From Pedobacter petrophilus (GTDB taxonomy: Bacteria; Bacteroidota; Bacteroidia; Sphingobacteriales; Sphingobacteriaceae), in NCBI RefSeq assembly GCF_009674725.1, contig NZ_WKKH01000012.1, positions 1 through 64,000 on the forward strand: a stretch of DNA of 64,000 bases. The letters run 5' to 3'. The translations under genes were made by a program, and so were the position numbers. Of the stretch, positions 1 through 64,000 are shown piece after piece; the first letter of the stretch is position 1; the number at the start of each line of letters is the position of its first letter. Under the pieces are notes generated by a model. It saw only the letters and a program-made list of their open reading frames with translations, had not been told where the DNA came from and ran no database searches.

Positions 1-36
1 GGACCTTATTAAATTAACTCGGCTAAGGGGGGCTTT

Positions 37-1209
37 TTAAAGTGGTGAAGAGGGGTCAATTTGAAGCGGTTTATCCAAATATTGCATCAGCAGATAATAA
101 AAAAGCAGTACCATAAGATACGCCCATTTAAAGTCACCTAAACTAATATCCAGGTGCCATGCACGTTGGACTAGCAATCTCAAAGTTTCTGGAAAGCTTA
201 AAATGGCCTGTTTGTAAGTGGACCATATTAGTATCATATAGAGCAGCATCACTGCATAGTTCACTACGCCATAAGCGATGAGGAATGTATGCTTTGAGAA
301 AAGATTTTTCATCCCCGCAGACTTATTATCTTGGTTCGTTTTGAATGCTAGTTTTAATGCTCCCCTTGCTTTGGCAAGCAAGTTTGGAGTTGATGTGAGG
401 TCTGACAGTACCCAATACCCATCGAGCCTGATGAACGGATTTAGTTCCAAAATGGCTTTAGAAGCTATGATAACATGAGCAAGTAAGAATGTTGGATTAC
501 CTGTTACGCTATATATCAGAAGCAATGCAAAAGCATATAAATATTCGCAAAAGATTCCTCCAAGATTGGCCATAATCCGTTTATTTCGGGAAGCTTGCCA
601 AATATTACTAATATCTGCGAATGCTACCGGTATTACGGCGTAAATTCCAAAGCCTATCGCTCCATGGCGGATGTTGTATCGCCTGCAAGCTGCAATATGC
701 CCCAACTCATGTACCAACATGGTCATGCAGATCAATAAACTTAACATACTGAAATTGGGAGTTATTACTTTCAAATGCTCGACAAAAAAGTATTTGATAG
801 TGAACACACTAAACATCAACATAAAAGATAGAAGTGTATAGAAAAGTATCGGTTTAAAAAAATAAGTAAAAGGAGCAGAAAGTTTTCCAGCGACATTAGC
901 CGGTATAATGTTGATTCTTGCCTTCAGGTAACTTTGCCCAGAAGTTTTGTTTGTAATCGGATCTTCATTTAGTAAGATGCCATATCCACCCAAATTTTGG
1001 TTGACCAAAGTTGTGAATTCATCTAGGTTTAGGGATACATTGAGATTCTTATTAAAACTTGTGCAAGCTTCTTCAATGGATCTTTCATTGCGTAGAATAT
1101 CCAACAGTTCGATGGTATTGCCATCCACCAGGATGTTCCGGCCACCCGCGGTATTGACCACAAAACGATGATCGTCATAATTACTGATATTGATCGCTGA
1201 TATTAACAT
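37..1209 (-). CDS. PqqD-like domain fused to M50 family membrane zinc peptidase
   Basis: The 390-residue protein has two parts. Residues 1-85 resemble a PqqD/RiPP-recognition-like domain. From about residue 115 on it is a multi-pass membrane protein with the M50 zinc site: HELGH at 167-171 and the second metal motif NPFIRLDGYW at 257-266. Such PqqD-M50 proteins are known in peptide-modification clusters, where they are thought to process or export a modified peptide; that role here is inference. The start ATG overlaps the stop of the upstream gene by one base (TAATG), which implies translational coupling to the isoprenoid-synthase-like gene. No precursor peptide is visible upstream, and the left window edge cuts off whatever follows. 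Family assignment is good; the biological role is unknown. Confidence 0.8.
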   Translation of the reverse strand: MLISAINISNYDDHRFVVNTAGGRNILVDGNTIELLDILRNERSIEEACTSFNKNLNVSLNLDEFTTLVNQNLGGYGILLNEDPITNKTSGQSYLKARINIIPANVAGKLSAPFTYFFKPILFYTLLSFMLMFSVFTIKYFFVEHLKVITPNFSMLSLLICMTMLVHELGHIAACRRYNIRHGAIGFGIYAVIPVAFADISNIWQASRNKRIMANLGGIFCEYLYAFALLLIYSVTGNPTFLLAHVIIASKAILELNPFIRLDGYWVLSDLTSTPNLLAKARGALKLAFKTNQDNKSAGMKNLFSKHTFLIAYGVVNYAVMLLYMILIWSTYKQAILSFPETLRLLVQRAWHLDISLGDFKWAYLMVLLFYYLLMQYLDKPLQIDPSSPL

Positions 1210-3026
1210 TAGTTTACCGCGGCCAAAAGGTTCAAAACTGTTGCAGTAGTAAATATGCTATTATGATCATCCACTATTACCCCTGTGCCAAAGGACCCAT
1301 GCTTCCATTCATTCACTTCTTCTGGATCAACCACATCTGGATCTGGAATCCTCAATATATAGTCGGATGCCCACCTTCCATCCTCGAATTGTTCACTTAA
1401 AAGCCAGTTGATGCCTGCTGATATTTCAACATTATAATTTTCTTTCAATTCCATAAGTGACCTTAATGCTAATGCAGTATAAAAAGCACTAGGTTTGTCT
1501 GTGGCAGGATTAGCCCAGTAATCCTGTCCTGTTTCTTTTTTAGACATTATCCAGGCGCAACCTAGTTTTTTCTGATTGAAGCCTTCGCTGCTAAGCGCCC
1601 GTACTGCATATGAGGTTGCATAGATGTCACTCGACCACCAGTATGATTTCCAACTGCCATCAGCCTGTTGAGTGTTCATTAAATGATTTGATGTTCTGGT
1701 ATATGCTTCATTTAAATGGTTCATGGATTTTAAAGCATAACCTGCAGCAGCAGAAACACAGTTTTTTTCTTTAATCCAACCATTAACGTTATGGTGTTCG
1801 GAAAGGTGAAGAAGTTTTCTCAGTCCGTTTGCATCTGTATATGTTCTCCAACTTCCTTCATGTTCAAAACTCAACCAATTTGAATGGTCGTAAGGGATAC
1901 CCACTAAAGCTGAATACAGAGATAAAAAATTGGCACTGTCACCATCCATAAATATATTCTCATTGAACGAGGCATGTTGATGATTAGTAAAATATTCAGA
2001 TAATGCCGTAGTGATGTTTTTACCTAAACCCTGTTCTGCCAGCATGCAGCCTACGTAGGCACTAACCCAAATTGTTCCAAATCCGGCAGTAGTTAGGAAA
2101 TCGGATAAAAGACCATTCGACTCTTGCTGGTTTTTAAGATAAGCTAATGATAAGTTGGTGGCCTTAGGAACAGTATTCTCTAATCCTACAATTTTTTCAC
2201 TATTGTCAGCTTTGGCCTGTGTTTTGATGAGAAGGTAATTAATTTCCAGCAGCCGGTCTTTACACCGATGCTGTTCTTTTAGAAGATATTGGGAAAGCGA
2301 ATCAAGATTTAAGGTAGTTGCAATTTCTATAGCATTCTGATAATGATCAATAGCATTCTTTATGCTGATCTGAGCCAATTCCGTCAGAAATAAATATTTA
2401 TAAGCTAATGGTGAATGTAAAGAAATACTAATTTTTCTTTCACTTAAAATACGTTCCAGTTCACTAATAATATAGGTTCTTTGTCCCCTATCATAATCAG
2501 CTTTAAAATCGTCAAGATCGTCAAGGTACTGAAACGCGATATGGATTTCATTTACCAGTGTCTTCAGAAGAGCGTCATATTTATTATCATCCCCTAAAGA
2601 AGATAATGCATCTACTATGCTTAAGGCCATAGCAGACTTTCCTTTAGCTAAAGACTGAAAAGTATGTTGATCTATGAAGATACTTTTTTCAGATATTTTT
2701 TTTTCAAGTGCATATGATTCCAAATAGGAATGCTTGTGCAAAGCAAAAGACGTCCAGAATTTATCTTGTCTGTTAAATAGATAAGCCAAACCTTTTATAT
2801 TTTCTTCAAAAGAGGAAAGCCGGACAAAGAAATTCCTAAAATCTAAATCTCCTCCATCGGCTATCGAATCCAAAGAAAGCAGGAACTTAAAGTACCCATA
2901 AGATGTGTCCTTAAGTGCTATAAGCTGTTCTTTACTTACCTTAGGGTATAACGGAACCAGATACTCAGCTATATTAATGTAGAACTCATGGTTTTTCTTA
3001 ATTTCTCTGGTCGTTTGTTCAATCAT
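1209..3026 (-). CDS. Fused class I / class II isoprenoid (terpene) synthase-like protein
   Basis: This is a 605-residue protein with two all-helical halves. The N-terminal half carries FQYLDDLDDF at 165-174. It matches the second aspartate-rich motif (FQxxDDxxD) of prenyl-chain-elongating class I enzymes; a clear first motif is not seen, though D53/D57/D60 are candidates. The C-terminal half has QW-type repeats (QQADGSW at 453-459, QFEDGRW at 546-552) and DGDSAN at 361-366. DGDSAN lies where class II cyclases have DxDDTA and keeps the middle acid (D363). This suggests diphosphate chemistry in one half and protonation-initiated cyclisation in the other. It has no signal peptide, so it is probably cytosolic. 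It is coupled by TAATG to a PqqD-M50 peptidase, hinting at a specialised-metabolite cluster that continues off the left edge. The product is unknown. Confidence 0.7.
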   Translation of the reverse strand: MIEQTTREIKKNHEFYINIAEYLVPLYPKVSKEQLIALKDTSYGYFKFLLSLDSIADGGDLDFRNFFVRLSSFEENIKGLAYLFNRQDKFWTSFALHKHSYLESYALEKKISEKSIFIDQHTFQSLAKGKSAMALSIVDALSSLGDDNKYDALLKTLVNEIHIAFQYLDDLDDFKADYDRGQRTYIISELERILSERKISISLHSPLAYKYLFLTELAQISIKNAIDHYQNAIEIATTLNLDSLSQYLLKEQHRCKDRLLEINYLLIKTQAKADNSEKIVGLENTVPKATNLSLAYLKNQQESNGLLSDFLTTAGFGTIWVSAYVGCMLAEQGLGKNITTALSEYFTNHQHASFNENIFMDGDSANFLSLYSALVGIPYDHSNWLSFEHEGSWRTYTDANGLRKLLHLSEHHNVNGWIKEKNCVSAAAGYALKSMNHLNEAYTRTSNHLMNTQQADGSWKSYWWSSDIYATSYAVRALSSEGFNQKKLGCAWIMSKKETGQDYWANPATDKPSAFYTALALRSLMELKENYNVEISAGINWLLSEQFEDGRWASDYILRIPDPDVVDPEEVNEWKHGSFGTGVIVDDHNSIFTTATVLNLLAAVN

Positions 3027-3271
3027 AAAATAAGGGATGAGAGCGTTAATCAGGATTGCAATTTAGATGGTTAGAGGGATTATGACAACAACCTGAGGTT
3101 ATAACTAAAAAAAGTTAAATCCATTGCAAGGTCAAAAAGCTGCTAATGTTAATTTGAGATTATCCACGCAATTTTCGGCTTGGGTATCATACTTCAAATT
3201 TCAGAAATGAAAAGATTTTGATATTTTTATTTTTAAAACCTGGTCAACGTATTCCTGGCTTATAAGAACCG

Positions 3272-3577
3272 TCAGCTGATCTGTTTTCTTAACCAGTTGT
3301 CTTTTTTTGTGCAGGAGAATAAAAAAAGTTGCCCAACCTTTGGATCGACATTGAATGATCCGGATTCCTGATCGGTGTAGAAAGTTACTTTTTTGGCTGA
3401 GGTGGTATATACATCCAAATTTTCTTTAGGCATGACCGTCCAGGCGTTCTTTCTGACCGGGTAATCATCATCTTTGATATCGACACTAGTAAAAGATGCC
3501 TTAACAATTTTCAGCTGCTTTTGTGCGAATGTAGTGCTTACTGAGAAAAGGAGTAAGGATAGAATAGCGAATTTCAT
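3272..3577 (-). CDS. Small secreted hypothetical protein
   Basis: A 101-residue protein with a clean signal peptide (MKFAILSLLLFSVSTTFAQ), so it is exported. The mature part is about 80 residues, rich in Lys and Asp, with one Cys near the end (FSCTKKDNW). I chose the ATG at 3577; an in-frame TTG six bases earlier is less likely. There is no strong ribosome-binding site, as usual in Bacteroidota. It stands alone between the isoprenoid-synthase-like gene and a frameshifted adhesin-like gene, all on the minus strand. I do not recognise a family and assign no function. Confidence 0.6.
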   Translation of the reverse strand: MKFAILSLLLFSVSTTFAQKQLKIVKASFTSVDIKDDDYPVRKNAWTVMPKENLDVYTTSAKKVTFYTDQESGSFNVDPKVGQLFLFSCTKKDNWLRKQIS

Positions 3578-3780
3578 TTTCAATTGGTTTAGGGTTCAGG
3601 CTTAAAACAAAAACGCCCGAAAACTTCCGGAGGTTGCATTGAATCAATAATATAACTGCCTGTCTAAAAACAAGATGACCGAGCAGATTTAAAAACAATC
3701 CAAAGCCATTTTTAAAACATGCGACCAGTACGGTTTCGAATTTTACAGTAATATTCTTTAAATCCCCCTTTAAACAAAAA

Positions 3781-3802
3781 AAGCTACCCCCATGGGCAGC
3801 TT
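3781..3802 (-). terminator. Rho-independent terminator for the frameshifted gene upstream of it
   Basis: An imperfect hairpin (arms AAGCTACCC and GGGCAGCTT, loop CCAT) is followed on the minus strand by a run of T residues. It lies 22 bases beyond the stop of the disrupted DUF2807-like gene. Confidence 0.65.
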
Positions 3803-3823
3803 CAACTTATCTGATTTTATTTT

Positions 3824-4436
3824 CTACTTTGCTAAAACCATTGCATTTTGTTCCACTTCCATAATGCTTTCAGAAGCATAAGATTCCGATTTTAGGCTGG
3901 CAAAATCAGCTAATTTTACGTTTTTCATGTTGCTTGCGATCATTGTACTTTGATTAGCAGTACCATTTAATTTTAATACCGCATCATCCTTAACGATGTT
4001 ATATAAACTGCCTGCTGTAGTTTTAATCCTCGCTGTAGCACTCTGGCTCAAGAATAACTGCAGGTATTTTACATCGAAATTATTGCTGGTGACCACAACT
4101 GATTGACCGTAAGCTTCAATCCTTTCTAAATCCTTCACGGTAATATTAAGTATGACCTGACTGGTTTCTTCTGAATTGATAAACAAGGTTTTTCCATCAG
4201 TTGATACAGAGGTTTTCGCAGCTTCATAGTTGCTCTCGCTTTCTATATTTTGTTTGTCACCTTGTGTCAAGATGATTTTCACGTTCCCCGCTCACCCAGA
4301 TCCTGTTGAATTTTGATAATGAAGAAGTTTTTGTTTCTGCTTTAACTGGCTCAGCGGCAAAAGTTGCCATTGCTGATGAAGTAAATAATACTGCTGTTAA
4401 TGCTGCTGCGAATAATGTTCTTGTTAAGGTTTTCAT
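3824..4436 (-). pseudogene. DUF2807/GIN-domain-like secreted protein, frameshifted
   Basis: Read from the ATG at 4436, the gene starts with a signal peptide (MKTLTRTLFAAALTAVLF, with cleavage near AMA) and a short linker ending NRIWVSG. It then runs out of frame at a GGGG run (CCCC at 4286-4289 on the plus strand). Removing one G joins it to a 150-residue downstream frame starting NVKIILTQGDKQ. Together they give one protein of about 204 residues with the repetitive beta-strand character of the GIN/DUF2807 head-domain family (surface or periplasmic, function unknown). The downstream frame alone would need a GTG start inside the domain and lacks a signal peptide. Either the gene is recently inactivated or the G run is a sequencing error. 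Confidence 0.75.
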
Positions 4437-4826
4437 ATCTTTTATTTTTTAAATTTTTGCTGTTGTTTTGTTATTAAGACGCAGCTTCCCGACAAACGTT
4501 GCAGGCAAAAACCCTGTATTATACCATCGTTAGTAACCACTAGACCAACGCCGGTAATTTCTAGACGAACTGTTGCGAGTTCTCTAACTAGATTTGCATA
4601 AATCTATCAATTGTGGCAATACAAGTTTTTTATTGGCTTTTCAAGGATGTGGAATGTTCATTTTATTTGCCTGTTCATGTATCATGAACAGGGTGATTTG
4701 TTGAACACATCAGGCTATACTTGTCAGGGTACATTTTGGGGCAGTAAGTTAAATTTATACCCTGTAGAGTATAATCATGAATAATTAGTTGTTTACATTT
4801 GTAAACATTTTAACTGCAATAACCTC
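4437..4826. other. Intergenic region with inverted repeats and divergent promoters
   Basis: About 390 bases between divergent genes hold no credible ORF. Visible are an inverted repeat with 10-bp arms (CCTGTTCATG / CATGAACAGG, loop TAT) at 4670-4692 and the palindrome at 4791-4806 described separately. Promoters for both flanking genes must lie here. Confidence 0.6.
4791..4806 (+). promoter_or_regulatory. Palindrome GTTTAC-N4-GTAAAC overlapping a -7 promoter box
   Basis: The palindrome GTTTACATTTGTAAAC contains TACATTTG (4794-4801), a perfect match to the Bacteroidota -7 consensus TAnnTTTG, 25 bases before the WG-repeat gene. A palindrome centred on a promoter box looks like a repressor operator. 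A related palindrome lies at 11883-11899. No clear -33 TTG was found, so the call is tentative. Confidence 0.4.
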
Positions 4827-6014
4827 ATGAAATTTAAAACGCTTCTCACATTGCTTATATTTAATGGCTTGGGTTGCCTTTTTGCCCAGGCGAATGGAGC
4901 GCAAACTCCTGCATCCCCTTATTTTTTGATACCCTACCGGGTAAAAAATCTCTGGGGTTTTTCTGATCAGCAAGGAAATATCAAGATCAAGCCTGTCTAT
5001 TCGGCTGTCGGAAAGATTAGTTATTACTGGACAGATGGAAAAGAATTCAAAAGCTTGATGGAGGTTGTTAAAGAGAATCGCAGGTTTGTCATCAACCACC
5101 TCAATGAAACGGTCGTCCCCCCTGAGAAGGAATTTGACAGTTTTCTTTTCGATTCTTATAGCTATGAGACTATTATAGCTACGAAGAAAGGTAAAAAAGC
5201 GCTTTATTATGATGGAAAAGAACTGCTTTCATGTGCTTATGATGATATTGAAAGGATTCAGAATCTGAGCTTTAAAATGCGAACAGGTAACCTTGTTGGT
5301 CTTGTTAATTCTACTGGTAAGGTTATCATACCTCAAAAATTTTACTCCGTTTATGCTCAAAGAATAGAGGATGAGAATGTTACCTGGGGAGCCAGCATCG
5401 ACCTGAAGGGGAAGAAAGAATCTTTTACAGAGATAAACATTAGAGATACTGTGCCGAACACGCATGACCTTGGTAGCGTGAGCCTAAATTCGACGCTATC
5501 CCTAATTACTTCAGGTGGATATCTGAATCTGGATAGTACTATAAAGGCATTGTCTGTGTTTTATCAGGATGCTAAGCCAGACGGAAATTACAGCTTTTTA
5601 ATTCACATCTCAAAAAATGGAAAAAAAGGGCTTTATAATGCCATTACCAAAAAGGTTATTATCCCCGTTGACTATGAGCTTATCAATATAGACCGCGGAC
5701 TTAACGCGGAGATAATTATCCTGGTCAAGAAAAATTTTTATGGCTTTTTTAATGATTGGGGAAAAATGATTGTCCCTCCTGTTATAGAAGCAGTGTATGA
5801 AAAGCGGTTGCCATTGACCTTGGTGAAGGATGGGCTGGTTGGTATGCTGACCGAATCCGTTCATTACATAAAACCAAAATACAAAAAAATGGCTTACGTT
5901 GCTACTCTGCGTGATTTCAATGCTGGGAAGATTTTCAACCTCTATGAAATTGAAACAGCAACTGGACAAAAAGGCTTTGTCGGAAACAATGGACTCGAGT
6001 ATTTTCAAAATTGA
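4827..6014 (+). CDS. Secreted WG-repeat protein
   Basis: A 395-residue protein with a signal peptide ending near LFAQ (residue 21) followed by about six WG-type repeats. Examples are LWGFSDQQGNIKIKPVY, LVGLVNSTGKVIIPQKF, KKGLYNAITKKVIIPVDY and FYGFFNDWGKMIVPP. WG repeats form beta-rich surface or periplasmic modules; no enzymatic role is established. It has its own promoter region and no co-directional neighbour, and it faces the plug-like protein at 6270-7133. The reading frame is intact, unlike several genes around it. Confidence 0.8.
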   Translation: MKFKTLLTLLIFNGLGCLFAQANGAQTPASPYFLIPYRVKNLWGFSDQQGNIKIKPVYSAVGKISYYWTDGKEFKSLMEVVKENRRFVINHLNETVVPPEKEFDSFLFDSYSYETIIATKKGKKALYYDGKELLSCAYDDIERIQNLSFKMRTGNLVGLVNSTGKVIIPQKFYSVYAQRIEDENVTWGASIDLKGKKESFTEINIRDTVPNTHDLGSVSLNSTLSLITSGGYLNLDSTIKALSVFYQDAKPDGNYSFLIHISKNGKKGLYNAITKKVIIPVDYELINIDRGLNAEIIILVKKNFYGFFNDWGKMIVPPVIEAVYEKRLPLTLVKDGLVGMLTESVHYIKPKYKKMAYVATLRDFNAGKIFNLYEIETATGQKGFVGNNGLEYFQN

Positions 6015-6269
6015 ATGTACTGACTTAAGAGTTTATATCTTTGACACCCCCGAAAAATCGGCCTAGCATTTTACTTTTAATTTGTTTGAGTTTAGGGAAG
6101 TGCACAGAGCACATCGCCCCCCTAATTATGTTTCCAATTTTCGTTTACGCTAAAACCATGAGAGCAAAGTTTAAATAAGGGCATGTTCTGTTTATTTAGC
6201 TCCCGAAAGCACATTCAATCGCCAATCTTAGAGAAATTTTGGTTTAAGCTAAAGCATTCGCAAGTTTCC

Positions 6270-7133
6270 TTAGTTCGAAAAGTTAATTTTCTTTTTGAAC
6301 GCTTTTTTAATTCCGATCACTATCACTCCGTTAGCATCCTTTGCCCCATAAAGTGCTGCCGCTTCCGCATCTTCGAGTATATCTATCTTTTCAATCCAGT
6401 CTGGGGAAATCTGGCTGAGCCTGACAGGATCGATCGTACAGCTTATATTTCCGCTGGACAAAATATAAAGTGGCTGTCGTGAATTAGAAATAAAGGAGAC
6501 GCCCCCGAGCATGACATGTGTAACCTTTTTTAAACGAATGACCATGCTATCGCTAAGACCCGCTTCTGCTGGAGAAAAACCGGGGAGAAGAAAAGTATAA
6601 GTAGATAACGTGTCGTGGTCATTTATCCTAAACTCAAAACGGCCAGCTGAGTCTGTTATCGCCAATACGTTCTCAAATCCCTTTTTCCGGAGTTTTACCC
6701 CTACCAAAGCAATACCTTTCAAATCATCAACCACACTCCCGTTTAAAATAGTATTCAAAGGAGGGACTACGCTTGAAGATTCTCTTGATGAAGGCAGCAT
6801 TTTTGGCGCTTGATCGCTTCTGATTACTGGAGATTTAGCATTTTGAGCCTGAGCAGAACTGATCATTACTGCGGCCAAAGCCACTGGCATCATCCAGTAC
6901 CAGTTATTTGTGGAGGGGAGAGCGAGGTTTCTATTAAGCTGGCTGGAAAGCAATCTCCCACATACCTCGCTGGTTTTATGCTGAAAAAAATGGAATAGTT
7001 CCTCATCTGATTTACCGGTCAGATCTACAATACTTTTTTCACATTTGTTACAAAAATGCTCGCCGTTTTCTTTTTCAATTTCACTCCATTGCTGTGTGCA
7101 GGGTTTGGTTAACATCAGTTGCAACTTTTTCAT
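6270..7133 (-). CDS. Membrane protein with Cys-rich N-terminus, carboxypeptidase-regulatory-like domain and plug-like C-terminus
   Basis: The 287-residue protein begins with a cytoplasmic module seen in many Bacteroidota proteins: Cys at 12, 28, 31 and 58 in the context FCNKCEKSIVDLTG and VCGR, probably metal binding. A single membrane segment follows at about 80-96 (WYWMMPVALAAVMISSAQA). Next is a CarboxypepD-regulatory-like beta-sandwich (about 125-205). The C-terminus (WIEKIDILEDAEAAALYG, then NGVIVIGIKK) strongly resembles the end of a SusC plug domain, but no beta-barrel follows. It may contact TonB-dependent receptors or the cell envelope; this is inference. It is transcribed away from the 7.1-7.7 kb intergenic region. 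Confidence 0.7.
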   Translation of the reverse strand: MKKLQLMLTKPCTQQWSEIEKENGEHFCNKCEKSIVDLTGKSDEELFHFFQHKTSEVCGRLLSSQLNRNLALPSTNNWYWMMPVALAAVMISSAQAQNAKSPVIRSDQAPKMLPSSRESSSVVPPLNTILNGSVVDDLKGIALVGVKLRKKGFENVLAITDSAGRFEFRINDHDTLSTYTFLLPGFSPAEAGLSDSMVIRLKKVTHVMLGGVSFISNSRQPLYILSSGNISCTIDPVRLSQISPDWIEKIDILEDAEAAALYGAKDANGVIVIGIKKAFKKKINFSN

Positions 7134-7725
7134 ATTTACCGTTTATAGCAGGATGATCGGAGATTGATAATTCCATAAAACACATCAGCAAAAATAAGAA
7201 CGATCATCAAGTGAGCAGTATAGTAAAAGCCCCGTTTACACCCCTTTAATAGATAGGAGTAATTGTGCCCCGGGCTTTGTTTCATTTTATTAAGACAAAC
7301 ACAATGAGCCGTACAAGCAAATCAATTGAGCTATGTTTAACTCTGATAAACAAATGGTTTTTTGAACACGGGTTTATCTATACCATTTAGGGTACATTAA
7401 CCGCAATAGGTCGGCTGAAATCCCACTTATCAAGTTATTCATCTTGATCGAACTGACCGACATCTATGTCGGTCAGTTATGATGCAATACCTTCAAATCA
7501 CCTAAATAAGCCTAGCTAGGCCTTCGTTTTTTCTCGGGACTTGAACAAAGAAACTAGGCCTTCAAGCCAGATAAGTTGAATCAGGTAATGAAGTATTTAT
7601 GGCATTCCTCTGTTCAAATTCCGTAATAGCATAGTACGTTCTGACTGTATTACCTGGAGGATTTATGCCACCCAAGAGCCGGTACAAGAAGTATGTGTAA
7701 ATTTTTTATTGTATCATTGAACTTC
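7134..7725. other. Long intergenic region containing a 41-bp palindromic repeat
   Basis: About 590 bases without a credible ORF. It holds the first copy of the 41-bp direct repeat (7443-7483). A palindrome GCCTAGCTAGGC lies near 7511-7522, with a related ACTAGGCCTT motif about 40 bases further on. The promoter of the 6270-7133 gene should lie at its left end. Confidence 0.55.
7443..7483. repeat. 41-bp direct repeat, copy 1 (13-bp-arm palindrome)
   Basis: The core is an inverted repeat AACTGACCGACAT / ATGTCGGTCAGTT with a 2-base centre (7451-7478). With flanks CTTGATCG and ATGAT it matches 13351-13391 at 39 of 41 positions. There is no T-run, so it does not look like an ordinary terminator. 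Confidence 0.85.
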
Positions 7726-9453
7726 TCACTTATCGGAAAGGAAATCAAGTAAGATTTTATTAAAAAGCCCAGGGTTTTTCAGTGGTAGATAATGATCCTC
7801 ACCTGCTATGATTTCTACTCTCGAACTTTTGATAAGCGCATGGATCAATAGGGTATGTTCGGTTTTTATCACATCAGATTCTCCAGCGAGGATAGGTGTA
7901 GGCATGTTTATCCTATCCAGGTCATCGGCATTTATCTGCGGTTCCTGCAATACCAATTGAGTGAGTCGCAATTGGTTATTAGATCCTGCATCATTAAGAT
8001 TCATCAGGCTATCTCTACGTTTTTCAAACATTCGGACAATATCTTCCTTTATCGCCCTAGTGCCCGGAAAAATATTTGCACCCATCAGTACCATTTTATC
8101 TATTTTTTCAGGGTGTTTTAAGGCAAACTCAATGGCTGTATTTCCCCCATCACTCCAACCCAGTAAACTCGCTTTTTGGATATGGATGGAATCCATTACC
8201 GCCTTTAAGTCATCCGCAAAAAGCCTATAGCTATAGGCCCTTGTATTTCTATTGATGCTGTTGCCATGTCCCCGGGTATCCATGGCAATGACCTGATAAT
8301 GCGCAGATAGCGGCCCTATCTGGTTTCTGAACGAGCTGATACTCTCGCTGTTTCCATGTAGCAGAATGAGTGGACTACCTTATCCGTATGTCTCATAGTA
8401 GATTTCTCCGTCTGCTACCTTGATGCGCTTTCCGTTGTTGTTTCCATACAATGCCCTGGATATCTCCGGATCAACTTTCGTTATTTCATCCTGGTTTTCC
8501 TCTTTTTGTTCTTCTTCCACAACTTTTTTTGCTTTCATGGTTGACACTTCTATGCCAATAAGCAAATGGGAACTGGAAACTTTTTGCCATGACGCTTCAC
8601 TTTTCATCCTGTAAAGGCTTGAGCGCAGTGTGGTGGGGAATGAAGGTATAAAAAATGTCTGCCTGCTCGTATCTCCGGGTAAAGACTGGAGTTCAAGAAT
8701 GGACAAGGAGACCGCAATTTCTTTTCTTCCCTTTATCTCTATCTGATAAGGGCGCAAATCTATGGTCTGAACCTTTGGCATTCCCTGCTCAGATGAGCCA
8801 GACACATCGAACACTACATCTTTATCCAGCAAAGAGTGATCGGGAATTCCATTTTTAATTCCGTATACATTCAATCTAAGCTTTATCCTTTTAAAATGTC
8901 TTCTGTTAATGCCGAAGTTAAGTTTCCTTAAGTAAACATCCGGGTCTATTTTGAGAATGGACGCCTGTTCACGGCCCTTTTCGTCACTAAATTTAGGTAT
9001 TGTTTTGTACATCGCAGGAAAGAAAACAAGACTAGCCGACCAGCGTCCATAGCTTTTCATTTTTCTTGGCTCAGCCTTTATCTTTACCGTTTTAAGCTGC
9101 TGCTGTAGTTCTTTTAAAATAATGGTCTTGTTCCCGTTCAAAAATTGCTTGAGATCCATCTTTACCGTGCGGAAACCAATTGCGGAAAAAATGAGAGAAT
9201 CTGTCTTTGAGATTTCATCTTGGCGGTAGCTCAGGATATAATGTCCTAAAGAATCAGAAACAGTACCAATAGCCTTGTTTTTAATGCCAATACTGACAAA
9301 AGGAACTGGCAGCCCGGTGAGTGCGTTTATAGTTTTTCCAGGTAATTCTTCGCCCTGGGCACGAACTTTAATTGCAAAAATAAAAAAAGAAGCGAGGATA
9401 AAAAGGACAGAAATTTTTAATGTCGAATACCGGGAAGTGATATTTTTTTGCAT
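7726..9453 (-). pseudogene. Secreted carboxypeptidase-regulatory-like / alpha-beta hydrolase fusion, interrupted by in-frame TAA
   Basis: From the ATG at 9453 the frame encodes a signal peptide (MQKNITSRYSTLKISVLFIL). A CarboxypepD-regulatory-like domain (GKTINALTGLPVPFVSIGIK) and a long beta-rich region follow, then the start of an alpha/beta hydrolase (GEIYYETYG). A TAA at 8380-8382 then stops the frame. Immediately after, in the same frame, comes GSPLILLHGNSESISSFR, the oxyanion-hole segment. It continues to DTRGHGNS, the nucleophile elbow GWSDGGN, GESD and the catalytic-His region GEDHYLPL. One substitution would restore about 575 codons. The downstream part alone lacks the HG segment. 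It is either a nonsense mutant or a sequencing error. Confidence 0.8.
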
Positions 9454-9588
9454 ATTGAAGGACGTTTCAATAAAGATGAGATATAGGGTACAAAGGTTGC
9501 AAGCATATGAATTATTAGCATGTTGTATTCCAAAAATACGCTGCGGGAAAGTGTTGTTTAAATAGAATCCTAAAAAAGCAGAATAGCC

Positions 9589-10370
9589 ATGAAAACTATA
9601 TTGAAACTGACCTTGATTTTTATAATCCTTATCATCAACAATAGTAAAGCACAAAATGTAAAGAAAACAAATTCCAGTGAGATCACCCCAAATGTGACAA
9701 CCAGCGATAGGAGTAGTAAAGATGAGCTCTATATTGGAAAAAAATTTTATTCAGACGACGAGCTCAACACTTATACTTTTATAACCTCAAAAAAAATCAA
9801 TGATGAGGATAGTTTAACATATTCGATTTATAAAAAAAACGGTACGGAACGCTATTCATTCAGCATAGAAAAGCTAGTTTCAAATGAGGATAAGGAATTG
9901 TATCAAATTTTGGACTTGTTTTTATTTACCCATTACAAACCTGAAAATCATCGGGTTAAAATATTAGATACTACAAATGGGTATTCAGTTTTATTGGTAA
10001 AAAAAATGAAATTTTAAAAAAATGGCAATTTGACTTAGATAGTAGCAAAGTAAATAATATTTGGGCAGGCAAATATAAATGCAATTTTCTTCGGATCAGG
10101 GAAGAGTCTGCAGATCCACGTGCTTATGCAATGATTGTGATCACCATCAAAGGCAACAACGCAACATTTCAATTAGAGGGCTATAATGAGGTCATAAATA
10201 AAAAATCACTGGTTTTAAGTAGCGGCCCAAACAAAATCATTTTATATGAAAAAAATCAAAAAGAATCCAAATTTACCATCACAAAGAGTAATAATAAATT
10301 AATACTAACCAGTGATTTGCTAAATAAAATCACTGGTGAAGTTGAAACGTATAAATTGGAAAAGAATTAG
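9589..10370 (+). pseudogene. Secreted hypothetical protein, frameshifted in an A run
   Basis: The first 142 codons start with a signal peptide (MKTILKLTLIFIILIINNSKA) and end prematurely just after an A8 run (9999-10006). One more A in that run would continue the frame as LVKKNEILKKWQFDLDSSK, through WAGKYKCNFLRI, into the 79-codon frame at 10131-10370. The whole would be about 260 residues. The intervening 110 bases are open and plausible in that frame, so this is one gene with a one-base loss. I do not recognise the family. It is divergent from the disrupted hydrolase gene and strongly A-rich. Confidence 0.7.
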
Positions 10371-10565
10371 CTTGTAGCCAGCATAGGTCAAAAAATTACT
10401 CCAGACTCAACTAACCAAGCTTAATAATATTGTATGAGCATAGCTATTTCTTAAATGCCTTAAAAAATGATAATAGCTTCGTCATCTCCTTAAAAAGTGA
10501 AAAAACATATATAACAGCAATCCGCCTTTTAGTCCATCCAATAATCATTTAACCCTCTAAAAACA

Positions 10566-11633
10566 ATGTCTCGCAATCAATATATTACAAGGCTTTTAGT
10601 TATAAGTTTATTTATATTAACTCACAATCTAACATATGCTCAAATAGATAAACCCTTTAAAAATGATTGGGCTAGAGATGAATTGAGAGGTAAGGTTAAA
10701 CAAATTGATCATTACACCGATAAAAAGCTTCAAAAAAGAATAACCTATAACTTATCTGGATTTCAGACGAAATACCAATCTTACAGTCAAAGTATGCCAC
10801 AAGAGGTTTTCTCTTCTTATGAATCATTTTATGATACCAAAGGAAATTTAATTAAGGATATTGGAGGTGATTTCACCACTATTAATAAATACGATGAACT
10901 AGGAAATCTAATCGAGAATAGAGTCCTTATGACAGGTAATCAGAAAACACGCAGCCTGCAAACTTTTCAATATGCAAATCGAAATATAACCTATTCTAAG
11001 CAGACTAATTTTTTGTATAACAGTATTGAAATTGATTTTATAAATGAGATCGAATATTTATATAATGAAAAAAAGCTCCTGATTGAAGAAATAGTAACTT
11101 TTACAAGAGCAAATAAGCTACTTTTAAACGAAAAGATTTTATATGGTTATGACAATTTAAACCGCCGGAGGAGTAAAACGAAGTTTAATGGAAGAGGCGA
11201 TACCACACAGAGATTTGAATATGATAGCGTAGGGCGAACAATATTAATGGGTTCAAGATTTCCTAATAAAATTCAACGAACTAGTTCATCGGATTATAAT
11301 GAATATTACAAATACGATAAAAATGGTAACCGAGTTGAGATATCCAACTTTAGCACCAAAGGAATTCCAATTTATAAAGGTGAATATAAATTTGATGTGA
11401 GTGGAAACTGCATTAGTCATGCACATTACATGAAGAATCAACTTACCGGAGAAACTACTTATTTATATGATAGCAATGGGTGGCTAACTGAAGAGATCGG
11501 GTATACTTATGGTGAGCTAAAAGAAAAGATTTTATATACCAGGGATAACCATGGGAATATTATAAAAAGAATACATTTTGATGGAAAACAGAAACAGACC
11601 TTATTGCTAGAATATCGTATTATTTATTATTAA
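10566..11633 (+). CDS. Secreted YD (RHS-like) repeat protein
   Basis: A 355-residue protein with a signal peptide ending near TYAQ (residue 26) followed by degenerate YD repeats: YDTKGNLIKD, YDELGNLIEN, YDSVGRTI, YDKNGNRVE, YDSNGWLTEE and RDNHGNIIKR. YD repeats form beta-strand coils. This protein is too short for an RHS toxin shell and has no C-terminal toxin domain; it simply ends YRIIYY. It is probably a surface or periplasmic protein of unknown function. It sits in the A-rich accessory stretch between a frameshifted gene and the Fic gene. Confidence 0.7.
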   Translation: MSRNQYITRLLVISLFILTHNLTYAQIDKPFKNDWARDELRGKVKQIDHYTDKKLQKRITYNLSGFQTKYQSYSQSMPQEVFSSYESFYDTKGNLIKDIGGDFTTINKYDELGNLIENRVLMTGNQKTRSLQTFQYANRNITYSKQTNFLYNSIEIDFINEIEYLYNEKKLLIEEIVTFTRANKLLLNEKILYGYDNLNRRRSKTKFNGRGDTTQRFEYDSVGRTILMGSRFPNKIQRTSSSDYNEYYKYDKNGNRVEISNFSTKGIPIYKGEYKFDVSGNCISHAHYMKNQLTGETTYLYDSNGWLTEEIGYTYGELKEKILYTRDNHGNIIKRIHFDGKQKQTLLLEYRIIYY

Positions 11634-12228
11634 TAAACAAGAAAAACTTATGTAGGAATGGTCGGAAGAGAAAGCAAATAACATTTCCAAATTTCAGTCA
11701 AATAAGAAAACATAGAAATTATGGGCAGGAACACGAGAAGCGACAAATAGGACGGGAGTGTCACCTGAGCTGTGTCAGATTCTAAATTAATGCTTCTCTG
11801 TCATGGTTATATAGGTTATTTTTGGAACATCCCTTGTCTTTATCGGTTCACTTATAAACACCATCTCTAATTAATAATCTACGTTTACAACTTGTAAACC
11901 ATGTTTATTGCCAAAACCTCTAATTAAACTCTAATAGTTAGCCTAGCTATTAGTACCAACATAAATTCGGCTTAACAGGACTTTTGTATCGTGAAGGATT
12001 TAAAGATATTGTTCAGTGTATCCATGCAAAGCACTGTCCATCCAGATTGCTCTCAAGGTCAAGGATTATTTCGATCTAATTTAAATTCTTGTTCGCAGCA
12101 AGCATTATCGTTATCAGATTTATACGCATACAAAAACCAAAAAAACTTTTGTATTGCTATCGGATCATCTTCGGCTCTTATCGGATCATATCGGCTCACA
12201 AGTGCTGATTTTTTTATTAAATTTGTAT
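11634..12228. other. Intergenic region with palindromes and the upstream Fic repeats
   Basis: About 595 bases without a gene I can support. They hold the palindrome GTTTACAA-C-TTGTAAAC (11883-11899) and a stem-loop with 11-bp arms CTAATAGTTAG / CTAGCTATTAG (11931-11953). The phased repeats at 12158-12199 lie at the right end. An 83-codon open frame at 11991-12242 looks like chance. Confidence 0.5.
12158..12199. repeat. Phased ~10-bp repeats upstream of fic
   Basis: Four copies of ATCGGNTCNN-like units follow each other at 10-12 bp spacing (ATCGGATCAT, TTCGGCTCTT, ATCGGATCAT, ATCGGCTCAC). They form two ~21-bp direct repeats, ending 29 bases before the Fic start codon. One-turn spacing suggests a protein bound along one face of the helix. 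Confidence 0.75.
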
Positions 12229-13272
12229 ATGAGCAAAGTTAATGTGCATACGCAAATCCTGGGCCTGAACTGGAAACTAATCGGTTTGATAAGCGATATC
12301 GACAGATTTGATGCGGCTTGGCAGGCGATCGAACGTAAAGAGGGGCAAACCTTAAAAGAATTGAAGTACATTGCTACAGTTAGTAGTGTTGGAGCCTCTA
12401 CACGTATCGAAGGATCAAAACTTAGTGACCAGGAAGTTGATGTTCTCTTAAGAAACATGGATATATCTAAACTCGAAGATCGAGATCAGCAGGAAGTTGT
12501 TGGGTATTTCGAGGTATTGGATGCGATCGACGAAAGCCATCAGTATATGAATATTTCAGAGACCGAACTGAAAAACCTGCACAACCAGCTTTTGAGGTAT
12601 AGCGAAAAAGACAAATGGCATAAAGGAAATTATAAGCAACATACGAATTCAGTAGAGATGACATTGCCTGATGGGAGCAAACAGATCATTTTTCAGACAA
12701 CCCCTCCGGGTTTTGCGACAGAGGATGCGATGCGAGCATTGATTGATTGGTATGAAAGCGATAAGGACACCCACTCATTGGTGAAAAGTGCATTATTCTG
12801 TTATGAGTTTCTATCTATACACCCATTTCAGGACGGGAATGGAAGACTGAGCCGTCTGCTAGCTACCTTGCTTTTGCGCAAAAATGGATATCAATGGATA
12901 AGATATGTAAGTTTTGAGCACGAGATCGAAAGTAAAAAAACAGAGTATTATGGTGTACTTAGGTCTTGCCAAGCGTTAAGGCCAAATGAAGATATATCTG
13001 CATGGGTATCCTTTTTCTTGGAAAGTCTTAAAAATATCCAAGAAGCATTGATGCGTAAACTTGAAAGTCGAAACGTCATCCAATCACTATCACCAAAAGA
13101 CAAGATACTGATTGCTATCATTGAAAGCAATCCTGGGATCAAAACCGGCGATCTAGCCGTAAAAACCGGTTCATCTGGTTCAACTATAAAAAGGATGGTT
13201 GAGAAATTGATTAAACAAAAACTTATAGAACGTCATGGGGTTGGACCTGGATCTTATTATACGCTATTGTGA
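12229..13272 (+). CDS. Fic family protein (AMPylase-like) with C-terminal winged helix
   Basis: The start ATG at 12229 is preferred over an upstream one at 12154, because the family begins near this point and the upstream stretch lies across the repeats. The 347-residue protein has an N-terminal Fic_N-like region with the inhibitory motif STRIEG (57-62). The full Fic catalytic motif HPFQDGNGRLSR is at 198-209. A winged-helix region lies at about 286-347 (KTGDLAVKTGSSGSTIKR). Fic enzymes transfer AMP or similar groups to protein hydroxyls, and an intact (S/T)xxxE(G/N) motif keeps them auto-inhibited. The wHTH suggests DNA binding, possibly to the repeats that flank the gene on both sides. No separate antitoxin gene is adjacent. 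Confidence 0.9.
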   Translation: MSKVNVHTQILGLNWKLIGLISDIDRFDAAWQAIERKEGQTLKELKYIATVSSVGASTRIEGSKLSDQEVDVLLRNMDISKLEDRDQQEVVGYFEVLDAIDESHQYMNISETELKNLHNQLLRYSEKDKWHKGNYKQHTNSVEMTLPDGSKQIIFQTTPPGFATEDAMRALIDWYESDKDTHSLVKSALFCYEFLSIHPFQDGNGRLSRLLATLLLRKNGYQWIRYVSFEHEIESKKTEYYGVLRSCQALRPNEDISAWVSFFLESLKNIQEALMRKLESRNVIQSLSPKDKILIAIIESNPGIKTGDLAVKTGSSGSTIKRMVEKLIKQKLIERHGVGPGSYYTLL

Positions 13273-13316
13273 TCGGATCAGAATCGGCTCGTATCGGTCC
13301 ATATCGGATCATAATC
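13271..13316. repeat. Phased ~10-bp repeats downstream of fic
   Basis: Four more ATCGGNTCNN-like units in the same orientation as the upstream set: ATCGGATCAG, ATCGGCTCGT, ATCGGTCCAT, ATCGGATCAT. They begin at the fic stop codon. Confidence 0.75.
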
Positions 13317-13350
13317 TAACCACTTGCCCTTCAAAAAGCGAAATCTCAAT

Positions 13351-13391
13351 CTTGATCGAACTGACCGACATCAATGTCGGTCAGTTGTGAT
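13351..13391. repeat. 41-bp direct repeat, copy 2 (13-bp-arm palindrome)
   Basis: Same palindrome as at 7443-7483 (arms AACTGACCGACAT / ATGTCGGTCAGTT, centre CA instead of CT), 39 of 41 positions identical. It lies between the convergent fic and integrase genes. Confidence 0.85.
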
Positions 13392-13408
13392 ACCATATTT
13401 AAAATTTT

Positions 13409-13475
13409 CTTAATCTGATTGTTACTTCAATCAAATACATCAGAAATGATTGAAATAACAAACAATTAGATTAAG
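13409..13475. repeat. Large imperfect inverted repeat downstream of the integrase
   Basis: The outer arms CTTAATCT / AGATTAAG and inner arms TTCAATCA / TGATTGAA are joined by partly matching sequence around ATTGTT / AACAAT. The loop is about 13 bases. It sits between convergent fic and integrase and may end transcription from one or both; a bulged stem makes this uncertain. Confidence 0.5.
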
Positions 13476-13521
13476 TTGACAAGACAAATTACAACTGATT
13501 TCCGTTTACATTGCCAGCAAT

Positions 13522-14802
13522 CTACCTAAAGAGCTTCATAACTTTCACATCACCAGTATCCTCTTCATCCTTATTCCGTTCTAACAGTTTCTCCTGTAAT
13601 GCAGACATCTCAGTACTAACCTTCGTATCGATCACCTTCGCATAATGTTGGGTTGTTTTCAGGCTATTGTGCCCAAGCATCTGGGATACAGTCTCAATCG
13701 GAACACCATTTGAAAGCGTAATAGTGGTTGCAAAAGTGTGCCTGGCAAGATGATACGTAAGCACCTTAGTGATGGTACAAAGATCTGCGATCTCTTTGAG
13801 GTACCCATTCATTCGCTGGTTGGTGAGCATTGGCAACGCCACTTTTCTCCATCGGCATATCCTGTGGTTTTTATACCTGTCAAGAATTACTTTTGCCTCA
13901 TCCAACAAGGGGATGTGACAGGGTGTTTCCGTTTTCTGTCTTTTAATGAAAATCCATAAATTACCGTCATCACCTTTTGAAATCTGATCCAATCGAAGCT
14001 GCTTCACGTCTATATAAGAAAGGCCGGTATAGCAACTGAAAATAAAGATGTCGCGAACGATGTTTAATCTTTCAAGCGGAAACTCCCTGTTTTTAATTCG
14101 ATTCAACTCTTCCATATTCAGAAAAGTCCTTGCCTTAGCTTTAGCAGTATTTCGATAATTTAAAAATGGATTCCCGACTATCCACCCGGCGCCAAGGCAA
14201 TACAGCATGATTTTTTTCAGGTGAACAATATATTTCCTGGCAGACATTGCATTATTTCCTCGATCTATTCTAAGAAATAGCTCATAATCGGTGATAAATT
14301 TAAAATCAACCTTTTTGATGTTGATGTCCTGAACCTCATATTTGAGCTGAAGAAATTGTTTAACATGCCTGATGGAACTCTGATAGGATTGAAATGTGCT
14401 ATAGCTATACCCTTTACCAATTAGTTTTTCTAGATTATCATTGTGTTTTTGATAAATTTTAAGGAGCGTGTAGTTTGATGAATTCTTTCCGGTAAGATGA
14501 TCCCTCAGCACAAGTGTGGTTACCTCTTCCTCTTTTTCAATAAGAGCTGTGTGAAACCGACAGACTTTCGAGGCGAGCGTATCAAGGTAATCGTTAAGCT
14601 CTTTGATTTCGTCTTTTTGACCGATTCCCCGACCTTTAATCGTGGACCAGTAGGTTGGAATAATTTCCCTGCCGACTGAATACTCCGAATGTTTTCCGTT
14701 CACGGTAATCCGCAAATAAATGGGCATCACCTCGCCCTTCAATAATTTTTTTGATCTTTTCAAATAGAAAAAAGATGGAAATTGTAACTCATAATGATAC
14801 AT
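13522..14802 (-). CDS. Tyrosine recombinase / integrase (IntDOT-like)
   Basis: A 426-residue site-specific integrase: arm-binding N-terminal region (1-100), SAM-like core-binding domain (about 110-205) and C-terminal catalytic domain. Catalytic residues visible are K288 region, H351-x-x-R354 (HLARHTFATT), H378 (MLGHNS) and the nucleophile Y387 (TTQHYAKV). The first catalytic Arg is replaced by Ser262 in CYTGLSYIDV, a substitution known from Bacteroides conjugative-transposon integrases such as IntDOT. The gene starts about 300 bases from the 3' end of a tRNA-Arg gene, as in tRNA-integrated islands. No excisionase, relaxase or transfer gene is visible here, so the element is either mostly beyond the left edge or degraded. 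Confidence 0.9.
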   Translation of the reverse strand: MYHYELQFPSFFYLKRSKKLLKGEVMPIYLRITVNGKHSEYSVGREIIPTYWSTIKGRGIGQKDEIKELNDYLDTLASKVCRFHTALIEKEEEVTTLVLRDHLTGKNSSNYTLLKIYQKHNDNLEKLIGKGYSYSTFQSYQSSIRHVKQFLQLKYEVQDINIKKVDFKFITDYELFLRIDRGNNAMSARKYIVHLKKIMLYCLGAGWIVGNPFLNYRNTAKAKARTFLNMEELNRIKNREFPLERLNIVRDIFIFSCYTGLSYIDVKQLRLDQISKGDDGNLWIFIKRQKTETPCHIPLLDEAKVILDRYKNHRICRWRKVALPMLTNQRMNGYLKEIADLCTITKVLTYHLARHTFATTITLSNGVPIETVSQMLGHNSLKTTQHYAKVIDTKVSTEMSALQEKLLERNKDEEDTGDVKVMKLFR

Positions 14803-14897
14803 TTAAAAATTAAACAAATGTACATTTGAGCCAGTGAGTCATTAAGATGTTCGTCAATCGAACAAACTATAAATCAATCATTTACGATGATAAACTC

Positions 14898-15084
14898 GAA
14901 CATTCCAAAATGTTCTGGTTTCGACTTTTCCATTAATCTACTGGCCGTTAATGCTTTACAAAAATTAGTCAATTTCCGACTCACTAAACTAGTCATTCAG
15001 AATGAACAACCATGGGTCTTAATGTGTTATTAAACCAGAACAAAGTCTTGAAAATCAACGATTTGCGCGACAATGTTCTGGTTT
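14898..15084. other. Candidate integrase attachment-site region
   Basis: Between the integrase start and the tRNA 3' end the 11-mer TGTTCTGGTTT occurs at 14911-14921 and 15074-15084. It occurs inverted (AAACCAGAACA) at 15032-15042. A short inverted repeat GAACATT / AATGTTC lies at 14898-14915. Repeated direct and inverted short sites next to an integrase and a tRNA end are what arm- or core-type recombinase sites look like. This is inference from position. Confidence 0.4.
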
Positions 15085-15098
15085 TAATCTAAGGAAGT

Positions 15099-15169
15099 GG
15101 TCCCGACGAGAATCGAACTCATATCTAAAGTTTAGGAAACTTCTATTCTATCCGTTGAACTACGGGACC
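15099..15169 (-). tRNA. tRNA-Arg(CCT)
   Basis: The cloverleaf folds by eye. The acceptor stem is GGTCCCG / CGGGACC, the anticodon stem GAAGT / ACTTT, the anticodon loop TTCCTAA (anticodon CCT, reading AGG) and the T arm ATGAG-TTCGATT-CTCGT. CCA is not encoded. Its 3' end faces the integrase, so it is the likely integration target. Confidence 0.93.
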
Positions 15170-15342
15170 GATACTAATATGGATGAATAAATTAGTGAGG
15201 CAAATATAACAAAAGTTTTTAGCTGTAAAAGTCTATTATTCTCTTGAATTTTTTGGCTTATCTGTATGGAGTTACGTTCTTAATCAACAGCATTTATCCG
15301 GATTTTGTGGTCAAAAATGCCATCTCTAATATACCATAATGA

Positions 15343-15382
15343 AGATAGCGTAGCAAGAAAGGGATATCCTGCTACGCTATCT
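15343..15382 (-). terminator. Hairpin downstream of metG
   Basis: Perfect 13-bp arms (AGATAGCGTAGCA / TGCTACGCTATCT) with a 14-base loop lie 16 bases past the metG stop. There is no clear T-run, so this may be a processing or stabilising hairpin rather than a classic terminator. Confidence 0.5.
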
Positions 15383-15397
15383 GATCTGAACCCTGGT

Positions 15398-17506
15398 TTA
15401 ACGAATAATGCTGCCTTCGTTAAACTTTTCTACCGGGGCTACAAAAGTAAGTTTACCTTCGGCATTCTCTGCCATTAAAATCATCCCCTGAGATACAATA
15501 CCCTTGATTTCGCGAGGGGCTAGATTAACAATCATGCTTACCTGTTTACCCACAATATCTTCTGGTTTATAATGCTCAGCAATGCCCGAAACAACTGTTC
15601 GTTCATCTATCCCGGTATTAACGGTAAGCTTTAACAGTTTTTTTGTTTTTTCTACTTTTTCTGCAGCAACAATTGTGGCTACGCGGATATCCATTGCAGA
15701 GAAATCATCAAAATTGATGTTTTCTTTTGCTGGTGTAGCTACAGCATTATTTGTTGCATTTGCTGATTTGCTCTGGTTCAGTTTTTCGATCTGAAAATCG
15801 ATTTCTGCATCTTCAATTTTCTCGAATAATAAAACGGCATCACCGATTTCATGACCGCGTTTTAATAAATCTACAGCGCCCGCATCATCCCAATCGTGAC
15901 CACCGTTTTTAAGCATATTCATTAGTTTCTCTGCTGTAAAAGGCAGGAACGGTTCGATTAGCACCTGAATATTAGCGGCGATTTGAAGGGAAAGGTGTAA
16001 AATGGTACGAACCCGGTCTTCATCTGTTTTAATTAATTTCCAGGGCTCTGTTTCGGCCAGGTATTTATTGCCTAAACGGGCCACGTTCATTACTTCTGAT
16101 AAAGCTTCTCTAAATCTATAGTGCTCTATCGAAGCAGAAATCTTTGCCGGATAGCTGGCTAACTCCTCTATTACGGCCTGATCTACTGGGGTAATTTCCA
16201 TACAGGTAGGTACCACGCCATTGAAGTATTTATGGGTAAGCACCATTACACGGTTAATAAAATTACCTAAGATAGCCACCAGTTCATTGTTATTTCTGGC
16301 CTGAAAATCTTTCCAGGTAAAATCATTGTCTTTGGTTTCTGGGGCGGTTGCCGTAAGTACATAACGTAAAACATCTTGTTTTCCTTCAAACTCGCGCAGG
16401 TATTCGTTTAACCAAACCGCCCAGTTTTTTGAAGTCGATATTTTCTGACCTTCGAGATTTAAAAACTCGTTTGCCGGAACATTATCTGCCAGGGTATAAT
16501 CGCCATGCGCCATGAGCATAGCAGGGAAGATGATGCAATGGAAAACGATATTATCTTTCCCTATAAAATGCACCAGTTTAGTTTCATCACTTTTCCAATA
16601 TTCTTCCCAGCCACATTTATCGCTCTCGTAATTGCTGATGTAATATTCTTCGGCCTTTGGATTCCAGACATCTAATTTGGCATAATTGCAAAGTTCTTTA
16701 GTAGCCGAGATATAGCCAATTGGCGCATCAAACCAAACATATAATACCTTTCCTACGGCATCGCGAAGGGGAACACGCACCCCCCAATCTAAATCGCGGG
16801 TCATGGCACGGGGCTGTAAACCGGCATTTAACCAGCTTTGGCATTGCCCGTAAACATTTGGGCGCCATTCTTTATGGCTTTCTATATAAGTTCTTAACCT
16901 TTCCTCGTATTTATCCAGCGGCAGGAACCAGTTTTTAGTCTCTTTTAAGATGGGCTGATCACCAGAAAGGGTAGATTTTGGATTAATCAGATCGGTTGCA
17001 TTTAGGGTTGAACCACAGTTTTCGCACTGATCTCCATAAGCATTTTCGTTACCACATTTCGGGCAGGTACCGGTAATGTATCGATCGGCAAGAAACTGTT
17101 TTGCCGAAGGATCATAATATTGTTCTGTAACTTCTTCTGTAAAAACGCCTTTATCGTAAAGTGTTTTAAAGAAATCTGATGCGGTTTGGTGGTGCGTATG
17201 TGATGAAGTACGGTGGTAAATATCAAAAGAAACCCCAAACTCTTTAAAAGAATCGCCAATAATTTTATGGTATTTATCTACCACTTCTTGTGGCGTAATC
17301 CCTTCTCTCTTGGCTTTTAACGTAATTGGCACGCCATTTTCATCAGATCCGCAAATGAACTTTACATCGCGCTTGTTCGATCTCAGGTAACGGACATAAA
17401 TATCTGCAGGAATGTACACACCAGCCAGGTGCCCGATATGAACAGGCCCATTGGTATAGGGAAGTGCTGCCGTTACGGTATATCTTTTTATTTTACTATT
17501 ATCCAA
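15398..17506 (-). CDS. metG: Methionyl-tRNA synthetase
   Basis: Charges tRNA-Met with methionine in the cytosol. The HIGH motif is in [11 protein letters not shown] and the KMSKS-type motif is KISTSKNW. The zinc knuckle is [18 protein letters not shown]. The C-terminal EMAP-type tRNA-binding domain begins [13 protein letters not shown] and ends the protein. I place the start at a TTG (17506), giving 702 residues beginning [16 protein letters not shown]. The longer frame to 17638 would run into the divergent gene and add 44 residues absent from the family. A perfect -7 box lies 21 bases upstream of the TTG, which supports it. It marks the start of core chromosome beyond the tRNA. Confidence 0.96.
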
Positions 17507-17526
17507 AACAATTTTTATTAATTTGG

Positions 17527-17534
17527 CAAAGATA
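17527..17534 (-). promoter_or_regulatory. -7 promoter box of metG
   Basis: TATCTTTG on the minus strand matches TAnnTTTG exactly and lies about 20 bases before the TTG start. The divergent gene may use TTAATTTG at 17518-17525 on the plus strand, so the two promoters would overlap. Confidence 0.4.
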
Positions 17535-17546
17535 AGTGTTTTGAAG

Positions 17547-18446
17547 ATGATTAAGCAGCCCCCGTATTTAAAAAAAGGAGATAAGATTGCCCTGGTTTGT
17601 CCGGCGAAGAAATTACCGAAGTCTATTGATAAAGCCATAGCGCTTTTAACTAACTGGGGGCTGGAAGTAATTATTGGTAAAAGTGTTTATGCAGATTACC
17701 ATCAATTTGCAGGAACAGATGAGCTGAGGGCTTCAGATATTCAACAATTTTTGGATGATCCTGCTATTAAAGCCATTATTGCAGGGAGGGGTGGCTATGG
17801 TACGCTGCGGATTATTGATGAACTAGACTTTACACAATTTAACTTACAGCCTAAATGGGTGGTTGGTTTCAGCGATATTACTGTTTTACTCTCTCATATT
17901 ATTTCGCAGAGCGGGATGCAATGCCTGCATGGGCAGATGCCTTATACCTTTGAAGAAAGTACACCTGAAGCTTTGGTTTCTTTGCAAAAGGCGTTATTTG
18001 GAGAAAAACAGCATTATACATACGAGAGTGAATTTACCAATCGTTCTGGAGAGACGGAAGGGATATTGATTGGCGGAAATTTAACGCTTCTGACCGTGCT
18101 GCAAGGCTCTGCCTCGGAAATGGATTTCGATGATAAAATTCTTTTCCTGGAGGATGTTGGTGAACACGAATACAGCATAGACAGGATGTTGCGCATGCTG
18201 AAGCGTGCGGGCAAGCTTGCAAACTTAAAAGGACTAATTATTGGTGCTTTTAATGAAATTGAGGAAGAAAAAATCTCTTTCGGACAAACTGCCGAAGAGG
18301 TGATCTGGGATATTGTGGAGGAATATGATTATCCGGTTTGCTTCAATTTTCCAACCGGACATATTGAAAATAATTTAAGTATGGTTTTAGGTGCACGGGT
18401 AGCCTTAAAAATTGAAACAAATAACGTTCACTTTAAATATTTATAA
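17547..18446 (+). CDS. LD-carboxypeptidase (peptidase family S66)
   Basis: The family cleaves the terminal D-residue from murein tetrapeptides or related amide bonds; members include LdcA and MccF. The nucleophile Ser lies in GFSDIT, preceded by [10 protein letters not shown]. The later catalytic region has [13 protein letters not shown] and the His-containing FPTGHIENN. The chosen ATG (17547) gives 299 residues starting [17 protein letters not shown]. An earlier in-frame TTG at 17523 would overlap the metG promoter. There is no signal peptide, so it is cytosolic and fits cell-wall recycling. One base separates its stop from the DoxX gene, so the two are co-transcribed. Confidence 0.9.
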
Positions 18447-18447
18447 C

Positions 18448-18855
18448 ATGGCAATTTTTGATAATTTGGGTAAATACCGCAACACAGGCTTGCTATTAAT
18501 GCGCATTGGCCTTGGCATTATGTTCATTGTTCACGGCTTCCCTAAGCTGGCTGGCGGCCCTGCCGGCTGGGAGCAACTGGGTGGAAGCATGAAGGTAGTA
18601 GGGGTAAACTTTTTACCCGTGTTTTGGGGATTTATGGCCGCCGTAGCTGAAACATTTGGTGGCTTTTTATTAATTGTGGGCTTGTTCTTTAGACCGGCCT
18701 GTATTTCGCTTGTATTTACCATGATTATTGCAGCTTTAGTTCACTTTGGTAAGGGTGATGGCTTAGGCGAAGCAAGTCATGCCATTGAGTTAGGTATCGT
18801 ATTTCTGGGCTTAATTTTTATTGGCCCAGGAAAGTATAGTGTGGATAAGAAGTAA
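18448..18855 (+). CDS. DoxX family membrane protein
   Basis: A 135-residue protein with four hydrophobic segments and the family's N-terminal pattern (LLLMRIGLGIMFIVHGFPKL). DoxX-like proteins are small inner-membrane proteins of poorly defined, possibly redox-related function. The start at 18448 gives MAIFDNLGKYRNT; a longer frame would overlap the preceding gene. It follows the LD-carboxypeptidase by one base, and a strong hairpin follows its stop. Confidence 0.88.
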   Translation: MAIFDNLGKYRNTGLLLMRIGLGIMFIVHGFPKLAGGPAGWEQLGGSMKVVGVNFLPVFWGFMAAVAETFGGFLLIVGLFFRPACISLVFTMIIAALVHFGKGDGLGEASHAIELGIVFLGLIFIGPGKYSVDKK

Positions 18856-18862
18856 AGAAAAT

Positions 18863-18910
18863 ATTCTAAACGCAAAAAGCCAGCAAATGCTGGCTTTTTG
18901 CGTTTAGAAT
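18863..18910. terminator. Bidirectional terminator between doxX-like and susD genes
   Basis: A perfect inverted repeat with 23-bp arms and a 2-base loop; the arm contains GCAAAAAGCCAGCA. The A-run and T-run inside the stem serve both directions. It lies between convergent genes, 7 bases past the DoxX stop. Confidence 0.85.
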
Positions 18911-18942
18911 GGCTGCTAATCAAATCAACCTATACTATTTTA

Positions 18943-20577
18943 TTAATACCCTGGATTCTGTTGTCCGGCTAATACCGGGTTAGCCTGAGTTTCTACCGTT
19001 GGGATTGGCCAGATAAACCTAAAGCTTGTTGCAGCACCTGTATATGGTATAGCGGCAATTGATCTTGCGCCTGTATACCCTGCAGCTGCATTATAGGCAG
19101 AAAATGCCACAGTAGAACTTGTTTTGGCAGGAACACCATTAGGACCGTATAAATTTTCTTTAGCCAGACGGTGAATATCCATCCAACGTTTACCTTCGCC
19201 TAAAAACTCTATTCTTCTTTCGTTAATGATGCCTTGGATTAGACTCGCTGCAGTTGGGAAACTGGCAGCAGTATACCGATCTGCGGCGAGAACTGATCTG
19301 TTTCTAACCGCATTTAATAAGGCTAAAGACTGAGTGGCATTTCCTGTTCTGGCATAAGCCTCAGAAACGTTTAGCAATACTTCTGCATACCTGATAATTG
19401 GATTTGCATCTGTCCAGGTTGCGGGATCTTTATATTTAGAACTGAAGTAATATTTAGCCGCAACTCCGGTTGCAGCATCAGTTGTAGCTAATAACGTTCT
19501 GCGGGTATCTGTTGCTTTCCATGATGGATCATTCCAGATAATTGGAGAGATTACTGCTAAAGCCCTGCCAGGAGCTTTTGAATACATGGTACTTAATGAT
19601 CCATTGGTTCCTGCGCTACGGATTGTGGAGTTTTCAATGGAGAAGATTGATTCTGTGTTACCGTAATTCGCACCTACACTTGCGAACGGTCCATCAGGAG
19701 TAGCTGTCAAAGCATACCCACCAAGTGCGGCTGGTGCTGTGAATGTAGCAGCAGCTGCTGCTGTTCCTAACTTTGCACCTTCGGTAATTACACCCGCATA
19801 ATCGCCCATATGTAGTTTGACTCTGGTTTTTAAAGCTACCGCCGCTCCTTTTGTTCCTCTGGTGATTCTAAGAGATGCCGATGATTGCGCAGCTAAATTA
19901 GTTTCAGCGAAATCAAGATCTGAAAGGATTAAATCATATCCTTGTTTAACTGTACCACGTCCTTCATTTTTAAATTGATCTACCAGTTCTGGCGTGTTAA
20001 TGCCTACTGTTCTAAGTACTACACCCTGATGTGTTGCACCTGTAGTTTCGTTATAGGGACGGGCGAAATGAATTAACAATTCATGATAACTTAATGCTCT
20101 TAAGAAACGGCATTCGGCTTCACCCGCAGTGGCAACATCAGCAGTAATTGTACCTGCAGCAGCAGCTTCCTTTAATTTAGTAATTACGATGTTAGCACGG
20201 TTAATTGTAGCATACAAACTTGTCCACAAAGCGGTGTTGTTTGCGGTAGTGGCGTCATAGCTATTTTCATAGGTTACCAGGAAGAATGAAGGGATGGCCA
20301 TCATGTCTTCACCTCTCATATCGCCCTGAATGGTATTGGCCGCTCCAAATGGATAGCCCCGGTTACTGCCATCTGTATACGGGCTTGATTGAGCAGCACT
20401 ATATACTCCAGTAATTGCTAAAGCGGCACGTTGCGGATTTGAATAAGCATCATCTTCAGCAAAAGTATTATCTGGTACAATTTCTGTATATTTTTTGCAT
20501 GATCCTGCAAATAACATTAAGCCTAACAAGGGCAATACCCAGGCTTTTTTATTTTTGAAATATCTATTTTTCATCAT
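18943..20577 (-). CDS. SusD/RagB family outer-membrane lipoprotein (unit 1)
   Basis: A 544-residue surface lipoprotein that acts as the lid and ligand-binding partner of the SusC just upstream. The lipoprotein signal ends LLGLMLFAGSCKKY, with Cys as the lipidation site. TPR-like helices bear the usual CRFLRALSYHELLIHFARPY segment. The C-terminal half has YAEVLLNVSEAYARTG and INERRIEFLGEGKRWMDIHR, hallmarks of the family. It starts 16 bases after the SusC stop, so the pair is one operon. No enzyme gene accompanies it, so the substrate is unknown. Confidence 0.93.
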   Translation of the reverse strand: MMKNRYFKNKKAWVLPLLGLMLFAGSCKKYTEIVPDNTFAEDDAYSNPQRAALAITGVYSAAQSSPYTDGSNRGYPFGAANTIQGDMRGEDMMAIPSFFLVTYENSYDATTANNTALWTSLYATINRANIVITKLKEAAAAGTITADVATAGEAECRFLRALSYHELLIHFARPYNETTGATHQGVVLRTVGINTPELVDQFKNEGRGTVKQGYDLILSDLDFAETNLAAQSSASLRITRGTKGAAVALKTRVKLHMGDYAGVITEGAKLGTAAAAATFTAPAALGGYALTATPDGPFASVGANYGNTESIFSIENSTIRSAGTNGSLSTMYSKAPGRALAVISPIIWNDPSWKATDTRRTLLATTDAATGVAAKYYFSSKYKDPATWTDANPIIRYAEVLLNVSEAYARTGNATQSLALLNAVRNRSVLAADRYTAASFPTAASLIQGIINERRIEFLGEGKRWMDIHRLAKENLYGPNGVPAKTSSTVAFSAYNAAAGYTGARSIAAIPYTGAATSFRFIWPIPTVETQANPVLAGQQNPGY

Positions 20578-20593
20578 TAATATCTTTAGTCAG

Positions 20594-23500
20594 TTAAAAT
20601 CTTACGTTAGCGCCGAACGTAAAAGTACGCTGTTGAGGGTTTCCGTTGAAGTCTGTTCCGTATCCTGCAGTGGCCGAAGCTGTTGTATTTGTTTCCGGAT
20701 CTAACCCTTTATAACCCGTAATTACAAATAAATTTTGCGCTGAAGCATATATTCTAATACCGCTAACTTTTAATTTGCTTACAATATTTTCTGGTACTTT
20801 ATAACCTAATGCAACATTATCAAGTCTTAAGAATTTACCATCCTCAAGGAAACGTGTTGTAGCATCTCCATCTCTGTTGATGAATGTAGATCTTCCAAAC
20901 CATTGTCTTGGCGTAACACCATCACCTGGATTAGATACACTTTGCCATCTACCTAAAATTTCGGCACCGTTATTTACGAAGTTTTGGTTTAATTGATCAA
21001 CACGTGTTCTGTTGTAAATTTTGTTTCCGCCCTGGAATCTTAAAAATACATTTAAATCAAATCCTTTGTAAGTGAATGTATTGTTAAATCCTCCAAACCA
21101 TTTTGGAAGTGAACTACCTAACACTTTTTTATCTGCTGAGGCAGATAGCGTTGCAGTAGCACCAGTCGCACCTGGGTTCGCGGGATCGTAAACATTATAC
21201 GTTTGATTACTTACATTACCCTGGATAATCTGACCATTTCCTTTCACATATAGGGGATTACCATTCGCTGGATTAACACCGCCATATTCATAACCATAGA
21301 AAGCATTTAACGATTCTCCTACACGAATAATGTTGTAAGTGCTAATCTGATCCTGACCTTCTCTTAAAGATTCTACAATATTCTTTTGAGTAGTAAATGT
21401 AAAGTTTGCATTATAACTGAAATCTTTGGTTTTTACTACCTCTCCGCCGAGTGAAAATTCAAAGCCAGAATTTACAATATTACCAACGTTTTGAGTGATG
21501 GTATTCGAAGGAACGCCTAATGATGGTGCAGTTGGTGCATTCTGAACCAGACCATCAGTATTTTGTCTGAAATAATCTGCTGCGAAATTAACTTTGCCCG
21601 CAAATAAACCTAACTCTAAACCAACATCAACTTTCTTTTGAGATTCCCATTGTAAATTATAGTTACCAATGTTACTAAATCCAATACCTGGCTGAGCACC
21701 ATAAACGGCTGCATTATATTGGCCTAAATATCTAAAATTTCCAATATTCACATTTCCTACTTCAGCATATGATCCACGGATACGCAGATCTGAAATAAAA
21801 CCTAAAGCGGAAGAGTTTTTAAGGAATGATTCTTCAGAAATACGGTAAGCTGCTGATACACCCGGAAAATACCCTACGCGATTTGCTGCCGGTAGATTTG
21901 AATTTTTATCAGAACGAATAGATCCGCCAATGTAATATTTGTTCTTATAGTTATAGTTAACGCGTGCTAAATAAGACTCTAAGGCAGTTCTAGCTAACCC
22001 TCCGGATGCAGTCGGTGTTACGAAAGTTCCACTTATGATATTTTGGTTCCAATAGATATCTGTTAAATTGGAAACAGATGCTTGATAAAAAGATGTTCTA
22101 TCATTTTGAAACTCCTGTACCAATGTTACACTTAGATTGTGTGCATCTGCAAAGCTTTTGTTATATGATAAGACGTTTTGAAGATCCAACCTGATACTTG
22201 GAGTAAATGCCTGAGACATGCTTCCATTACTACTTACCCCATCTCCTGCACGAGGATCTGTGTAACTAAAATCATCTACATTCTGATTATCAACACCTAC
22301 CTGGGTTCTAAATTTCAAACCATCGAAAAGATTAACCTCTGCATAAGCCGTTGCCAATAAACGATAGGTTTGAGATCTTCTGATGTTATTATCCAATACG
22401 AAACGTTGGTTACCAATGTTATCGGAAATTGTAATTAAGTTATTTCCTCTGCCTAAAGCCGTTCTGTTTGGTGCAATATTGTAACCTGTTACATTTGCAT
22501 CATCATAAACAGGCACGTTAGGTAACATACGTAAACCGCCGAAGATATTTCCTGACAATGTATTACTCCCTGTTTGAGGACCTGTGTTATCCTGATAAGT
22601 AAAACCAGATGTTAAACCGAAGCTAAACACTTTGTTCACTTTTTGATCAAAATTGGCTTTCAAAGAATATCTTTTTAAGGAGTTAGAGATGATTACACCC
22701 TCCTGATCGCTATATCCTAATGAGAAATAATATTTTGCTTTTTCTGTACCGCCAGATGCAGATACATTGTGGTTTTGCTGAGTAGCTGTTCTAAAAAGAA
22801 AGTCCTGCCAATCTGTATCTACAATTCCTCCTTGTCCATCAGGCATAGAGAAAGCCTGAGGTGCATTTCCTGCAGCAACCAAACGCTCATTTGCAACTTC
22901 AATAAATTCCGTAGCATTTAACTGATCATATTTTTTAGACACCTTACCTACCGCATAATAACCATCATAAGTGAAAGTAGCTTGTCCGGCTTTACCTTTT
23001 TTAGTAGTAATTAAGATAACACCACCTGCAGCTCTTGATCCGTAAATAGCTGTTGATGCTCCATCTTTTAATACTTCGAATGATTCAATATCATTCGGAT
23101 TAATATCGGCCAATGCATTTGAAGAGGTGAAACCGCCCACATCACCTGAGAAGATTGGAACCCCATCAACAACATATAATGGTCCCTGGCCGGAAGTGAT
23201 TGTATTTGTACCACGAATACGAACCTGAGCTGGTTGACCTAATAATCCATTTGCAGTAATTACCTGAACACCGGCTGCTTTACCTGCTAAAGCCTTATCA
23301 AATGAAGGGATAGCTCTATCTGTAAATTCCTGAGCAGATACACTTGATTGAGAACCTGTAACATCTTTTCTGTTTACCGATCCATAACCCACTACTACAA
23401 CATCAGATAGCGATCTTGCATCGTTAGTTAAAATTACATTGAGCACATTTGAATTGGTAACAACACGAGATACAGGGGAATATCCTATAGATGAGAATTC

Positions 23501-23710
23501 GATACTTGCACCTGTTGTAGCCCTGATAACGAATTTGCCATCCGCAGCTGTAGTGGTTCCACCAGCTGCACCTTTAATTTTTACACTTACACCAGGGAGT
23601 GGTAAACCATCTTCCTTGCCTGTAACTGTTCCAGTGATTGTTCTGTCTTGAGCCATAGCACTCCCTGCTAGCAACAAGAACATGAACAAACTTTGTAAAA
23701 GTTTTTTCAT
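20594..23710 (-). CDS. SusC/RagA TonB-linked outer-membrane transporter (unit 1)
   Basis: A 1038-residue TonB-dependent barrel. The signal peptide ends near SAMAQ and a CarboxypepD-regulatory-like domain follows (TITGTVTGKEDGLPLPGVSV). The SusC signature is LSDVVVVGYGSV and the plug ends IESFEVLKDGASTAIYGSR. A 22-strand-type barrel ends in the aromatic GANVRF. No STN domain precedes the regulatory-like domain, so FecR-type transmembrane signalling is not expected. Barrel sequence diverges from the other four units while the first 30 codons are nearly shared. It imports an unknown oligomer with the following SusD. Confidence 0.95.
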   Translation of the reverse strand: MKKLLQSLFMFLLLAGSAMAQDRTITGTVTGKEDGLPLPGVSVKIKGAAGGTTTAADGKFVIRATTGASIEFSSIGYSPVSRVVTNSNVLNVILTNDARSLSDVVVVGYGSVNRKDVTGSQSSVSAQEFTDRAIPSFDKALAGKAAGVQVITANGLLGQPAQVRIRGTNTITSGQGPLYVVDGVPIFSGDVGGFTSSNALADINPNDIESFEVLKDGASTAIYGSRAAGGVILITTKKGKAGQATFTYDGYYAVGKVSKKYDQLNATEFIEVANERLVAAGNAPQAFSMPDGQGGIVDTDWQDFLFRTATQQNHNVSASGGTEKAKYYFSLGYSDQEGVIISNSLKRYSLKANFDQKVNKVFSFGLTSGFTYQDNTGPQTGSNTLSGNIFGGLRMLPNVPVYDDANVTGYNIAPNRTALGRGNNLITISDNIGNQRFVLDNNIRRSQTYRLLATAYAEVNLFDGLKFRTQVGVDNQNVDDFSYTDPRAGDGVSSNGSMSQAFTPSIRLDLQNVLSYNKSFADAHNLSVTLVQEFQNDRTSFYQASVSNLTDIYWNQNIISGTFVTPTASGGLARTALESYLARVNYNYKNKYYIGGSIRSDKNSNLPAANRVGYFPGVSAAYRISEESFLKNSSALGFISDLRIRGSYAEVGNVNIGNFRYLGQYNAAVYGAQPGIGFSNIGNYNLQWESQKKVDVGLELGLFAGKVNFAADYFRQNTDGLVQNAPTAPSLGVPSNTITQNVGNIVNSGFEFSLGGEVVKTKDFSYNANFTFTTQKNIVESLREGQDQISTYNIIRVGESLNAFYGYEYGGVNPANGNPLYVKGNGQIIQGNVSNQTYNVYDPANPGATGATATLSASADKKVLGSSLPKWFGGFNNTFTYKGFDLNVFLRFQGGNKIYNRTRVDQLNQNFVNNGAEILGRWQSVSNPGDGVTPRQWFGRSTFINRDGDATTRFLEDGKFLRLDNVALGYKVPENIVSKLKVSGIRIYASAQNLFVITGYKGLDPETNTTASATAGYGTDFNGNPQQRTFTFGANVRF

Positions 23711-23779
23711 AAATTAGTTTAGTTTAGTTAATAATTCCTCTAATATATGACTTGAAACCTGTAATGCAAATTTTACAAA

Positions 23780-23793
23780 CAAATTTAAATTTG
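23780..23793 (-). promoter_or_regulatory. -7 box and palindrome upstream of susC unit 1
   Basis: CAAATTTAAATTTG is a perfect palindrome containing TAAATTTG on the minus strand (TAnnTTTG). A TTG lies about 17 bases upstream (plus-strand CAA at 23805-23807). The leader would be about 65 bases. Confidence 0.4.
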
Positions 23794-24107
23794 TTCATAA
23801 AACACAAGAAAGCCCAATGAGGTTAACATTTTATGGCAGAAACTCATAATAACGCTCCTTTGCGAGTTTTTAAGGATAAATCAGCGCTTATATGGCTATT
23901 TTTTTAACTGAAAAGATACAATTACATTAAAACGAGATAATAGAAATAAGTGTTATGTAAAGGCCGGAGGAAAGGAAATCATTGCATTATGATCTTCATT
24001 CTCGTTTTATTACACAAAAAGATTATTGAAAACCAGATTAAAGCAATGAAATAAAATGATTCCAAAGATCTTTAGCTATTTGTTAATTATAAAAATTTTC
24101 CAAAAAA

Positions 24108-24136
24108 AAAGAGGCTGTTAAAAAAACAGCCTCTTT
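24108..24136 (-). terminator. Terminator of SusC/SusD unit 2
   Basis: Hairpin with arms AAAGAGGCTGTT / AACAGCCTCTTT followed on the minus strand by a T-run. It lies 23 bases past the SusD stop. Confidence 0.85.
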
Positions 24137-24158
24137 AAAAGGATAAAGCAAACTTAGA

Positions 24159-25670
24159 CTATGGGTTTTGTGGACCAATATTCGGATTAGCATTAATTTC
24201 ATCACGGGGAATCAGAAATAGAAATCTTGGATCACCAGCTGGAATCTGCAGCACGTTAGCTACTGAAGTTGCAACAAAATTTGGAACATTTGTAATTGTT
24301 CTATCCAAGGGTAAGTTTAAGCGCTTAAGATCTAAGTATCTAAAACCTTCACCCCAAAGTTCAACTCTACGGTTCACCATTATCTCGTCAACTAAAGCAG
24401 TACCCGTTTTTGCACTCTTAACTGCACTTAAATCTCTTTTGGAAACTAAAGTAAACAAAGCTGTTTGTGCCAAACCATCTTGTCCGCTTCTGGCGTAAGC
24501 TTCAGCCAGGATCAAATGCATTTCAGCACTCCTCATCCATGGCACATCACCCAAAGAAGGGTCGCCTACAACTTTAACAGAGAATTTTCTGGTCATGAAA
24601 TTTCTTCTCACGAAAGTGGTTAAAGGCAAAGGGAAGTTTGTTGCAGTTGGTGCAGGCTCCCACATTTTCTTTCTTACATCTGTTGCAGAAATTAAATTAT
24701 ACAAATTTGAATTGATCATTTTCGGCGTTGCACGCTGATAACTGGAATTTGCGTTATAGGCAATTTGTGCATAGAATGATCCAAAAGTATCACCTTGTTC
24801 AGTTGTAGGATTAGATCCCCACATGTACTCTGACAAATTAATATTATTAAAACCGGTTTGATAGTCTGCCTGACTCATTAACGGAAATGCATTGCCATCA
24901 ACAACTTCTCTGGCGTATTTTATAGCATTAGTATAATCTCCCATTGTTAGCGCTACTCTAGCTCTAAGTCCTTTTGAAACCCAAATACCTGCATGCGTTT
25001 TATTTGGAACAGTAGTTGCATTTAAAGCGATAGCAGCATCTAAATCGGCTAGAATTGCTGCATAAACTGTTTCCACACTCACCCTTGGCATCTTAGTATC
25101 TGTAGATTTTAAAGGTAATGGAACTGCAAGCTGGTTATTAGGCTTAGCTGCCGGATTGTATCTTGTGCCATAAAATTGCACCAAATAAGAATAGGCATAT
25201 GCCCTTAAGGTTAAAGCCTCAGCTTTAATTCTTGCTTTTTCAGCAGGAGTACCATCAGCAGCATCAATATTATCGATAATGTAATTTGCATTGCCAATCA
25301 TCCTGAAGAATGTACGGTAATAATAGAGGTTACTAGCTGCGTTATCAGTACGGGCAGCCACATAATTACCTTCACCGGTTGAAGTAAACCAAGTTGCTGC
25401 GGCCTGATGTAAATCTTCACCCATAAAGTCTATGCCCAGAAGAATCCCGGCAACACCTGGTTTTCCCTGCGCGTTGGAAGTTGTCTCGGAAGTTCTTTCA
25501 AACATATAGCGGTAAATACCATTTAAGGCTACACTTGCGTTTGCTGTTGTTGAAAATATCGATGTATTATCAACCCTATCCGTTGGTGTTGTTTGAAGAG
25601 AATCCTTTTTACAGCCCGATCCACCTAAAATCATAGTGGCGAAAATCGCTGAGTAAAATATCTTTTTCAT
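24159..25670 (-). CDS. SusD/RagB family outer-membrane lipoprotein (unit 2)
   Basis: A 503-residue SusD homologue. The signal ends ILGGSGCKKD with Cys as the lipid anchor. Family segments are AEALTLRAYAYSYLVQFYGTRY in pieces (ALTLRAYAYSYLVQF), the helix SAEMHLILAEAYARSG, and VNRRVELWGEGFRYLDLKR. The C-terminus has the usual FLIPRDEINANPNIGPQNP ending. It follows its SusC by 27 bases and is ended by a strong hairpin. It forms the substrate-capturing lid of the unit-2 transporter; nothing nearby defines the ligand. Confidence 0.93.
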   Translation of the reverse strand: MKKIFYSAIFATMILGGSGCKKDSLQTTPTDRVDNTSIFSTTANASVALNGIYRYMFERTSETTSNAQGKPGVAGILLGIDFMGEDLHQAAATWFTSTGEGNYVAARTDNAASNLYYYRTFFRMIGNANYIIDNIDAADGTPAEKARIKAEALTLRAYAYSYLVQFYGTRYNPAAKPNNQLAVPLPLKSTDTKMPRVSVETVYAAILADLDAAIALNATTVPNKTHAGIWVSKGLRARVALTMGDYTNAIKYAREVVDGNAFPLMSQADYQTGFNNINLSEYMWGSNPTTEQGDTFGSFYAQIAYNANSSYQRATPKMINSNLYNLISATDVRKKMWEPAPTATNFPLPLTTFVRRNFMTRKFSVKVVGDPSLGDVPWMRSAEMHLILAEAYARSGQDGLAQTALFTLVSKRDLSAVKSAKTGTALVDEIMVNRRVELWGEGFRYLDLKRLNLPLDRTITNVPNFVATSVANVLQIPAGDPRFLFLIPRDEINANPNIGPQNP

Positions 25671-25697
25671 ATCTGTTTTGATATTAATAATTAAAAA

Positions 25698-28600
25698 TTA
25701 AAAAGAAGCATTTAATCCTACACTCAAAATTCTCGCTTGTGGGTATACATTTGCATTCGTACCGTCAAACGATTCTGATGGGTTTAAACCTTTTCTTTTT
25801 GAGAATAAGTGGAGGTTTTCTGCGGTTACAAATAATCTGGCATTGTTTACATCAATTTTGCTCAACCATTTTTTAGGTAAACTGTACGATAAATTGATGT
25901 TGCGGATAGCCAGATAAGATGCATCAATTAACCACCTGGTGGATGTTGCGTTGATGTTCGTAGAATTACCAAAATCAGCTCTTGGGATATTGCTTGTCGT
26001 GTTGGTTTGCGTCCATGCATTTAACAGATCTTTATGCAATGCTGTTCCATATGAGCTGGTACTCATTAAACCCTGGTAGTTACTATCAAAGAATTTACCA
26101 CCGATCTGGTAGTTAACCAATACCGATAACGACAAGTTTTTGTATGAGAATGAGTTAGTAAAAGAGCCCATTAGATCAGGAATAGCAGATCCTGAACGAT
26201 CAAAGACAGCATTTGACTGGTTAGTTGTGTATTCAACACCATTAACTATCCTCTTATTAACAGCCGCAATTGTTTGTGCGGGATCCGGAACATATAAAGC
26301 TGCACCATCTGCAGGATCTACACCAGCATATTGCCTTAACCAGAACTGATAATAATCATAACCAACTTCTCTTCTTTTTGTACCACTTACGATAGTAGGT
26401 GTTTCTACAGGGAGCTTAGTTACTTTATTTTTAAGGATTGTCCAGTTAGTGATCAAATTCCAGTTGAAGTTTTCTGTTCTAACAATATCAGCACCTAACA
26501 TTAATTCTACACCTGAATTGTACATAGCACCAACATTCTGGTTAATTCTTGTTACAGGATCAGATAGTGGCTGAGGTACACTAAATAACAAATCGTTTAC
26601 TGTTTTTTTGAAGTATTCGAACTCGCCGTAGACTCTTCGTTTCAGGAACGAAAAGCTAAGACCAGAGTTGAAAGTATTTTGAGATTCCCATTTCAAAAGT
26701 GGGTTTGCAGCAGAGGTTAAAAGTGCGCCTGGTTCCAATCCACTATTATAGCCTAAATCGTAAAAGGCTCTATCTGGATAATAATCATTATTACCTGCAT
26801 TAGTACCTGTGGTGAATAATATTGCATTATTACCTACCTCACCATAAGATACTTTTACCCTTAAATCATCAAGCCAGGAAACATCTTTTAAGAAATCTTT
26901 ATTAACAGACCATGATCCACCTAATGAATAGAAGGTTCCCCATCTGGAATCTGGTGAAAATCTGGAAGAACCATCACGTCTTAAAGATGCATCGAAAAAA
27001 TATTTCTCTTTATAATTATAACTTGCTTTTGAAAAATAAGACTCTATCTTATCATTATCAGCCTGTCCGCCTGAGCTATTTGCTGTTACAAAATTGGCAA
27101 ATTCTGTATTACCCTGTAAAATCAAACCTGTTCTACTTGCACTGAAAACCCGATAATTGTAATCATAATTTTCATGCCCGGCCAAAACCGAGATTGTATG
27201 ATCACCCAGTGTTTTATTGTAATTTAAAATTTGATTGAAAGTATATGATCTGATGGTATTATTACTTTGCGATTTATAACCATTTTGAGTTACACCATCT
27301 CCAACAGTAGGATTCTGATAAGTACTTCCATTATTATTTCTTAAATCGATACTAAATGTAGGCGTAAATGTAAAGTCCTTCAGAAATTTAATCTCTACGT
27401 AAGTTCTTGCACTAACCTGATTTCTTCTTGTAAGGTATTCATTTAGTAAAGTCTCATAAACTACATGTCTGGCAGGAGACGCTCCTTGAGGACGGGCAAC
27501 CGCACCTGGATGGTTTCCATAATCATACCATTGCTCACCTGTTAAATTGTTCATAATTGGCTGGCCGGCAGCATCAAAAGCATGAACCGGGTAAATTGGA
27601 CCAATACCTCTGGTAAATGAAAATGCATTAATGAAGCTTGCACCGCTACCCGTAAAAGAGTCATTTGCTGTATTTGCCGTAGTCATCGATCCTGCAACAT
27701 TCAAACCAGTTTTTAACCAAGTTTTAACTTGAGTATTTACATTAACACGTGCATTAAACCGTTGATAATCTGATTTAATATTAAAACCCTGATCATTTAA
27801 ATATCCCATTGAAACAAAGAAATCTGATTTTTCCGTTTTTCCTGAAAAATTTAAATTTGCATCTGTTCTTTTTCCTTGTCTTGACATGGCATCATACCAA
27901 TCGAAGTCATCATATAATAATGATGCATTAGGATTAAGTTTCCCATTGGCACCTACAACCTGGCCACCTGGTACATTGAATGGATTATAAACTAAGTTAG
28001 TAAAAACATCAGCTGAAGCTGCCGTTGATGCTGCAGCATCTGATAAAGCTGGAGATGCATTATACATCAGGTTATTTTTAATCCCTTGCCAAACTAAAGG
28101 ATAATATTCTTGCGCATTTACACGCTCATACTCCGGAATACCCCTTTCCGAGAATCCCTGAACAATGCTAGCATTGATTGTTGGTTGTGATGATTTACCT
28201 CTTTTAGTTGTAATAATTACAACACCATTTGCTCCTCTTGAACCATACAAAGCTGAAGACGATGCATCCTTTAATACAGAGATGCTTTCGATATCATTTT
28301 GGTTGATATCGCCGATACTACCATCATATACTGAACCATCAACAACGTATAACGGTGTATTAGATGCTGAAAATGAGCCAAAGCCACGAATCCTAATGGT
28401 TGGAGTGCTTCCTGGCTGACCATTAGACGCACCAACACTAATACCAGGAGCTGACCCCTGTAATGCTGCTACTGCATTTGTTACCGTTCTGCTCTCCAGA
28501 TCTTTAGCACTTAAAGTGGCTATTGAACCTGTAATTGCTTCTTTCTTTTGCGTACCATAAGCAACAACAACTACATCTGACAATGCCTGAGAATCACTCG

Positions 28601-28886
28601 CCAGGCCAACGTTAATGATAGCTGAAGATGTTACATTAATTGTTTTAGTTACAAAGCCTAAATAAGAAAATTGTAAGCTTTGTGCTGAAGATGAAGCTCT
28701 AATTGAATACTTACCATCTGTACCTGTCACGGCAACATTTTGTGTGCCGAGCGCTTTAACGCTAACGCCCGGAAGAGGAAGACCATCATCCGAAGACGTT
28801 ACTGTTCCACTGATTGTTCGGTCTTGAGCTGCGGCACTGAATGCGACAAACAAAAGCACGAACAAACTTTGTAAAAGTTTTTTCAT
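25698..28886 (-). CDS. SusC/RagA TonB-linked outer-membrane transporter (unit 2)
   Basis: A 1062-residue SusC homologue. The signal peptide ends SAAAQ, and the CarboxypepD-like domain begins DRTISGTVTSSDDGLPLPG. The signature is LSDVVVVAYGTQKKEAITG. The plug ends IESISVLKDASSSALYGSR followed by GVVIITTKRGK. The barrel ends in VGLNASF with the expected terminal Phe. It has no STN domain. Gly/Asn/Ser-rich extracellular loops dominate the barrel. First in its operon; its 5' end is nearly identical to the other units. Confidence 0.95.
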   Translation of the reverse strand: MKKLLQSLFVLLFVAFSAAAQDRTISGTVTSSDDGLPLPGVSVKALGTQNVAVTGTDGKYSIRASSSAQSLQFSYLGFVTKTINVTSSAIINVGLASDSQALSDVVVVAYGTQKKEAITGSIATLSAKDLESRTVTNAVAALQGSAPGISVGASNGQPGSTPTIRIRGFGSFSASNTPLYVVDGSVYDGSIGDINQNDIESISVLKDASSSALYGSRGANGVVIITTKRGKSSQPTINASIVQGFSERGIPEYERVNAQEYYPLVWQGIKNNLMYNASPALSDAAASTAASADVFTNLVYNPFNVPGGQVVGANGKLNPNASLLYDDFDWYDAMSRQGKRTDANLNFSGKTEKSDFFVSMGYLNDQGFNIKSDYQRFNARVNVNTQVKTWLKTGLNVAGSMTTANTANDSFTGSGASFINAFSFTRGIGPIYPVHAFDAAGQPIMNNLTGEQWYDYGNHPGAVARPQGASPARHVVYETLLNEYLTRRNQVSARTYVEIKFLKDFTFTPTFSIDLRNNNGSTYQNPTVGDGVTQNGYKSQSNNTIRSYTFNQILNYNKTLGDHTISVLAGHENYDYNYRVFSASRTGLILQGNTEFANFVTANSSGGQADNDKIESYFSKASYNYKEKYFFDASLRRDGSSRFSPDSRWGTFYSLGGSWSVNKDFLKDVSWLDDLRVKVSYGEVGNNAILFTTGTNAGNNDYYPDRAFYDLGYNSGLEPGALLTSAANPLLKWESQNTFNSGLSFSFLKRRVYGEFEYFKKTVNDLLFSVPQPLSDPVTRINQNVGAMYNSGVELMLGADIVRTENFNWNLITNWTILKNKVTKLPVETPTIVSGTKRREVGYDYYQFWLRQYAGVDPADGAALYVPDPAQTIAAVNKRIVNGVEYTTNQSNAVFDRSGSAIPDLMGSFTNSFSYKNLSLSVLVNYQIGGKFFDSNYQGLMSTSSYGTALHKDLLNAWTQTNTTSNIPRADFGNSTNINATSTRWLIDASYLAIRNINLSYSLPKKWLSKIDVNNARLFVTAENLHLFSKRKGLNPSESFDGTNANVYPQARILSVGLNASF

Positions 28887-29092
28887 GAATTTAAATTAGT
28901 TTGTTTGATTAGTTGAATTAAATCGCAATTTATAATATCTCTGAAAGTTATGCAACGGCTCCAAACAAATAAAAGCATTTAGCGTCTACCTGAACAGGCA
29001 TTTTACATTAAAATGATAATTTTATTAAAAGATTTCCTCAATGCTTAAATTTTACGTAGAATATTACCTTAACACCTAATTTATCTCACAAA

Positions 29093-29126
29093 AAAGCGCC
29101 AACTTTCTGGTGAAAGTTGGCGCTTT
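29093..29126 (-). terminator. Terminator of SusC/SusD unit 3
   Basis: Perfect 15-bp arms (AAAGCGCCAACTTTC / GAAAGTTGGCGCTTT), loop TGGT, with T residues following on the minus strand; 20 bases past the SusD stop. Confidence 0.88.
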
Positions 29127-29146
29127 GCATGGCTATAGTTTCTAAG

Positions 29147-30628
29147 CTATTTATTAAGGTTGGGATTATTAATAACCTCTGCCTGTGGTATGGGAAAGGT
29201 TAGTTCGTCAGCATCGTAAGCGAATGTGTCTCCTGCAAAAAACAAGTGATTCGTACCTCTGGTAATTGAATGCTTATTACGTTTCATTGCCAAATAAACT
29301 TTTCCTTCTCCCCAGAGTTCAATACGGGTTTGCTTATATATCTCTTCTTTTAAAGCCGTACCACTTAATGCATCAACAAAGTTAGGATTAGCAACACGTT
29401 CCGTTAACAGCTTCTTAATTTCAGTTCTGGCAAGTGCATCTTGATTTAATCTCGCTTTTGCCTCCGCATTTAAAAGAATCATTTCTTCTACACGCATATA
29501 TACATAATCGGTGATTACTGTTCTCTGCCCACCTTCAATCCTTGCAGGATCGAAGAATTTTCCTGTTGGTAAAAGGCCACCGTAGTCTGCATTATCGTCA
29601 AACTGTTCTTTACGAGCATCGTCTGCAGGGATAGAGGCGTATAACTTATCATCTATAAATTTAGGGTCTCCAGCCCATGCGTAGCTATAAGTAAAGATAT
29701 CAATTTGTCCCCACCACGAAACTAAGTCTAGGTTACTTGAAATCTGAAGATCGGCTCCCCACATCCAATTCGCGCTATTAGGTAGATTGTTAAATCCATC
29801 AGTAGTTACATTTGCTTTGGCTAGTACAGGAAATTTAGGAATGACCTGGTCTGTTAATGACACTACTTGTGCCAAGTCTGCAGTAGTACCTCTTGCTGCA
29901 TAAACATAGGCCAATAAGCCTTTAGCAACATCAGCATTTATTTCGCCTTTACTTCCTCTGCCATAATCAGCCAACAATATTGCTGCATCTGTTAAATCTT
30001 TGATCATTTGATCGAAGATTACAGCAGAAGTTGCCAATGGCTGGTTAGTAGTTTTCGCATCTGTATAAAGTGGAAGAATTTTCTCACTTCCAGTACCATA
30101 ACCCTGTGCAGCATAAAATTGAGTCAAGTAAAAATATGCATAAGCCCTCATTGCTTTTGCCTGCCCCATACTGTATGCCAAATTTTTATTGGTGAAGGTT
30201 GCATTATTACCACCTAAAATATCAATTAATGAATTGGCGCTAAAAATAATCTGATAATAGTAACGCCAAGGAATATACGCAGCATTTTGAGTAAAATCTT
30301 TCGTGGCCTGATACCTGATTACAGTGCTATACCAACCGTAATTAAGTGATCCAAGCGCCATATCTGAAGCTAACATATCTGAAAAGATATCGTAACCCTT
30401 TTGGCCAAAATCATCATGACCAGTTGTACCACCTGTTCCCGTATTATACATACTCGAGTATAACCCCCTTGTATATGCGTTCAAAACTGATGGATCTCGT
30501 AAAGCTTCTTCACTGATCTGTTCCGGAGAAACTTTTTCACTTGGTTTTTCATCCAAGAAACTTTTCTTACACCCACTTGCTAACATCAAAAGTGCAAATG
30601 CGATATATATGTATTTAGTATTTTTCAT
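29147..30628 (-). CDS. SusD/RagB family outer-membrane lipoprotein (unit 3)
   Basis: A 493-residue SusD homologue. The signal ends ALLMLASGCKKSF, giving a lipidated Cys, followed by the family's LDEKPSEKVSPEQ. It contains MGQAKAMRAYAYFYLTQFY, a typical first TPR-like helix pair. Late segments are RVEEMILLNAEAKARLNQ and YKQTRIELWGEGKVYLAMKR. It ends FPIPQAEVINNPNLNK. It follows its SusC by 15 bases and is ended by a strong hairpin. The ligand is unknown. Confidence 0.93.
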   Translation of the reverse strand: MKNTKYIYIAFALLMLASGCKKSFLDEKPSEKVSPEQISEEALRDPSVLNAYTRGLYSSMYNTGTGGTTGHDDFGQKGYDIFSDMLASDMALGSLNYGWYSTVIRYQATKDFTQNAAYIPWRYYYQIIFSANSLIDILGGNNATFTNKNLAYSMGQAKAMRAYAYFYLTQFYAAQGYGTGSEKILPLYTDAKTTNQPLATSAVIFDQMIKDLTDAAILLADYGRGSKGEINADVAKGLLAYVYAARGTTADLAQVVSLTDQVIPKFPVLAKANVTTDGFNNLPNSANWMWGADLQISSNLDLVSWWGQIDIFTYSYAWAGDPKFIDDKLYASIPADDARKEQFDDNADYGGLLPTGKFFDPARIEGGQRTVITDYVYMRVEEMILLNAEAKARLNQDALARTEIKKLLTERVANPNFVDALSGTALKEEIYKQTRIELWGEGKVYLAMKRNKHSITRGTNHLFFAGDTFAYDADELTFPIPQAEVINNPNLNK

Positions 30629-30643
30629 TTTAGTAAGTTTATA

Positions 30644-33600
30644 TTAAAGCTTAACTCTTAAACCAGCAGAAATAGTAGACAAAGGGGAGTATCTGTAAGT
30701 ATCACTACCTCCGGTTTCAGTACTGTTAGCTGGTTCTGCAGTCATAGGATTTAATCCTGCACGTGCTGTACCTAAATACAAGTTATCGCCAGAAACCCAA
30801 ACACTTAAACCTGCTAAACCTAATTTGCCTGTAATTTTTGTAGGGAAAGTATAACCTAAGCGCACATTATTGAGCGAAAAATAATCAGCTTTTGTAATGA
30901 AACGAGATGATGACGAATTTACATTTGCATCCTGATTGTTCGAAATTCTTGGAACAATTCCATCTCCAGGCTGACTTGGGGATTGCCATCTGTTTAGAAT
31001 ATCCTTGTGCCAGTTATTATTTGCAATCAAACCATTGCCCATTAAACCTGCATAAGCACCGTCATAAACATAACCACCCAAACTATAAAGCATTTGAACA
31101 CTTAAATCAAATCCTTTATAACCTGTACTCAAATTAATTGCGCCCCTTACATCAGGAATTGCAGACCGGCCATCATATTGCTGAGTAGCATTTTGATAGG
31201 TTTTAGTCGTTGTTTTCTTCAGCTGACCTTCCTTATCTGGGTTAGCAGCCAAATAAGAACCTAATGAACCAATATACTCACCCGCTTGATTTTCTAACAA
31301 GCCACCATCTGGAACACCATTGTTGTTCGCATCGAGATAATAAGCTTCCCAGGTAGATTTACCATCAGCAGCATCTACTCCCGTATATTTACGCACGTAA
31401 AAATCATAGATAGAGTGGCCGACAGACCATGCATAGTTACCTTGAACATCAATTGGTTTTGCTAAACCAGTTGATGGATCAATTGGCATTGCCGTCATTT
31501 TGTTTGAGAAAATCTCACCGTTGATTCCTAAATCTAAATAAAAATCTTTCTTTTTAAAAATGTGACCAGTAAGATCAAACTCTAAACCTTGGTTTCTTAA
31601 TGAACCACCATTTACCTTAACTATCGCATACCCGCTTGATGGGCCAATTCTTCTGTCAAAAATTAAATCATCCGTATTCTTCAAATAATAATCAACAGAA
31701 CCTGTTAAATAAGTACCTAAGTTAAATTCAACTCCGGTTTGGAACATTTTTGAAGTTTCCCAAGTTAAATCAGGATTACCCACTAAATCAATTGAAAGTC
31801 CTGGTTGGTCATTTACGTTATCAATATTAAATGTGTTATATCCTGGATAATAACCAACACCTCCTTGATCACCAATTAAACCGTAACTTGCTTTTAATTT
31901 TAATGAGCTGAAGATATTTTGAGATTTCATGAATTCTTCACTCGAGATCAACCAACCTGCGCCTACAGATCCAAATGTGCCCCATCTATTGGTTTTGAAT
32001 CTTGAAGAACCATCTCTTCTTAAACTTCCTGATAAGAAATATTTCTTTTGATAATCGTAATTAATCTGACCAAAATAACTCTCTAATTTATATTGCTCAC
32101 TATAAGAGTTGCTTGGATTAGATACAGCACCATTATTCAAATCTTCAGAATCATTTAGAACCAGATTGTATCTTGAAGCTTGTAATGTTTTTAATTTCCA
32201 ATCCGTTACCTCGTGGGCAGCTAAAGCTTCAAAGCTGTTCTCTCCGAAAGTTTTCTTATACCTTAATAGATTTAAAAGGTTATAAGACATTAAAGTAGTA
32301 TTTTCTAAATAAATAGCACCGCCCTGAGAGGCCGCAGAACCATAATATTTATTATTTCTAGTAATACTTTCGTTATTATAATATTGTAAACCGAATGTAT
32401 TTTCGAAAGTTAAACCGGGGATGATTTTAGCCGTTAATGAAACGTTTCCATTTAATTCATTTCTGTCGTCTCTATCTGTATTATACTGGGTATCAGCTAT
32501 AGCATTTGTTAATGAACCAAATCTTCTACCTGCATTCCCATAATCGTATTGATTTCCGCCGAAGATGGGGTCTTGTACAATAGCACCACCAGCATCTCTT
32601 AAAAATAATGGATAAATTGGAGGAATGTTGTCTACAAACCAGAAAACACTTCCAGAATCTGATGTTTGACCACCAAAGTTTCTTTTTGAATTGGTGTAGC
32701 CCAAATTCATGCCGCCAACTAACCAAGGTTTAACTTCATGAGTTAAATTTAGTCTTGCATTTAGACGTTTGTAATTTGATTTAATAGAATAGCCAATATC
32801 ATCTAAATAGCCTAAAGATGTGAAGTAGCTTGTTTTTTCTGCACTTCCGCCTAATCTAACGTTTACTTCGGTACGAGCTGAACTTTGAAATGCATAATCT
32901 TCCCAGTTTTCAGGATCAAATTTTCTAGTAACGCCAGATCTAACTTGTCTTGTAACAGGATCAATTAAATTAGCGCCTGTAGAATTCCAAATATTAGAAG
33001 CTGCAGGTAAGCCACCGCCTGTTGGACCAAAAATTCGCACATTTGCATAAGTAATCGCAGCCGCATCTGTTAAAGGAGTTGCTAAACCCCTGCCTTGATT
33101 ATATAATCCTTCCCATGCCAGACCAATAAATTCTTCCGGGGATTTAATTACATCATAACGTGGCAACAGCGCCATGTTAGTTCCAAAATTTACATCACCC
33201 TCAATGAAAGAACTTTTACCTCTTCCTGATTTCGTTGTAATTAAGACCACACCATTTGATCCTCTTGAACCATAAATAGCGGTCGCAGCAGCATCTTTTA
33301 GTATAGTTGTAGATTCGATATCATTAATATTTACGGAATTTAAACTTCCATAAAATGGCACCCCATCTACAACATATAATGGATCGCGATTTCCTGATAC
33401 CGAACCAATACCTCTAATACGAACTTTTGCTTCGGTGCCTGGCTGGCCGCTTTGTGTAATTACACGCACCCCTGAAACCTCGCCAGCTAATGCTTGCGAT
33501 AAGTTTGATACCCTCTTTTTTTCTAGTTGTGCTGCATCAACAGTTTTTGCTGAACCGGTAAATGCTTGTTTTGTAGTAGTACCATAACCAACAACCACAA

Positions 33601-33913
33601 CATCGGTTAATGTTGTAGCGTCTGCTACCAAAACAATATTAATTACAGCATTTGCAGATATGGTCTGCTCTTTAGTTACATATCCAATATAGCTAAATTC
33701 TAATGTGTTAGACCCGGAAGGAACACTTACAGAATATTTACCATTTGAATCTGTCACGGCACCTGCTGAAGCGCCTTTAACTTTTACAGTTACACCAGGA
33801 ATGGGTAATTTGTCATCCTGTGAGGTAACTGTACCAGTAATTGTTCTGTCTTGAGCCATTGCAGAGCATGCAATAAGCAAAAGTACGAACAAACTTTGTA
33901 GAAGTTTTTTCAT
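30644..33913 (-). CDS. SusC/RagA TonB-linked outer-membrane transporter (unit 3)
   Basis: At 1089 residues this is the longest SusC here. The signal peptide ends SAMAQ, and the CarboxypepD-like domain begins DRTITGTVTSQDDKLPIPG. The signature is LTDVVVVGYGTTTKQAFTG. The plug ends IESTTILKDAAATAIYGSR followed by GVVLITTKSGRGK. The last residues are SAGLRVKL, so it lacks the usual terminal Phe but keeps alternating hydrophobics. No STN domain is present. First in its operon, with a TAGATTTG -7 box about 40 bases upstream of the start. Confidence 0.95.
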   Translation of the reverse strand: MKKLLQSLFVLLLIACSAMAQDRTITGTVTSQDDKLPIPGVTVKVKGASAGAVTDSNGKYSVSVPSGSNTLEFSYIGYVTKEQTISANAVINIVLVADATTLTDVVVVGYGTTTKQAFTGSAKTVDAAQLEKKRVSNLSQALAGEVSGVRVITQSGQPGTEAKVRIRGIGSVSGNRDPLYVVDGVPFYGSLNSVNINDIESTTILKDAAATAIYGSRGSNGVVLITTKSGRGKSSFIEGDVNFGTNMALLPRYDVIKSPEEFIGLAWEGLYNQGRGLATPLTDAAAITYANVRIFGPTGGGLPAASNIWNSTGANLIDPVTRQVRSGVTRKFDPENWEDYAFQSSARTEVNVRLGGSAEKTSYFTSLGYLDDIGYSIKSNYKRLNARLNLTHEVKPWLVGGMNLGYTNSKRNFGGQTSDSGSVFWFVDNIPPIYPLFLRDAGGAIVQDPIFGGNQYDYGNAGRRFGSLTNAIADTQYNTDRDDRNELNGNVSLTAKIIPGLTFENTFGLQYYNNESITRNNKYYGSAASQGGAIYLENTTLMSYNLLNLLRYKKTFGENSFEALAAHEVTDWKLKTLQASRYNLVLNDSEDLNNGAVSNPSNSYSEQYKLESYFGQINYDYQKKYFLSGSLRRDGSSRFKTNRWGTFGSVGAGWLISSEEFMKSQNIFSSLKLKASYGLIGDQGGVGYYPGYNTFNIDNVNDQPGLSIDLVGNPDLTWETSKMFQTGVEFNLGTYLTGSVDYYLKNTDDLIFDRRIGPSSGYAIVKVNGGSLRNQGLEFDLTGHIFKKKDFYLDLGINGEIFSNKMTAMPIDPSTGLAKPIDVQGNYAWSVGHSIYDFYVRKYTGVDAADGKSTWEAYYLDANNNGVPDGGLLENQAGEYIGSLGSYLAANPDKEGQLKKTTTKTYQNATQQYDGRSAIPDVRGAINLSTGYKGFDLSVQMLYSLGGYVYDGAYAGLMGNGLIANNNWHKDILNRWQSPSQPGDGIVPRISNNQDANVNSSSSRFITKADYFSLNNVRLGYTFPTKITGKLGLAGLSVWVSGDNLYLGTARAGLNPMTAEPANSTETGGSDTYRYSPLSTISAGLRVKL

Positions 33914-33952
33914 GAAATTTAAGTTAGTAGATTGATAAAATTGTTAAGGGAA

Positions 33953-33960
33953 CAAATCTA
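33953..33960 (-). promoter_or_regulatory. -7 promoter box of susC unit 3
   Basis: TAGATTTG on the minus strand matches TAnnTTTG exactly, about 40 bases before the ATG. No convincing -33 element was found. Confidence 0.35.
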
Positions 33961-34130
33961 ATGTTGTTGATATATTAATTAACATTTTTTAACAACTCAA
34001 AAGAATAAATGACACTCAGATGGCAAACGTAGTATTAGTCACACATTTTAGATGATAATACAAGATGACTCTTTTGATAAAAATAAGGATTATCCACTTT
34101 CAAATTATAATTACTTACCTTAATTCATAA

Positions 34131-34166
34131 AAAAAAGCCATCCAAAATTAATTGGATGGCTTTTTT
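34131..34166 (-). terminator. Terminator of SusC/SusD unit 4
   Basis: Perfect 15-bp arms (AAAAAAGCCATCCAA / TTGGATGGCTTTTTT) with a 6-base loop, 17 bases past the stop of the DUF1735-like lipoprotein gene. Confidence 0.88.
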
Positions 34167-34182
34167 TATTTTTTTTACTTTC

Positions 34183-34725
34183 TTAGTTCGCAGCAACTGC
34201 TACTATAATTGAACCGAAATTACCGCTAATTGTTCCTTGTGAAGTGGTATTGATTTTTAATGGCAGTGCGTACGTTGAACCCGTTACATAATTATTTGTA
34301 TTGATAGGGATAACAAAGTTAACACCGGCCTGACCAGCTGGAATAACAACAGTGGTTGGTATAGTATACCAAGCTGCTGGAATTAAGGTAAAAGATCTAC
34401 TGGCTTGAGTATTATGTAAAGTAAGCGCAGCTGCGTCGATACCAATTCCAACTGTAACATCAGATGGTGCTGGTTTACCAGTACCGCTATAGTTAACACG
34501 AATATTTAAAGGTGATGCGGTTCCTTTTGCCAGTGTAAGCTGATAACGTGCTAATTTTACGCTTGCAGTTAACGAACCTGAAGCGATGTAATCAGGATTA
34601 TCAAATTCTATAATTGCGCCAGCACTGTTTGGTGCATCTGGTCCGATAAGTGGATCAGACTTCAGGCAAGAGCTTAATGTCAATACGACAAATAATATGG
34701 CTATGTTTTGAAATATTCTTTTCAT
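34183..34725 (-). CDS. DUF1735-like surface lipoprotein
   Basis: A 180-residue lipoprotein (signal ending VVLTLSSCLKSD, lipidated Cys) with one immunoglobulin-like beta-sandwich. The segments FTLIPAAWYTIP and VVIPAGQAGVNFVIPI are typical of DUF1735/BT_3987-type N-terminal domains. Such proteins accompany SusC/SusD pairs as accessory surface binding proteins; the length fits the single-domain form with no catalytic domain. It follows SusD of unit 4 by 29 bases and ends the operon. It is the only accessory lipoprotein in the five units. Confidence 0.75.
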   Translation of the reverse strand: MKRIFQNIAILFVVLTLSSCLKSDPLIGPDAPNSAGAIIEFDNPDYIASGSLTASVKLARYQLTLAKGTASPLNIRVNYSGTGKPAPSDVTVGIGIDAAALTLHNTQASRSFTLIPAAWYTIPTTVVIPAGQAGVNFVIPINTNNYVTGSTYALPLKINTTSQGTISGNFGSIIVAVAAN

Positions 34726-34754
34726 TTCTTTTCGTTTAAATTTAAATAGTTATG

Positions 34755-36392
34755 CTATTTAGCCCAGAATATTTTAGTTGAATACTTATTGATATCCGTT
34801 GGCACATTTGCAGCGTTATAAGTAAATTCTGTACTCGGATATAGTAATCTGGTTGGTAATCTATCAGGTGCAGTTGAAACCCCGGCAATAGAAACAATTG
34901 TCTGCGCAGGGGTAGCAGCACTGATATCAGGGTTACTTACCGGATAACCTGTTCTTCTAAAGTCATTCCATGCTTCATCTCCAAAAATTAAATTTAATGC
35001 GATGTACTTTTGAGTAATAATAGCTTCCAGTTGTTGTGCCTGACTCGTTGCTAAACCGTAATTTGCAATATATCTGGTTGCATTTGCAGCCTGATAAGCA
35101 GTTGCATCAGCAACAGGGTCTTTCCCGGCAGAAACTGCACCTGTATTGTTTTTATACAAGTATCTAAAAGATGCCTGAATACCGGAGTTAAACAAAGATT
35201 GCGGAGAACCCGTAATTACGCCAGTTAATGCAGCTTCCGCTTGTAGAAAATAACTGTCTGCAGCCAAGATAACAGGTTGGGCAGCATCCGGACCTTTGAA
35301 AATTCCAATTGCTTCAAAAGCAGTTGCACTTGTTCCTCTAAACCAGGAGTTTGGAGTAGCACCACGTCCGGCCGTTGCCAATTGATTGCCTAACTGATTT
35401 GTTGCTGTTGCTGTGCCTGATTTATAAACCACATTTGCACGTGCCGGGTCAGTTAACTTTGTTCCATTATAGAAACTCATAATGAAAGGTGTTGGAACAT
35501 AATTGGAACCAGCGGCAACAGCAGCACCTGCAGCAGAATATACGAAACCATTCCATCCGGGATTCTGTTTACCAATAATTTTTGTATACCCGGGATTAAT
35601 AGAAGCATCCTCTCCTAAAAAACCTGCAGTGTCAAAATTTCTATTGGAGAACGCTACCTTATTTCCAGCACGTAAAATCAATCTGAGTTTAAGTGTATTC
35701 GCGAATTGAATCCATCTTGTAATTTCTACGGTAGTTGTAGTGCTTGAACCAAACATTACATCTGCACTTTTAAAATTACTTGCAGCAACAGGGTTAGCTT
35801 TGAATAGTACAATTGCAGCATCACAAAGGTCTGCTAGTGATTTATAAATATCAGTAGCTTTATCATATTTTGGCGTAACACTGGCTGCGCCTTTCAAGGC
35901 GTCAGTATATGGTATATCTCCATATTGATCAACTAATCTTTGAAAAGTGTAGGCTTTCATCAGTTTTGCCGCTGCATTAAACTGAGCGTAGCCAGCTTTA
36001 CCTTCTGTGTTATCTATTACGTATTGGAAATCAGTTGCGATATCATAACTATTGTTCCATAATCTTTGCCAATCTGTTGAAGCATAATCATAAGAAATGA
36101 TCGCACCCCAACCACTCACACCTCCGCCATTTGCTACATAGCCCACTACTTGTGATCCATAAAAATTAAATGACGCTGTTGTTGTTGCATTCGCAGGATT
36201 TGGAGCTGTTCCCTCAAGTGGTGCCTGACCCCAGGTTAAATTTGCAGCAGCCGTCATCGCCTGAGGAAGTACTAATTCTGGTGTACCTGAAATAGGTTGA
36301 TTGGTATTTGTATTGACATCAAGGTATTTCTTGCATGATGATAACGAAAGACCAACACTGGCTGCAAGAAATAATATAAATATTTTTTTCAT
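34755..36392 (-). CDS. SusD-like outer-membrane lipoprotein, SusD_2 type (unit 4)
   Basis: The start at 36392 gives a lipoprotein signal (MKKIFILFLAASVGLSLSSC) and 545 residues; a longer frame would overlap the SusC stop. The mature start CKKYLDVNTNTNQP and NTLKLRLILRAGNK mark the SusD-like_2 branch, as does a late AWNDFRRTGYP. This branch differs from units 1-3 and resembles unit 5. It starts 10 bases past SusC and is followed by a DUF1735-like lipoprotein, all in one operon. It is a surface lid protein for an unknown ligand. Confidence 0.92.
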   Translation of the reverse strand: MKKIFILFLAASVGLSLSSCKKYLDVNTNTNQPISGTPELVLPQAMTAAANLTWGQAPLEGTAPNPANATTTASFNFYGSQVVGYVANGGGVSGWGAIISYDYASTDWQRLWNNSYDIATDFQYVIDNTEGKAGYAQFNAAAKLMKAYTFQRLVDQYGDIPYTDALKGAASVTPKYDKATDIYKSLADLCDAAIVLFKANPVAASNFKSADVMFGSSTTTTVEITRWIQFANTLKLRLILRAGNKVAFSNRNFDTAGFLGEDASINPGYTKIIGKQNPGWNGFVYSAAGAAVAAGSNYVPTPFIMSFYNGTKLTDPARANVVYKSGTATATNQLGNQLATAGRGATPNSWFRGTSATAFEAIGIFKGPDAAQPVILAADSYFLQAEAALTGVITGSPQSLFNSGIQASFRYLYKNNTGAVSAGKDPVADATAYQAANATRYIANYGLATSQAQQLEAIITQKYIALNLIFGDEAWNDFRRTGYPVSNPDISAATPAQTIVSIAGVSTAPDRLPTRLLYPSTEFTYNAANVPTDINKYSTKIFWAK

Positions 36393-36402
36393 GATTTCTG
36401 TA

Positions 36403-39400
36403 TTAAAAAGTAAGTGATAACGTAGCACCATAATAACGGGATGGTGGCGTTTCTGTTCCATTTAAACCAACCCCATTACCACTACTAGAAGTTGTATTAC
36501 TGTTGTATTCTGGATCTGTATATACATTAGTTTTAGGAAGGAAGATGAATAAGTTACGTCCTTGTGCACTAATTCTAGCCGCCTGAATAAATTTAGATTT
36601 AGCTAAAAGTGATTTAGGAAAATCATAACCTAATGTAATTTCTCTTATTTTCCAGAAGTTACCAGATGTAATGTAATTTTCGTCAATACTCGTTCTAGGG
36701 CCACCAATGGTCCAATAACCCGGACCACCATCTTTAATGGTAATGTTAGTATTTTGAACATAAGTATTGGTTGTTGGATCAAGATAAGATGAGTTAGGAA
36801 TCACAAAACGCTCCCTATTGTAAGCTACCGTATTGATACCTGCACCGCTAAAATCTAAACTACCTGAACCAATACCGTTATAAACGGAGTAACCACCTCT
36901 GTATTCTGCTAAAGCTGTCAAAGTAATCCCTTTAAAGGTTGCGCTTAAGTTAATACCAAAAATATCAGTAGGTGCGGCGTTTCCAAAAACTGATAACGTA
37001 GATGTTCCAGAAGGATAACCGGTAACGCGGTCTACGATAATTCTTCCGTCATTATCCCTATTATAAGATCTTCCTTGGAGAACTGGAAAAGGTTGACCAG
37101 CAATACCATATGAACCTGCATTCGTGGTATTTGATAGATTTATACTCGAGATTCCGGCTAGTAATTCATCAACCATATTTTTATAATGAGAATAGTTAGC
37201 CGCAACAGTTACTGTCCAGTTAGATGTTCTTACAGGAACAAATGCTAAAGTAGTCTCAATACCTTTACTACTGGTTTGACCTGCATTTAACAAGTAATTA
37301 CTATAACCAGAAGAATTTGCAACGGCTGCCGTTACGGTTTGATTTTTTGTTTTTGTACTGTAGTAAGTAAAACTTGCATTAATTCTATCTTTCAGGAATG
37401 ACATATCTGTACCCGCTTCGAAGGAATAAGAAAACTCTGGTGTAATACTAGGTGATACTAAGCTATTACCTACGGTAAAACCACCAATTCCATTATAAGG
37501 AAAACCAGAGTTTTGGTTAAAGGTAGCATCTAAGCGATAGGCGCCTAAAGTATTTTCAGCACCGCCCACGTTAACTAGACCTACTTTAGATAAACCAGCT
37601 CTTAATTTGATGAAATCAATTGCCTTGATTTCTTTCAATGCTGGAATTGCATCTGTTGGCACGAAAGAGATGTTACCTGCCGGATAGAAGAATGATCTGT
37701 TCGCTGCAGATAGACGGGAATCCCAGTCATTTCGTGCTGTTGCACTTAAAAACAAATAATTTTTGAAGCTCACGTTTAATAACCCATAAATAGCCTGCTG
37801 ACGCGCTAAATAATTGGTTTCCGTTGCTGTTGGTGTATTGGTACTATTACTTAGATTGAATAATCCCGGCTGAACCAATCCACTTACTGCTGACTCCATT
37901 GTTTTAGTGCGATCTTGGCGCATAAATGCAGCCGCAATCAAATTAAAATTGAAATCATTTACAGTTTTCTTAAATGATGCCTGAAATTCATTCGTAATTC
38001 GACCTGTATAAATAGATCCATCGGTTACAGCGCCAACAACATCTGTTCTTTTGTAAGCTCCGATTTCTGGCCGGGTTTTGATATAATCATTAAATTTATA
38101 AATGTCTGAATAAGACTTTCTTGTATTATTTCTAGAGTTATAACCGACACGGTAAGTCAAATCAACCCAAGTTGCAGGGCTATATTTCAAATCCCAACTA
38201 CCTGTTAAATAATCATTTCTAACATTTTCGCGGAAATTGTCAATACTAAAATAAGGGTTGGTATAATAAGCATTTGGGTAGCCAGCCGGATCAGCGAAAG
38301 GATCATTTTTCCAATCTTTAAAAGATGTGATCGGCAAATTTCCCGGACTTTGTAACATCTGATCGTAAAAACCAGTTGAGGTGGTTTGATCATAGCGATT
38401 TTGAGCATAACTTACAGCAAAAGAAGTCGATAAATTTTTAAGTAAATTTCTAGTCCCATTAAAACGAACATTTGCCTTATTAAACCTGTCCTTTGGAAGT
38501 GTACCACTTACATCAACATATTGGCCAGAAATAAATAGTGTTCCTTTTTCATCACCAGAAGATAGAGATAAATCACTCTGGCTGGTTAATCCGTTGTCCC
38601 AGAAGTCATATTTATCGTTACCCCATTCATAAGGGCTTGTTCTTACCGTACCGTCTGCTAATGGCAAACCAATTTCTCTTGGCACGCCATCAAAAGCAGG
38701 TCCAAACTGTTGGTTTTCATAACCTAAATAAATCTTCAGATCATTATCAGAGCCACCACCAAATTGTTGTTGTAATTTAGGAAAGAATGCAACCTGCTCA
38801 ACGGTTACACTTTGTTGTGCCTTAATTTCCAGTTTACCTTGTTTACCTTTTTTAGTAGTAATAATTAAGGCACCATTTGATGCATCAGATCCGTAAAGTG
38901 CAGCACCACTGGCGCCATTTAAAACGGTTACATTGTCTATATCTTCCGGATTCAAATTACTTAAAACAGCATTTGGAACGATTACCGCATCCAAAACTAT
39001 AAGCGCCTGGTTATTTCCCGTTAATGATCTTTGTCCCCTTAATACTACTCTAAAGTTTGGATTGGTTCCACCAGATACTCCATTGATTTGCAAACCAGCA
39101 ACTTTACCAAGCAATCCGCTTGCGATATTAGTAGGTTTCGCGCCGATTAATTGATCAGACTTAATGGTAGTGTTAACTGTACCTAACGACCTTTTACTTG
39201 CCGTTAAGCCTGCCGCAACAACAATAACTTCATCAAGAGAAGCAGCATCACCTGCCAGGGCAACATTTACTGTACTTGAATTACCCAAGTTTCTACTTTG
39301 AGTTACAAAACCAATAAATGAAAAGTTTAATGTGTTTGATCCAGATGGAACTCTCAATGAGTATCTACCATTTGCATCTGTTATGGTACCAATTTGAGCA

Positions 39401-39540
39401 CCTTGTACTTTAACACTTACTCCGGGAATTGGTAATTTGTCTTCCGTTGAAGTAACTGTACCAGTGATTGTTCTATCCTGCGCATATGTAGCCGTAGCCA
39501 TGCACAGGAATATGAACAAACTTTGTAGAAGTTTTTTCAT
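36403..39540 (-). CDS. SusC/RagA TonB-linked outer-membrane transporter (unit 4)
   Basis: A 1045-residue SusC homologue. The signal peptide ends ATYAQ, and the CarboxypepD-like domain begins DRTITGTVTSTEDKLPIPG. The signature is LDEVIVVAAGLTASKRSLG, unlike the VVVGYG of units 1 and 3. The plug ends IDNVTVLNGASGAALYGSD followed by GALIITTKKGK. It has a C-terminal Phe (ATLSLTF) and no STN domain. First gene of a three-gene operon. It is preceded by the longest non-coding stretch of the array. Confidence 0.95.
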   Translation of the reverse strand: MKKLLQSLFIFLCMATATYAQDRTITGTVTSTEDKLPIPGVSVKVQGAQIGTITDANGRYSLRVPSGSNTLNFSFIGFVTQSRNLGNSSTVNVALAGDAASLDEVIVVAAGLTASKRSLGTVNTTIKSDQLIGAKPTNIASGLLGKVAGLQINGVSGGTNPNFRVVLRGQRSLTGNNQALIVLDAVIVPNAVLSNLNPEDIDNVTVLNGASGAALYGSDASNGALIITTKKGKQGKLEIKAQQSVTVEQVAFFPKLQQQFGGGSDNDLKIYLGYENQQFGPAFDGVPREIGLPLADGTVRTSPYEWGNDKYDFWDNGLTSQSDLSLSSGDEKGTLFISGQYVDVSGTLPKDRFNKANVRFNGTRNLLKNLSTSFAVSYAQNRYDQTTSTGFYDQMLQSPGNLPITSFKDWKNDPFADPAGYPNAYYTNPYFSIDNFRENVRNDYLTGSWDLKYSPATWVDLTYRVGYNSRNNTRKSYSDIYKFNDYIKTRPEIGAYKRTDVVGAVTDGSIYTGRITNEFQASFKKTVNDFNFNLIAAAFMRQDRTKTMESAVSGLVQPGLFNLSNSTNTPTATETNYLARQQAIYGLLNVSFKNYLFLSATARNDWDSRLSAANRSFFYPAGNISFVPTDAIPALKEIKAIDFIKLRAGLSKVGLVNVGGAENTLGAYRLDATFNQNSGFPYNGIGGFTVGNSLVSPSITPEFSYSFEAGTDMSFLKDRINASFTYYSTKTKNQTVTAAVANSSGYSNYLLNAGQTSSKGIETTLAFVPVRTSNWTVTVAANYSHYKNMVDELLAGISSINLSNTTNAGSYGIAGQPFPVLQGRSYNRDNDGRIIVDRVTGYPSGTSTLSVFGNAAPTDIFGINLSATFKGITLTALAEYRGGYSVYNGIGSGSLDFSGAGINTVAYNRERFVIPNSSYLDPTTNTYVQNTNITIKDGGPGYWTIGGPRTSIDENYITSGNFWKIREITLGYDFPKSLLAKSKFIQAARISAQGRNLFIFLPKTNVYTDPEYNSNTTSSSGNGVGLNGTETPPSRYYGATLSLTF

Positions 39541-40203
39541 AATTTAAAAAATAGGTTAGTTAATGATTAATGATTCTTCTAATTTAAGTTTTGATCAGCA
39601 TGAAAAAAAACATTTTTTAACATTTTTTAACAACCTGGCGAAGTAATAACATAACCACCTAACAATCAGTATTTTAAAATTTAAATACCACTGATTTTAA
39701 GATCTTCTTTTGAACTAAATCGTTAAAGCAAGTGCCTAAATAGTATCCATAAATTATGATATTGATAGAAATTGACTTATAAATAAGTCAGTAAACGCAG
39801 ATTTCTTGAGTAAAATATATTTTTTTGAGCGATTAACTCTCTTCCAATCAGAAGTAACACTAATAGTTTAACAAAAAAAATAAAATGCTTTAGAATTACT
39901 TACAATTAGAACATGAATGATATTAAATATATGGATGAGCGAGTGAATTTACCTTATATTAATAATTCGCAAGGTTTTCTATTCCAGATAACTATTAAAT
40001 CTTGATTAATAAGCTTTAATAATAAGCAGTGAGAATATTTAGTAATATTATGGCTATTTCTAGCCCATATGTCTAAACCTAAGTTTATATTAATGTTACT
40101 GCTAAATACCACAATAAAATCAGCTTTAAATTATTTATAATTTTTCTATAAAAAAGGCGGATACTCAAAAAGTACCCGCCTTCATTTACTTTAAAAAAGC
40201 TAA
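39541..40203. other. Longest intergenic region of the SusC/SusD array
   Basis: About 660 very AT-rich bases with no ORF. A palindrome TGACTTAT-AA-ATAAGTCA lies at 39773-39790, about 235 bases before the unit-4 SusC start. The unit-5 terminator is at the right end. No promoter match convinced me. The length leaves room for a small RNA or a long leader. Confidence 0.5.
40154..40182 (-). terminator. Terminator of SusC/SusD unit 5
   Basis: Hairpin with arms GGCGGATACT / AGTACCCGCC (one mismatch, flanked by AA/TT), loop CAAAA, with a T-run following on the minus strand; 22 bases past the SusD stop. Confidence 0.75.
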
Positions 40204-41631
40204 TTAAAATTTATCCCAGAATAATTTTGTGGTTACAACATCTCCTCCAATTGCACCAGAAGCCTGACTGTAATTAGTGCCATTTAATTGCTGTTCATTG
40301 CTTGGATAGTTAAGTCTGTTAGGAAAACCAGATTTAGCTCCTACTGGCGCAGTAATTTTTGGAAAATCCAATCTTCTTAATTCTGTCCAACCATTAAAAG
40401 GCCTGTTATAAAGAGCGATCCATTTTTGGACACCTATTTTTTCTCTCCAGGTACCAGATGCAGTTGTATAAGAAACCAGTGGATTTGCCAGATAATTGGA
40501 TGCTTCTGTAGCAGTACCTCCCCAATATAAAATTGATGCCGTAATCGCATTATTGTAATGCGTTTCTGCATTACCGCTAACAGCATACCCTCTTTCAGCG
40601 GCTTCTGCTCTATTAAATTCAGTTTCTACATAATCCATCAGCAAGGTTTGCGCATCAGGAGCATAAACTTTAGGTCCAGGTTTAGAAAAAGCAGATATGG
40701 TATTAACCTGCCCAACTATACCACCAACATAAGCGCCGTTTGCATTGGTACCAAAATACTGTGGTAAACGAGGATCTGCCAGCGCTAACAATTTGTCTAC
40801 CAAATCTTTTGCGGCCACATAATCACCACGCCCACCCGTAACAATATCAACATAAAGTGGGTTTTGGTTTGGTGCACCTGCCAGATATTTAAAAGCTGCA
40901 TTATCCCCATCGGAAGAAATTGCACCTGCATCTGATGCTTCTACAGCAGTTTTGGCAATCGTATTGTCTGCATCTGCTAAAATTAAAGCTTGCTGCATCC
41001 GCAAAGAGTTACCAAATTTTATCCATTTTGAAACATCCCCTTGAAAAATAAGGTCCTCATTTGCAGAAAACCCAGCACTTGCCGTATTGAGTTGGGCAAT
41101 GTCGGTATTTAGCCTTTTTAATAGATCTAACGAAATCGTCTTCGCATCATCATATTTCGGAAAAAGATTTTGTTGATCTAGCGCCTGGCTATAAGGTACG
41201 TTGCCAAAAGTATTAACCAGTGTACTAAACGCCAACACTTGCATGATATCAATAATTGCCAGTTGATTCGATTTTATACCAGCATTTAACGTAGTATTAG
41301 CCTTTATAATGGTTGATGATTGGGTTAAATTTTGGAGTACTTCTCTATACATCGTAGTCCACCAGGCTTGAGGAATATTTCTGGTACCGAAGTCGTATTG
41401 GGCTTCATCCTGATACGTTACCATTGCCCATTGACTTGTAGTGAATCTGAAAACATTGTTGTTAACACTAGCACTCGTAACAACATCGCTGTAAGATTTG
41501 GTTGCATATGAAAACAAAGTCGCAGCAGGAACTTCCGATGGCCTTTTGGTATCGATATTAAGTGATGTAATATCCTTTTTACAAGCTGCAAAAGAAACAA
41601 GCATTGCAAAAAATATGATTGATTTTTTCAT
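40204..41631 (-). CDS. SusD-like outer-membrane lipoprotein, SusD_2 type (unit 5)
   Basis: A 475-residue lipoprotein; the signal ends MLVSFAACKKD. The mature start ITSLNIDTKRPSEVP and the segment WIKFGNSLRMQQALIL are typical of the SusD-like_2 branch. Other late segments are WIALYNRPFNGWTELRRLD and SGFPNRLNYPSNEQQLN. It follows its SusC by 16 bases. It is the lid of the unit-5 transporter. The upstream secreted M14 peptidase is the only hint at a peptide ligand. Confidence 0.92.
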   Translation of the reverse strand: MKKSIIFFAMLVSFAACKKDITSLNIDTKRPSEVPAATLFSYATKSYSDVVTSASVNNNVFRFTTSQWAMVTYQDEAQYDFGTRNIPQAWWTTMYREVLQNLTQSSTIIKANTTLNAGIKSNQLAIIDIMQVLAFSTLVNTFGNVPYSQALDQQNLFPKYDDAKTISLDLLKRLNTDIAQLNTASAGFSANEDLIFQGDVSKWIKFGNSLRMQQALILADADNTIAKTAVEASDAGAISSDGDNAAFKYLAGAPNQNPLYVDIVTGGRGDYVAAKDLVDKLLALADPRLPQYFGTNANGAYVGGIVGQVNTISAFSKPGPKVYAPDAQTLLMDYVETEFNRAEAAERGYAVSGNAETHYNNAITASILYWGGTATEASNYLANPLVSYTTASGTWREKIGVQKWIALYNRPFNGWTELRRLDFPKITAPVGAKSGFPNRLNYPSNEQQLNGTNYSQASGAIGGDVVTTKLFWDKF

Positions 41632-41647
41632 TTTATTGTTGATTTAA

Positions 41648-44600
41648 TTAGAATGATAGCTTTGCATTGATCCCTATTGTCCTGGTTGTTGGATATGCAC
41701 CACTTTGTATCCCTTGCGCATTTCCGGAAGACAAATTCTCTTCCGGATCTGAATAAGGAAGATTTTTATGTATAATCCATAAATTTCTGCCAAAAACAGA
41801 AAGATCAATCCCTTTGACAGGGCCCCATTTTGAAATCATATCTTTAGGAAAAGAGTACGTTAATGTAGCTTCTCTTAATTTTACATAACTGGCATCGTAT
41901 GAAAATGCAGATTGAGGAAGGGTAGGAGAATTGGCATCTATCACTACGCGTTTAGTATTAACCTGACCGTCTTCTGTTACACCATCTAAAATAACGCCTC
42001 CGCTATTTCCACTATTGGTTACCGGATTCCTTACCGGATTACCCAGATCGTTTAAACCCACGGTATTTGGTAAAATACCAGTATAGGTAGCATAAAATTG
42101 GTCTAATGACCAAACATTGCCTCCAGAACGGATGTCGATTAAGAAGCCTAAGGATACGTTTTTATATTTAAAGCTATTATATATACCCCCAATCCATTTT
42201 GGGTTAATATTGCCAATAACATTAGTTGTACTTGATGTTAATTGATAATATCCATCTGCACCGATAACTTTTTGTCCGTTTGCGTTATAGACATAATCTT
42301 TGCCCTGAATGGTACCATATGGCTCACCTAAAGTAGCATTAACACTTATACCAGCCTGAAAACTAGCTAATTGTAAATTTTTACTATCATTATACAATTC
42401 CAAAACCTTACTGTTATTTTTTGTCCAATTGATGTTAATGTTCCAAGAAAAATTTTGTGTTTTAATCGGCGAACCATACAATGAAACCTCGACACCATTA
42501 TTTCTTATAACGCCGGCATTAACATAGGTATTGGTAAATCCTGTTGCAGCAGAAACCGCAACCGGTATAATTTGATTTTTCGTTTTGGTTAGGTAATATG
42601 AAGCATCAAAACCAATGCGGTTATCCAAAAATGCCATATCTAAACCAATCTCACTGCTTTCTGTCTTTTCGGGTTTCAATGAAGGATTATTTGTAGTAAA
42701 AGGATATGCAAATAAAATGCTTGATCCAAATAGATTTTGAGAGGTATAAACATTTTTGGTACTTCCCCAAGGCGCATCGTTTCCAACTGTAGCATAGTTG
42801 ACACGTAGTTTTCCAGATGAAATCCAGTCAACTTTATCTTTTAGTTGTTTAGAGAACAACCAGCTGCCAGCAACCGAATAATAGTTATATGCATTTCCGC
42901 CTTCCGGAAGTGTAGAAGATTTATCTCTTCTAAAAGTACCTTCCAAGGTTAAAAACTCATTATAAGTCAGGGTAGCTCCACCAAAAAATCCGTCAACTTC
43001 TCTAGGCTGATAGTTTTCTATAGGGGCTGCTACGGCACCAACAGAATTAGAAATACTATAAAGCCCTGGCACAATGAGTCCACCATTTGTTGTTGAAAAA
43101 ACGCTGTTCAACAAACTCTTTCTGATATTACCTCCAAGCAATGCCTTCAAATTAAGGTCCTTCGTTACATTTTTATCAAAGTTTGCGATAAGGTCAAAAT
43201 TTGTTTCGTTGAACGACCTGTCCGTGCGGGCATAAGAAGCTGCTCCCTGACTTCCTACGGCAACCCTTTCTTCCTGAAATTCATTGTAGGTATCTAAAGA
43301 AACACGTCCGAGAATATTTAGCCAATCAGTTGCCTTATAATTTAAAGACGCATTCCCAAAAATCCTGCTCCTTGTATCATTTTGATAATTCTGGTACCTT
43401 GTCCAATAATAATTATCCGTATATTTAGGCACCAGACCTTCAGGCGAAGAAGGGTCAGCCCAATTCCATGAAACATTTTGCTTATTTCTAAAATAAGCAT
43501 CCTTTTGAGCCATCATATCAACATTGGTTTGATACCATTGCCTAAAATTTTGGTTTACATTTAACCCACTATATCCTGACCCATATCTTCCTAAACCCTC
43601 AACTTTTGAGTAATTCGCAAGTGCCGATGCGGTTAACCGATCGGTAATTTGGTATGTAGAACCAAAATTCAATATATTTTTAATAATTTTACTATTGGGT
43701 AACGTTCCCCTGTCATCACTTCTGGTATAGCCCAGCTTGATTGTCCCTTTATCAGATGCGCCATCAAACATTATATTATTGTTATTAGAAATTGCCGTTT
43801 CATAAAATGTTGATGGATTATTTGCAGCAGCAACCCACGGCGTTTTTTTCTTATAATTAGGAGAGTATGGGTCAAAGGCATCCCATTGATACACCAGTAG
43901 GTTTGGGTCAAATTTAGCCCCGTAAGATGCATCTTCAGAAGTGGGAACAACCTTTTCTTTAACACCATTACCTTGAACATCAATCAATAAGAAGCCATCT
44001 CCACTTTCGTATCCACTTGAATACCCAGCACCATATTCAGTTTGATACTCGGGAAAAGTTGATTTGTCAATTGTTCCAATAGTTAAACCACTATTAACCG
44101 TTATCCCCATCCCTTTACTCTTCCTGCTTTTTGTAGTAATCATAATTACACCATTGGCTCCTCTGGAGCCATAAAGCGCACTTGCTGCAGCCCCCTTAAG
44201 AACGTTAACCGATTCTATATCGTCAGGATTGATATCTGCTGCCGCGTTTCCATAATCATAACCACCCCTCCCTGTTCTCTGGTTAGTAGAATTATTGTTT
44301 GAATTGTCGACCGGAACACCATCAACTACAAATAATGCCTGATTATTCCCCGTTAAAGACTTACTACCTCTGATTACGACATTGGTTGATCCACCAATTG
44401 CATTGCCTTGAATAATCTGCAAACCAGATACTTTACCTGATAGAGCAGACGCCGCATTTGATGACCGTGTTTGTGTAAGTTCTTCGCCTTTCACCTGCTG
44501 CGCCGCATAAGATAATGTATTTTTCTTCCTAACCTGGCCCAAAGCTGTTACCACAACTTCATCCAAAGCATTAGCATTTGAAGATAAGACAGCATTGATT

Positions 44601-44869
44601 ACATTTGAACTTCCAATAGGCTTAGATTGTGTAGCAAAACCAATTGATGAGAATTCTAATGTTTTGCCTTCTGCTGACACTTTAATGGCGTATTTTCCAT
44701 TAGCATCAGTAGATGTGCCGCCTGCGGCACCTGAAATTTTTACGCTTACGCCTGGAATTGGCAGCTTGTCTTCGGAAGAGGTTACTGTTCCTGTAATTGT
44801 TCGATCCTGTGCCCATACGAATGTCGTAAAAAACACACAGATGAACAAACTCGGTAGGAGTTTTTTCAT
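41648..44869 (-). CDS. SusC/RagA TonB-linked outer-membrane transporter (unit 5)
   Basis: A 1073-residue SusC homologue. The signal peptide ends TFVWAQ, and the CarboxypepD-like domain begins DRTITGTVTSSEDKLPIPG. The signature is LDEVVVTALGQVRKKNTL. The plug ends IESVNVLKGAAASALYGSR followed by GVIMITTKSRK. The barrel ends GINAKLSF. Its 5' end is the most diverged of the five (MKKLLPSLFI instead of MKKLLQSLF). There is no STN domain. It lies 199 bases downstream of an M14 carboxypeptidase gene on the same strand, with no terminator seen between them. Confidence 0.95.
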   Translation of the reverse strand: MKKLLPSLFICVFFTTFVWAQDRTITGTVTSSEDKLPIPGVSVKISGAAGGTSTDANGKYAIKVSAEGKTLEFSSIGFATQSKPIGSSNVINAVLSSNANALDEVVVTALGQVRKKNTLSYAAQQVKGEELTQTRSSNAASALSGKVSGLQIIQGNAIGGSTNVVIRGSKSLTGNNQALFVVDGVPVDNSNNNSTNQRTGRGGYDYGNAAADINPDDIESVNVLKGAAASALYGSRGANGVIMITTKSRKSKGMGITVNSGLTIGTIDKSTFPEYQTEYGAGYSSGYESGDGFLLIDVQGNGVKEKVVPTSEDASYGAKFDPNLLVYQWDAFDPYSPNYKKKTPWVAAANNPSTFYETAISNNNNIMFDGASDKGTIKLGYTRSDDRGTLPNSKIIKNILNFGSTYQITDRLTASALANYSKVEGLGRYGSGYSGLNVNQNFRQWYQTNVDMMAQKDAYFRNKQNVSWNWADPSSPEGLVPKYTDNYYWTRYQNYQNDTRSRIFGNASLNYKATDWLNILGRVSLDTYNEFQEERVAVGSQGAASYARTDRSFNETNFDLIANFDKNVTKDLNLKALLGGNIRKSLLNSVFSTTNGGLIVPGLYSISNSVGAVAAPIENYQPREVDGFFGGATLTYNEFLTLEGTFRRDKSSTLPEGGNAYNYYSVAGSWLFSKQLKDKVDWISSGKLRVNYATVGNDAPWGSTKNVYTSQNLFGSSILFAYPFTTNNPSLKPEKTESSEIGLDMAFLDNRIGFDASYYLTKTKNQIIPVAVSAATGFTNTYVNAGVIRNNGVEVSLYGSPIKTQNFSWNININWTKNNSKVLELYNDSKNLQLASFQAGISVNATLGEPYGTIQGKDYVYNANGQKVIGADGYYQLTSSTTNVIGNINPKWIGGIYNSFKYKNVSLGFLIDIRSGGNVWSLDQFYATYTGILPNTVGLNDLGNPVRNPVTNSGNSGGVILDGVTEDGQVNTKRVVIDANSPTLPQSAFSYDASYVKLREATLTYSFPKDMISKWGPVKGIDLSVFGRNLWIIHKNLPYSDPEENLSSGNAQGIQSGAYPTTRTIGINAKLSF

Positions 44870-45068
44870 AGTCTAGATAGGTTAGTTAACTGTAGTATAA
44901 TAAAGACCCTAAAATAGCGTAACTTAATGCTAAGCGCAAGTTTTTTTTAAAAAATTTAAACAAAACTTAACTTAAACTTCCTGAAAGCAGTATAAAAATG
45001 AAAGTGTAATGCTAAAAATACTTTAAAATCCCATTAGAATAATACATTTATCGCTGTTTTTGCCAATT

Positions 45069-47564
45069 TTAATACTTACAAAACACAATATTGCTAAAAA
45101 GAGTCTTCCCACCTTCCCAAAAGTTCCTGAAAAGCGGATCATTTGCTAAATAAACCACAGTTCCGCGGCCGAAATCCTGAACACCAATCAATAAACCAGA
45201 TTTTAGCTCTTCGCGAACTCGTTTTCCTACCACTCCAGCCATTAAACTTTTTTCATTTACCGTCCCAACGTTCCAGCCTTCGGTAAATGGTTGGTATATT
45301 TTTCTATCCGTTTTTAAGGTATAATACATTTTACCGATACCATACGAAAAAGGATGTGAAGCATCCAGATTCACCTTATATATAGCCCCCGGAATTGAAG
45401 TTTCGTAATCATCTTTGTCCTTATCCTTAAAGAGTAATTTGCTTGGTATTGGTTTTTCATCCTTTTTAACCGCAATTTCCTTCTTTTTAATGTTAAATCC
45501 TTTTTTATCCAGTACGCTTTCAACCGCATCTTCCATCAGGATCAGCTTTCCACCTTTATTTAACCAGGCCGTTAGGCCATCACCAATGAAGGCATTATAG
45601 CTTCCGTCTGGGAGGATAAGCATATTTACTTTATTAATATCCAGGTTATTGATGTCTTTAGCCGTTATAATGCTTGGAGTAAGATTTAAATCGTGCTCCA
45701 AATAAAACCAAACTTCTCCAAAAGCTAAAGATGAAACTTCATTTCCGGAAACGATAGCTACTTTTGGTTGCTTTAAAATTGGATAAACGTTTGATCCAAA
45801 GTCTTTTCCTTTCTCTACAAAGCCACTGGTAATTCCTAAAACAGGCTTGCCCAGCTGTTTGGTAACAGATACAACTTTAGCTCTCAAAGTTTTAACAGTC
45901 CGTTCATTTTCCGTTCTTAATACAATCAATGTTCCGGCAGGATATTCTTTTCCTGAAACGGTGAATGGCTGATCGGCCTGACGAACTTTAATGTTTTCCT
46001 GTTGAAGTTTATTTAAAACCTGCGCGTCTTCTGCTGATCCCCAGGAGAATAACCAGGCTAAAGGTTTTTCAATATCATTTGATGCATCACCCGTAATTGC
46101 AAGATCCGGATATTTACCCTTAAAGCTTTCTTTGCTTGCATAACTTTTTAAACCAAATACATATGGTAAAGCCCATGCAGTAATATCATAAGTATTAGAG
46201 TCGGTAACCAAAGTTTGCGGCTCTAATAAAACATTTGCCAAAACAGCACGAGGTTGTAGTGTATTTACAATCAGATCATTCCTTCCAATCGTGAAGCTTT
46301 CTTCTTTTTGCGTATCGTAATCATAACCTTTCCCGGATTTTTCCCCTCCGTAAGCAAATTCAATCTTATTCTTTTTCAGTAATTCAGCTAACTTCTGCTG
46401 ACGAGACACATTACTGGCCTTGATAACAAAGGTTCTATAAACCCCGGGAGAAGTAGTCAATTCCTGCTGAAAATACTTTTTATATTCTTCCAGCAGCTTA
46501 TTGTGATTTTGCGATGAAACCTCGACAGTTGACATCCCTGTGGTGAAATGATGCGCAATACGATCTTTCAAAGTTAAGGTATCACCATCATTGGTTACTA
46601 CTGCTAAACCGGCCCTGATTCCTCCCTGCTCGTAAGTCATTCCAATAGCGCCATTATATAAAGGATAGGTATCGCCGTAGGATGGATATAATAAATCGAA
46701 ACGCTCCTTTGTAAAATACTGCCAACCTTCCGCATCGAAATATTTTGCATTATTTTTTCCCACCACCACTTGAAAACTCTTTTGCCAAGGGGTAATATCC
46801 TGATGAACGGGCTCCGCAGCAGGCGCAAAATAATAGGGTTCATTATAACTTTGCTCATGAAAATCTACATGCACCTGTGGCATCCAATTATTATACAATG
46901 CTAACCTTTGCTGACTTTCTACCTGTGTTTGCCAGGCCCAGTCACGGTTTAAATCAAAATAATAATGATTTGGCCTGCCGCCCGGCCAAGGCTCGATGTG
47001 TTCTCTTGATGTAGGATCAGCATTTGGCGCTTTACCTACTACACTATTGAAATAGTTTACATAACGGTCTCTTCCATCTGGATTTAAACAAGGATCAATT
47101 ACTACAACAGTATTTTTTAACCATGCACTTGCCTCTTTATTTGTACCGGAAGCCAGGGTATAAAGCATTTTCATTGAAGTTTCAGTAGAATTAGCTTCGT
47201 TTCCGTGTACGTTATAACTTAGCCAGGTAATAACAGGCTGATTGCTTAAATCAATATTTGTATTGCCTCCAGATGTCAGCTTTAAATTATTTGTCCGAAT
47301 CTGTTCTATTTTAAGAATATTTTCTTCTGATGAAATTACGGCAACTAATAAAGGTCTTCCCTCATTGGTTTTTCCATATTCAATTAATTTAATGTTTTTG
47401 GGAGAAGCTAAAGCTGTTTGCCTGAAATAATCAACTACTATATAGTGTGGCGTAAAGTGCGATCCGAGTTCATAACCTAAAAATTCATCAGGCGACTTTA
47501 CCTGAGCATTAGAAACAACAGTTGCGGCAATTAAAAACAGACAGAACGCTATGCTTTTTTTCAT
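45069..47564 (-). CDS. Secreted M14 family zinc carboxypeptidase
   Basis: An 831-residue exported peptidase with a signal peptide ending VVSNAQ. The M14 zinc site is visible: H120 and E123 in NVHGNEANSTE and a His in VHVDFHEQ (about 236). A DLNRDW segment binds substrate, and the catalytic Glu is likely in MTYEQGG. The remaining ~450 residues include a glutamine-amidotransferase-like region (MLILPDGSYNAFIGDGL) common in long Bacteroidota M14 proteins. It removes C-terminal residues from peptides in the periplasm or at the surface. It precedes SusC unit 5 on the same strand and is divergent from murF. Confidence 0.9.
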   Translation of the reverse strand: MKKSIAFCLFLIAATVVSNAQVKSPDEFLGYELGSHFTPHYIVVDYFRQTALASPKNIKLIEYGKTNEGRPLLVAVISSEENILKIEQIRTNNLKLTSGGNTNIDLSNQPVITWLSYNVHGNEANSTETSMKMLYTLASGTNKEASAWLKNTVVVIDPCLNPDGRDRYVNYFNSVVGKAPNADPTSREHIEPWPGGRPNHYYFDLNRDWAWQTQVESQQRLALYNNWMPQVHVDFHEQSYNEPYYFAPAAEPVHQDITPWQKSFQVVVGKNNAKYFDAEGWQYFTKERFDLLYPSYGDTYPLYNGAIGMTYEQGGIRAGLAVVTNDGDTLTLKDRIAHHFTTGMSTVEVSSQNHNKLLEEYKKYFQQELTTSPGVYRTFVIKASNVSRQQKLAELLKKNKIEFAYGGEKSGKGYDYDTQKEESFTIGRNDLIVNTLQPRAVLANVLLEPQTLVTDSNTYDITAWALPYVFGLKSYASKESFKGKYPDLAITGDASNDIEKPLAWLFSWGSAEDAQVLNKLQQENIKVRQADQPFTVSGKEYPAGTLIVLRTENERTVKTLRAKVVSVTKQLGKPVLGITSGFVEKGKDFGSNVYPILKQPKVAIVSGNEVSSLAFGEVWFYLEHDLNLTPSIITAKDINNLDINKVNMLILPDGSYNAFIGDGLTAWLNKGGKLILMEDAVESVLDKKGFNIKKKEIAVKKDEKPIPSKLLFKDKDKDDYETSIPGAIYKVNLDASHPFSYGIGKMYYTLKTDRKIYQPFTEGWNVGTVNEKSLMAGVVGKRVREELKSGLLIGVQDFGRGTVVYLANDPLFRNFWEGGKTLFSNIVFCKY

Positions 47565-47591
47565 AAAACAATTAAATTTTATCTAATGTAG

Positions 47592-47599
47592 TAATTTTG
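47592..47599 (+). promoter_or_regulatory. -7 promoter box of murF
   Basis: TAATTTTG matches TAnnTTTG and lies 52 bases before the murF ATG, in the short divergent gap with the M14 gene. No clear -33 was seen. Confidence 0.35.
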
Positions 47600-47650
47600 C
47601 TTTTTGTTGATGCTAAACATTAATTTTACAGCATATTTTTTACGAAGAAC

Positions 47651-48952
47651 ATGATTAAAACTGAGGAATTATACCAACACTTTCTAAAAAGCCCTGTAAT
47701 ATCTACTGATACTAGAAATATTATTCCCGGTTCTATCTTTTTCGCGTTAAAAGGTGAAAATTTTAATGCAAATGTATTTGCCGCTCAAGCTATTGAGAAA
47801 GGTGCGGCTTATGCTGTTGTTGATGAAGCGGCTCATGCAACCAGCGAGAAATGCTTATTGGTGGATGATGTTTTATCTGCACTTCAAAACCTGGCCCGCC
47901 ATCACCGCGGGCAGTTAAACATTCCGGTAATAGGCTTAACCGGAAGTAACGGTAAAACAACGAGCAAAGAATTAGTTAATGCAGTATTATCCGAGCGATA
48001 TCAAACCTTCGCCACTTTTGGCAACCTCAATAACCATATTGGTGTTCCACTTTCTATTTTAGCCATAACCAGCCAGGTAGAAATTGCCATTATTGAAATG
48101 GGAGCGAATCACCAGAAAGAAATTGAATTGCTTTGTACTATTGCACAACCTACTCATGGGATTATTACTAATGTAGGCATGGCGCATCTGGATGGCTTTG
48201 GAGGATTTGAAGGCGTTAAAAAAGGTAAAGCAGAACTTTATGCTTACCTGAAAGCACACCATGGCTATACCTTTATTAACAGGGATAATGCTTTCCTGAT
48301 GGAAATGAGCTTAAATGCCGGCTTAAATAAACTGCTTTATTATGGAACTGAAAATGGCAATACCATTAAGGGCGCGTTAAAAAGCAGCGATCCTTTTATT
48401 GAGGTAGAATGGACTAATCATGAAACTTCTTCTGTGGTAAAAACGAATTTAACAGGAAGCTACAACTTCGAAAATATACTGGCAGCCATTTGTATCGGAG
48501 ATTTTTTTGATATGCAGCCTGAAGAAATCAATACCGGTTTAGCGAATTATGAGCCAAAAAACAACCGTTCACAGTTAACCAAAACAGATCATAATACCGT
48601 GATTTGCGATTTCTACAACGCAAATCCCAGCAGCATGACTGCTGCGTTAAATAACATTTCTGCATTATCTGCTGATCAAAAGACTGCTGTATTAGGAGAT
48701 ATGTTTGAACTTGGCCCCGAATCTGCTGCACAGCATGAATTAATTGCCAAACAGGCAACGGAAAGTGGCCTGGATCAAATTATTTTTATTGGAAAATACT
48801 TTTATGCCTTTAAAGATCAGCTGAACGGGATATTTTTTGAAACCCCGGCAGAAGCAGCGAATTATCTTCAACAGCATCTAATCAAAAACAATTTGGTTTT
48901 ATTAAAAGGATCCAGGGGAATGAAACTTGAAAATCTGCTGCAGTATTTATAA
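47651..48952 (+). CDS. murF: UDP-N-acetylmuramoyl-tripeptide--D-alanyl-D-alanine ligase
   Basis: Adds D-Ala-D-Ala to the UDP-MurNAc-tripeptide in the cytosol, the last soluble step of peptidoglycan precursor synthesis. The 433-residue protein has the Mur-ligase ATP-binding loop GLTGSNGKTTSKE. It also has the following NLNNHIGVPLSIL and the central IIEMGANHQKEI. The N-terminal uridine-binding domain includes DTRNIIPGSIFFALKGE. Length and motif order are those of the family. It stands alone rather than in a division cluster. Confidence 0.96.
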   Translation: MIKTEELYQHFLKSPVISTDTRNIIPGSIFFALKGENFNANVFAAQAIEKGAAYAVVDEAAHATSEKCLLVDDVLSALQNLARHHRGQLNIPVIGLTGSNGKTTSKELVNAVLSERYQTFATFGNLNNHIGVPLSILAITSQVEIAIIEMGANHQKEIELLCTIAQPTHGIITNVGMAHLDGFGGFEGVKKGKAELYAYLKAHHGYTFINRDNAFLMEMSLNAGLNKLLYYGTENGNTIKGALKSSDPFIEVEWTNHETSSVVKTNLTGSYNFENILAAICIGDFFDMQPEEINTGLANYEPKNNRSQLTKTDHNTVICDFYNANPSSMTAALNNISALSADQKTAVLGDMFELGPESAAQHELIAKQATESGLDQIIFIGKYFYAFKDQLNGIFFETPAEAANYLQQHLIKNNLVLLKGSRGMKLENLLQYL

Positions 48953-49009
48953 ACAACTGGAAATTGCTTAAATAATTAAACGATTAATTAAGGTGATGGT
49001 AAATAAAAA

Positions 49010-49035
49010 GGCGTTATACATTTCTGCATAACGCC
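49010..49035. terminator. Hairpin between murF and the TonB receptor gene
   Basis: Arms GGCGTTAT / ATAACGCC with a 10-base loop. T-rich sequence follows on both strands, which suits the convergent genes on either side. Confidence 0.7.
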
Positions 49036-49058
49036 AATAGTTTGTTTGTTTATTTTCT

Positions 49059-51917
49059 TTAAAAAGTACAGCTTATTTTGCCATACACGTACCGGCCGCT
49101 AAAGCCAAACTGACTTACTGCCCTTGGATATAAAAACCTTCCGTTTGATGTATTGTCTAACCCGCCAGAGTAATTGCTTGTAGGTGAACTATTGAAATTT
49201 GATGCATTATTTCTGGGATCGATGTACAACTTGTCTGGATAAATATCGAAGATATTGTTGGCCCCAACCGTTACCGACCAAACTTTACTCGCGGCATAGC
49301 TTACTGAAAAATCAGAAACCCATTTTGGAGAAAAGGTCTGATCAAGCTGCGTTGGTAAACCATTTGCCGGGATATTCGGATCAATGGCATTTAAATAAGT
49401 CACCTCTCCAAAACGAACTGTTCTGGCTACAAATGATAATTTATCTACGTTGTAAGTTGCCGTTATATTTAATTTATTTTTAGGTACGGAACTCTCAAAA
49501 CGTGAGCGCTCCAAGCGGTCAAAAAGTTTTGCCTTCAATGTTGGGTCGCTTTCTATTCGGTCAGATCCCTGAACGCTTCTTACTACCGTTTTATTCACAT
49601 TCCCGGCAACGCTTAAAATTAGGCTGCTTTTGGCACCCAGGGTGAATTTATTGGTTAGTACCACATCGATACCTGCAGTATTGGTGGTAATGGCATTGGT
49701 AAAGAACTGCACGCTGTTAATTTGAGCAGTTGGGTCTACAGTGTTTAAAATCTGGTTAACTACCCCCGTCGGAACTAAAACACCGCCGGAACGTTCTCTT
49801 GCATATTGACTGGAGAATACAATCCGATCACTGATATCAATGTTATAAGCATCGACAGTAAATGTAAATGTTTTAGCAATCCGACCAGCCAAACCGATGC
49901 TTCCTGATTTTGAAATCTCTGGCTTAAGCTCGCCTACACCAAACTGACCCACAATTGGATTACTGTTGTTTACCGTTAATACCTGCGTAGCAACTGTTCC
50001 TACAAACTGCGTGCTTTCATTATTAAAATATTGCTGGTGTAAAGACGGGGCTCTAAATCCTGTTGCATAAGCACCACGTAAAGCAACATCGCCAATCAGC
50101 TTAACCTTACCTGTAAATTTATAAGAGAAGTTGGATCCAAAATCGCTGTAGTTTTCATACCGGCCGGCTGCACCTAAAGTTACCCTGGGGCCAAATTCTG
50201 CTTCAAAATCTGCATAGGCACCCACATTGTTCCTGGATTGATCTAAAGCATTCCCTGGCTTAAAACCTGGAAAAACCTGTGCTCCGGATGCTGTTGGTGA
50301 AGTTCCGATCAACCGGCCACCGTTTGCATAAGACAATAATTCGCCTTCTTTGATCTGGTAATTATCTACCCTGAACTCCGCACCGAAGGCCGTATTCAAT
50401 GAACTTAAAAATCCACCATCAATAATGTGCTTTTTATTGATATCAAAATTGGTTGTATTTTGTCTGAAAACTAACTCTCCGGCATAAAATGATGTCGGAC
50501 TTGTTCCGGTGGGTAGCGAAGCATTCACCGTGTAGTTAATATCAAACTTGATGTTATTTTCTCCGCTCGTATTACTTAAATCATAATCCCAGGTACCCGC
50601 TTTTCCCCTCAAACCTACAGAAAGAGAATAATCATTAATTTTTGTATCAATTAAAGGAAGAAATCCATTGGGATAAATTGATAAGTCGATTTGTGTGGTT
50701 TGGGTAGGCAGGCGATAGAAACCTGCTGCACTTCCGGTTTTATGGGTAAAGCCTGCAGCATAATAGAGTTGAGTGGTTTTACCGAAATTAAACTGGCCAT
50801 TTAAGAAAGCACCGCCGTTTTTAGAATCTGAATTACCAACGCGCATGTTATTCCTATCTAAGCCGTTAGCTGAAGCTCTTGCATCATCTGCTGCTTTCAA
50901 ATTAGCAAAACGTGCCTGAAATGCAGCTTCGGTTTCGGCAGCACCTCTTGTTGGACTAGCCGAGTACAATAGCGGGCGGGTATCTAAACCACCGCGATTG
51001 GTAAAATCGCGCTGCAGGTATTGTGCAGCTAAATTGATGAAGCCTTTATCATTTTTGAATGCCCAGCCTTTACTAAAGTCTGCCTGAAAGGTTCGCCCGT
51101 CGCTAAATTCTCTTCCCAAAGCTTTGGAATCAGACTGCCCGAAAGATGTGGAGAAACTATAAGGCGTAACTTTCTTTAACACAATATTGATTACCCCTGC
51201 AATAGCATCAGAGCCGTATTGCGCCGCAGCACCATCGCGTAAAACCTCAATTCTTTCTATCGCAGATACTGGAATAGAATTTAAATCTGTACCTACTGAG
51301 CCACGTCCGAAAGTACCATTAATGTTTACGAGCGCTGTAGTATGTCTTCGTTTCCCGTTCACCAAAACCAATACCTGATCTGGCCCAAGCCCACGCAGGG
51401 ATGCCGGATCTATATGATCTGTTCCATCTGCAACAGTTTGTCTGTTTGAACTAAAGGACGGCGCTACGAAGTTCAAAATCTGCGTCAAATCTGTTTGAGC
51501 GAAAACCTTTACATCTTTCGATGAAATTAAATCGACTGGCACAACACTTTCAATATTTGTTCTCGGTGTGGATCTGGAACCGATTACAACAACATCACCC
51601 AAATCTGATTTGGTTTCTGATAAAGAAAAATCTAGTGTTTTAACTGTATTTTCAATAGCAACTTCCTGTTCTGCATTTACATATCCGGTAAAGGTAACCC
51701 TAACTTTATAGGTACCTGCAGCAGGAAATTTTAAGATGTACATACCATTGCCATCAGTCGAGGTGCCAATCTTCTGGCCCACCACCTGTACACTGGCACC
51801 CGGGATAGCAACACCTGTTGAATCAGATACCTTTCCCTGCAAACTTTGTGCAAATAATTGGCTGGAGATAATGAGAAAAAAAATTGGGAGGGAGATTTTG
51901 AGTAATGTTTTTATCAT
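49059..51917 (-). CDS. TonB-dependent outer-membrane receptor
   Basis: A 952-residue receptor, not of the SusC type because no SusD follows. The signal peptide ends QLFAQ, with a CarboxypepD-regulatory-like domain (LQGKVSDSTGVAIPGASV). The plug begins LGDVVVIGSRSTPR and contains RGLGPDQVLVLVNGKRRH and IERIEVLRDGAAAQYGSD. The barrel includes GAYATGFRAPSLHQQYFN, the common TonB-receptor segment, and ends GKISCTF. This subfamily handles siderophores, cofactors or other small ligands; which one is not evident. Single-gene transcript, convergent with murF. Confidence 0.92.
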   Translation of the reverse strand: MIKTLLKISLPIFFLIISSQLFAQSLQGKVSDSTGVAIPGASVQVVGQKIGTSTDGNGMYILKFPAAGTYKVRVTFTGYVNAEQEVAIENTVKTLDFSLSETKSDLGDVVVIGSRSTPRTNIESVVPVDLISSKDVKVFAQTDLTQILNFVAPSFSSNRQTVADGTDHIDPASLRGLGPDQVLVLVNGKRRHTTALVNINGTFGRGSVGTDLNSIPVSAIERIEVLRDGAAAQYGSDAIAGVINIVLKKVTPYSFSTSFGQSDSKALGREFSDGRTFQADFSKGWAFKNDKGFINLAAQYLQRDFTNRGGLDTRPLLYSASPTRGAAETEAAFQARFANLKAADDARASANGLDRNNMRVGNSDSKNGGAFLNGQFNFGKTTQLYYAAGFTHKTGSAAGFYRLPTQTTQIDLSIYPNGFLPLIDTKINDYSLSVGLRGKAGTWDYDLSNTSGENNIKFDINYTVNASLPTGTSPTSFYAGELVFRQNTTNFDINKKHIIDGGFLSSLNTAFGAEFRVDNYQIKEGELLSYANGGRLIGTSPTASGAQVFPGFKPGNALDQSRNNVGAYADFEAEFGPRVTLGAAGRYENYSDFGSNFSYKFTGKVKLIGDVALRGAYATGFRAPSLHQQYFNNESTQFVGTVATQVLTVNNSNPIVGQFGVGELKPEISKSGSIGLAGRIAKTFTFTVDAYNIDISDRIVFSSQYARERSGGVLVPTGVVNQILNTVDPTAQINSVQFFTNAITTNTAGIDVVLTNKFTLGAKSSLILSVAGNVNKTVVRSVQGSDRIESDPTLKAKLFDRLERSRFESSVPKNKLNITATYNVDKLSFVARTVRFGEVTYLNAIDPNIPANGLPTQLDQTFSPKWVSDFSVSYAASKVWSVTVGANNIFDIYPDKLYIDPRNNASNFNSSPTSNYSGGLDNTSNGRFLYPRAVSQFGFSGRYVYGKISCTF

Positions 51918-52096
51918 AAGTCATTGATTTAGTTGGTAAAACAATGATAACGATTTTATTACAATAACGATTATCTAAGCCATTATTTCTTCTATAACCA
52001 GCAGAAATACAAATTAAAGACTATAATACCGCAGCATAACCCCATAAAAACAAGTAAAAAACGGAAATTTAAGATTTTTAGCCCAAGAAAAGCAGA

Positions 52097-52588
52097 TTAT
52101 TGAGTCTCTTCTACTAAAATACCTAAATCTACCACTTCAACCACTGGATTATCTCTCATGTTTTGCTCAATTTCTATACTAAACTTTCCGTTTTTTGGAA
52201 AATGATAGTTTGTTTGCATGGGGAGCACATAGCTGAAGATGTTTCCTGAGCCACTTCCAAGCCATTCACCATCATTCTTGGCTAATTTATATTGATAACG
52301 TTTTGTTACTGTATTCTTTCCATCTTTGAAATGAGCCAGAATATAAATATTGGAATATTTGTAATCAGCTGTGTGCCTTAGCTTAAAATAGATATTATAA
52401 GGCCTGGTACTGTCTTTTATTTCAAAGGAGTTAACCATATGGTTTCTATATGTCCATTTCCGTTCCGGAACTTTAACATTAGAATCGATAATACTGGAAG
52501 TGCAACCCACAAAAAGGGATGCACCAAGGAGGAAAACAAGTAGATAAGCTTGTTTTTTATTCAGCAGCAGGTTTATTCTCTGAACCAT
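52097..52588 (-). CDS. gldH: Gliding motility lipoprotein GldH
   Basis: A 163-residue lipoprotein (signal ending LLGASLFVGC, lipidated Cys at about 29) with the GldH beta-rich domain: PYNIYFKLRHTADYKYSNIY, then GSGSGNIFSYVLPM. In gliding Flavobacterium it is needed for motility; orthologues persist in non-gliding relatives. The ATG at 52588 overlaps the end of ricT by 32 bases, so expression is coupled to it. The family call rests on sequence pattern and on this conserved neighbourhood. Confidence 0.82.
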   Translation of the reverse strand: MVQRINLLLNKKQAYLLVFLLGASLFVGCTSSIIDSNVKVPERKWTYRNHMVNSFEIKDSTRPYNIYFKLRHTADYKYSNIYILAHFKDGKNTVTKRYQYKLAKNDGEWLGSGSGNIFSYVLPMQTNYHFPKNGKFSIEIEQNMRDNPVVEVVDLGILVEETQ

Positions 52589-54050
52589 TATCTTTTCTGC
52601 GGTTATTATTTTTCCTGCGGTTGTTTCTATTTTTATTCTTGCTTTGCTCTGGCTTTACACCGTCTACAGGGGCTTCACCATCTGCTTTAACTTCTGGTTT
52701 TTGAGGCTTAGGGTTATTGTTTTGTGGCTTTGGTCCATTAACATGCTGTGGTTTCTGTACCGCTTGCTGTGGCTTAGCACCTGCATTTTGTTGCACTTTA
52801 GGTCCGTTTTGCGGAGCCCTGTTAGTGGCCTGTTGAGGTTTAGGATTTGCTTGCGGACTTTTCTCGCCTGCAGGAATTCTTTCCCTTCTGTTCTGACTGC
52901 TATTTGTTTTACTTTTTTGATTACGGTTTTGATTGCTTTTACCTTTAGAACGTTCATCTAAACGGGTAAGACTATCCTGACCAACTACATTTTCATAATC
53001 AAAAGATTTTTCAACGACTACAGGAGCAGCCATTTGAACAGCTTCTTCTTTTAAGTTCGGCGCTTTTTTACCGGCCTTATTCATTACCATGATTTCTTTT
53101 ACACGGGCTGCTTTAACCGGAATCCAGTTTTCATCACCCTGGTAACTAAACCACATAATCTTCTTAAAAATATCTGTCTTTTGATGCCTTGCGTAACCCG
53201 CTTCAGTATCCAGGTTTTCAATACGATCCGGGATATCTTTTAGCGCATCCAGGTAAGTATCCAACTCATAATTTAAACAGCATTTCAGCTTACCGCACTG
53301 ACCGGCAAGTTTCAAGGTATTTAAAGATAGGTTCTGGTATCGGGCTGCAGCTGTAGAAACCGTTTTAAAGTTGGTAAGCCAGGTAGAACAGCAGAGTTCG
53401 CGTCCGCAAGAACCAATTCCACCCAAACGGCCAGCTTCCTGGCGCATTCCAATCTGGCGCATCTCTATCCTGATGCGGAAATTTTCCGCCATCTTTTTAA
53501 TCAATTCACGAAAATCTACCCGGCCGTCTGCCGTATAAAAAAAAGTAGCCTTGGTCTTGTCTGCCTGATAATCAACATCGCTGATTTTCATCGATAAACG
53601 AAGATCCAGAGCAAGCTTACGGGCCTTATGCATGGTTTCCCATTCCATCTCTTTAGCAGCATTCCATTTCTCTACATCAGCCTCGGTAGCCTTACGATAA
53701 ATCTTTTTTACTACCTGATCCAGCGGCGTTTTTCTGCGCTTCATTTGAACCCTAACCAGTTCGCCGGTAAGCGAAACATGGCCTACATCAAAACCACCTG
53801 TTGGCCCTTCAACAGCCACCAACTCGCCGATTTCCAGGTATATGTTATCGGTATTTAAGAAAAACTCCTTTCTGGAGCCTTTGAATTTTACTTCTGTAAC
53901 CTGAAAAGGTTTATAATTTGAGGGCATATCCAAATTGGATAGCCAATCGTGAACTTCCATTGTCTGGCATCCACCGGTGCCGCATGAGCCATTACTTTTG
54001 CATCCATTAGGGGTGCAACCACCACCTGTTGAACAACTTCCACATCCCAT
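52557..54050 (-). CDS. ricT: PSP1/RicT-like protein with Cys-rich N-terminus and low-complexity tail
   Basis: A 497-residue protein. The first 28 residues hold six Cys (3, 6, 12, 17, 23, 28) in Gly-rich spacing. The PSP1 domain follows, with GCGxxxCC-like clusters SCGRELCCSTW and GQCGKLKCCLNYE. In Bacillus the RicT homologue acts in an iron-sulfur-containing complex that regulates RNA processing; whether that holds here is unknown. The last ~120 residues are a Pro/Gln/Asn/Lys-rich disordered tail (KPQQAVQKPQHVNGPKPQNN), possibly RNA-binding. It starts two bases after the holB stop and overlaps gldH. Confidence 0.85.
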   Translation of the reverse strand: MGCGSCSTGGGCTPNGCKSNGSCGTGGCQTMEVHDWLSNLDMPSNYKPFQVTEVKFKGSRKEFFLNTDNIYLEIGELVAVEGPTGGFDVGHVSLTGELVRVQMKRRKTPLDQVVKKIYRKATEADVEKWNAAKEMEWETMHKARKLALDLRLSMKISDVDYQADKTKATFFYTADGRVDFRELIKKMAENFRIRIEMRQIGMRQEAGRLGGIGSCGRELCCSTWLTNFKTVSTAAARYQNLSLNTLKLAGQCGKLKCCLNYELDTYLDALKDIPDRIENLDTEAGYARHQKTDIFKKIMWFSYQGDENWIPVKAARVKEIMVMNKAGKKAPNLKEEAVQMAAPVVVEKSFDYENVVGQDSLTRLDERSKGKSNQNRNQKSKTNSSQNRRERIPAGEKSPQANPKPQQATNRAPQNGPKVQQNAGAKPQQAVQKPQHVNGPKPQNNNPKPQKPEVKADGEAPVDGVKPEQSKNKNRNNRRKNNNRRKDNGSENKPAAE

Positions 54051-54052
54051 AA

Positions 54053-55201
54053 CTAATTGTATATATATTGAGTCCCCGCGGGGAGCGTTTTAAACTTGAT
54101 AATTTTTACCAATTGTAAAGATACATCTAAAAAGAGAATTTTTGGGTTTGCATTCCGTTCAATATGGTAATGCGCCTTTTCCAATTCGCTGATTATGGCT
54201 TCCGCCATTGGTAGACTGAGTACATGTGTACTTAATTTTTTTGCCGTTTCTAAGGTTAGGGGAGGTAATTTTACTAATTCTTCTGCCCCGCTTATAATTA
54301 AACAGCATTCACGTAAATAATTTACGCCATACTTTAAAAAATTCTTTTGATTCTCTCTTCCCCATTTTGCAGCTACATCTGTAAAATCGATCAGATCGGG
54401 CACTTTGTTTCCAAAACCCATCCGCAGCCAGGCGGTGAAGGTACCTGAACTATCACTTTGGGTATCTGCAGCCAAAGCTTTTGCCTCGATTAAATTTCCA
54501 TCAGCGAGGAAAGAATAATCAATCGCCTGATGCTCGGTTAATCCACTATTTTCTAGCAGGTATCCGGATATTTCCTCGCCACTTAATTTTGGAATCTTAA
54601 CAATTTGAGTCCGGGAGAGAATTGTGGTTAAAATCTGATCCTGGCTTTGTGCAATTAAGACAAAGAGTGTATTTGCAGGTGGCTCCTCAATTAATTTCAG
54701 TAAGGCGTTTCCTGCTTTATCTAAATACTCCGGCAGCCACATAATTAAAACCTTCGTTTCTGCCTCGAAAGCTTTATAACTGAGTTTTTTTATAATATCG
54801 TGGCATTCTGCAATTGGAATATTGGCTTGTTTATTTGCTGCATCAAGTTTTGAACGCCATATATCCATGTCGAAATAAGGGTCTTGCAAAAACATGTTTC
54901 GCCATTCTTCTAAAACATCTACAGCTACTTTTGTGCTGGCGGAAGCAAAGAAGGGATAAGAGAAATGCAAATCCGGATGGATCAATCGCTCGTATTTTCT
55001 ACAGCTTGAACAATCGCCGCAACTATCATGATCACCTTTATTTAAGCAGTTTACGTACTGTGCATAAGCAACGGCCAAAGCCACAGCTCCGGAACCAGCG
55101 GGCGACAAAAAAAGTTGCGCATGGCTCATCCGGTTTTCTTTAACCGTTTGTACCAATTGTTGCTTCACTTTTTCCTGTCCGATGATATCTCTAAACTGCA
55201 T
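54053..55201 (-). CDS. holB: DNA polymerase III delta-prime subunit (clamp-loader AAA+ protein)
   Basis: The chosen ATG at 55201 gives 382 residues starting MQFRDIIGQEKVKQQL, the normal family start; the longer frame adds 12 unrelated residues. The N-terminal AAA+ fold has a degenerate P-loop (SPAGSGAVALA) without the usual GKT, as expected for a delta-prime. A zinc module follows (CLNKGDHDSCGDCSSC). Later are NALLKLIEEPPANTLFVLIA and the sensor region LSRTQIVKIP. It helps load the sliding clamp. First gene of a holB-ricT-gldH run. Confidence 0.9.
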   Translation of the reverse strand: MQFRDIIGQEKVKQQLVQTVKENRMSHAQLFLSPAGSGAVALAVAYAQYVNCLNKGDHDSCGDCSSCRKYERLIHPDLHFSYPFFASASTKVAVDVLEEWRNMFLQDPYFDMDIWRSKLDAANKQANIPIAECHDIIKKLSYKAFEAETKVLIMWLPEYLDKAGNALLKLIEEPPANTLFVLIAQSQDQILTTILSRTQIVKIPKLSGEEISGYLLENSGLTEHQAIDYSFLADGNLIEAKALAADTQSDSSGTFTAWLRMGFGNKVPDLIDFTDVAAKWGRENQKNFLKYGVNYLRECCLIISGAEELVKLPPLTLETAKKLSTHVLSLPMAEAIISELEKAHYHIERNANPKILFLDVSLQLVKIIKFKTLPAGTQYIYN

Positions 55202-55307
55202 TTGGTGCAAAATAAGAAATAGATACGAGATTAGCACATTTGAGATAATGAACTTACTTATAGAACACTCTTTTTTGACTTACATTCTCCTGAATATTGA
55301 GCCGAAC

Positions 55308-55340
55308 AAACCTCGCAGGTTTTAAAAACCTGCGAGGTTT
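55308..55340. repeat. Perfect 15-bp-arm palindrome in the holB-ruvX divergent gap
   Basis: Arms AAACCTCGCAGGTTT / AAACCTGCGAGGTTT with a 3-base centre. It resembles dispersed REP-like palindromes that I recall from other Bacteroidota genomes, but only one copy lies in this window. It could also end stray transcription. Confidence 0.6.
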
Positions 55341-55360
55341 AGTGATTATTTCAAAATCCT

Positions 55361-55368
55361 TACCTTTG
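55361..55368 (+). promoter_or_regulatory. -7 promoter box of ruvX
   Basis: TACCTTTG matches TAnnTTTG exactly, 16 bases before the chosen ATG (55384). It supports that start over the upstream ATG at 55297, which would span the palindrome. Confidence 0.4.
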
Positions 55369-55383
55369 CTGCTTTTAATATTT

Positions 55384-55800
55384 ATGGCTCGGATTTTAGC
55401 TTTTGATTATGGCACCAAGCGGATCGGCATTGCCGTTACCGATCCTTTGCAGATTATTGCAACAGGATTGGATACCGTACACCCAAAGGATGCGATTGAA
55501 TACATTAAAAAATACCTGCTTACTGAACAGGTGGAGGCCTTTGTACTTGGCGATCCGAAACAAATGAATGGAACAGATTCTGATTCTAAACAACATGTTA
55601 AAGGTTTTTCCACACTATTGAAAAAAGCCTTCCCTACCATTCCGCAGCATTGGGTTGATGAGCGTTTTACTTCAAAAATGGCGCATCAGGCGATTATGCA
55701 AAGTGGCTTAAAAAAGATGGACAGGAGAGATAAAGATCGAGTAGATGCGATCGCAGCAACCATCATTTTACAATATTTTATGGAAACCAACCGTTTATAA
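55384..55800 (+). CDS. ruvX: Putative Holliday junction resolvase (YqgF/RuvX family)
   Basis: A 138-residue RNase-H-fold nuclease-like protein of the RuvX family, acting on branched DNA or, in some bacteria, rRNA processing. It begins [20 protein letters not shown], the family's first strand with the catalytic Asp. It also contains [22 protein letters not shown] and [14 protein letters not shown], the last carrying the final acidic residue. The start is set by family length and promoter position. Eight bases separate it from the O-methyltransferase gene, which is probably co-transcribed. Confidence 0.9.
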
Positions 55801-55808
55801 CCGAATAC

Positions 55809-56444
55809 ATGAGCCTCATAAACGACGATTTACAAGATTTACTGATCCACTATTGCGAGCCTGAAAATCAGCTGCTACAACAAATAGACCGCGAAACAAA
55901 CCTGAAGGTTTTGATGCCGAGAATGATTTCAGGCCATTATCAGGGAAGGGTTTTGAGTATGATCAGTAAAATGGTTTCGCCAAAACGCATTCTTGAAATC
56001 GGAACTTTTACCGGTTACGCAACCTTATGCCTGGCAGAGGGATTAACCGGTGATGGCATTCTTTATACCTTGGATATTAATGTTGAACTGGAAGATATGG
56101 TTCGAAATCATTTTGCTCAATCAACATACAACAGCCAAATCCATTACATTTTAGGTGATGCTACCAAAACGGTAAATGATTTAAACGAAACATTTGATAT
56201 CGTTTTTATCGATGCGGACAAGAAAAACAACGGCACCTATTATGATTTAATTTTTGATCGCGTTCGCCCTGGCGGAATAATCATTGTGGATAATGTACTA
56301 TGGAGTGGAAAAGTTCTTCAGGATAAACAAGATAAAGACACTAGAAATATTACTAGTTTTAATGATAAAATAGCTCAAGATGAGCGTGTTGAAAAATTAA
56401 TTTTACCCGTTAGAGATGGCCTGTTTGTAATTAGAAAAAAATAA
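55809..56444 (+). CDS. Class I SAM-dependent O-methyltransferase
   Basis: A 211-residue cytosolic enzyme of the catechol / caffeoyl-CoA O-methyltransferase type. The SAM-binding loop is ILEIGTFTGYATL. The metal-binding acidic motif is VFIDADKKNNGTYYD, and RPGGIIIVDNVLWSGKV follows with the second metal ligand region. Bacterial members methylate catechol-like or other hydroxyl acceptors; the substrate is unknown. It is downstream of ruvX by eight bases and upstream of the glucosaminidase pair. Confidence 0.9.
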   Translation: MSLINDDLQDLLIHYCEPENQLLQQIDRETNLKVLMPRMISGHYQGRVLSMISKMVSPKRILEIGTFTGYATLCLAEGLTGDGILYTLDINVELEDMVRNHFAQSTYNSQIHYILGDATKTVNDLNETFDIVFIDADKKNNGTYYDLIFDRVRPGGIIIVDNVLWSGKVLQDKQDKDTRNITSFNDKIAQDERVEKLILPVRDGLFVIRKK

Positions 56445-56492
56445 AACAGCCTTTATTGCTTTGTATAAAGCAATGTATAAAATGAATAAATA

Positions 56493-57164
56493 ATGAGAAT
56501 ACTTACTTTTTGCTTCATCCTTTTAAGTGGATTTATTGCCAAAGCCCAGGAAACAGAAAATTACATCACCGAGCATTTAGATTATGCGCAGGGATTAATG
56601 CAGGACCATAAGATACCTGCAAGTGTTATTTTAGCCGTAGCCATTCATGAATCAGCTGCCGGAAACAGTAAAATAGCACAGCATTTAAATAACCATTTTG
56701 GTGTTAAAGGCCCGAATGATAATACAGAAATCCACTCTTCTTACCGCGATTACGATAGCGATGAAGCATCTTATAATCATTTTGTAGAGATTATGGAAAC
56801 CCGGCCGCAGTTTAATAGCCTGTTTGATAAATATGATCAATACGATTACAAAGGCTGGGCGAGGGGAATTGCAAGATCGGGTTATGCACAAAGCCGAACC
56901 TGGGCCAGCCAGGTAATTGCCCTGGTGAAAAAATACGAACTTTACAGATATGATGATCGCCCTGCCGATTATGTTGAACCTGTTTACGCCAAACCTGTTT
57001 ATCACCGAAAAAAGAGACATTTTAATTCCGCAAGATACACGGTAAAATCTGGCGACAATTTAAATCTGATTGCTAAAAGGAAGGGCACAACTGCTAAAGC
57101 CATCATGAAAAAGAATGGCTTGAAAAGTTCGAAATTAAAACCCGGTCAGAAACTAAGATTGTAA
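56493..57164 (+). CDS. Secreted glucosaminidase with C-terminal LysM (copy 1)
   Basis: A 223-residue peptidoglycan hydrolase: signal peptide ending IAKAQ, then a FlgJ-like N-acetylglucosaminidase domain. The probable catalytic Glu is in VAIHESAAGNSKIAQ, followed by LNNHFGVKG. One C-terminal LysM follows (YTVKSGDNLNLIAKRKG) for murein binding. It cleaves glycan strands in the periplasm. A paralogue follows 57 bases later. Confidence 0.9.
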   Translation: MRILTFCFILLSGFIAKAQETENYITEHLDYAQGLMQDHKIPASVILAVAIHESAAGNSKIAQHLNNHFGVKGPNDNTEIHSSYRDYDSDEASYNHFVEIMETRPQFNSLFDKYDQYDYKGWARGIARSGYAQSRTWASQVIALVKKYELYRYDDRPADYVEPVYAKPVYHRKKRHFNSARYTVKSGDNLNLIAKRKGTTAKAIMKKNGLKSSKLKPGQKLRL

Positions 57165-57220
57165 TTGTTCCGCTAAGTCTCCGCAATTTTCATCAAAATC
57201 ATCCTTACTTAACCATCACA

Positions 57221-58057
57221 ATGAAATTCAATTATCTCTATTTAGCCTTTGCCGTGCTTTTTTTAAGTTCTTGCGGAACGCGTAAATATTCGAAGAATAA
57301 TAAGCAGATCGAAAAAGCGGCAAACAAAGCCAATAACAATTCTTATAAAAGCTACAATACGTTAAGCTATATTGATGAATTTAAGGGCGTTGCTATTGAA
57401 GAGATGAATTCTGATGGAATTCCGGCCAGCATAACCCTGGCGCAGGGAATTTTAGAATCGGGCAGTGGAAACAGTGATTTAGCGAAATATGCCAACAATC
57501 ACTTTGGCATTAAGTGTACTTCAGAGTGGAAGGGGAAGAACTATTTCCGCGATGATGATCAAAAAAATGATTGCTTTAGGGTGTATAAAGATGCCCGCGA
57601 ATCGTTCAGAGACCATTCTGAGTTTTTAAAAAGGAAACGCTACAGCTTTTTATTCCAATTGGATAGAAACGATTATAAAAGCTGGGCACAGGGCTTAAAG
57701 ACAGCTGGTTATGCCACTAATCCAAAATATCCTGATTTGCTAATTGGGGTGATTGAGAAATATCAGTTGAATCAATATGATCAGCCGGAAAGCGAAAAGC
57801 AGAAAATTGCCAGAGAAGACCGCGTTTTTACGGAAATTAACCAGAATATTCCTAAAGAAAAAGAAAAATTTGCTCCTGTTGAAACTCCTCCGCCAGGCGC
57901 TAAACCAATTCTTGCAGATGGCACCTATACTGTAGTAAAAGGCGATACTTTATACAACATTGCGAAACGATTTAACTTAAGTGTTGATGAACTTAAAATG
58001 CTGAATGAAATGACCGCAGATGGCATTAAACTTGGACAGGTATTGAAGGTTAAATAA
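57221..58057 (+). CDS. Lipoprotein glucosaminidase with C-terminal LysM (copy 2)
   Basis: A 278-residue paralogue of the preceding gene. Its signal ends LFLSSCGTRKYS, so it is a lipoprotein rather than soluble. The glucosaminidase domain has LAQGILESGSGNSDLAKYA and NNHFGIKCTSEWKGKNYF, closer to the canonical family than copy 1. The LysM is YTVVKGDTLYNIAKRFN, joined by a Glu/Lys/Pro-rich linker. The two genes are a tandem duplication that has split into a soluble and a membrane-anchored form. Confidence 0.92.
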   Translation: MKFNYLYLAFAVLFLSSCGTRKYSKNNKQIEKAANKANNNSYKSYNTLSYIDEFKGVAIEEMNSDGIPASITLAQGILESGSGNSDLAKYANNHFGIKCTSEWKGKNYFRDDDQKNDCFRVYKDARESFRDHSEFLKRKRYSFLFQLDRNDYKSWAQGLKTAGYATNPKYPDLLIGVIEKYQLNQYDQPESEKQKIAREDRVFTEINQNIPKEKEKFAPVETPPPGAKPILADGTYTVVKGDTLYNIAKRFNLSVDELKMLNEMTADGIKLGQVLKVK

Positions 58058-58105
58058 TGTTAAGCCTAAACATTCCGTGCAGGATATTTGTAGTTTTGTA
58101 AACTA

Positions 58106-58861
58106 ATGAAACTTTTTGCCGCCTTAACCTTATTTTTTAGCTTCTTTTCGATGCTTGTTTATGCACAAACTAAACCTGTGCAGGGCATTGTTATTGATAA
58201 AGAAAGCAAGCAGCGTTTGGCAAAAGTTTACATCTACAATCTGCGCACCGGCGATGGGCTGTATAATAATACTAAAGGCGAATTTAGTACTGAGGCGATT
58301 CCCGGAGATACGCTGGTGGCTGCACTTTCTGGTTATGGTGTAGACACGATTGTTTTTCATGGCCAGACAGCAGCCTATTTTCAGTTAAAATCACTGGGAA
58401 TCAGGTTAAGGGATGTGGTTATTCAGCAGAAAAGATTGTCGCCACAACAGCTTTATGAAAAATCGGTACAGGAATACCGCTATCAAACTAAAAAAGGCAG
58501 CGGCAAAGATATTCTCAGCTTAGGTAACAGAGGGGTTGGCCTTGGTATTGATGCCATCTATAATCTGTTAAGCCGGCAGGGAAGGAACGCCCGCCATCTT
58601 CAGAAAATACTGGAAAAAGATTACCATGAAGATTTGATTGACTACCGTTTTAATGCCAATCTGGTGGAAAAGGTACTGGGAATAAAAGATGCCGAACTCA
58701 CTGATTTTATGCAGCAATACCGGCCAACTTATCAATTTGTGCTGGATGCAGATGATTACTCTTTTAACGTATTTATTAAAAACGCTTACCGGAGTTATCG
58801 CCTCAATCCGAAGGCTTTGCAGTTGCCTAAACTACCTGATATAACGATCGAAAAGCTGTGA
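58106..58861 (+). CDS. Secreted carboxypeptidase-regulatory-like domain protein
   Basis: A 251-residue protein: signal peptide ending MLVYAQ, then a CarboxypepD-regulatory-like beta-sandwich (VQGIVIDKESKQRLAKVYIY). A helical C-terminal half of unknown function follows (ILEKDYHEDLIDYRFN). The family occurs as an envelope protein in Bacteroidota without an assigned role. Its stop overlaps the GTG start of the next gene in GTGA, so the two are translationally coupled. Confidence 0.75.
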   Translation: MKLFAALTLFFSFFSMLVYAQTKPVQGIVIDKESKQRLAKVYIYNLRTGDGLYNNTKGEFSTEAIPGDTLVAALSGYGVDTIVFHGQTAAYFQLKSLGIRLRDVVIQQKRLSPQQLYEKSVQEYRYQTKKGSGKDILSLGNRGVGLGIDAIYNLLSRQGRNARHLQKILEKDYHEDLIDYRFNANLVEKVLGIKDAELTDFMQQYRPTYQFVLDADDYSFNVFIKNAYRSYRLNPKALQLPKLPDITIEKL

Positions 58862-59181
58862 AAGCGCCCATTTTAATTGTTAAAAACCTGCCCGCAGCAG
58901 GAATGGCAATTTTTCCGTTCATCTTACTCAAAAACGTAAAACTTAAAACGGACTGGAGCATGATTAACCACGAAAAAATCCATCTCAGGCAACAGCTGGA
59001 ATTATTGGTATTACCTTTTTATATTTTATACCTGATCAATTATCTTATCAACCTGGTTCGATATAAAAATCACCATGCCGCCTATCTTAATATCATATTT
59101 GAAAAAGAAGCCTATAAGTATGATTTAGATAGAGATTATCTTAAAAACGGAAATTGGTATGGCTGGCTTAAAATAATTTAA
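58858..59181 (+). CDS. Small membrane protein with HExxH zinc-peptidase-like motif
   Basis: A 107-residue protein starting at GTG (58858) within a four-base GTGA overlap. It contains NHEKIHLRQQ (HExxH), then a hydrophobic segment LLVLPFYILYLINYLINLV. An EKEAY follows about 40 residues later, which could give the third zinc ligand of a gluzincin. That order is seen in minimal M56/minigluzincin-like proteins. Activity is not shown. Coupling to the preceding secreted protein suggests they work together, for example as peptidase and partner in the envelope. Confidence 0.6.
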   Translation: MKAPILIVKNLPAAGMAIFPFILLKNVKLKTDWSMINHEKIHLRQQLELLVLPFYILYLINYLINLVRYKNHHAAYLNIIFEKEAYKYDLDRDYLKNGNWYGWLKII

Positions 59182-59273
59182 CCACTCATTTTGGCAGGCA
59201 AATCTGTAATGAACTGGAGAATCATTCTCTTAAAACTTTTGATCTATAAAATTTTTCGTTTTCTTTGTAACCG

Positions 59274-60296
59274 ATGAAAAATTGTTTAGCTGTCTTTATT
59301 CTTGTTCTAAGTTTCTGCTCTTTAGATTTATATGCACAGGAGATTGATACAATACCTATCAATACCAAAGACCTGAACATTAAGTTAAAACGAAGTCCAT
59401 TGCCAAGCAGGCAGGGCCCACTAAACTTCGAACCTGTAAAAATCCCTCCTTATATTGTAAACGCTAAGGTTAACTACTGGAAAACCAAAACTTCCATTGG
59501 CATTAATGTAAACCAGGCGCAGTTTAGTGATAACTGGAAAGGTGGGGGCGTAAACTCTGTTGCTGTTGGTGGTTTATTAAACTGGAAAGCAGAATACAAT
59601 AAAAATAATTATAGCTATGTAAGCGAGGTAATTTTGCAGTACGGTAAGATTAAGAATAAAGACCAGTTGCAAAAGAAAACCAATGATAGGATTTTCTGGG
59701 ATAATAAAGCATCGTTTCAACTTTCTAAAAACTGGTATTTCTTCGGTTCGATAAACTTTGAATCGCAGTTTGATAAGGGTTTCTCTTATGAAACGGTAAA
59801 CGGGACTGAAACTGCAACACTAATTTCCAAATTTATGGGCCCCGGTTATTTAACTGAATCTATAGGTTTTGAATATAAGCCATCCAAATATTTTTCAACC
59901 CGGTTTGGTACAGGTACGGCACGTCAAACTTTTGTGTTAGATGAAAGCTTATTTAATGATCCAGACCCTACTAAGCCACCAAAAGAATCGGTTTATGGTG
60001 TAGATTATGGTAAAACTTTTAGAAATGACCTTGCTTTTCAGATTGTTTCTGCTTTTGATAAGGATATCTTTACCAATACCAATCTAAAAGCCCGTTATGC
60101 CATGCTTATTCCTTACGAAGATTTTGGATGGAATAGAATTGATCATCGTCTGGATATTGCCTTAACAGCAAAAATTAACCGGTTTATGAATACAAGTTTA
60201 ACCGGTATCGCTTTGTTTGATGAAGATACCGGCACAAATAAAATTCAGGCAAGCCAGACTTTGGCATTAGGTCTTGCTTTTATTTTCCCCAGGTAA
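59274..60296 (+). CDS. DUF3078 domain outer-membrane-like protein
   Basis: A 340-residue exported protein with a signal peptide ending DLYAQ. The DUF3078 start is characteristic: INVNQAQFSDNWKGGGVNS. Alternating aromatic beta-strands follow to the end (LALGLAFIFPR), which suggests an outer-membrane barrel. No function is established for the family. It has its own upstream gap of about 90 bases and meets the siderophore-interacting gene tail to tail with one base between them. Confidence 0.82.
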   Translation: MKNCLAVFILVLSFCSLDLYAQEIDTIPINTKDLNIKLKRSPLPSRQGPLNFEPVKIPPYIVNAKVNYWKTKTSIGINVNQAQFSDNWKGGGVNSVAVGGLLNWKAEYNKNNYSYVSEVILQYGKIKNKDQLQKKTNDRIFWDNKASFQLSKNWYFFGSINFESQFDKGFSYETVNGTETATLISKFMGPGYLTESIGFEYKPSKYFSTRFGTGTARQTFVLDESLFNDPDPTKPPKESVYGVDYGKTFRNDLAFQIVSAFDKDIFTNTNLKARYAMLIPYEDFGWNRIDHRLDIALTAKINRFMNTSLTGIALFDEDTGTNKIQASQTLALGLAFIFPR

Positions 60297-60297
60297 T

Positions 60298-61026
60298 TTA
60301 ACCGCCTGTTCTGCCACTTTCCCAGTAGCAGGCGCTTTGAATTTGAGCCGCTTCAACACCTCTGTTTAAAAGATATTGTTTAAACCGCTGTAGAGATTTG
60401 CTTCTTCCTGTAAGATAAAAGTTTGCATCTTTCCACATCTCCCAACATTTAGGGTGCATATTTTCCATCCATTCTATTGCATTTTCTGCCGGAAACAATG
60501 TATCAGCAGGCACCACATCAATCAGCAACCTGATATTTTCTAAAGCCGGATGGTTTTCTTCTTTCATCTCCAAAATACCAAAGTATTCGTTTCCCAAATT
60601 TTTCGTAATTTTTCCAAACGATTCGTAAAGGCCTATACTCGTTTCATCACCAAAAAAGAAATGTTGGCTGGCATTAAAATCGTATTTAATTTGAGCGTGA
60701 TCAGTAATAAACTTTAGGCAATCGCCCGTTTGAAGATTCATGGCCCAACTACTTCCAATGCCTTTACCATTTAAATAAAAAATAACCTGGCAGGTATTTG
60801 TTTCCCGGCTAAAATCAGTGATGGCGTAATGCCTGGATTCGTTAGCATTTATCTTAAATAATGCTTCGTTTCCGCAAACAAAGTCAAGATCCGGAAAATC
60901 GCCTTTTAAAATAACTTTTTTAACATGATCGCTTAACATGATGGTGTTTTCCACGGTAACCTCATACACTTTACTGATTTCTTTTTCTATGGCATTGGCT
61001 AACGGTGATGGTAATTTCGGCATCAT
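60298..61026 (-). CDS. Siderophore-interacting-protein-like flavoprotein
   Basis: A 242-residue cytosolic protein of the FAD-binding-9/SIP type, which reduces ferric siderophores to release iron. The N-terminal FAD domain has SRHYAITDF, equivalent to the usual RxYT/S flavin motif. FFGDETSIGLYESF is the family's nucleotide-domain start, and ACYWESGRTGG at the end replaces the usual YWRxGK. The two starting Met codons are equivalent. It is divergent from an AraC/PchR-like regulator 92 bases away, a likely controller. Substrate is inferred from the family only. Confidence 0.82.
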   Translation of the reverse strand: MMPKLPSPLANAIEKEISKVYEVTVENTIMLSDHVKKVILKGDFPDLDFVCGNEALFKINANESRHYAITDFSRETNTCQVIFYLNGKGIGSSWAMNLQTGDCLKFITDHAQIKYDFNASQHFFFGDETSIGLYESFGKITKNLGNEYFGILEMKEENHPALENIRLLIDVVPADTLFPAENAIEWMENMHPKCWEMWKDANFYLTGRSKSLQRFKQYLLNRGVEAAQIQSACYWESGRTGG

Positions 61027-61049
61027 ATAATTTGTTTAGTAACTTTGAA

Positions 61050-61057
61050 CAAAAGTA
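61050..61057 (-). promoter_or_regulatory. -7 promoter box of the siderophore-interacting gene
   Basis: TACTTTTG on the minus strand matches TAnnTTTG and lies about 24 bases before the ATG, inside the divergent gap with the AraC gene. Confidence 0.4.
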
Positions 61058-61118
61058 GCGGTCTAATACTTGCCGGGTTTTACACCAAAGGGATAAAAAT
61101 TTATATTAAAAGGATTTT

Positions 61119-62108
61119 ATGGCATTAAGCATTTATGATAAATTTAACCGGCAGTACATCCTCAACGATTCGCTAAATCTGGAGCAAATTAATCTGCCTC
61201 TGGTTACTGAAAGGCGGGAGCGGCTTAGTTATCCTTTTGGCGATGCTGAGCTTGTTCAGATTGGTTTCGCAGGCATATTAATTATCTATGGCGATGTTAG
61301 CGTGAAAGAAAGCAGATTAAGGATAAAATCTTTTGATGAACCTGAATCCGTTGAACTTCATTTTTCTATCAAAGGAACCGGCATTCTGGAGAATTATTTA
61401 ACCAATAAAAAAATGGCCATTAAAGGGAATCAGCACAACATTATATACACGCCCTTTTTTGATGGAATTGCTCAATTTGAAACAGACAAAAGCCATCAGT
61501 TTTTTGAGGTTCACTTTCAGCGGGATAAATTTATAGACCTCACCAGCGGAAGCAGCACACTGCTGGAAAGGTTTGGCAATAACATCATGAACAATAGATC
61601 TGTAGCCATTTCTGCGGAAAATTTGCCCATTAGTATGGCCATGTACGCCTGCATTAATGATATAATGAATTGCAACTTTACAGGCGGCTTAAAATTATTA
61701 TTCCTACAATCGAAATGTGTTGAGTTATTGGCTTTGCAGGCGCAGGCGTTTAACCTGGCAGATCAAAAAACAGTGTCTAAAACGGTAATGTCATCCTATG
61801 ATAAAGATAGAATTTATTATGCCAGAGAGTATTTGCTAGACCATGCAAGTAATCCTCCATCTTTAACCGAATTGGCAAAGGTTGCTGGGATTAATGAATT
61901 TAAATTGAAGCAAGGTTTTAAAGAGACTTTTCACAACACTGTTTACGGTTACCTGAGCGATCATAAACTGATGCAGGCCAGAGCGCTTCTTGCAGATAAG
62001 GCCTTAGACATTAAAAACATTTCCGAGCAGTTGGGTTATTCGTCTGTTCAGCATTTTAGCAATGCATTTAGCAAGAAGTTTGGAATAAGTCCCGGCAAAG
62101 CGAGATAG
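61119..62108 (+). CDS. AraC family transcriptional regulator (PchR-like)
   Basis: A 329-residue regulator. The N-terminal ~220 residues are a PchR-like ligand-sensing region (ESVELHFSIKGTGILENYL). The C-terminal AraC double helix-turn-helix spans about 230-329 (PSLTELAKVAGINEFKLKQG and ISEQLGYSSVQHFSNAFSKK). PchR-type regulators respond to siderophores or iron status. It is divergent from the siderophore-interacting gene, a classic regulator-target layout. A short gap with two palindromes follows. Confidence 0.9.
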   Translation: MALSIYDKFNRQYILNDSLNLEQINLPLVTERRERLSYPFGDAELVQIGFAGILIIYGDVSVKESRLRIKSFDEPESVELHFSIKGTGILENYLTNKKMAIKGNQHNIIYTPFFDGIAQFETDKSHQFFEVHFQRDKFIDLTSGSSTLLERFGNNIMNNRSVAISAENLPISMAMYACINDIMNCNFTGGLKLLFLQSKCVELLALQAQAFNLADQKTVSKTVMSSYDKDRIYYAREYLLDHASNPPSLTELAKVAGINEFKLKQGFKETFHNTVYGYLSDHKLMQARALLADKALDIKNISEQLGYSSVQHFSNAFSKKFGISPGKAR

Positions 62109-62110
62109 CT

Positions 62111-62150
62111 AGCTTGGGGTTTAGACCCGAAGCTAGGAAGGTTTAAACCC
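62111..62150. repeat. Stem-loop and related palindromes after the AraC gene
   Basis: A stem-loop AGCTT...AAGCT enclosing GGGTTTAGACCC (62117-62128) is followed by a related palindrome GGTTTAAACCC (62140-62150). It lies between convergent genes and overlaps the last codons of the DUF5916-like gene. It may be a terminator or a dispersed repeat. Confidence 0.45.
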
Positions 62151-64000
62151 GTTTCCGTTTTTTCTTTAAATCGAGGTAATCTACAAAATACAACACCTTA
62201 ACAGACAGGCTATTATTTTGCGGCGCATTTAGAATTCCACTTAAGTTTTTATTATACCGCTGCCTGTAGAACGTATCAGATGTTTCTGCAGCATCTTTGT
62301 AAGAAACAGAAAGCGTACTACCTGGTGCAAATTGCCAGATGTAAATTAAGTCAACATTAAATACATTGTAATTTCTGTCTAGTCCGGTTAGGGGAGCACC
62401 CTGATAATCAGTTAAGTTTCCGTCTGGCTTTAAGAGGTAAAAATCTTTATTTCTACGATCACTCCAATAGTGTCTAAGCACAACCGTTACGCCCATTAAA
62501 TTGGTAAAGGTATATTTTGCATCCAAAGAATTTTCTACCGTTCTTCTATCGTATTTAGAAAAAATCGACTGATCACCTCTGGTAGTTACCCAGTTTACAT
62601 AATTATAATTCGGATTAAAGGATAAATCGAGTCCAAAAGCTACTTTATCATTTAGCCTGAAGTTTTGAAAAAGATAAAAATTATAAGATTTTCCCCCGAA
62701 TAACTGTTGTTCCTGATAAACTATATTTCCACCAAAATTGTAGGCTTTAGCCCGGTTTGGATTTATATATAGCTCTATTCCAAAACGCTCCGGCGCCTTA
62801 TAAATCTGTCCGTTTCTGGCCTCGTAAAAATCATTCCCTTTTGCATTGTAACTGGCATCTACTTCCGCCGACCATAGATTTTTGAATCGAACATAAGATC
62901 CACCTTGTACCACAGTACTTTGATAATCGCCGGGCGTGGCTCGTCTTGAGTAAGAAACGTTTAACCAGTTTTGCCATTCATTATACCACTTGCCAGGTTT
63001 AAATATATTGTATCCTAAGCCCACTCGCTGATCCAGGAAATTGTTATTGGTGAAGAAACCCATGTCTGATGGGTCAAATTTATCATCCGCATACACCTGA
63101 TTGTAACTCCAGGTGAAATTGCCACTCTGTTTCCCAAACTTAAGGGTATAACTGTAACCTGTATTGGTTTCTTCTCCCTTCAAAACACTCATTTTACCAT
63201 TTGCATTGATAAAATATTTATTGCCTTTATTATTCAGGTTGAGGAGTAAAGCTGTAACATTTGCATCATAAGCACTTCCCTGCCGCAACACATTGGTATT
63301 AATAAAGGTCGCCGAGCTATTGTTTTTTAGTGACTGATCAAAAACCAGGATGTTGTAGTTTGTTAATGGCTGCGTTTCAACTTCACGCAGATTACCCTGA
63401 GCATCTTCTACTTCGGTTTGCATACCATTTGTAATTGCATTGAAAATTCCGATACCCAGCCCCTTAGCGGTTCTTCCCGAAATCTTGGTCGCATTTAAAA
63501 CCTTCGCTTCCGTTTGGTCTTTTACAATCTTATCATTTGTACCAATTGCACCGCTGTTATAATAAGAGGGAATAGAACCGATTCGCTTGGAATAAAACAG
63601 GTCGCCTTTGTTAAAGAGCTCGGTTCCTTCGGTAAAGAATTGCCTGTTTTCGTTAAATTTAACTTCAAATGGGGTAAGGTTTAGAATCCGGTTATCTGAT
63701 TGTACTTGCCCAAAATCTGGAACAAGGGTCATATCCAGTGTGAAACTGTTATTAATTCCATATTTTACATCCATCCCTCCGTTGAAGCGTGATGTGGTGT
63801 TTTTTACCCCTGGTAAATTAGCAGGATAATGGTTAACGTAAGCGGAAACATAAGGCGAAAAGGAAAGCCGTAAGGGTGGTTTGATATCTTTAATCCCTGT
63901 CCATAGTCCTTCCTGATTAATGAAACCATTTACTTTTGGATCTACAAAATTCCAGAACACCTGCGTATTGCTTCTCTGCGTGCGCCGGCTAAAGTTAATT
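62143..64000 (-). CDS. DUF5916-like outer-membrane protein, 5' end beyond the window
   Basis: At least 618 codons are open through the right edge, so the start lies beyond 64000; the GTG at 63960 is internal (reads TQVFWNFVDP). The visible part has GGMDVKYGINNSFTLDMTLV, then PDFGQVQSDNRILNLTPFEV and FNENRQFFTEGTELF, all typical of the DUF5916 barrel-like domain. That domain usually follows an N-terminal CBM9-like module. Aromatic-rich beta-strands run to a basic end KKKRKRV. It is probably an outer-membrane protein of unknown function, convergent with the AraC gene. Confidence 0.8.
   Translation of the reverse strand, partial: INFSRRTQRSNTQVFWNFVDPKVNGFINQEGLWTGIKDIKPPLRLSFSPYVSAYVNHYPANLPGVKNTTSRFNGGMDVKYGINNSFTLDMTLVPDFGQVQSDNRILNLTPFEVKFNENRQFFTEGTELFNKGDLFYSKRIGSIPSYYNSGAIGTNDKIVKDQTEAKVLNATKISGRTAKGLGIGIFNAITNGMQTEVEDAQGNLREVETQPLTNYNILVFDQSLKNNSSATFINTNVLRQGSAYDANVTALLLNLNNKGNKYFINANGKMSVLKGEETNTGYSYTLKFGKQSGNFTWSYNQVYADDKFDPSDMGFFTNNNFLDQRVGLGYNIFKPGKWYNEWQNWLNVSYSRRATPGDYQSTVVQGGSYVRFKNLWSAEVDASYNAKGNDFYEARNGQIYKAPERFGIELYINPNRAKAYNFGGNIVYQEQQLFGGKSYNFYLFQNFRLNDKVAFGLDLSFNPNYNYVNWVTTRGDQSIFSKYDRRTVENSLDAKYTFTNLMGVTVVLRHYWSDRRNKDFYLLKPDGNLTDYQGAPLTGLDRNYNVFNVDLIYIWQFAPGSTLSVSYKDAAETSDTFYRQRYNKNLSGILNAPQNNSLSVKVLYFVDYLDLKKKRKRV

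Follow-up and report, generated by a model that had tools for sequence, protein, structure and literature searches.

The window, which is the whole stretch of 64,000 nucleotides from Pedobacter petrophilus that was analysed, opens with a minus-strand pair of genes at the end of a contig. The larger is a single open frame (positions 1209-3026, minus strand), with abundant stops on the plus strand, and was identified from the frame itself, 27 aligned relatives and an AlphaFold2 model as a gene for a fused prenyltransferase–terpene cyclase of 605 aa, here called P0001. It shares a stop/start overlap, TAATG, with a gene for an M50-family intramembrane metalloprotease (37-1209, minus strand), which carries the HELGH motif, scores over the cut-off of Pfam PF02163 and aligns with the proteases of related loci. 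The models nearest to this protease were those of the daptide and YydH-LiaK (epipeptide) M50 RiPP proteases (NF041824 and NF058609), although its scores lay far below their curated cut-offs, reaching 75.7 bits against 300 for the daptide model NF041824. Positions 1-77 were assigned, from a repeated 20-mer and a common terminal sequence, to the terminus of a multi-copy element at the contig end, probably an insertion sequence; the genome contains 18 copies of the 20-mer at 42-61, and the eight of them that were read have their terminal sequence at contig ends in common. The M50 gene is cut after about 377 codons, with its last 13 or so residues foreign and derived from the end of the element. 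About 10 kb from the cluster, positions 12154-14802 encode a Fic-type protein (HPFQDGNGR) and a tyrosine recombinase, and the region around them is possibly mobile.

An initial annotation had proposed that P0001 combines class I and class II isoprenoid-synthase-like halves in one polypeptide, and this was borne out by the open frame, the AlphaFold2 model and Foldseek. The full-length model, built from 28 sequences, had a mean pLDDT of 91 and a pTM of 0.82, and the architecture stands, with a class I and a class II terpene-synthase fold predicted for the two halves. Across the 28 aligned sequences the residues Y16, D53, D57, L80, W91, Q166, D169, D170, D173, D177, D361, D363, T395, W417, V424, A426, W463 and Y469 were invariant, and because these include D53, D57, D169, D170, D173, D177, D361 and D363, the motifs cannot be ascribed to chance. 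The motifs FQYLDDLDDF and DGDSAN, which had been placed in the N-half and the C-half, were located at residues 165-174 and 361-366, with D169/D170/D173 and D363 correctly numbered, and the QW-type repeats expected in the C-half were found at about 453-464 and 546-554. The annotation had included neither the first Asp-rich motif (D53-x3-D57) nor the peptide-modification context.

The N-half (residues 1-275; 2202-3026, minus strand) was assigned to the class I trans-isoprenyl-synthase-like prenyltransferases on the basis of its own model, Foldseek and a family profile. Modelled alone, it adopted an all-alpha class I fold (pLDDT 93), and Foldseek matched it to polyprenyl synthases (best 5e-4), to GGPP synthases and, with a TMt of up to 0.68, to Ord1, a Trp farnesyltransferase; the E-values were marginal, but the fold was consistent across the matches. 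With the family profile, PDB polyprenyl synthetases were matched at 1.2e-5 in the region of the second Asp-rich motif; the N-half alone matched no Pfam family. The first Asp-rich motif, D53-SIA-D57 (2856-2870, minus strand), has both aspartates invariant and is DxxxD rather than DDxxD in all 28 sequences. In the second, Q166-YL-DDLDDFKAD177 (2496-2531, minus strand), the five residues Q166, D169, D170, D173 and D177 were kept in 28/28 sequences, with Q166 lying just upstream of the Asp-rich motif proper. The GGKRxR motif, which binds IPP in prenyl synthases, was absent from P0001 and from 27/27 relatives (28 sequences inspected). P0001 shows none of the three marks of a canonical trans-prenyl diphosphate synthase, which are DDxxD, GGKRxR and a PF00348 match over cut-off; the source genome has two ordinary polyprenyl synthases, one of them showing GGKRxR. 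Judged from the models, fold likeness alone does not tell whether this half of the protein is a Trp prenyltransferase or a synthase that elongates chains.

The C-half (residues 284-605; 1212-2177, minus strand) was identified by its sequence match to MstE and by Foldseek as an MstE-like monodomain class II terpene cyclase. The match to MstE reached 7.6e-25 over residues 284-602, 8paj, 8pak and 6ij1 were matched too, and Pfam SQHop_cyclase_C was matched above cut-off. In the Foldseek search with the full-length model, MstE was the top match (8.8e-15, TMt 0.81), and 6ij1 had a TMt of 0.85. The class II acid motif, D361-G-D363-S364 (1935-1946, minus strand), in which D361 and D363 are invariant, lies close to the DADTT of MstE. 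DGDSAN had been suggested to occupy the class II acid position, and the phmmer alignment placed it there, at or within 2-3 columns of DADTT, with a registration that differs between MstE wild type and mutants and is 2-3 columns off in some. The single alpha-barrel domain and the DxD(T/S) acid motif are those of MstE-like monodomain cyclases; identification as a squalene-hopene cyclase was rejected on the motif (DGDS, not DxDD), the single domain and scores of 30-44 bits against cut-offs of 323-851. MstE itself (PDB 6sbb-6sbg) shares the fold and the DxD(T/S) motif with the C-half but is a stand-alone enzyme, whereas P0001 is fused, and its substrate is a prenylated dihydroxybenzoate, not a peptide; crystal structures with farnesyl- and geranylgeranyl-dihydroxybenzoate bound were among the Foldseek matches.

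A scan of the genome collection with the single sequence returned no homologue of P0001. The alignment-based scan gave 39 loci, the closest being from Emticicia at 40% identity, and the loci of the family were mainly in Bacteroidota but also in Balneolota and Ignavibacteriota. Full-length relatives turned up when whole genomes of the same family and the same phylum were searched, and among 145 genomes of the same genus there were two full-length relatives (36-37% identity), one fragment and some weaker matches to the cyclase half. A tree of 28 sequences split into two groups of 14 with support of 100/100, distinguished by a DxD(S/T) or a DxDD acid motif; P0001 belongs to the DxD(S/T) clade, and members from Chryseobacterium, Epilithonimonas and Capnocytophaga belong to the DxDD clade. 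A Tenacibaculum cluster (L082:7800-11763) carries two fused enzymes in tandem, one with DxDS and one with DxDD, and in Chryseobacterium mucoviscidosis (L102:7926-10855) the fused gene is interrupted by a transposase-like frame. The proteins encoded at two loci (L012:8847-10811 and L060:9270-10388) consist of the cyclase alone, lacking the class I half, and have phytanoyl-CoA dioxygenase-like, glycine-rich and very large RHS-like proteins as neighbours.

At most of the related Bacteroidota loci the fused gene adjoins an M50 protease gene and short peptide genes. The order in the closest relatives was fused enzyme, M50 protease, peptide gene or genes, a CarboxypepD_reg-like protein and often a MauE/DoxX-like protein, with radical SAM/SPASM enzymes, a P450 or an IDI in some clusters. 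An IDI gene lay near the cluster in four loci, as called by similarity to a protein of locus L008 that was itself recognised as an IDI by eye. The peptides at most related loci have a common leader, F-x-V-E-E-L-E-x-R-x-E, followed by Trp. Forty peptides were collected by their leader, with Trp not used as a criterion and the L064 peptide left out, and all 40 have a Trp downstream of the leader, at most seven residues from it in 38, while the leaders themselves contain no Trp among 1053 residues; these peptides are not independent, since related species and tandem copies contributed some of them. In Chryseobacterium defluvii six peptide genes lie in tandem, and their Trp stands 2-3 residues past the EM of the leader or follows immediately after a single residue. 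The sole Trp of another precursor (L061:11243-11410) is near the C-terminus (ICWLA) in a ComX-like position, in a cluster with radical SAM and P450 genes. At L064, a peptide with a related leader and then a Cys-rich core without Trp (627-830) and an M50 protease gene adjoin a gene (3271-4221) for a 316-aa relative of the N-half only, the cyclase half being apparently missing, and this enzyme may target a residue other than Trp.

Several known systems share parts of this arrangement. Trans-IDS-like prenyltransferases, namely ComQ, PalQ and the P domain of ChrPC, prenylate Trp, and in these enzymes the second Asp-rich motif is described as repurposed for Trp, with a conserved Gln just upstream (PMC13290415). 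ComQ has been reported to lack a true second Asp motif (PMC10853753). The tryptophan prenyltransferases ComQ, PalQ and Ord1 resemble P0001 in the class I fold, the Trp acceptor and the Gln before the second Asp motif, but unlike P0001 they have no cyclase domain. NctPC, like P0001, joins a prenyltransferase to an MstE-like cyclase, and geranylgeranylates Trp before cyclisation, but in NctPC the prenyltransferase half forms an ABBA barrel (PMC13290415), whereas that of P0001 has the all-alpha class I fold. ChrPC is a RiPP maturase in which a prenyltransferase is fused to a cyclase (Hubrich et al. 2024, Chem, doi 10.1016/j.chempr.2024.07.026), and we compared it by its description in a 2026 review (PMC13290415). 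As described there, an internal Trp is modified by its P domain, which uses C10-C20 donors, and cyclisation of the prenyl group is the work of its C domain; like P0001, it has a trans-IDS-like domain fused N-terminally to a cyclase and a Gln before the second Asp motif. The internal Trp acted on by ChrPC, according to the same description, is that of a ribosomal peptide, and Trp-containing precursors were present at nearly all loci of P0001 relatives, though none was found in the genome of the window. The Chryseobacterium relatives fall in the DxDD clade, in contrast to P0001 in its separate DxD(S/T) clade (100/100).

Based on the missing GGKRxR, the DxxxD motif, the invariant Gln, and the M50 protease and Trp-peptide context in relatives, we consider it very probable that P0001 belongs to the RiPP maturases of the fused prenyltransferase–terpene cyclase type, and that it would prenylate a peptide Trp and then cyclise the attached chain. 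Our observations cover the architecture, the folds, the invariant residues, the conserved Trp and, in relatives, the peptide and protease neighbourhood, whereas we infer the chemistry, the donor length, the attachment site and the role of the protease. The N-terminal domain would use the first Asp motif (D53, D57, Mg2+) to bind a preformed prenyl diphosphate, and Q166 together with the second Asp-rich motif would bind the Trp indole of the precursor peptide, so that a C10-C20 chain, probably geranylgeranyl or farnesyl, could be transferred to the peptide Trp. In the MstE-like C-terminal domain, D363 of DGDS would protonate the far end of the chain, which would fold into rings, and the neighbouring M50 protease would probably remove the leader and/or help with release. 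We suggest, more tentatively and with some doubt, that the DxD(S/T) clade of P0001 may be a functionally distinct branch, making on the peptide Trp ring systems unlike those of the DxDD clade by MstE-like chemistry.

The initial annotation had suggested a different outcome, in which the N-half elongates IPP and DMAPP and the C-half cyclises the product to a free terpenoid. The two folds do occur in this order, the second Asp-rich motif is like that of prenyl synthases, and IDI genes stand near some clusters, but the elongation step fits poorly with an N-half in which the IPP-binding motif is absent from all family members, DxxxD replaces DDxxD and P0001 has no match to PF00348. The locus context is moreover that of a peptide and a protease, as in RiPP pathways, and the genome is already provided with its two ordinary polyprenyl synthases, so that while the architecture of the proposal was upheld, a free-standing bifunctional terpene synthase is highly improbable. 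It is scarcely credible that the N-half does no more than bind or remove diphosphate, the C-half cyclising free FPP or GGPP and the peptide being modified by another enzyme such as a radical SAM protein. Drimenol synthases do provide a precedent as phosphatase-like–cyclase fusions, in their case with a HAD half (PMC9128629), and some clusters contain radical SAM genes; yet in a non-exhaustive look at the closest loci (L071-L080) none was noted beside the cluster although the Trp is conserved, and ChrPC, as far as the review describes it (PMC13290415), acts on Trp itself.

A separate question, compatible with the maturase reading of the enzyme type, is whether P0001 in this strain is a decaying remnant without present function, and we regard the chances as evenly divided. 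A profile of 10 peptides found no precursor in the assembly, and the same profile found precursors in 5/5 other genomes searched, all of them genomes whose loci carry one. The leader pattern had no match among 519 small frames in the rest of the window, and a candidate from a search with one relative's peptide (E 1.24), lying inside a 206-aa frame, was judged a chance match. CarboxypepD_reg, MauE and IDI partners sought in the genome gave only unrelated or housekeeping-like matches. Because the M50 gene is truncated by the insertion-element end and no precursor was found in the assembly, the cluster of the window is probably broken and the pathway incomplete in its own genome, and activity in this strain is therefore doubtful. 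The same-genus locus L008 is the mirror case, keeping the precursor and partners with no more than a fragment left of its fused gene, and the cluster is patchy across the 145 genomes of the genus, where it seems to decay readily. Against decay, the 605-aa frame is intact with all catalytic residues kept, so any decay would be recent, and an assembly gap possibly hides the partners, though an assembly would not normally miss more than 3 kb of unique sequence.

The kind of enzyme was already published in 2024, and P0001 is a member of a sister clade that is probably orphaned. Peptides whose tryptophan carries a cyclised terpene have become known as a class only very recently, and the loci found here provide dozens of precursor–enzyme pairs in two well-separated cyclase clades, with a leader–Trp signature simple enough to be used for finding more. 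The copy in the window is of limited value, its partners being apparently lost. The precursor–enzyme pairs are suited to the question of how a prenylated peptide is handed from the class I to the class II active site within one enzyme. At another locus (L011:7742-9817), a 691-aa class II cyclase-like protein is encoded directly downstream of a lasso-peptide-like gene set (PqqD-like, transglutaminase-core, asparagine synthase and HPr-kinase-like proteins, all assigned by eye), where a terpene-related lasso modification is possible.
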